Origin: Rhodospirillales bacterium
GTDB lineage: Bacteria; Pseudomonadota; Alphaproteobacteria; Rhodospirillales; JASLLZ01
Direction of reading: 5' to 3'
DNA: 32,865 nucleotides
Assembly (NCBI GenBank): GCA_030754885.1
Contig: JASLZL010000110.1
Span: 1 to 32,865, forward strand
The translations under genes and the position numbers were made by a program. Positions 1 to 32,865 of this stretch are shown here, one piece after another. A model generated the notes under the pieces. It had not been told where the DNA came from. It searched no databases and worked only from the letters and a program-made list of their open reading frames with translations. The number at the start of each line of letters is the position of its first letter. The first letter of the stretch is position 1.

Positions 1-893
1 ATCGTTTGCTGAATTTGGCTATAGATTTGGCTTGCCGTCACACCCGGTCGAACGGCCGCTAGACCGGCGGCGAAGCCTTCACTCACGGCCTCCGAGATAC
101 GGCGCTGTTCATCGGTCGGCTGAAAGATCTTAGTCCTGTAGAACGGGCTGTGGTGCCGGCCCACGGCACCGGAGGTTTCGATGGTTGTCGGCGCACTAGG
201 TTCGATCTCGACGCCTTGCCATGATGAATGGGAACGGCCGGTCTGGGCACCGAACCGCACCACGGGCCACGTCGCGATCCATTCGCTACCGGCGTTGAGG
301 AGCCCGGCCGCGACAACCGCTGCGACGTTAGCGTCGGTCTTGCCGAGTTGGGTTGCTTCCATGCCGGCTCGCATCGCTTCGACCACGATCCGGCCGGCTT
401 CGCGATGGCAGGCAATTTCACTTGGCGACTTGATGATGCGGAGTTCAGCCACAATGGAACTGGCGTCCACCATCTCGGCGTCCGAAAGCACGTTCTTCAA
501 AGTTTCATAATGTTCGACGGTAAGATAGATGGAGCTCTTCTCGATGCCGGTACGTCCTCCACCAAGGCCGTGTTTTTTCAGCAGATCGACGAAAACGTCC
601 ATCGGCGGGCGACCGCCGTCGTCGTAGGTGACCGCATCTGCGATTGGTGTGACATCTGCGATCCCCAAAAAATTTCCAAAATCCCTTAGTCGCGTCATGA
701 AGACCGGAGGTCTGCCCAGCGGGACAGCAAGGACCTGATGGCCGGCGATGGCCCGGGTCTGGTAGCCCGACGCGTAGTAGATGCTCTCCGGGTCGTTGAG
801 AATAAGCAGTTCGAGTTGGCGCGAATCCATCTCTTGGTGTATTCGCGCCAGACGTTCGTCATACTCTTGGCGAGTGAACGGATTTTGGATCAT
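1..893 (-). CDS. M24-family metallopeptidase (Xaa-Pro aminopeptidase/creatinase-like), partial, runs off left edge
   Basis: Absent from ORF track because it is open at the window edge. Reverse-strand translation from ATG at 893 is open to base 1: MIQNPFTRQEYDERLARIHQEMDSRQLELLILNDPESIYYASGYQTRAIAGHQVL...IVAELRIIKSPSEIACHREAGRIVVEAMRAGMEATQLGKT..., typical creatinase N-domain followed by M24 'ELRxIKSPxEI' signature. Confidence 0.85.
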   Translation of the reverse strand, partial: MIQNPFTRQEYDERLARIHQEMDSRQLELLILNDPESIYYASGYQTRAIAGHQVLAVPLGRPPVFMTRLRDFGNFLGIADVTPIADAVTYDDGGRPPMDVFVDLLKKHGLGGGRTGIEKSSIYLTVEHYETLKNVLSDAEMVDASSIVAELRIIKSPSEIACHREAGRIVVEAMRAGMEATQLGKTDANVAAVVAAGLLNAGSEWIATWPVVRFGAQTGRSHSSWQGVEIEPSAPTTIETSGAVGRHHSPFYRTKIFQPTDEQRRISEAVSEGFAAGLAAVRPGVTASQIYSQIQQT

Positions 894-953
894 GCGCCTA
901 CGATGACCGTCCTTCCGGGAATCACCTTTGGCGCCGCGGCCCCGAATATCCCA

Positions 954-2057
954 TCACGCGGCCGTGGCCTTCTGCCTTTCCAGCTTCTCACGCAAAGCAA
1001 CCGTTTCAGCGAAGACCCGATCCAGGTCGTCGACGTGAAAGCCCGCCGCCAACTCGGGGCTGTGACGGGCCAATTCGTCGTGGAGCGGGCCGTGATACGT
1101 CACTCGTCCGTCGTCCACGGTCAGTCCGTTAATCTCCTCGAAGGCTTGGTTCCAGGCGATTGCCTCTTCGCGGCTGAGCCCGTCGGGCAGGTTCAACTCC
1201 AAGGTCCCGTTCTTAATCGTCGCTGGATAGCCACCGATGAGTCCGTGGGGGCCGGTCACGTGGCCCAGGTAGTCGCGATGGCCGGCATAGGCCAGAATGA
1301 TAGGCATCGCCGTGCAGCCAGAGATGGGAATGGACGGCCCTTTGGTCAGCTGAACCCTGGTGAAGCGTTCGTAGACGTCGTCGATCTCGTTCCCTTCGAT
1401 CCAGACGCGAGGCGGCGGCGTGCCGGCGCGCAGCTCGGCTGGGCCACGAAATGGCTTCAGGTTCTGATGGTGGGCCAGCACTTGGATCGGGCCGCGCTCG
1501 CGGATGCCAAGCTCGCCGGCGAAGACGGAGGCCAGGATCTCGATGTTGCCGCCGCCGCTAACGACGGGAAAGCCCATGGCCTTCAGGATCGCGTTAGTCA
1601 CGTCGGGATAGCAGCAGTTCATGAACGTGGCCTTGCTGCCCGCCAGCGCCATCGCCTTGCCCATACGCGAGCCAAGCAGAGCCTGGACGACGACGGTGGA
1701 GCTCATACTTCCGACGGCGGCCAGCCGCCCCCACTCGGATGTGTCGATGACCACCTTGGATGGCTGCACAGAGGCCGCATGCACGATCACGTCCGGGTCC
1801 CATTCGGCAATTGTTTCAGCCACCGACTCAGGCGATTCCCAGTTGATGAACGTGGTATCGAAGAAAGCCGGTCGTTCCGCGATGGCGGCCCGCGCGTTGC
1901 CGGCTTGGCGCAGCCATTCCAACTGCCTCCCCTCCTCCACCTCACGGGCGGCAATGGTAATCTTGATCGGCTTCGGTGCGGTCAGCGCGATGTCATTGGT
2001 GAAGCGCTTGGCGAACATTCCCGTCCCGGTGACCAGGACATCGCATTTCTCGGACAT
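954..2057 (-). CDS. Putative NAD(P)-binding oxidoreductase-like protein, function unknown
   Basis: ORF 954..2102; likely start ATG 2057 (MSEKCDVLVTGTGMFAKRF..., Rossmann-like GTGMFA). No confident family name. Confidence 0.65.
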   Translation of the reverse strand: MSEKCDVLVTGTGMFAKRFTNDIALTAPKPIKITIAAREVEEGRQLEWLRQAGNARAAIAERPAFFDTTFINWESPESVAETIAEWDPDVIVHAASVQPSKVVIDTSEWGRLAAVGSMSSTVVVQALLGSRMGKAMALAGSKATFMNCCYPDVTNAILKAMGFPVVSGGGNIEILASVFAGELGIRERGPIQVLAHHQNLKPFRGPAELRAGTPPPRVWIEGNEIDDVYERFTRVQLTKGPSIPISGCTAMPIILAYAGHRDYLGHVTGPHGLIGGYPATIKNGTLELNLPDGLSREEAIAWNQAFEEINGLTVDDGRVTYHGPLHDELARHSPELAAGFHVDDLDRVFAETVALREKLERQKATAA

Positions 2058-2131
2058 GATCTCGTTTCCCCCATTTGAATGAGCGCGGTCAACCTGAAGC
2101 AAACATTCCTGACCGTCAAGCGGAGGCCAGA

Positions 2132-4099
2132 TCAGAGCTGCCGGGCTACACGCGAGCCTTCAAAAATAGCCTGTTCGAGCTGGCGCGGCGCCCAGCAGTC
2201 GCCGATGGCGTGGAGTTCGCCGACTTGCCCCTTGAGCGCCCTGTAAATATTGCGTTCGGCCCGACCCTTGGAGCACAACACGATGCTGTCCGCCTCAATT
2301 TCCCGGGTGTCGCCATCGGTCCGCCTTGCCGTGACCCCGCCTTGGTGGATTTCGGTGATCTCTTCGAGCGGCGACATTTTGACGCCGTGCTTGAGCAACC
2401 GGTCATAGGTGGGACGCCACGTCAGCAGGTCCACGTCCATTCCGACAAAGAAGGTGCTGCTGACGATTTCGACGGTGTGGCCGCGTTGAGCCAAGGCTTC
2501 GGCGACGGAGAGCCCCATATGGCGGCCGTCCCAATCGCCGATCACAATGCGCTTGCCAAGTTCGGCTCCGGCCAGCACCTGGCGCGCCGTGAACACATCG
2601 GGTAGGTCCGAGCCCGGCACGTCCGGCTTGGCATCGACCGCCCCCGTCGCGACGATCACCACGTCGGGTGCCTGCGCCAGGACCTTTTCTGCCGTCAATT
2701 CGCTTTCAAGGCGAACCAGCGCGCCACTTCTACGGGCTTGCTGCTCCAACCAGGTAACGACCTGCAGATAATTTTGCCGGAACGGCGCGCGGCTGAACAG
2801 GCGCACCTGTCCGCCAAGCTCATCGGCGCGTTCATGCAGTTCGACATCATGGCCCCGCTTAGCGGCGACGCGCGCCGCCTCGAGCCCCGCCGGACCGCCG
2901 CCGATGATGAGCACGGACTTATAGTCGGATACCGGCGTCAGGGGCTCCCACTGGTCTTCGCGCCCACTGCGGGGGTTGTAGACGCACGATATATTGCCCA
3001 CCCTCACCTGGCGATGGAAGCAGGCCTCGTTTCCATGGATGCACGTGCGGATGTCGTCGAGACGGTCCTCCATGATCTTGCGAATAATTGCCGGTTCGGC
3101 GATGTGGGCGCGGGTCATGCCCACCATGTCGGCGTGGCCTGCCTTTAAGACGGCTTCGGCTTCGCTGGGGTCGGCGATCTTGCCGATGCAGAAGACGGGT
3201 ACGTCAACAGCGTCCTTGATGGCCCGCGCGTACGGCACCAGCGGCATTTGCGGAGACGAAATCGTTGGAAAGTGGATCGATCGGCTCATCATGCTGGAAT
3301 TGGTGCCGGCGCTGATGTTGAGGAAGTCAAGCTTGCCCCACTTCAACATTTTGGTAGCGTAGCGAACGCCGTCTTCAAGGTTGTATCCGCCCGGGATTAT
3401 TTCCGTCGCGCTGTAGCGGATACCGAGATTGAAATCCGGCCCAACGGCGGCCCGCGTCGCCTCCAGCACTTCGCGCGCCAGACGCAAGCGGTTCTCTTCA
3501 GAGCCGCCGTAATCGTCCGTCCGTTTGTTTGATTTTGGAGAGATGAACTCCTGCACCAAATTTCCGTGGGCGAAAGAAAGTTCAACGCCATCAAGGCCGC
3601 CTTCGCGGCAGCGCCGGGCGGCGGCGGCGAAGGATTGGACAATGACCTCAATTTCATCGATTTCCAGTTCGTGCGGAATGTCACGCGTGCGATCCATGGG
3701 AATTGGTGACGGCCCCAGCGGCGGCTGGCCATCGGCGCCCATCACGGTGTTGCAGCCCGAATGAGAGAGCATCGTGAAGACCCTGGCGCCTTCCCCATGA
3801 ACCGCCTCTGCAAGGCGCTGATAACCCGGTATGATGCTGTCGTCGATGTTGCTTAAAAACGCGCCCGGTGTACCGGCCCCGATCGGCGCCCCGGTGACCC
3901 CTGTCGCTTCGATAATGATCAGGCCGATGCCGCCCCGGGCACGCGCCCGGTGATAGGCAATCAGACGATCGGAAACCTTGCCGCCGGCGGCATAGCCCGT
4001 GCGGTGGGCGGTCGAAAGAGCCCGATTGCGAACCGTAATGCCACCAATATCGAGAGGCGACAGGAGGTGTTGGAATCCGATATCGGACGTACCATCCAT
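2132..4099 (-). CDS. NADH:flavin oxidoreductase, Old Yellow Enzyme/2,4-dienoyl-CoA reductase-TMADH type (FMN barrel + FAD/NAD domain)
   Basis: 655 aa; N-terminal OYE barrel (FQHLLSPLDIGGITVRNR, SHSGCNT, RTDDYGGSEENRLR), Fe-S-like cysteine region CIHGNEACFHRQVRVGNISC, C-terminal FAD motif VLIIGGGPAGLEAARVAAKRGHDVELHE. Confidence 0.88.
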   Translation of the reverse strand: MDGTSDIGFQHLLSPLDIGGITVRNRALSTAHRTGYAAGGKVSDRLIAYHRARARGGIGLIIIEATGVTGAPIGAGTPGAFLSNIDDSIIPGYQRLAEAVHGEGARVFTMLSHSGCNTVMGADGQPPLGPSPIPMDRTRDIPHELEIDEIEVIVQSFAAAARRCREGGLDGVELSFAHGNLVQEFISPKSNKRTDDYGGSEENRLRLAREVLEATRAAVGPDFNLGIRYSATEIIPGGYNLEDGVRYATKMLKWGKLDFLNISAGTNSSMMSRSIHFPTISSPQMPLVPYARAIKDAVDVPVFCIGKIADPSEAEAVLKAGHADMVGMTRAHIAEPAIIRKIMEDRLDDIRTCIHGNEACFHRQVRVGNISCVYNPRSGREDQWEPLTPVSDYKSVLIIGGGPAGLEAARVAAKRGHDVELHERADELGGQVRLFSRAPFRQNYLQVVTWLEQQARRSGALVRLESELTAEKVLAQAPDVVIVATGAVDAKPDVPGSDLPDVFTARQVLAGAELGKRIVIGDWDGRHMGLSVAEALAQRGHTVEIVSSTFFVGMDVDLLTWRPTYDRLLKHGVKMSPLEEITEIHQGGVTARRTDGDTREIEADSIVLCSKGRAERNIYRALKGQVGELHAIGDCWAPRQLEQAIFEGSRVARQL

Positions 4100-5340
4100 T
4101 ATTTCGATCCGCTCTTGACCGTCCCACTGACCGGCCCGGGCGAAGCACCTAGCACTTCCGCTTGATGGGTTCCCAGCAAACCGCCGGCCCAGTCGACGCG
4201 TCCTGGGGTGCGGGTCAGCCTGGGGAAAAACCCTTGCATCTTGATCGACCCCAGTTCTTCGTCAGGAACCTCGATGATGGCGTTCCTGTCGACGAAGTGT
4301 TCGTTCTTGGATATCCGCTCGATGCCGAGCACCGGGGCAAGCGCCGCGCCCAGTTTTTCGAAATGCTCCAACACGAAGTCGAACGGATGGTTGATGATCC
4401 ATTCGGCGATCAAGGCATCCAATTCGTCGGCGTTTTCCAGGCGGGCGGAATTTGTCGCGAACTTGGGATCGTCGGCCAGTTCCGGCCTTCCGATCGCAAT
4501 CAATATCCGTTTGGCCGTGTTCGGCGTGCTACCCGATAGCGCCACATATTCCCCGTCCTGGGTTTGATAGACGTTGCGCGGTGAGGAGTAGTGCACGCGG
4601 TTCCCCATGCGCTTTTGGACATAGCCCACTTGGTCATAATCGACCACCGTGGCACCCAGTACCGAAAAAATGCTCTCATATATGGCAAGATCGATGACCT
4701 GGCCCTTGCCGCTGCGCTCGCGTTCGTGCATCGCGGTGAGCACCGAAAAAGCGCCATAAATGCCCGAGATGTGATCGGCTAAGCCAAAGGGGGGCAGCAA
4801 AGGCGGGCCGCCCTTTTCGCCATTGATGGCGGCAAACCCGGCCATCGCTTCGGCGACGCTTCCGAAGCCCGGCCGATCACGGTAGGGCCCGGTCTGCCCC
4901 CAGCCCGTCATCCGCAGCATGATCAGTCCAGGGTTGTCGGCGCTAAGCTGCTCATACCCCATATTCCATTCTTCCAGCCTGCCAGGCCGGAAATTTTCAA
5001 TCACGACGTCCGCCGAGCCGGCAAGGTCACGTATGATTTGCTGGCTTTCCTCGGTATGAAGGTCCAGGACCACCAAGCGCTTGTTGCGCGCCAACCGCTT
5101 CCAATCCAAAGATGAATCATTCTTCTTGTTTCCCAAGGCGCGCCTGGGGTCGCCTTTGGGGTGTTCGACCTTGATGACGTCGGCGCCGAAATCGGCCAGC
5201 AACATCCCGGAAAAGGGCCCGGCAATGATGGTCGCGAGTTCCAGAATCTTGACACCCGCGAGAGGGCGATTATCCGTGTCCGACGGTGTGCGCCATGGTT
5301 GATCGGTCACGCCGGGTGAGGGTTTCGTCATCGGTCTCAT
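4099..5340 (-). CDS. CaiB/BaiF family (class III) CoA-transferase
   Basis: PLAGVKILELATIIAGPFSGMLLADFGADVIKVEHPKGDPRR...NKRLVVLDLHTEE...DVVIENFRPG; start ATG 5340; stop TAA overlaps the ATG of the downstream OYE gene (TAATG). Confidence 0.88.
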   Translation of the reverse strand: MRPMTKPSPGVTDQPWRTPSDTDNRPLAGVKILELATIIAGPFSGMLLADFGADVIKVEHPKGDPRRALGNKKNDSSLDWKRLARNKRLVVLDLHTEESQQIIRDLAGSADVVIENFRPGRLEEWNMGYEQLSADNPGLIMLRMTGWGQTGPYRDRPGFGSVAEAMAGFAAINGEKGGPPLLPPFGLADHISGIYGAFSVLTAMHERERSGKGQVIDLAIYESIFSVLGATVVDYDQVGYVQKRMGNRVHYSSPRNVYQTQDGEYVALSGSTPNTAKRILIAIGRPELADDPKFATNSARLENADELDALIAEWIINHPFDFVLEHFEKLGAALAPVLGIERISKNEHFVDRNAIIEVPDEELGSIKMQGFFPRLTRTPGRVDWAGGLLGTHQAEVLGASPGPVSGTVKSGSK

Positions 5341-5369
5341 GCCTTTCAAGCTGGGAAGAAAAATGCGGT

Positions 5370-6098
5370 TCAGCGGTCGGCAAGCCAGGGAATGGTGGAA
5401 GGGCCCAATTTTGGATAGACGAAGTCGCGCAATTCTCGCGCCTCGGCCTCGCTCAACGCCGGTGTTTCGTGAACATCGCTCGCCACGCGAAGCGGAAATC
5501 CGGTCGCCTCGCAAACCGTGTCGGGGCTCTCGCCGGGATGAAATGATTCAAGTTCGATCGCGCCGTTCAGAGGATCGATCCTCAGCACGGCCCGCGAGGT
5601 GATGATCTTGCTAGGCCCGCCGATGCGCCGTTCGCGCCGCCCTGCCCTTCCGGCGGCCGTTACGCAATCGACCTTTTTTACAAACACCCGCGGGGAATGT
5701 TCGGCGCGGAACAGTACGATGCGTTTGACCACCGAATAATAGATCGGCGCCGCGAACGCCCCCATAAAGCTCTTCTTGGTCCCATTGCGAACGATGTATT
5801 GCAGGTTGATGTTGGCGTGTTCGTCGATCTGAACGGCGGACAGGAAAAACAAGCCGACCTTGCCGCGCTGCGCAAGGGAGGTGAATTCGTGACTGCCAAA
5901 CAGCAGCGGGCCACCGGGAAGGCTCCGCGAAACATTGATCGCCGAGGGTGCGGACAGACGCATCGCAAGCAACGCCCCGACCATGGGAATGGGAGATTCG
6001 ACGCCAACGCCGAAACGCTCACCGTTGCGGATTTCCCGCGCGCAGAGAACGGCCATAAGCTCTTCGGGTGATGTCGTGTCAGGCATGGACGGAGACAT
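5370..6098 (-). CDS. Class I CoA-transferase, beta subunit-like
   Basis: MSPSMPDTTSPEELMAVLCAREIRNGERFGVGVESPIPMVGALLAMRL...; overlaps end of alpha-subunit gene. Start could be 6098 or 6086. Confidence 0.75.
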   Translation of the reverse strand: MSPSMPDTTSPEELMAVLCAREIRNGERFGVGVESPIPMVGALLAMRLSAPSAINVSRSLPGGPLLFGSHEFTSLAQRGKVGLFFLSAVQIDEHANINLQYIVRNGTKKSFMGAFAAPIYYSVVKRIVLFRAEHSPRVFVKKVDCVTAAGRAGRRERRIGGPSKIITSRAVLRIDPLNGAIELESFHPGESPDTVCEATGFPLRVASDVHETPALSEAEARELRDFVYPKLGPSTIPWLADR

Positions 6099-6894
6099 CG
6101 GCATCGGCCTTTTGGGGCGATCGAAGTCCCTCGACATAGCGCACCATGCTGTCGGCCGACTTGGCCGCGGCGAGATAGGCCTCCACCGCGCCTCTATCCT
6201 CGGCATAATGTCTCGGACAGGCCAAGGGACGAGCGCCGCCCGGTGCAACCACGACAGCATCGAAATACATTCCGGGTATGACTTGCTCGTCCGCCGCCAA
6301 ACCGTCCAGTGCGTCGTCCCGAATTTCCTCGACCGTCACGATGACGTGCCCGGCCGCCTGCACGATCAGACGGTCCTCGTTATGGATCGTTGTCACCACG
6401 TTGCCGTCGCGATCACCCCGCAAGGCGTGGATAATGGCGAAGTCGGGGCGCAGAGAAGGCGCGATGACGACCTCGTAGTCAGGGTCATAGGGGTCGTCGA
6501 TCACCTTCAGCTCCGCACGCTCTGCCAACATGTCGGAACCGAATAGGCCCAAGATAGGTGTGAAGGAGAAGCCGGCCGCACCGGCCCTCAACTGCATCTC
6601 AATAAGGGGACAGGAGGACTCGATCAATCGGAGGCCTCCGTCTTCGACCGCCCGCAGATGATTGCGGGCCGATCCGTGACTGCCCAGCACGAAGGCCCCG
6701 GTTTCAACCACGCCGACACAGCCCGCCGCGATCAAAAGATCAACAGCGAAACCCGCGGTCGGAACCCCGATCACGTGCAGGCCCGTTCGCTGCTGACGGA
6801 TCAACTCGCGCACCGCTTCCATCGGGTTGAATTTTGTGACAGCGACCGAAGCACCATCAGGAATGGCACCCATGGCATCGGCCAGGGTCGTCAT
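6079..6894 (-). CDS. Class I CoA-transferase, alpha subunit-like
   Basis: MTTLADAMGAIPDGASVAVTKFNPMEAVRELIRQQRTGLHVIGVPTAGFAVDLLIAAGCVGVVETG...; GGAGGAG upstream; start could also be TTG about 6903 or ATG 6921. Confidence 0.75.
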   Translation of the reverse strand: MTTLADAMGAIPDGASVAVTKFNPMEAVRELIRQQRTGLHVIGVPTAGFAVDLLIAAGCVGVVETGAFVLGSHGSARNHLRAVEDGGLRLIESSCPLIEMQLRAGAAGFSFTPILGLFGSDMLAERAELKVIDDPYDPDYEVVIAPSLRPDFAIIHALRGDRDGNVVTTIHNEDRLIVQAAGHVIVTVEEIRDDALDGLAADEQVIPGMYFDAVVVAPGGARPLACPRHYAEDRGAVEAYLAAAKSADSMVRYVEGLRSPQKADADVSVHA

Positions 6895-7096
6895 GCGTGC
6901 GCTCAAGGACTCCTCCTGCATTATTTTTCGGAGATTACCCAACGGGCTCCCCGTTCGTCGACAATGTAGCAGATAAAGGCAACCCCGTGGAATCCGGGCG
7001 AAGAGGCCCGCGATTAAGAGAATGTTGTTGGCCCCGGAACGGCCGCTTGGTAGCCTCGCGCCGCTATTCGAGGAAAAATAAAGGATCAGACCCGTC

Positions 7097-8311
7097 ATGA
7101 GTGGTGCCTTGGAAGACATCAGGGTTTTCGACCTGTCGCGCATTCTGGCCGGACCCGCCTGTACGCAGATTCTGGGCGATCTGGGGGCCGAGGTGATCAA
7201 GGTCGAACGTCCCGGCGTCGGCGACGACACCCGCAAATGGGGACCGCCCTACCTCAAGGACGCCGACGGTCGCGAAACCACGGAAAGCGCCTATTACCTG
7301 GCCATCAACCGCAACAAGCGCTCAATCACGCTCGATATCACCAAGCCCGAGGGCCAGGAACTGGCACTGCGCCTGATTGAGCATTGCGACGTCTTGATTG
7401 AAAACTTCAAGGTCGGCGACCTGGCGCGCCGCGGCCTCGGCTATGAGCAGCTTCGAGAGCGCTTTCCGCGCCTAATCTATTGTTCGATCACAGGCTTTGG
7501 GCAAACCGGACCTTACAAGGATCGTCCCGGCTACGACTACATGGCCCAAGCCATGGGCGGCATCATGAGCGTCACCGGAGATGCCGATGGCTCGCCGATG
7601 AAGGTCGGTGTCGGCATCGCCGACATCATGACCGGCATGTACGCAACATCGGCAATCCTGGCCGCGATCCACCATCGCACGGTCACCGGCAAGGGCCAGT
7701 ATATCGACATGGCGCTCCTCGATTCCCAAGTCGCGTGGTTGTCATCGAGCGGGCAGAACTACCTGACCAGCCGCGAGCCCGTACCCCGGTTCGGCAACGC
7801 CCATCCCAACATTGTCCCCTATCAGGTCTTTCCCTCGGCCGACGGCCACGTCGTCATCGCCGCCGGCAACGACGCGCAATTCCGCCGCCTGTGCGACTTC
7901 GCCAACCTACCCGAGCTGGCCGACGACGAACGTTTCGCCACCAATGCGGCCCGGATACGCAACCGCGATGCACTGATCCCCCTCATCGAAGACGCCGTTG
8001 TCCGTCATCCGTCGGCCCATTGGCTGGAAGGATTGGAAGGGGTCAAGGTACCGGCCTGTCCCATCAACACCATCGCCCAAGTCTTCGCCGACCCCCAAGT
8101 CCGCCACCGGGGCATGGAGATCGCGCTGACCCACCCAGAGAGCGCGGCCGCCACCCCCTTGATCGCCAGCCCGATCAAGATGTCGGACACGCCGCCCGAA
8201 TACCGCCGCGCGCCGCCGACCCTGGGCCAGCACACCGATGAGGTGCTGGGCGAAATGCTGGGCCTCGGGGCCGACGAAGTGGCTGCCCTTAGAGACGACG
8301 GCGTGGTGTGA
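7097..8311 (+). CDS. CaiB/BaiF family CoA-transferase (paralogue A)
   Basis: 404 aa: MSGALEDIRVFDLSRILAGPACTQILGDLGAEVIKVERPGVGDDTRKWGPPYL...; strongly similar to 15739..16953. Confidence 0.92.
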   Translation: MSGALEDIRVFDLSRILAGPACTQILGDLGAEVIKVERPGVGDDTRKWGPPYLKDADGRETTESAYYLAINRNKRSITLDITKPEGQELALRLIEHCDVLIENFKVGDLARRGLGYEQLRERFPRLIYCSITGFGQTGPYKDRPGYDYMAQAMGGIMSVTGDADGSPMKVGVGIADIMTGMYATSAILAAIHHRTVTGKGQYIDMALLDSQVAWLSSSGQNYLTSREPVPRFGNAHPNIVPYQVFPSADGHVVIAAGNDAQFRRLCDFANLPELADDERFATNAARIRNRDALIPLIEDAVVRHPSAHWLEGLEGVKVPACPINTIAQVFADPQVRHRGMEIALTHPESAAATPLIASPIKMSDTPPEYRRAPPTLGQHTDEVLGEMLGLGADEVAALRDDGVV

Positions 8312-8324
8312 GAGGGAGAGAACC

Positions 8325-9809
8325 GTGACCGACAAGGGCTATTACGACATCATCATCCGGGGCGCCACGGTCATCGATGGCTCGGGCGCTCCGGGAAGCC
8401 TCGCTGACGTCGCCGTGTCGGACGGGCGCATCGCCGACGTGGGCGAACTTTCCGGCCTTTCGGCCACCCGCGAGATCGAGGCCGGGGGCCTGGTCGTGGC
8501 GCCCGGTTTCATCGATTCCCACACCCACGACGACCGGCTATTGCTTTCCGATCCGACCATGGCGCCCAAGGCGAGCCAAGGCGTGACCACGGTGGTCGCC
8601 GGCAACTGCGGTATCTCGCTCGCGCCGCTCCGCGCCAAGGGCACACCGCCGCCGCCCCTTAATTTGCTTGGCGGCGAGGACTGGTACCGCTTCGGCTCCT
8701 TCGCCGACTATCTCGACCATGTCGACGCCAACCCCGCCGCCGTCAACGCCCTCTTCCTGGTCGGCCACATGACCCTTCGGGTCGGGGCCATGGACACCTT
8801 GGATCGCGGCGCCAGCGACCGCGAGATCGCAGCCATGCGCGAAAGGCTTGCCGAGGCCCTGGACGCCGGGGCGGCGGGGCTGAGCACGGGTCTCGCCTAT
8901 GACCCCTCGCGCGCCGCCCCGACCGAAGAAGTCATCGCACTCGCCGAACTACTCGGCCCGGCGGGCGGCATCTATGCCACCCATATGCGCAACGAGAGCG
9001 ACGCTGTCACCGAGTCGGTGGAAGAAACCCTCAAGATCGGCCGGTGCGCCGGGGCGCGGGTGGTGATCTCGCACCACAAGGTGATGGGCCGGCGCAATTG
9101 GGGCATGACCCGCCAGACCCTGGCGCGTATCGAGGAGGCGCGTGCCGGGCAACCGGTGGCCCTCGACGTCTACCCCTACGTTGCCTCGTCGACGGTGCTG
9201 AACCCGCGCACCGCAGCTAGTGCGACGCGCACCGTCGTGCTGAGTTCCGGGGCACGGCCCGACCTCGCCGGCCTTGATCTCGACGAATGCGCCCACCGCC
9301 TTGGCTGCACCGAAGCGAAGGCCATCGAGCGCCTGCAACCGGCGGTCGGGCTCTACTTTTCGATGGACGAAGACGACGTTAAGCGCGTCCTCGCCTACCC
9401 CGGCACCATGATCGGCTCCGACGGCCTGCCCCACACCGATATGCCGCACCCACGCCTGTGGGGCACCTTCCCCCGTGTCCTCGGCCACTATTGCCGTGAG
9501 CTCGGCCTGATAACCTTGGAAGACGCGGTGCACCGCATGACCGGCCTCGCGGCCCGCGAATACGGCCTATCCAAGCGCGGCCTGGTGCGGCCGGGCTACC
9601 ACGCCGACCTGGTCATCTTCGATCCCAAAACCGTCGCCGACCGCGCCACCTTCGAAGACCCCATCCAACCCGCCGCCGGCATCGAGACGGTGCTGGTGGC
9701 CGGCATCCCCGTGTGGGAAGGCGGCCAACCGACCGGCGAACGCCCCGGACGGGCGCTGAGGCGGGGGGAGTTGCGCCCTTGCGGGGCGGCCGCGCCGGGG
9801 CGGGATTAA
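8325..9809 (+). CDS. N-acyl-D-amino-acid deacylase/D-aminoacylase-like amidohydrolase
   Basis: GTG start 8325 behind GAGAGGGAGAG; DIIIRGATVIDGSGAPGSLADVAVSDGRI...VVAPGFIDSHTHDDRLL...TTVVAGNCGISLAPL...GSDGLPHTDMPHPRLWGTFPRVLG: amidohydrolase metal-site and D-aminoacylase signatures. Confidence 0.88.
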   Translation: MTDKGYYDIIIRGATVIDGSGAPGSLADVAVSDGRIADVGELSGLSATREIEAGGLVVAPGFIDSHTHDDRLLLSDPTMAPKASQGVTTVVAGNCGISLAPLRAKGTPPPPLNLLGGEDWYRFGSFADYLDHVDANPAAVNALFLVGHMTLRVGAMDTLDRGASDREIAAMRERLAEALDAGAAGLSTGLAYDPSRAAPTEEVIALAELLGPAGGIYATHMRNESDAVTESVEETLKIGRCAGARVVISHHKVMGRRNWGMTRQTLARIEEARAGQPVALDVYPYVASSTVLNPRTAASATRTVVLSSGARPDLAGLDLDECAHRLGCTEAKAIERLQPAVGLYFSMDEDDVKRVLAYPGTMIGSDGLPHTDMPHPRLWGTFPRVLGHYCRELGLITLEDAVHRMTGLAAREYGLSKRGLVRPGYHADLVIFDPKTVADRATFEDPIQPAAGIETVLVAGIPVWEGGQPTGERPGRALRRGELRPCGAAAPGRD

Positions 9810-9813
9810 TAGA

Positions 9814-9832
9814 TATACTGTCCCCGGAATTC
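9814..9832 (+). repeat. Left terminal inverted repeat
   Basis: TATACTGTCCCCGGAATTC, directly read. Confidence 0.85.
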
Positions 9833-9861
9833 TGTCCGGAATTCCCATCTAGAGTTCCCGT

Positions 9862-9867
9862 TATAAT
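9862..9867 (+). promoter_or_regulatory. Candidate -10 hexamer (TATAAT) inside element
   Basis: Exact TATAAT in ...GAGTTCCCGTTATAATGTTTAT...; no convincing -35 recognised. Confidence 0.35.
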
Positions 9868-9948
9868 GTTTATATTTGCGCCTTTTATCAATTCACAATT
9901 GCAACCTATTCGCAAATATGTTCCTGTATTCGGTGCCTGGGAGGAACC

Positions 9949-10038
9949 ATGGTCATGGATTTGGAAACTATCTGGGGAGTATTGGGTAAGACCACTTTTA
10001 TCAGGGAGGTTCGTTATGGCAGAACAGGGTACATTTAG
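9949..10038 (+). CDS. Possible 29-aa small ORF overlapping the start of the 103-aa ORF
   Basis: GGGAGGAACC-ATG; translation MVMDLETIWGVLGKTTFIREVRYGRTGYI*; good Shine-Dalgarno spacing. Confidence 0.4.
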   Translation: MVMDLETIWGVLGKTTFIREVRYGRTGYI

Positions 10039-10327
10039 GACGACAAGAAATTGCAGATCTGGAAAACGGGACGTCATCGTAGATCGATCAGCCAAGAGAC
10101 CCCGGCGGCCAGTTGTCTACCGCGTTAGTTTCAAGGAAGCGGAAGTGGACGCAAGCCCGGTGCTTCAGGTCCACGCATTCGGCGTACCCGCGAATCCAAA
10201 AAAAGTTTCTAATTACGAGTTGAATCCGGGAAATTCTGTCGACGTGGTTGCTTGGAAGATCGAAATCTACATGGATTCGATAAAAGATAAAGCTGCGATT
10301 ATTGGGACATATGAAGTGGTTTCTTGA
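10016..10327 (+). CDS. Orphan 103-aa hypothetical protein, cargo of TIR element
   Basis: ATG 10016 preceded by AGGGAGGTTCGTT; MAEQGTFRTTRNCRSGKRDVIVDRSAKRPRRPVVYRVSFKEAEVDASPVLQVHAFGVPANPKKVSNYELNPGNSVDVVAWKIEIYMDSIKDKAAIIGTYEVVS*. No family recognised. Confidence 0.6.
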   Translation: MAEQGTFRTTRNCRSGKRDVIVDRSAKRPRRPVVYRVSFKEAEVDASPVLQVHAFGVPANPKKVSNYELNPGNSVDVVAWKIEIYMDSIKDKAAIIGTYEVVS

Positions 10328-10345
10328 ATTTCCGGGGACAATGTA
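10326..10345 (-). repeat. Internal degenerate copy of the terminal repeat
   Basis: GAATTTCCGGGGACAATGTAT; inverse ATACATTGTCCCCGGAAATTC resembles left TIR ATATACTGTCCCCGGAATTC; overlaps the ORF stop codon. Confidence 0.6.
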
Positions 10346-10374
10346 TGAATTTCACGATGGAGGAATTCTCGGGG

Positions 10375-10393
10375 GAATTCAGGGGACAGTATA
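10375..10393 (-). repeat. Right terminal inverted repeat
   Basis: GAATTCAGGGGACAGTATA, inverse of left TIR with 1 mismatch. Confidence 0.85.
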
Positions 10394-10474
10394 CGTACTT
10401 ACCGGAGATGTCCGGGCTGCCCTTCCCCATCCGAGCGGGATCAAACGGCCGGTTCCGTCCAGCCGGATGATGCA

Positions 10475-11239
10475 CTAGCGTCCGGCGTTGACCCTTAGGT
10501 GCTCGCCCGTGATGGCGCTGGCGGTGTCGCTGGCCAGAAACAATGCCGTCTCGGCGATATCGCGCGTTTCGATCCTCTTGCGCAGTGCCGAGGACCGCAC
10601 GAAGGTCTTGTCGAAATACTCATCGACGGAACGCCCTTCCGCCCGTGCCAGGTCGCCAGCAATGACGTCGATCAAACCGGTGCCGGCGACGGCGCCCGGA
10701 CAGATGGCGTTGCACCGGATGCCATGGGCGCCGACCTCAAAGGCCACCGATTCGGTGATGCCGATGACGGCGAACTTGCTGGCGCAATAGGCGTTGCGCA
10801 GCGGCCCTCCCTTCAGTCCCGAGCCCGAGGACAGATTAATGATTGCGCCGCCCTGGCGCTTCATCAGCGCCACCGCGTGCTTGATACAGAGGACCACGCC
10901 GCGCACGTTGACGGCCATGGTCTCGTCCCAGACCGCCATGTCCTCGTTCTCGACGCTGACCGTGGGGCCGGGAACGCCGGCGTTGTTAACCAAGATATCG
11001 AGCCGCCCGTGGGCCTCGTCGCAGGATTTGAAAAGCGCCGCCACTTGGGCCTCGTCGGCGACATCGGTGACGACGGCCAGACCACCGATGTCTTTGGCCA
11101 CGCGCTCGGCCGCGTTCCGCTGGCGGTCGGCGACCACGACCCGGCAGCCTTCTTCGGCGTAGAGCCTGGCAATCGCCTCGCCGATGCCAGCGCCGGCGCC
11201 GGTGACGACGGCGACCTTGCCGTCGAGCTTTCCAGCCAT
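10475..11239 (-). CDS. Short-chain dehydrogenase/reductase (SDR)
   Basis: MAGKLDGKVAVVTGAGAGIGEAIARLYAEEG...ILVNNAGVPGP...INLSSGSGLKGGPLRNAYCASK: TGxxxGIG, NNAG, S/YxxxK motifs; start ATG 11239. Confidence 0.92.
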   Translation of the reverse strand: MAGKLDGKVAVVTGAGAGIGEAIARLYAEEGCRVVVADRQRNAAERVAKDIGGLAVVTDVADEAQVAALFKSCDEAHGRLDILVNNAGVPGPTVSVENEDMAVWDETMAVNVRGVVLCIKHAVALMKRQGGAIINLSSGSGLKGGPLRNAYCASKFAVIGITESVAFEVGAHGIRCNAICPGAVAGTGLIDVIAGDLARAEGRSVDEYFDKTFVRSSALRKRIETRDIAETALFLASDTASAITGEHLRVNAGR

Positions 11240-11358
11240 GCTCCCATTCCTCCTTCTTGACCGATGTTCCGGGAACACCATAGCAATTTCACCGGCGAGT
11301 CCGGTGGTCGCTCATCTTGGTTCGGAATGACGGATTGGGCGTCCCACGCAGGCGCGTC

Positions 11359-13047
11359 CTACTTCCCCTTCCCGGCCAGCGCCTGTTCGCGGATGGCGCT
11401 CAACGTCGTGCGGGTGGTGATGGCTTCGGGATCGATGCGCAGTTCCAGGACCGCGATGCGACCGGCGTTGAGCGCCCGGTCCAAGGCGGGGGCGAACTCA
11501 TCGGTTTCCTCCACTACCTCGCCGAAGGCTCCAAAGCTCTCAGCATATTGGGCGAAGTCGGGATTGGTCAGGTCGGTGGCGATGGTGCGGCCCGGGTAGT
11601 GGCGCTCCTGGTGCATGCGGATGGTGCCGTACATATTGTTGTTGATGACCAAGATAACCGGCGCAATGCCGTAGTGGATGGCGGTTGAAAGCTCTTGGCC
11701 GGTCATCATGAAGCCGCCGTCGCCGACAAAACAGATCACCGGGCGGTCGGGTGCCGTCGCCTTGGCACCAATGGCCGCCGGCACGCCGTAGCCCATGGCG
11801 CCGCAGGTCGGGCCGAGCTGGCTGCGATAGCGGGAGTAGCGATAGAAACGATGCCCCCAGCCGGCGAAATTACCGCCGTCGGTAACGATGAGTGCGTCCG
11901 GCCCCAACCGTTCCTGCACAAGGGAAACAACCTTCGCCATGTCGAGCTTATTGGGTACGAAATCGGGCTTGAGCCACTCCACATAGTCCTGGCGCGCCGC
12001 CTTTGCCCAATCGCCCCAGGCCGTTGAGTCGACCGGTTCCAGCGCCTTCGCGGCCTCCGCAAACTGTGCCATGCCCGATGCCATGGGAAGATCCGCCTGA
12101 TAGACGCGGTTCAATTCGTTTGATGTGGCGTGGATGTGGATGATGGTTTGCTGCGGGCGCGGCGGCGCCGGCAGCGTATAACCCTGGGTCGTCATCTCGC
12201 CCAATCTGGCACCCACCACTAACAAGAGGTCGGCGCCATGGATACGGTCAGCCAGAGCCGGATTGATACCGATGGCAACGTCGCCCATGTAGTTGGCATG
12301 ATTGTTGTCGAACAGGTCCTGACAGCGAAACGATGCGCCGGTGGGGATGTTGTTGGCCTCGGCAAAGGCGACGATGTCGCGTGACGCCTCGGCGCTCCAA
12401 CCGCCGCCACCGACAATCATGAGCGGGCGTTTCGCCGCCGCCAACAGGCGGCGCATTTCGTCCAACTGCCCCGGTGACGGGGCCGCGCGGATCACCTGAT
12501 AGGGCCCCGTGTCGGCAACATCGCATTCCTCGCGCAGCATGTCTTCGGGGAGCGCCAGGACGACCGGGCCGGGGCGGCCGGAAACCGCCAAATGGAAAGC
12601 GCGGCTCAGGTATTCGGGGATGCGCTCAGGACTCTCGATCTGGGCCACCCATTTGGACATCTCGCCAAAGACGCGGCGATAGTCCATCTCCTGAAACGCC
12701 TCGCGGTCCTGCTGATCGCGCGCCACCTGGCCGATGAGCAAAACCATCGGCGTTGAATCCTGAAAGGCGGTGTGGGCCGCGATGCTGCCATTGCAGGCGC
12801 CGGGACCGCGGGTAACGAAGCACACCCCTGGATTTCCGGTGAGCTTGCCGTGAGCTTCGGCCATGAAGCCGGCGCCGCTTTCGTGGCGGCAACTGATCAG
12901 ACGGATGGAGTCGCTGACATCGTAAAAGGCGTCGAGCGCGGCGAGATAACTCTCGCCGGGGACACCAAACACCGTGTCCACCCCATGGACGCCAAGGGCA
13001 TCGACCAAAATACGGCCGCCGGTTCGCAAATTAGAACTCTTCGACAT
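11359..13047 (-). CDS. Thiamine diphosphate-dependent enzyme (acetolactate synthase-like family)
   Basis: 562 aa; RHESGAGFMAEAHGKLTGNPGVCFVTRGPGACNG and GDGGFMMTGQELSTAIHYGIAPVILVINNNMYG (ThDP motif). Confidence 0.9.
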   Translation of the reverse strand: MSKSSNLRTGGRILVDALGVHGVDTVFGVPGESYLAALDAFYDVSDSIRLISCRHESGAGFMAEAHGKLTGNPGVCFVTRGPGACNGSIAAHTAFQDSTPMVLLIGQVARDQQDREAFQEMDYRRVFGEMSKWVAQIESPERIPEYLSRAFHLAVSGRPGPVVLALPEDMLREECDVADTGPYQVIRAAPSPGQLDEMRRLLAAAKRPLMIVGGGGWSAEASRDIVAFAEANNIPTGASFRCQDLFDNNHANYMGDVAIGINPALADRIHGADLLLVVGARLGEMTTQGYTLPAPPRPQQTIIHIHATSNELNRVYQADLPMASGMAQFAEAAKALEPVDSTAWGDWAKAARQDYVEWLKPDFVPNKLDMAKVVSLVQERLGPDALIVTDGGNFAGWGHRFYRYSRYRSQLGPTCGAMGYGVPAAIGAKATAPDRPVICFVGDGGFMMTGQELSTAIHYGIAPVILVINNNMYGTIRMHQERHYPGRTIATDLTNPDFAQYAESFGAFGEVVEETDEFAPALDRALNAGRIAVLELRIDPEAITTRTTLSAIREQALAGKGK

Positions 13048-13226
13048 ACCTCTTTAACTCCATCTTTCACTAGGTATATTCGGGCATTGTTTGGCATGCG
13101 GAAAGCAAAACGGCAACCCCCGGCGCCCTCGCCAGTGTTGATCGCGCCCCTTGGTCGGTTGTATTCAACGGTGGGGGACTCGAGTACGTTGCCAAGCGCC
13201 CTGCCTCTCCCGCGGAGAACTCGCCA

Positions 13227-14420
13227 ATGGACTTCACCCTACCCGATGAAAGCGCCGCCGCCGCGGAGAGCATGCGCCAGTTCGCCGAGGCCGAGATATT
13301 GCCGGCCATCAACGATTACGAAGAGCGCCAAGAGTTCCCCCACCCGATCATCGAGAAGATGGGCGCCGCCGGTTTCTTCGGCGCCGCCTTTCCCGAAGAG
13401 CTTGGCGGCAGCGACATGGGATACCTGGCCGTGGCGGCGATCGCCGAGGAGGTATCGCGCCTGGCGCCGGAATTCGGTTATGCCATGAACATGCAGGCCA
13501 TGACCTGTCCGTTCACCATCTATAACTGGGGCACCGCGGAGCAGGTGCAGCGCTTCGTGCCCGACCTCATTGCCGGGCGCAAGATCGGCATGTTCGCTCT
13601 CTCGGAGCCGGGCGGTGGATCGGATGCGGCGGGATCGATGAAAACGACCGCGCGCCTGGACGGCGATACATACCGCCTCAACGGCTCCAAACAATGGATC
13701 ACCTTTGCCGACGCCTGCGATACGGGCCTCCTGTTTGCCAAAACCGACCCCGACGCCGGGCATCGCGGCATCACCGCCTTCATCGTCGAGCCCAGGTCCC
13801 ACCCTGGCTTCACGGCCAATCCCATCGAGATGTCGGGACTGAGCAAGTGCCTGCGGTCATGCGCCATCTTCCTCGACGACTTTCCTGTGCCCGCCCGCAA
13901 CCGGCTGGGCGAAGAGGGCGGAGGTTTCAAGATCGCCATGAACGCCCTTGAATGGGGTCGCCTTACGGTGTCGGCCAGGCTTGTCGGCCTGGCTCAGAGG
14001 TGCCTTGACGAAGCCAGCCGCTACGCAACAGAGCGCATCGTCGGCGGCCAGGCCATCGGACGCTACCAGATGGTCCAGCATCTGATCGCCGACATGACGG
14101 TCAATGTCGAGGCTGCCAGGCTCATGGTGCGGCGCATGGCCTGGACCATGGACCGGGGCGAGGCATCCAACCGCGCCGCTTCGCAGGCCAAGTATTTCGC
14201 CGGCATCGCAGCCAAGCACGCAGCCCTTTCGGCGGCCGAGATCTTCGCTGGCTATGCGCTGGCCGACGAATACCCGATCTCCAAAATAACAGCCTACGTC
14301 AACATGCTGTGCATCGGCGAGGGCACGCCCAATGTCCAACGCATCCTCATCGCCGAGGACACGCTGGGCTACAAGGACGCCAATCGCCACCCGGTGCGCA
14401 ACCCCAGGGGCAAGAGCTGA
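13227..14420 (+). CDS. Acyl-CoA dehydrogenase (Glu in GEGT motif)
   Basis: 397 aa; MDFTLPDESAAAAESMRQFAEAEILPAINDYEERQEFPHPIIEKMGAAGFFGAAFPEELGGSDMGY...ALSEPGGGSDAAGSMKTTARLDGDTYRLNGSKQWIT...CIGEGTPNVQRILIAEDTLGY. Confidence 0.92.
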   Translation: MDFTLPDESAAAAESMRQFAEAEILPAINDYEERQEFPHPIIEKMGAAGFFGAAFPEELGGSDMGYLAVAAIAEEVSRLAPEFGYAMNMQAMTCPFTIYNWGTAEQVQRFVPDLIAGRKIGMFALSEPGGGSDAAGSMKTTARLDGDTYRLNGSKQWITFADACDTGLLFAKTDPDAGHRGITAFIVEPRSHPGFTANPIEMSGLSKCLRSCAIFLDDFPVPARNRLGEEGGGFKIAMNALEWGRLTVSARLVGLAQRCLDEASRYATERIVGGQAIGRYQMVQHLIADMTVNVEAARLMVRRMAWTMDRGEASNRAASQAKYFAGIAAKHAALSAAEIFAGYALADEYPISKITAYVNMLCIGEGTPNVQRILIAEDTLGYKDANRHPVRNPRGKS

Positions 14421-14430
14421 AGCGGCACCC

Positions 14431-15591
14431 CTAACGGCGCTGGTCGAAGCGTCGCCCCACCAGGGCAGCGGCGATGTTGATCTTTTGGATGTCGATGGTG
14501 CCGCCGGCGATGCCCCAGCCCCAGGCGTCGCGCAGGCGCCGTTCCATGACGTATTCCTTGGAATAACCGTATCCGCCCATGAGCTGGACCGCGGCGCCGG
14601 TAACCTCTCGCGCGATCTCGTTGGCAAAGCACTTGGCGAGGCTTGAATCAAGAACGCTCGGCAGGCCCGACTCCGTGCCGGCGGCGGCGCGCCAGATCAG
14701 GAGCCGCGCCGCCTCAACGCGCATCGCCATTTCGGCGAGTTTGAGCTGCACGGCTTGAAACTCAACGATGGGTTTGCCGAATTGGTGGCGTTCCTGGACG
14801 TAGGCCAGCACGTCTTCGAGGGCGCCCGCCGCCTGGCCGAGGGCCATGACGGCGTTGCCGCAACGCTCCAGATCGAAAGCCTCCATCAATTTGCGAAAAC
14901 CGCCGGCGGGTACGATCAGGTTCTCGGCCGGCACCCTGGCATCCTGGAAGACGACATCGGCCGACGGGATGCCGCGAAAGCCCATCAGGCGTTCGCGTTT
15001 ACCGAACGAGACACCGGGCCGGTCACGCTCGACATAGACGGCGCCGATACCCTTCGCCCCCAGTGCCTCGGATAGCCGGCAATAGACGACGTAGCCGTCC
15101 GCGTAGCCGCCGCCCGAACACCAGCGCTTGGTGCCGTTGAGGACGATGTCCCCGCCCTCGATGACGCCGGTGGTCCTGAGATCGGTAAGCGCCGTCCCCG
15201 CCTCGGGCTCCGACATGGCGACGGCGACGACGATCTCGCCGGCGCAGACGCGGGGGATGACACGGCGCTTCAATTCAGGCGCAGCGAAGTGCTCAATGGC
15301 GCGTACCGGGCCGACGGAGGATTCGAAGATGGGGAAGGCAACCGCCGACGAGACCCGGGCAAACTCTTCAAGCACGATCAGCGCCTCCAGATTGCCGAGG
15401 CCCAAGCCGCCCAGGTCGGCGGCCACGTTGATGCCAAGGAAGCCCATGTCGGCATAGCGCCGGCGCCATTCGCCCGACAGCGGCTCATCCGTCGCCTCGG
15501 CTTCCTCGGCAACGGCCGCCAATTCGGTACGGGCGAAACGCCGTGCCGTATCTTGCAAGCGGCGCTGATTCTCGTTGAGGTTGAAATCCAT
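14431..15591 (-). CDS. Acyl-CoA dehydrogenase (AGGT at the usual Glu site; LER-type)
   Basis: Start ATG 15591 (MDFNLNENQRRLQDTARRFARTELAAVAEEAEATDEPLSGEWRRRYADMGFLGINVAADLGGLG...); MSEPEAGTALTDLRT, FDLERCGNAVMALGQAAGALED, GGYGYSKEYVMERRLRDAWGWGIAGGTIDIQ. Confidence 0.92.
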   Translation of the reverse strand: MDFNLNENQRRLQDTARRFARTELAAVAEEAEATDEPLSGEWRRRYADMGFLGINVAADLGGLGLGNLEALIVLEEFARVSSAVAFPIFESSVGPVRAIEHFAAPELKRRVIPRVCAGEIVVAVAMSEPEAGTALTDLRTTGVIEGGDIVLNGTKRWCSGGGYADGYVVYCRLSEALGAKGIGAVYVERDRPGVSFGKRERLMGFRGIPSADVVFQDARVPAENLIVPAGGFRKLMEAFDLERCGNAVMALGQAAGALEDVLAYVQERHQFGKPIVEFQAVQLKLAEMAMRVEAARLLIWRAAAGTESGLPSVLDSSLAKCFANEIAREVTGAAVQLMGGYGYSKEYVMERRLRDAWGWGIAGGTIDIQKINIAAALVGRRFDQRR

Positions 15592-15738
15592 ACCCCTATC
15601 CCCTCTCGTCCTGCCCCAAGGGAGTCCTAAGCGTCCCGGGCACTTCGGGCAAGAGCCTAAGAGGATGGCCGCCGAACGTGGGCCTTGATATGGTGCCCCA
15701 CCTTCGGCCCAAGCGATAGCTATGACAGGAATAGAATC

Positions 15739-16953
15739 ATGGACGGCGCACTTGCCGGCATCCGCGTCTTTGACATGACCCGCGTTCTCGCCGGGCCCGC
15801 CTGCACGCAGATTCTGGGCGACCTGGGGGCCGAAGTGATCAAGGTCGAACGCCCAGGTGTCGGCGACGATACGCGCAAGTGGGGACCGCCGTACCTCAAG
15901 GATAAGGACGGCCGCGATACCACGGAAAGCGCCTACTACCTGGCGGTCAACCGCAACAAGCGTTCCATCACACTCGACATCACCAAGCCCGAGGGCCAGG
16001 AACTGGCGCTGCGCCTGATTGAGCATTGCGACGTCTTGATTGAGAATTTCAAGGTCGGTGACCTGGCGCGCCGCGGCCTCGGCTATGACCAGCTTCGCGA
16101 GCGCTTTCCGCGCCTTATCTATTGTTCGATTACCGGCTTTGGGCAAACCGGGCCTTACAAGGAGCGTCCCGGCTATGACTATTTAGCACAGGCCATGGGC
16201 GGCATCATGAGCGTCACCGGCGAGCCCGACGGCCGGCCGATGAAGGTGGGTGTCGCCATCGCCGACGTCATGACCGGTATGTACGCAACGACGGCGATAT
16301 TGGCGGCCCTGCGCCACCGCGATGCGACCGGCGCCGGGCAGCATATCGACATGGCGCTCCTGGACAGCCAACTGGCCTGGCTGGCCAATGTCGGCCAGGG
16401 CTATCTGGTCAGTGGCGAGGAGCCGCCCAGGCTCGGTAACGACCATCCCACCGTAGTTCCCTATGGGGTGTTCGGTGCAGCGGATGGTCCCTTTGTTCTA
16501 GGCGTCGGGAACGACTCGCAGTTCCAGCGTTTTTGCGCCTTCGCCGAGATGCCCCAACTGGCCGAAGAGCAAAAATTCGCTACCAACACGTCCCGGGTGC
16601 GCAACCGAGATTCCCTGATCCCCCTCATCGAGGCCGCCATTGCCCGCCATCCGATGCGTTATTGGATCGAGGGATTGGAAAAGGTCAACGTGCCAGCGTC
16701 GCCCATCAACACCGTGGCCCAGGCCTTCGCCGATCCCCAGGCCAAGCACCGGGGCATGGTGAAAGAGATTGGCCACCCCCTGTCCGAGAAGCCGCTACGC
16801 ATGACAGCCAATCCCATCCACATGAGCCAGACGCCGGTGGAATATCGCCACGCACCGCCGACGCTCGGCCAGGATACCGAAAGGGTGCTGGCCGACGTCT
16901 TGAACATAGGCGGCGCCGAGATTACGGAACTGCGTAAGCGCGGGATCGTCTAA
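15739..16953 (+). CDS. CaiB/BaiF family CoA-transferase (paralogue B)
   Basis: 404 aa: MDGALAGIRVFDMTRVLAGPACTQILGDLGAEVIKVERPGVGDDTRKWGPPYL... Confidence 0.92.
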   Translation: MDGALAGIRVFDMTRVLAGPACTQILGDLGAEVIKVERPGVGDDTRKWGPPYLKDKDGRDTTESAYYLAVNRNKRSITLDITKPEGQELALRLIEHCDVLIENFKVGDLARRGLGYDQLRERFPRLIYCSITGFGQTGPYKERPGYDYLAQAMGGIMSVTGEPDGRPMKVGVAIADVMTGMYATTAILAALRHRDATGAGQHIDMALLDSQLAWLANVGQGYLVSGEEPPRLGNDHPTVVPYGVFGAADGPFVLGVGNDSQFQRFCAFAEMPQLAEEQKFATNTSRVRNRDSLIPLIEAAIARHPMRYWIEGLEKVNVPASPINTVAQAFADPQAKHRGMVKEIGHPLSEKPLRMTANPIHMSQTPVEYRHAPPTLGQDTERVLADVLNIGGAEITELRKRGIV

Positions 16954-16996
16954 AGGCGAATCGGCATGGACCGAACGAGGGCCAGGGAAACACCCA

Positions 16997-17578
16997 CTAA
17001 TTAGGATGCTTGCGTTTCCATTCCCGCGCTCGTTCATGTGCCATTTCAATTTGTTCCGCCGTCATTTCTCTTTCGACTTCATAGCGGGTGTAGCGCTTAT
17101 TTTCCTTGCCGTTGGTCGCCGAGATATTGAACCATGCGTGCGCTTGCACCCAATCTTGGGGGGCGCCCTTGCCCTCGGCGTACGCCACCCCAAGATTATA
17201 TTGCCCGCCCGCGTTTCCTTGTTTCGCCGCCCGCCTGTTCCAATCGACCGCTTGCGCGTGGCTTTGAGCGACACCCGTGCCCAATAGGTACATCTGCCCC
17301 AGATTTTTTTGCGCCGGCGCATATTCGCGCTCGGCTGCCTGGCGGAACCACCTCACCGCCTCTTCGTAATCGCGGGCAACACCCTTACCCTGAACATAGA
17401 CCAAGCCAAGTTCATTCTGCGCTTTCAGGTCTCCTTGTTCCGCCGCATCGCGAAGTTCCCGCGCAGCACCGGTGGTGCCGCCAAATCGGTCATAGAGCGT
17501 TCCCCCGCCATACAGCAGGCCCAGGAACGCCACCACCACCGCAATATAACCTCCCACCGTTTTGAGATGCTTTTCCAT
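16997..17578 (-). CDS. Sel1-repeat protein with N-terminal membrane anchor/signal
   Basis: MEKHLKTVGGYIAVVVAFLGLLYGGGTLY then repeats: AEQGDLKAQNELGLVYVQGKGVARDYEEAVRWFRQAAEREYAPAQKNLGQMYLLGTGVAQSHAQAVDWNRRAAKQGNAGGQYNLGVAYAEGKGAPQDWVQAHAWFNISA. Confidence 0.88.
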   Translation of the reverse strand: MEKHLKTVGGYIAVVVAFLGLLYGGGTLYDRFGGTTGAARELRDAAEQGDLKAQNELGLVYVQGKGVARDYEEAVRWFRQAAEREYAPAQKNLGQMYLLGTGVAQSHAQAVDWNRRAAKQGNAGGQYNLGVAYAEGKGAPQDWVQAHAWFNISATNGKENKRYTRYEVEREMTAEQIEMAHERAREWKRKHPN

Positions 17579-17722
17579 TGTCGGAATTCCCCAACGTCCG
17601 CGAGAACCCTATCGTACAGGGACGACCTTAGGCCCCACTTCGAAGCCGGCCCCCAAATTTTAATCTTAGTTAAATTCTACTGTAAACAGCGTGGGATGAG
17701 TCCCACTAACCCACGGATATCA

Positions 17723-17798
17723 TGGTGGGCGGTGACGGGCTCGAACCGCCGACTTCCACGGTGTAAACGTGGCGCTCTACCAACTGAGCTAACCGCCC
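17723..17798 (-). tRNA. tRNA-Val (anticodon UAC), CCA encoded
   Basis: Reverse strand GGGCGGTTAGCTCAGTTGGTAGAGCGCCACGTTTACACCGTGGAAGTCGGCGGTTCGAACCCGTCACCGCCCACCA folds as cloverleaf with TAC in the anticodon loop. Confidence 0.95.
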
Positions 17799-17892
17799 GG
17801 CCCAAAATGCCGCCACTCAAGGTACAGGGGCTAGGCGCTAGGACGCAAGCGGCGCGCACCACGAATGTCCAGTTCCAAGCGCCAAAACGACA

Positions 17893-17924
17893 ATGCCGGC
17901 TGTCCTTGCGGATACAGCCGGCAT
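17893..17924 (-). terminator. Probable hupB rho-independent terminator
   Basis: Perfect 11-bp stem ATGCCGGCTGT/ACAGCCGGCAT with 10-nt loop, followed on minus strand by TGTCGTTTT; just downstream of hupB stop. Confidence 0.7.
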
Positions 17925-17952
17925 TGCTTTCGTTTACGAGACGTAAGGCCGA

Positions 17953-18225
17953 TTAGTTAACCAGGCCCTTCAGCCCTTTACCAGCCTTGAATTTCGCTTG
18001 GTTCGAGGCGGCAATCTGAATCCTCTCACCCGTCCGGGGGTTGCGACCTTGAGTCGCCTTCCGGTGTGAGACACTGAAAGTCCCGAAACCCACGAGGCGG
18101 ACTTCCTGGCCACCCTTCAACGAGTTGCCAATCGCATCGAATACGCCATCGACAGCCTTGGCAGCATCGGTTTTCGACAACCCCGCGCTGCTTGCAACGG
18201 TAGCAATAAGATCATTCTTGTTCAA
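17953..18225 (-). CDS. hupB: DNA-binding protein HU
   Basis: MNKNDLIATVASSAGLSKTDAAKAVDGVFDAIGNSLKGGQEVRLVGFGTFSVSHRKATQGRNPRTGERIQIAAS; located after lon as in the common tig-clpP-clpX-lon-hup order. Confidence 0.95.
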   Translation of the reverse strand: MNKNDLIATVASSAGLSKTDAAKAVDGVFDAIGNSLKGGQEVRLVGFGTFSVSHRKATQGRNPRTGERIQIAASNQAKFKAGKGLKGLVN

Positions 18226-18345
18226 CTTCTGCCCCCCTCTCCTGTCAGTGAATGAAAATCTTTATGGAGCTCCTTACCCTATGCCCGGAAATGCCTGGGC
18301 GGATGCCAGTCTAAAGCGCCGAGATCGTATACGTCAATCGAAGAA

Positions 18346-18359
18346 GGGGACTTTTCCCC
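18346..18359 (-). terminator. Possible terminator hairpin downstream of lon
   Basis: GGGGA-CTTT-TCCCC stem-loop; minus-strand continuation TTCTTCG is only weakly U-rich. Confidence 0.35.
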
Positions 18360-18539
18360 AGGTTTTTGCGGTTTTAGGCCTAATTTGGGTGCTCCCAGCG
18401 TTCCACGCGGTCCCGACGACGACACGAGAGGCCCACTCTTCAAGCCCATTACGTCGAAAGGTACTAAATCTGGTAGTCGTGGGTGGCCGATTCGGTGTCG
18501 TCCATGAGTGCCGAAGACAGAAGTCTCCGCCGACCACAA

Positions 18540-20948
<2,409 letters not shown>

Positions 20949-21022
20949 TGATAGGGTCCCTCTCGCTCAGGATGGCCCCGGCCACGGGATGCGGTCCGGT
21001 ATTGTTGCTCAGACGTCCGTGT

Positions 21023-21054
21023 CAAAAGTGGGTTCCAACAGCCGCCCGGTCAAG
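21023..21054 (-). promoter_or_regulatory. Candidate heat-shock (RpoH-like) promoter upstream of lon
   Basis: Minus strand CTTGAC-N16-CCCACTTTTG, upstream of lon start at 20948; two mismatches to the alphaproteobacterial RpoH -10 as I recall it. Confidence 0.3.
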
Positions 21055-21067
21055 TCCCGGTGCGCCG

Positions 21068-22333
21068 TTAGGCACTGGTTCCCACGTCGTCCCGCCTGTC
21101 GGCATAGATGTAGAGCGGTTTTGAGCGCCCTTCCGAGACCTCGCGGTTGATAACGATCTCCTCGACGCTTTCCAGGCTGGGCAACTCAAACATGGTATCC
21201 AAAAGGATGCTTTCCATGATCGAACGCAGCCCACGCGCACCCGTCTTTCGTTCGATAGCCCGCTTGGAGATCGCCACCAGCGCATCCTCAGAAAAGGTGA
21301 GGCGAACGTCTTCCATCTCGAACAATCGTTCGTATTGCTTGACCAGGGCGTTCTTGGGCGTCGTTAGAATCTCGATCAGCGACTCCTCGTCCAAGTCGTC
21401 GAGGGTGGCGATGACGGGAAGCCGCCCGACAAATTCCGGGATAAGGCCAAACTTCAATAGGTCCTCGGGCTCAATGTCACGCAGAATTTCGCCGGTCTGG
21501 CGCTCATCAGAACCGCGCACGTCGGCGCCGAAACCCATGGAGGCCCCTTTGCCGCGCGCCGTGATGATCTTATCCAGGCCCGAGAACGCGCCGCCGCATA
21601 TGAACAAAATATTGGTGGTGTCGACTTGCAGGAATTCCTGCTGGGGATGCTTGCGTCCGCCTTGTGGCGGCACGCTGGCCACCGTGCCCTCCATGATCTT
21701 CAAGAGCGCCTGCTGGACACCTTCGCCAGAGACATCGCGGGTGATCGAGGGATTGTCCGACTTGCGCGAAATCTTGTCCACCTCGTCGATATAGACGATG
21801 CCGCGCTGGGCACGCTCAACGTTATAGTCGGCTGACTGCAGCAGCTTGAGGATGATATTTTCGACGTCCTCGCCAACGTACCCGGCCTCGGTCAGGGTCG
21901 TCGCGTCAGCCATGGTAAACGGCACGTCGAGAATGCGCGCCAAGGTCTGGGCGAGCAGGGTCTTGCCACAGCCGGTCGGACCGATGAGAAGAATGTTGGA
22001 CTTGGCCAATTCCACGTCGTTGTTTTTGGATTCGTGGTTGAGGCGCTTGTAGTGATTATGAACAGCCACCGACAGCACGCGCTTGGCGTGATCCTGGCCG
22101 ACCACGTAATCGTTAAGCACCGTGCAGATATCGAGCGGGTTGGGGACGCCGTCGCGGGATTTGACGAGGCTCGTCTTATGCTCCTCGCGGATGATGTCCA
22201 TGCACAGCTCGACGCATTCGTCGCAGATGAACACTGTCGGTCCCGCGATCAGCTTGCGAACCTCATGCTGGCTTTTGCCACAGAACGAGCAATAGAGGGT
22301 ATTTTTGGTATCTTCGCCAGTGGGCGTGCTCAT
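21068..22333 (-). CDS. clpX: ATP-dependent Clp protease ATP-binding subunit ClpX
   Basis: 421 aa; C4 zinc finger [49 protein letters not shown]. Confidence 0.98.
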
Positions 22334-22430
22334 GGGAACCCCGTTGTTGCGGACCGCCCGCGCCGGTTCATGTTACCCGGATGCACGACGCGCGCACAAT
22401 GTAAATATCCGATCCTTGGTTGACATAACC

Positions 22431-23096
22431 TTAATTCTCTTTCCGGTCATTACCCTCGCTGCCCGCCCCGTCCTCATCGTCGAGCGGAGGGCGGCTAGCC
22501 ACCACCTCGTCGACGATGCCAAAATCCTTCGCCTCCTCGGGTGTCATAAACTTATCGCGCTCAACCGCTGCCTCAATATCCGACAAGGGCTGGCCCGTGT
22601 GATTTACATATATGTTGTTCAACCGGGATCGTAGCGACAAAATTTCGCGCGCCTGAATTTCGATATCGGTCGCTTGGCCTTGCACGCCGCCGGACGGCTG
22701 GTGAACCATGATGCGGGCATTGGGAAGCGCGTAGCGCTTGCCAGGGGAACCGGCGGCAAGCAACAACGAGCCCATGGACGCCGCCTGACCGATGCAAACA
22801 GTGGAAATATCGGGACGGATGTACTGCATGGTATCGTAAATGGCGAGGCCCGAGGTAACGACGCCCCCCGGAGAGTTGATATAAAACGCGATATCCTTGC
22901 TGGGATTCTCCGATTCGAGGAAAAGAAGCTGCGCTGAGACCAGGCTGGCGACCCCATCGTCGACACCGCCAGTGAGGAAGATGATGCGCTCTTTCAGCAA
23001 CCGCGAATAGATATCATAGGCGCGCTCCCCCCGGTTGGTGGTCTCGACAACCATGGGGACCAGCGTGTTCATAAAAGTCTGGGTCCGTTCGCTCAT
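22431..23096 (-). CDS. clpP: ATP-dependent Clp protease proteolytic subunit ClpP
   Basis: Start ATG 23096 ([43 protein letters not shown]...); [16 protein letters not shown] and [23 protein letters not shown]. Confidence 0.97.
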
Positions 23097-23151
23097 GGGA
23101 GGATTGTCCTTTGTCACTATATCGGGTGCACCCGGGCTGGGCACTTCACGG

Positions 23152-24579
23152 TCATTCGCCTTTCTTGGCGGCCTTTTTCTTCGGCGCCGCCTTCTTGCGC
23201 TTCGCTGGTGTTTTTTTGGCAACGGCCTTTTTTTCGTCAGGGTCCTTCATCAGCTCTTCGACGGGAACCGTCTTATCGGTGATATTGGCCATCTCGAGGA
23301 TGAAGTCCACCACCTTTTCCTCGTAAAGCGGCGCCCTTAATGATTGAAGTGCCTCGGGGTTCTTGCTGAAGTGCTCAAGAACGGCTTGCTCCTGGCCCGG
23401 ATAGCGCTGGGCTTCGGCATTCATAGCCCGGTTCAGGTCTTCTTCGCTCACCTCGATATTGTTCTGGTGGCCGACTTCAGCCAGCAACAAGCCCAGGCGT
23501 ACCCGACGGTCGGCCATGACGCGGAATTCTTCCTTGATCTCGTCATCGCTCTTTCCGGCGAATTCGTCTTCCTCGTGATCATGGTCATGATCGTGGTCGT
23601 GGCCTTCACCCTTGCGGTGTTCGTCGTAGTGCTGCCAGATTTGCTCAAACTCGTGCTCGGCCATGGCCGGCGGCACCTCGAAAACGTAAGTCTCGGCAAA
23701 GACATCCAGCAGATCGCGCTTGAGCCGAGACCGCGCGATGGTCCTGAATTCCCGCTCGTGCTTCTCGTGGATCGAGCGCTTAAGATCGTCAAGTCCGTTC
23801 AGGCCCACCTTCTTGCCCAGTTCATCGTCGATCGCCGCCGGTCGGGGTTCGCGCAGTTCACGCACGTGAACATCGAACACAGCGTCCTTGCCGGCCAGCT
23901 CCGAAGCGCCGTAAGTCTCCGGGAAGGTGATCTCGACCTTTACCTTGTCGCCCACCTTGGTGCCCACCAATTGATCTTCAAAACCGGGAATAAAACTGCC
24001 CGAGCCCAGTTCGAGAAGATAGCTTTCCGCCTTGCCGCCGGGGAACTCTTCATCCCCAATTTTTCCAACAAAATCAATGAGCAGGACGTCTTCGACCTTG
24101 GACTTGCGTTTTGTGGCGATGGTCTCGGTCGTGCCATGTCCCTCGGACAAACGTTCGAGCTCCTTCTCCACCTCGCCTTCGTCGGCCTTAACAACCATCC
24201 GTTGCAACTTTATCTTGTCAAACTCGATGGTTCCTATATCGGGCATCAACTCGACGGCCATGGTGTATTCCAGGTCGGAGCCGTCCTTGAAAGAAGTAAT
24301 CTCAATCTTGGGCTGCATAGCAGGCCTGAGACCGCGATCAGACATTGCCTTCTGAGAACTGTCGTTGACCGTGCGTTCCAGCACCTCGCCCATAACCGAC
24401 GGCCCGTAGCGTTTCCTGAGCAGGGATAAGGGCACCTTGCCGGGCCGAAAACCGGGCAGTTGGACGGTATGAACCAGTTCCTGGAGCCGGGTGCTCACTT
24501 GGCTCTCAATGTCATCCGAGGGGACAACAATCTTGAATTCCCGCGTCAGGCCCTCAGCCTTTGTCTCCGTAATCTCCAT
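23152..24579 (-). CDS. tig: Trigger factor
   Basis: Start ATG 24579 ([59 protein letters not shown]); GFRPGK ribosome-binding motif, FKBP domain. Confidence 0.97.
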
Positions 24580-24685
24580 GCCCACTCCCATCGAATGTCG
24601 GCGCCGGGTCGAACTTGCAATTTCAGTGCCCCGGTAGGCGGTCGTGCCCCGGCGGGCGGCCGTCAACCGTTTGTCGGAAGGGCGG

Positions 24686-24770
24686 TGGTGCGGGCGGAGG
24701 GACTCGAACCCCCACGACTTTCGTCACAGGTACCTAAAACCTGCGCGTCTACCGGTTCCGCCACGCCCGC
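24686..24770 (-). tRNA. tRNA-Leu (anticodon UAG), CCA encoded
   Basis: Reverse strand GCGGGCGTGGCGGAACCGGTAGACGCGCAGGTTTTAGGTACCTGTGACGAAAGTCGTGGGGGTTCGAGTCCCTCCGCCCGCACCA; long variable arm, TAG anticodon. Confidence 0.95.
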
Positions 24771-25032
24771 GCCCGATGCGGGATCCGCTACCAATTGGCA
24801 ATCCTACGTCTGCACTGCCAGCCGAGTTGGCGAACTTATACGATTGGCGAACCCTGTCAATCACGTCCCGGGACGTGCGCGCATTCTCTATGGACTTCAC
24901 GACCCAGAAAACTAAACTGCATCAAGCTTGATCGAAATTAATTGGGGGGGGCGATCTCCCAAATCACGCCCAGAAGTCCTGGACGGCCGCCTCGGCGGCT
25001 TATGCCAACATTACGAAACGGAAGGAAAAACT

Positions 25033-25761
25033 ATGCCTGTTTTCAAAGGGGGCCGAACCATCTATGGCGAAGCCATCGGAATTTTGTTGCTCGACACCGC
25101 ATTCCCGCGGCTCCCAGGCGACATTGGCAACGCATCGACCTTCGATTTCCCGGTGCGCTATAGCGTCGTGAGGGGAGCGACGGCTCAGCAGATCGTCCTC
25201 GAAAATGACGAATCGTCGATCACCGGCTTTGTCGCCGCGGCCAAGGAACTGGCCGACGACGGGGTACGCGCCATCACGACCAGTTGCGGCTACCTCACGA
25301 CCTACCAAGACGCCATTACCGAAGCGGTGGGCGTTCCGGTGTTCTGCTCAAGCCTGATGCAGGTCCCCATGGTCTCGAAAATGCTGCCCCCGGGCAAGAA
25401 GGTCGGCATCCTGACCATCCATTCCAAGCGTCTTGAAGAACGGACGCTACAGGCCGCCGGGATTACCGACGAGCCGATCGCCATCATGGGTTCCGAAGAC
25501 GTGCCGGAGTTCTATAACACCTACCCCCGCGGAGCCATGGAGATCGACCCCGATGTGGTCGGCGGCGCCGTCGTCGGCATGGTGCAAAAGCTGCTCGAGG
25601 AAAACCCCGAGGTCGGCGCCATCGTCTGCGAGGCCATCAACTATGCGCCCTACGCCTACGCCGTCCAACAGGCGACCGGCCTGCCGTGGTTCGACATCAT
25701 CGACCTGACCAAGCTGGTCTACGGCGCCGTCGTCAAACAGCCCTACACCGGCTTCCTATGA
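25033..25761 (+). CDS. Asp/Glu/hydantoin racemase superfamily protein (paralogue 1)
   Basis: Start ATG 25033 (MPVFKGGRTIYGEAIGILLLDTAFPRLPGDIGNASTFDFPV...); TTSCGYL and GAIVCEAIN cysteine motifs. Confidence 0.85.
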   Translation: MPVFKGGRTIYGEAIGILLLDTAFPRLPGDIGNASTFDFPVRYSVVRGATAQQIVLENDESSITGFVAAAKELADDGVRAITTSCGYLTTYQDAITEAVGVPVFCSSLMQVPMVSKMLPPGKKVGILTIHSKRLEERTLQAAGITDEPIAIMGSEDVPEFYNTYPRGAMEIDPDVVGGAVVGMVQKLLEENPEVGAIVCEAINYAPYAYAVQQATGLPWFDIIDLTKLVYGAVVKQPYTGFL

Positions 25762-25809
25762 GTTAGACCGGCCGCCTCGGCGCGCCCGTCAATAAAGGAG
25801 AATAAGCCA

Positions 25810-26538
25810 ATGACGGTCTATCACGGAGGCCGGACCATTTATGGCGAGGCCATCGGGATTCTGTTGCTGGAAACCCAGTTCCCCCGCATGCCGGGTGATA
25901 TCGGCAATGCCTCGACATTTGACTTTCCGGTCAACATCAAGGTGGTCAAGGGGGCGACGGTCCAAAAAATCATCATGGACGGCGACGATTCGTCCCTCAA
26001 CGACTTCATCGGCACGGCCCGCGAATTGGAGGCCGATGGCGTCAGGGCCATCACCACCAGTTGCGGATACCTCACCACCATCCAGCAGCCGCTTATCGAG
26101 GCTCTCAAGATCCCGGTATTCTGCTCCGGCCTCATGTTGGTGCCCATGGTGGCGCGTATGATGCCGATGGGCCGGAAGGTGGCAATCTTGACCCTCGATT
26201 CAAGCAAGCTCACCAAGCATCACCTGGAACTGGCCGGCATTGCCGACGAGGGCTTGGTGTTCATCGGCGCCGAAACGGTGCCCGAGTTCTATAACAACTG
26301 CGTCAAGAACGTCCTGGAATACGACCCCGCCGACGTCGAGCGCGGCGTCGTCGGTCTGGTCAAGAAACACGTGACCGAGAACCCCGACATCGGCGCCATC
26401 GTCTGCGAAGGGGTCAACTTCGCGCCCTATGGCGGCGGCGTCCAGGAGGCCACCGGATTGCCGTGGTTCGATATCGTCGATCTGACCAACATGGTCTACG
26501 CGGCGGTGGTCAAGCGGCGCCACACGGGCTTTGTGTGA
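25810..26538 (+). CDS. Asp/Glu/hydantoin racemase superfamily protein (paralogue 2)
   Basis: MTVYHGGRTIYGEAIGILLLETQFPRMPGDIGNASTFDFPV...; ITTSCGYLTT and GAIVCEGVN; AAAGGAGAATAAGCCA-ATG. Confidence 0.85.
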   Translation: MTVYHGGRTIYGEAIGILLLETQFPRMPGDIGNASTFDFPVNIKVVKGATVQKIIMDGDDSSLNDFIGTARELEADGVRAITTSCGYLTTIQQPLIEALKIPVFCSGLMLVPMVARMMPMGRKVAILTLDSSKLTKHHLELAGIADEGLVFIGAETVPEFYNNCVKNVLEYDPADVERGVVGLVKKHVTENPDIGAIVCEGVNFAPYGGGVQEATGLPWFDIVDLTNMVYAAVVKRRHTGFV

Positions 26539-26575
26539 AATTGATGAGGCTCGGGAGCGGGCTGGCGCCTAAGCA

Positions 26576-27988
26576 TTAAGGCTTAGCCAGTCCCTTGACG
26601 GCCGAATCGGCAATGATTTTGCCGTCCGACGTATAGGCCTCGTGGTTGTCGTCGATCTCGGCGAGTTTGTAGACGTAGTTGATCATCATGCCCGCCGACT
26701 GCTGGAGCCCCCGGGCCGAGCGGTCGCCCATCCAGTGTAACCGCCCGATGCGCGCCCCGTTGCTCAGATGGAAATGGGCAACGGGATCGACGGCGCGCCC
26801 GTTCTCGCGCTGCTCGCGGGTCAGAAAGCGGGCGCAAAGGCGCATCAGCGGTCCGTGCAGGGCTTCCGAGAGGGCGTCGTCGCGGTGCCACTCGGGATTG
26901 GCGAGGGCCGCCTCGAGGCCGCCGTCCTTAGCGCCGGCAGCGGCGATCGCTTTTTGCTCCGCCGCCGTCAGCGAACCCTCTTCGCCGGCACTCAGTTGGC
27001 CGTCCAGCCAGGCCCGGAAGCCGGGTGCCGGCGACAGGGTGGCATAGGTCTTAAGGCCCTTGAATTCCGCCGCCAAGTTATCGACCACCCGTTTGATGAG
27101 AAAGTTACCGAAGCTGATCCCGGCCAGTCCCTTCTGGGCGTTGGAGATGGAATAAAGGATGGCCGTATCGGCGTCCTTGGGGTCAAGCAGCGGTGCCTCG
27201 GTGTCCAACAGGTCTTGGATGTTGCCGGCCATGCCGTCGACCAGGGCGACCTCGACGAATATCAGCGGCTCGTCGGGCATGCGCGGATGAAAATAGGCAA
27301 AGCAGCGGCGATCCGAAGCCAACCTGTTTTTAAGGTCATCCCAACTGGCGATGGCATGCACCGCTTCGTAGGCGATCAGCTTTTCCAGGAGTTTGGCCGA
27401 CGACGTGTCCCAGGTGATCCGCCTGAGTTCAAGAAAATCGACGTCGAACCAGGTGCCGAGCAAGGATTTGAGATCGGCTTCCACAAACTCGAGATGGGGG
27501 TTGCCACGCGCCAGCTCCATGAGTTCGGCGCGCATGTCGACAAGAAACTTGACCCCTTCGGGCAGGGCGTTGAACTGGGTCAAAAGTTTGACCCGGGGCG
27601 CCTTGAGGGTCTTGCGCAAGGCCTGTCCGGCGCCGTGGCGTTCCTCTACTCCGTCGGCCCGGTCGAGTTCCGCGACGGCCCGGTCCACAGCATTGCTATC
27701 GACACCGAAGTCGCGCGCCAGGATGGTCAGGAAACGCTCGCGCCCGGTAGCGTCGAGGGCAAGGTAGGCGTGTCCAAGGGCCGCCGCCCGGGCGCGCGCC
27801 GAAACCTCGCCGCCGCGGGTTTCCAGGCAAGCACGCATCTGTTCACGAAGGCGCTCGGCATGTCCTTTCGGCAGGTCGGGATGCGTACTGGCGGCGGCGT
27901 CATAGGTCGAGCCGGCAATGCCGCGCCAGGCATCGCGCAGATTGCCAAGCGCGCGGTCGAGAAATCCGGATTTGTTGTTCTGGGTCAT
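26576..27988 (-). CDS. Malonyl-CoA decarboxylase
   Basis: FAYFHPRMPDEPLIFVEVALVDGMAGNIQDLL...AILYSISNAQKGLAGISFGNFLIKRVVDNLAAEFKGLKTYATLSPAPGFRAWL, characteristic of the MCD family; start 27988 (MTQNNKSG) or slightly upstream. Confidence 0.92.
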   Translation of the reverse strand: MTQNNKSGFLDRALGNLRDAWRGIAGSTYDAAASTHPDLPKGHAERLREQMRACLETRGGEVSARARAAALGHAYLALDATGRERFLTILARDFGVDSNAVDRAVAELDRADGVEERHGAGQALRKTLKAPRVKLLTQFNALPEGVKFLVDMRAELMELARGNPHLEFVEADLKSLLGTWFDVDFLELRRITWDTSSAKLLEKLIAYEAVHAIASWDDLKNRLASDRRCFAYFHPRMPDEPLIFVEVALVDGMAGNIQDLLDTEAPLLDPKDADTAILYSISNAQKGLAGISFGNFLIKRVVDNLAAEFKGLKTYATLSPAPGFRAWLDGQLSAGEEGSLTAAEQKAIAAAGAKDGGLEAALANPEWHRDDALSEALHGPLMRLCARFLTREQRENGRAVDPVAHFHLSNGARIGRLHWMGDRSARGLQQSAGMMINYVYKLAEIDDNHEAYTSDGKIIADSAVKGLAKP

Positions 27989-28043
27989 CATGGCACCACG
28001 CTTCACCCCGCCATCTCAAGAATTGGCTCGTGAAGGTGAGCTT

Positions 28044-29519
28044 TCAACCTTTTGTTTGACCCGCTTCGACAAGACGGGCGAGGACGCCCGGCAAAGCCTG
28101 GGGTAGATCTTCAGCGATCAGCCCGGGTCCGAAGGCCGCCGCCGCGGCGCCGTGCAACCAAACGGCCGCGGCTGCGGCCTCAAAGGTATCCATGCCCTGG
28201 GCCAGCAGGCCGAGGGCGAATCCGGCCAGCACGTCGCCCGATCCCGCCGTCGCCAATTCGGGCGGTGCCGTGTCATTGACGATGGCGCGGCCGTCGGGCG
28301 CCGCGATCACCGTGTCGGCGCCTTTGAGCACGATCACGGTGCCGCTTGTCCGGGCCGCCCGGCGGGCTCGCGTGAGCTTGTCCCCAGCACCTGGGAATAG
28401 GCGTTGGAACTCCCCTTCATGGGGGGTGAGCAACCAAGACGGCGGCGCGACGCGGAAGAGCGCACCCGGATCATCTTCAAAGACGCTCAACGCGTCGGCG
28501 TCCAGTACACAGGCTTTGCCCGCGCCCAGGGCGGTCAACACGCGCGCCTTCGTTGTCCCGTTTACCCCGGCACCGGGACCAATGAGAAAGGCGTTCTTGC
28601 GCCCATCGCCAAGCAGATCTACGAAGGCGGTCTCGTCGGCGACGGGCTTGACCAGGGTTCCCGGCCAGTCGGAAGCGTAGACGGAGAAAACCTCTGGCGG
28701 CGCCGCGATGGTCACCATGCCGGCACCGATACGCCGTGCGCCGCGAGCCGCCAAACGGGCGGCGCCGGTCATCTCGGCGCCCCCCACCACCACCGCGTGA
28801 CCCCGGCTGTACTTATGATCCGCCAAGGTAGGCTGAGGAAGACGATGCCGCCAAATGCCCGGTCCGTTGGCGAAGGTGCGGGGTCCGATCTCGCCCAAGA
28901 CCGATGGGGGAATTCCGATGTCAGCAACCGTCACGTCGCCGCACAATTGACGGCCGGGGAGCAACAGGTGCCCGGGCTTGCGGCGGAAAAAGGTAACGGT
29001 CGCGGCGACGGCGGGCGCCGTCCCCATGATTTCCCCGGTGTCACCGTTGACGCCGCTTGGCATATCGACGGCGACACAGATCATGCCACGCTGGTTGATG
29101 GCTTCGATGGCGACTCCGGCGGCGCCGTCTAGGGGACGCGTCAGGCCGGCCCCGAACAGGGCATCGACGACCAACCGGCAATCGTCGGGGAGGTCTTTGT
29201 CGAGGGGGGCGATGGCGCCTTGCCAACGCTCGGCATTGACCCGGGCGTCGCCCTTGAGCGCTCCGCGCTCGCCAAGAAGAAAGATGCGAACCGGCCAGCC
29301 CGACTGGTCGAGCAGACGCGCCACGACGAAGCCGTCGCCGCCGTTGTTGCCCGGCCCGCAGAGGATAGCCAGCGGCTGCTTGGGCCAGCACCGCACGATG
29401 TGGCGCGCGATGGCGCTTCCCGCCGCTTCCATCAGATCAAGGCTGGGGATGCCGCCGGCCGCCGCGGCGGCATCGGCGCGGTACATCTCGTCGACCGTCA
29501 GAAGCGCGTCTTCGTGCAT
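28044..29519 (-). CDS. nnr: Bifunctional NAD(P)H-hydrate repair enzyme (epimerase + ADP/ATP-dependent dehydratase)
   Basis: 491 aa; LLTVDEMYRAD...LDLMEAAGSAIARHI...LAILCGPGNNGGDGFVVARLL and C-terminal LLTPHEGEFQRLFPG...VLKGADTVIAAPDGRAIVND...LATAGSGDVLAGFALGLLAQGMD. Confidence 0.95.
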   Translation of the reverse strand: MHEDALLTVDEMYRADAAAAAGGIPSLDLMEAAGSAIARHIVRCWPKQPLAILCGPGNNGGDGFVVARLLDQSGWPVRIFLLGERGALKGDARVNAERWQGAIAPLDKDLPDDCRLVVDALFGAGLTRPLDGAAGVAIEAINQRGMICVAVDMPSGVNGDTGEIMGTAPAVAATVTFFRRKPGHLLLPGRQLCGDVTVADIGIPPSVLGEIGPRTFANGPGIWRHRLPQPTLADHKYSRGHAVVVGGAEMTGAARLAARGARRIGAGMVTIAAPPEVFSVYASDWPGTLVKPVADETAFVDLLGDGRKNAFLIGPGAGVNGTTKARVLTALGAGKACVLDADALSVFEDDPGALFRVAPPSWLLTPHEGEFQRLFPGAGDKLTRARRAARTSGTVIVLKGADTVIAAPDGRAIVNDTAPPELATAGSGDVLAGFALGLLAQGMDTFEAAAAAVWLHGAAAAAFGPGLIAEDLPQALPGVLARLVEAGQTKG

Positions 29520-29595
29520 TGCAGCCCCGCCATCACTCTCCCCCTTCCATCATAAAGGGAGTTGAGGGCCGCCGAAAGGCGGTCGGGCGCCGGGA

Positions 29596-30381
29596 CTACT
29601 TCTTCGGCAACGTCTGCGCTTAGGCAAGGATGTTGACCAGCGTCTACAAGGGCAGGAACCTGAGGGCCGGCATGGGAACTCCTGGGTGCCCGTTGCAAAT
29701 TTTGTGCAGGGCTTCCCACGGATTGGCGTTGGCCGCCGTGCCGATAAACTCGGGGTTTCCCTCGCTCTTGAAGTTGAGGGCCCTGCCATCAAACCCATGA
29801 CAGGCGGTGCAGACGTTCTGAAAGATGCGTTCGCCGAGGCCGGCGTCACCGAAGGACCTGAGCGATTTCGAGTCGATGAAGTGTTCCACTTCCTGTTGGC
29901 CGCGAGTGACGAAAAGGGCAAGCCGCTTGCCAACCTCGTCGGAGATCTGGCTGGGGGTGTATCCGTGAATCGGATCGCACAGGGCCTGCTCCGCGATCGC
30001 CGGATTCTTGCCCACCAGGTGGCGAAGGCCGTTTATGCCCGTGTAGTGGGACCCGGCGTTATATGCACCGTCCTTGCCCTTGTAGTCCCAGCCGTGACAT
30101 TCCTTGCAGCGCCAAGTCATGTATCCCTTCTGCTTTCCCCACGGAGGATAGGATGGATGGGCTTTGCGCAGCTCTTGGACGTCGGCGGCCACGGCCAAAT
30201 TGTCATAGAACCGGCCGCCAAAGGCCACCTCCCAGTCCTCGGTCGGCGCTTCCGGAATGCCGCCCAGCCAGTCGCGGCTGGTCTCCACGGTCGTGAGATG
30301 CTTCTCTTCATCGGCCTCGGCAGGAACCGAAAAGGATAGGTCGAGTCCGAGCGCGATCGCTACGAAGGCCCCGGGACCCAA
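29596..30381 (-). pseudogene. Diheme cytochrome c, probable pseudogene (C-terminal nonsense mutations, disrupted start)
   Basis: CKECH and CTACH haem motifs in 29644..30381; downstream same-frame translation ...ALRFLPL*TLVNILA*AQTLPKK* restores a cytochrome-like C-terminus interrupted by TAG and TAA; only a TTG start is available. Confidence 0.65.
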
Positions 30382-30415
30382 CGGCCAGCGTCTACGGTAG
30401 GTCCTTCACTCTGCC

Positions 30416-31120
30416 CGATCGACCCAGTCCTTCCTGATCTTGATGGCCGGTGCGGTCTCTGAACTCGAGAACTCGTTGTGGAAATTTGCAAAATCGTCGG
30501 CATCACCCGGACGTTGCTTGGCCTGGGCCTATGCGGCGCCGTGATGATTCAGGTGCGCTACGGCTTGCAACCGCTCAGGCGCCTGAGCCGAATGCTCTCG
30601 AACATTCGCGCCGGCCGCGCCACCCGGCTCGAGGACCCTCTGCCGGTCGAGATGGCGCCCCTGTCCGGAGAGGTCAATGCCCTGCTTGACCACAACGCCA
30701 CCGTGATCGAACGCGCCCACACCCAGGCCGACGACCTGGCATACGCCTTGAAAACGCCGCTCACCGTACTGGCCAACGAAGCAGCACGGATTGAAGACGG
30801 AACCGGCGATGTCATCCGCCAACAAACGGCCCCCATGAACAAGCGTGTCGGTCACCACCTGTCGCGTCAACAGGTCCGCGTCGGCGCCGAATGCTACAAT
30901 GGCTTCGTAACCCTGATTGTCGAAGACGACGGACCCGGTATTCCAGAGGCCCTGCGCACCCAGGTTCGGCACCGGGAAGCGGCAACGGCCTTTCCATCGT
31001 TTTCGAGATGACTGAGATGTACGGCGGAGAGTTAACTCTCGGCTGTTCCCCCTTGGCGGTTTGGAGGCGCGCCTGCGCCCGCTGGCGGTCCCAGAAACCC
31101 CAATTGTTCGTAAAGCCTAG
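30416..31120 (+). pseudogene. Sensor histidine kinase pseudogene
   Basis: Kinase fragments lie in successive frames: SFLILMAGAVSELENSLWKFAKSS; TRTLLGLGLCGAVMIQVRYGLQPLRRLSRML...DDLAYALKTPLTVLANEA...VTLIVEDDGPGIPEALR; APGSGNGLSIVFEMTEMYGGELTLGCSPL; GGLEARLRPLA. Confidence 0.8.
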
Positions 31121-31190
31121 AGCGCCGATGGCATAGGTTGGAAGCCGCCGGAAAACTGTCGGCTGTTGACGCGTGGGTTGATTGAATATA

Positions 31191-31205
31191 GAACAAAACG
31201 TGAAC
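31191..31205 (+). promoter_or_regulatory. LexA (SOS) box, alphaproteobacterial type GAACN7GAAC
   Basis: GAACAAAACGTGAAC exactly matches GAAC-N7-GAAC, upstream of imuA. Confidence 0.85.
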
Positions 31206-31242
31206 TTTATAAGACGGCTTTCTAGGTTAGGAGATACCCACC

Positions 31243-32010
31243 ATGCTTTCATCCTTTTCGTCGAGAGTGCCGGCCCAACCCGACCCGGTCCTTCTACGGA
31301 ATTTACGCGCCCGTATCCGCCGACTCGAAGGCCATGCCCCCGGCTCAACAGGCAACGGCGCGCCGGGCGTCGTTACTCTGGGCGCCGCGGACATCGACGG
31401 CGCCCTGCCCTGGGGGGGATTGCCGCGCGCCGCCTTGCACGAAGTCCTTGGCAACGACACCGGCAACGCCGCCGCCGGCTTCTGCGTCGCCCTTGCGGCC
31501 CGCCTCGCCGGAAGCACGGGATTGGTGTTGTGGTGCCGGCGCGGACACGATCCCTATGGACCGGGACTGGCTCTCTTTGGTCTCGATCTCCGGCGCTTGA
31601 TCGTGGCCCGCGGGCGCGCCGGCAAGGATGTCCTGTGGGCCATGGAGGAGGGTTTGCGTTCGGGCGCCCTCGCCGCGGCCCTGGGCGAGACCAGGGAGCT
31701 TGCGCCGATCGCCCGGCGGCGCCTGCAACTGGCCGCCGAGACCGGTAGCGCGACGGGTCTCTTGCTGCATCCGCCCGCCGCCAAGACAGCGCCGGGAGCG
31801 GCCCTGACACGGTGGCGCATCGCCCCTGCCCCCGGCACCGCCGCCGGCCCCCGCTGGCGGGTGGAACTCGAATACTGCCGCGGCGGCATGCCCGCGGCCT
31901 GGCTTGTGGAGTGGCACAATGAAAAGACGGGTGGTTTCACTGTGGTTGCCGAACTTCGCCACGGATCGGCTGACCACGCAGCTGGACCGGTGGCGGCCGG
32001 CGAAGGGTAG
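31243..32010 (+). CDS. imuA: ImuA-like (SulA/RecA-like) mutasome accessory protein
   Basis: LRARIRRLEG...GALPWGGLPRAALHEVLGN...AGFCVALAARLAGSTGLVLWCRRGHDPYGPGLALFGLDLRRLIVARGRAGKDVLWAMEEGLRSGALAAALGE; followed by overlapping imuB. Confidence 0.88.
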   Translation: MLSSFSSRVPAQPDPVLLRNLRARIRRLEGHAPGSTGNGAPGVVTLGAADIDGALPWGGLPRAALHEVLGNDTGNAAAGFCVALAARLAGSTGLVLWCRRGHDPYGPGLALFGLDLRRLIVARGRAGKDVLWAMEEGLRSGALAAALGETRELAPIARRRLQLAAETGSATGLLLHPPAAKTAPGAALTRWRIAPAPGTAAGPRWRVELEYCRGGMPAAWLVEWHNEKTGGFTVVAELRHGSADHAAGPVAAGEG

Positions 32011-32865
32011 CTGGCGGGCTAGGTCTCTGGCCACCGTCATCGCGGCACGCAGCACCTTGGGCATCGCCGCCGTCAACCCGGCGGCCGAAGCCGTTGGCGT
32101 TCGCCCGGGCCTCTCCCTTGCCGACGCCCGCGCCCTGGTTCCCGGGCTCGCCACCTTCGAGGCCGATCCGGCGGCGGACCGCGAGGCCCTGGAAAGGCTG
32201 GCCGGGTGGTGCGGCCGCTACACCCCATGGACGGCGGTGGACGAACACGCCGGCGGTCCCGGCGCCGGCAGCCTATGGCTGGACATCAGCGGTTGCGCCC
32301 ATCTCTTTGGCGGCGAGGCGGCGCTCCTCGGCGATCTTGCCCTGCGCCTCGGCACTTTCGGTTTTGATGTCCGGACGGCGGTCGCCGACACGCCGGGCGC
32401 GGCCTGGGCCGTGGCTCGCTTCGCCGACACCGGTGCCACGACCGTCGTCCCACCGCAACAGACGCAGAGCGTCCTGGCGCCGCTGCCGGTGACCGGATTG
32501 CGCCTCTCGCCGGCCGTGGTCGAGGCCCTGGGCCGGGTCGGCCTTGACCGTATCGCCGACCTCGCCGCCGTGGCGCGGGCACCGCTCGCCGCCCGTTTCG
32601 GCGCTACCGCCCTGAGGCGCCTGGACCAAGCCCTGGGGCGGACGGACGAGGCAATCTCGCCGCGCCGTTCGGTAAAAGCACCGCGCGTCCGCCTTGCCTT
32701 CGCCGAGCCTATCGGGCGGATGGACGACGTCGCGGCCACTCTCGACCGCCTGCTCGCCGAGTTGTGCGCCCGCTTGGAAAAGACATCCAAAGGGGCACGG
32801 CGGCTGGAACTGGTTCTCTATCGGGTCAATGGCACCACCACGGGCGCCACCATCGGCACCGGCCG
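31919..32865 (+). CDS. imuB: ImuB-like Y-family polymerase homologue, partial, runs off right edge
   Basis: Not in ORF track because open at edge. ATG 31919: MKRRVVSLWLPNFATDRLTTQLDRWRPAKGSWRARSLATVIAARSTLGIAAVNPAAEAVGVRPGLSLADARALVPGLATFEADPAADREALERLAGWCGRYTPWTAVDEHAGGPGAGSLWLDISGCAHLFGGEAALLGDL...; overlaps the imuA 3' end. Confidence 0.9.
   Translation, partial: MKRRVVSLWLPNFATDRLTTQLDRWRPAKGSWRARSLATVIAARSTLGIAAVNPAAEAVGVRPGLSLADARALVPGLATFEADPAADREALERLAGWCGRYTPWTAVDEHAGGPGAGSLWLDISGCAHLFGGEAALLGDLALRLGTFGFDVRTAVADTPGAAWAVARFADTGATTVVPPQQTQSVLAPLPVTGLRLSPAVVEALGRVGLDRIADLAAVARAPLAARFGATALRRLDQALGRTDEAISPRRSVKAPRVRLAFAEPIGRMDDVAATLDRLLAELCARLEKTSKGARRLELVLYRVNGTTTGATIGTG

Follow-up and report, generated by a model that had tools for sequence, protein, structure and literature searches.

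The closest described relatives of the segment analyzed here are the TIRtrons and the TIRYT genes (Di Nocera et al. 2013, PMC3733652). TIRYT repeats are the terminal repeats of RAYT-like Y1 transposases and their published motif is GGGGWSAS (PMC3733652); the group was later equated with TnpAREP subclass 2.1 (PMC6006769). REPINs and BIMEs are likewise linked to RAYTs and are thought to be moved in trans (PMC3116915, PMC2817692). MITEs with passenger ORFs, IS200/IS605 elements that lack tnpA, and integron cassettes offer more distant comparisons.

The window, by which we mean the whole 32,865-nucleotide stretch that was analyzed (contig JASLZL010000110.1 of the Rhodospirillales bacterium assembly GCA_030754885.1), contains at positions 9814-10393 a 580-bp unit of foreign-looking DNA in which one gene lies between two inverted copies of a repeat. 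The motif GGGGWSAS is common to this unit and to the TIRtrons (PMC3733652, PMC6006769), as are inverted copies at the two ends and the existence of related copies that occur singly, in doublets and in clusters. The unit differs from a TIRtron in having no Y1 gene between its repeats, the place being taken by an unrelated, AT-rich orphan gene, in having outward-facing repeats whose outer edge reads TATA, and in residing in a genome (94.7% complete) where no cognate Y1 enzyme was found. Its anatomy supports the description of a gene unit that lacks a transposase but has RAYT-type ends. With REPINs and BIMEs it shares dispersed intergenic repeats that are tied to RAYT-type enzymes. REPINs, however, are short gene-free doublets, whereas here the copies lie about 500 bp apart with an ORF between them; there is no GTAG tag, and 516 nt separate the arms, with no single-hairpin REP pair. 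Like MITEs with passenger ORFs and IS200/IS605 elements without tnpA, the unit would be non-autonomous, with inverted or structured ends and an enzyme supplied from elsewhere; unlike MITEs, it is present in a single copy, its cargo is unrelated to that of other units and its ends belong to the TIRYT family. The comparison with integron cassettes concerned the layout: these too carry single orphan or toxin-antitoxin genes, and in a related genome (G092:C105) palindromic repeat doublets separate several consecutive units, but the repeat is a different one. A literature search, with most subscription papers outside its reach, found no description of such units.

The unit and its cargo gene

An initial annotation of this DNA had described a 580-bp segment bounded by inverted repeats, AT-richer than its neighbors, that begins 4 bp past the D-aminoacylase stop codon and fills the gap between two convergent genes. 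The coordinates and the starting point proved correct. The sequences TATACTGTCCCCGGAATTC (9814-9832) and GAATTCAGGGGACAGTATA (10375-10393) pair in inverted orientation at 18 of 19 positions, and the extended arms (9814-9845 and 10362-10393) at 26 of 32. The GC content of the interior is 0.457, compared with 0.65-0.71 in the flanking genes (about 66% outside). The neighbors are indeed convergent, but 81 bp lie between the end of the right repeat and the stop codon of the SDR gene, so that the unit stops just short of filling the intergenic gap. The description of the ends had also overlooked two further copies, a degenerate one on the right and a partial one on the left (Table 1). When the local 800 bp were shuffled, an exact 12-bp inverted pair at least 300 bp apart arose in 25 of 3000 shuffles, a figure that leaves out of account that this same 12-mer is a repeat family. 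No direct target duplication was found flanking the unit; to our knowledge, Y1 elements make none. The interior of the unit has no second copy in its own genome. Elsewhere in the window there are two family III CoA-transferase genes (7097-8311 and 15685-16953), 80% identical over 1 kb, and two racemase-like genes (24928-26538), 71% identical.

Table 1. Features of the unit and of the genes on either side of it (window coordinates).
Feature	Position	Strand	Basis or remark
D-aminoacylase-like amidohydrolase, left neighbor	8325..9809	+	91% identical in the congener G001
Left repeat, TIRYT-type, reading GAATTCCGGGGACAGTATA on the minus strand	9814..9832	-	
Partial second left copy, CTGTCCGGAATTCCC	9832..9846	-	
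Shine-Dalgarno-like AGGGAGG	10003..10009	+	read directly
Orphan cargo gene, 103 aa, predicted all-beta (8 strands)	10016..10327	+	
Degenerate right repeat, core TTCCGGGGACAATGTA, immediately 3' of the ORF stop	10328..10346	+	
Right repeat region, GGAATTCTCGGGGGAATTCAGGGGACAGTATA	10362..10393	+	
SDR-family dehydrogenase, right neighbor, convergent	10475..11281	-	

The cargo had been described as a well-formed gene of no recognizable family, and both points held. Homologues of the 103-aa protein at E <= 0.001 were absent from 399 genomes of the phylum and 318 of the order, and weaker matches in the latter reached at most 20 bits, which is the level of noise. Plasmids contained no relative and phages nothing credible, the PDB yielded no relative of a 153-aa version of the protein, and Rfam contained nothing credible. 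The models of Pfam, NCBIfam, PHROGs and PADLOC did not match the ORF, and the suggestion that the cargo is a defense or toxin gene found no support in these four collections. The Pfam search detected no Y1 (PF01797) similarity in the ORF, in keeping with the annotation of the unit as lacking a transposase. The sole match in a collection of genome contigs, from Ketobacter, was dismissed as due to chance; it is a short segment that spans the spacer of divergent speA- and speE-like genes and runs into a stop soon after.

The 153-aa version begins at an in-frame ATG at 9866, and in shuffled sequence a whole frame of 153 codons stays open with p = 0.0015-0.0035. AlphaFold2, given the single 103-aa sequence without an alignment, predicts an all-beta protein of eight strands (pLDDT 74, pTM 0.66). 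The extra 50 residues of the longer version are predicted with very low confidence, and for this reason the 103-aa start was favored and the 153-aa reading set aside. A fold search returned generic beta-sandwich and cupin-like matches alone, with TM scores of at most about 0.6. The length of the open frame, the good Shine-Dalgarno sequence and the fold predicted from a single sequence suggest that the ORF probably encodes a real protein.

The repeat family and Y1 transposases

The 12-mer GGGGACAGTATA occurs exactly at four places in the 3.1-Mb genome, namely at both ends of the unit and in spacers on C64 and C109. A relaxed pattern adds one more copy, on C129. In 1.82 Mb of this genome that were read directly there was no further copy with at least 17 of the 23 consensus bases, and the eight copies with 16 of 23 are what chance would give. 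Because the repeat is so rare in this genome, two copies 568 bp apart are unlikely to be independent of one another. Across the order, 29 of 318 genomes contain the exact 12-mer, with up to 44 copies per genome (0-3 for a reversed control pattern), and many of these copies form close doublets. The sequence GGGGACAG, found in both ends of the unit, fits GGGGWSAS (PMC3733652), also given as GGGG[AT][CG]A[CG] (PMC6006769). The initial annotation had likened the repeats to those near Y1 transposases of the RAYT type; the motif and the Y1 neighbors found in relatives both bear this out.

Y1 genes adjoin the repeat in four genomes of the same order and class, G431, G011, G035 and G471 (in G471 recognized by sequence motifs alone). 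The Y1 gene of G431 has a single repeat copy on each side, oriented opposite to those of the window unit, and elsewhere the Y1 genes lie between mixed doublets. Since the direction of the repeats around Y1 genes is inconstant (L011, L012), we place little weight on it. Y1 transposases beside this repeat, which the annotation had suggested looking for, exist in these relatives, but none was detected in the window's own genome or in the congener G001. This absence is one point against the earlier proposal of mobilization in trans, and the window unit is probably immobile in its present host.

These Y1 loci raise the question of whether the unit might be a decayed autonomous Y1 element, whose transposase gene gave way to, or eroded into, the ORF seen today. 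The sharing of a repeat family with Y1 loci is in favor of such an origin. Against it, the ORF has no Y1 similarity and an all-beta prediction, the interior (GC 0.46) is poorer in GC than the Y1 gene of G431 (0.54, within a genome stretch of 0.48), and the G431 repeats are oriented the other way around their Y1 gene. We consider this origin highly improbable. The related idea that cargo units in general are deletion derivatives of Y1 elements was also disfavored, with little weight given to the argument from direction.

Several other repeats were noted in the course of these comparisons. On C109 of the same genome (L002, G000:C109:15071-18082), a second palindrome, AGGGGCTGTCCCAGATAACC...GGTTATCTGGGACAGCCCCT, which contains GGGACAG, lies at 1415-1465 beside copies of GGGGACAGTATA and is possibly a second repeat family of like kind. 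An unrelated repeat of about 80 bp (L044, G001:C127, 1515-1600) has many copies in the window's genome, with matches at L188, L182, L235, L277, L223 and others. In the congener, a tandem array of CTGTCCCCGGAATTCCC (L038, G001:C135:26800-28910, at 1380-1640 and 1940-1990) is situated inside the duplicated 3' end of a thiamine-diphosphate enzyme gene, the orthologue of window positions 11359-13047, and the contig ends shortly after. Its tandem copies resemble the partial left copy of the window unit.

Units of the same layout in related genomes

A search of the window's genome and of its relatives showed that the repeats are not confined to this locus. About ten loci, distributed over five genera, show the layout of a left repeat, an AT-rich gene and an inverted right repeat, and their cargo genes are unrelated. 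Besides the window unit these are C129 of the same genome, G001:C190, G569:C4, G065:C158, G065:C10, G092:C56 and G108:C79, C102 and C128; all of them combine a left repeat, one or more genes that are mostly AT-rich and an inverted right repeat, which at C129 is degenerate. At C129 the left repeat begins about 30 bp past the stop codon of a racemase gene and is followed by 0.75 kb at 52% GC (flanks 65%), by a right repeat matching 15 of 23 bases (p about 0.03) and then by a convergent gene. Its cargo is a membrane-anchored orphan ORF (L133, 1116-1664) with an in-frame TAA after codon 51. The unit of the congener at C190 has 53% GC (flanks 66-68%) and a 169-aa orphan, lipoprotein-like ORF followed by right repeats, and that of G569:C4 has a 260-aa orphan and, like the window unit, two right copies. 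The three G108 units have 36-38% GC in a background of 54-56% and are bounded by clusters that comprise as many as eleven left copies and nine right copies. Across all units the cargo mostly has no Pfam family, and otherwise includes PIN, MazF-like, ImmA/IrrE-like, FRG and Rpn-like proteins. Three successive genes of G092:C105 are separated by repeat doublets with a constant spacing of 48 nt.

Two of the G108 loci have cargo worth noting. At C79 (L126, 2410-4758) three AT-rich genes, encoding a divergent sodium:solute symporter-like protein and two orphans, lie between eleven left and two right repeats. At C102 (L127, 2334-4607) an AT-rich gene for a 757-aa protein precedes nine direct right repeats; the N-terminal part of this protein is NTPase-like, a C-terminal stretch matches the Recombinase domain, and it might be an unrecognized defense gene.

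Like units are present in some genomes and absent from their close relatives, and the clearest example comes from the genus of the window. The 837-bp unit of G001:C190 is absent from the corresponding place in the window's own genome (C92), where flanks that are 89% and 81% identical to those of the congener are joined by 29 bp. The difference begins 3 bp past the stop codon of a shared zincin-like gene; the gene and both repeats are missing together, and no recognizable repeat remains in the join. In G568, relative to G569:C4, the cargo and the left repeat are absent and homology resumes at the right repeat, within a different copy of the flank. G065 and G069 have one gene in common, and from about 3 nt past its stop codon they differ, with repeats and then different genes, which are orphans in one genome and a HicAB-like pair in the second. 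In the empty-site pairs 12-95 bp outside the repeats also differ, and the borders are not base-precise. For the window unit itself, the congener continues for 178 bp past the D-aminoacylase gene with unrelated sequence that contains no such repeat or ORF, and because its contig ends there, a clean empty site is not available.

These data bear on two alternatives to movement of the unit as a whole. The repeats may have been deposited singly in intergenic spacers, as REPs are, with the orphan gene arriving by ordinary transfer and each of its two spacers gaining a repeat later; accessory regions would then simply collect more of them. Cargo-free single and tandem copies do occur, at C64 and C109 of the same genome and at L041 and L066, and the REPs described in the literature favor gene 3' ends as well as convergent spacers (PMC3733652). 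Neighboring copies 280-4500 bp apart form 17 outward, 4 inward and 15 same-direction pairs, but much of this raw outward excess (17 vs 4) arises because the repeats often come as doublets; in gaps without doublets the excess is about 9 vs 1-2, as classified by eye. Gaps between same-direction copies also contain AT-rich genes, so that the repeats mark the borders of accessory genes in general, and this, like the alternation of doublets and genes in G092:C105, is compatible with single deposition. On the other hand, when 3.1 Mb contain no more than about four repeat loci, a pair of inverted copies 568 bp apart is unlikely to have arrived independently; such units account for two of these four loci, and at C92 the gene and both repeats are absent jointly. 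Single deposition, with accessory regions accumulating repeats, is to our minds a serious rival, though less likely than not.

Alternatively, recombination between repeat arrays may exchange the segments next to them, so that the repeats would mark variable borders with no transposase active now. The array of the congener within a tandem duplication of a gene end is consistent with this, as are the resumption of homology between G569 and G568 at the right repeat, to the left of which their sequences differ, and the failure to find a Y1 gene in the genus (the window's genome and its only congener). However, such short, diverged repeats (about 20-30 bp) offer little substrate for RecA-type recombination, and the 29-bp join at C92 has no recognizable residual repeat. 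We regard recombination as an unlikely account.

A candidate carrier of single genes

That the window contains a transposase-less gene unit of a kind subject to presence and absence is well supported, by the anatomy of the unit and by the behavior of like units between close relatives. The unit was probably acquired horizontally. Our preferred reading, to which we assign roughly even chances, is that the segment is a small gene carrier, an AT-rich orphan gene between outward-facing TIRYT-type copies of GGGGACAGTATA, moved in trans by a Y1 enzyme. We infer that such a Y1 (HUH) enzyme would act on the repeats in single-stranded form. Y1 enzymes of the TIRYT group would cleave and rejoin DNA single strands where the repeats form structures, and a gene caught between two of these could be moved once the enzyme was supplied from elsewhere. 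Insertion behind the stop codons of host genes would do the least harm. The window unit itself is likely to be a resident that remains from past traffic, or to have been acquired with its ends through recombination.

A broader proposal, which we put forward tentatively and think doubtful as a whole, is that TIRYT repeats are the ends of a widespread system of single-gene carriers, in which Y1 enzymes would move orphan and toxin-antitoxin genes in trans. The units would be placed just past stop codons and sometimes stacked in rows, resembling integron cassettes in effect although the mechanism would be unrelated. RAYT-like Y1 enzymes are common and conserved, and their benefit to the host has long been puzzling. 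If their repeats bound exchangeable single-gene units, these enzymes would have a testable role in the spreading of genes, and orphan and toxin-antitoxin genes would have a simple route by which to spread. At a minimum, the repeat provides a handle for delimiting foreign genes in many uncultured bacteria.
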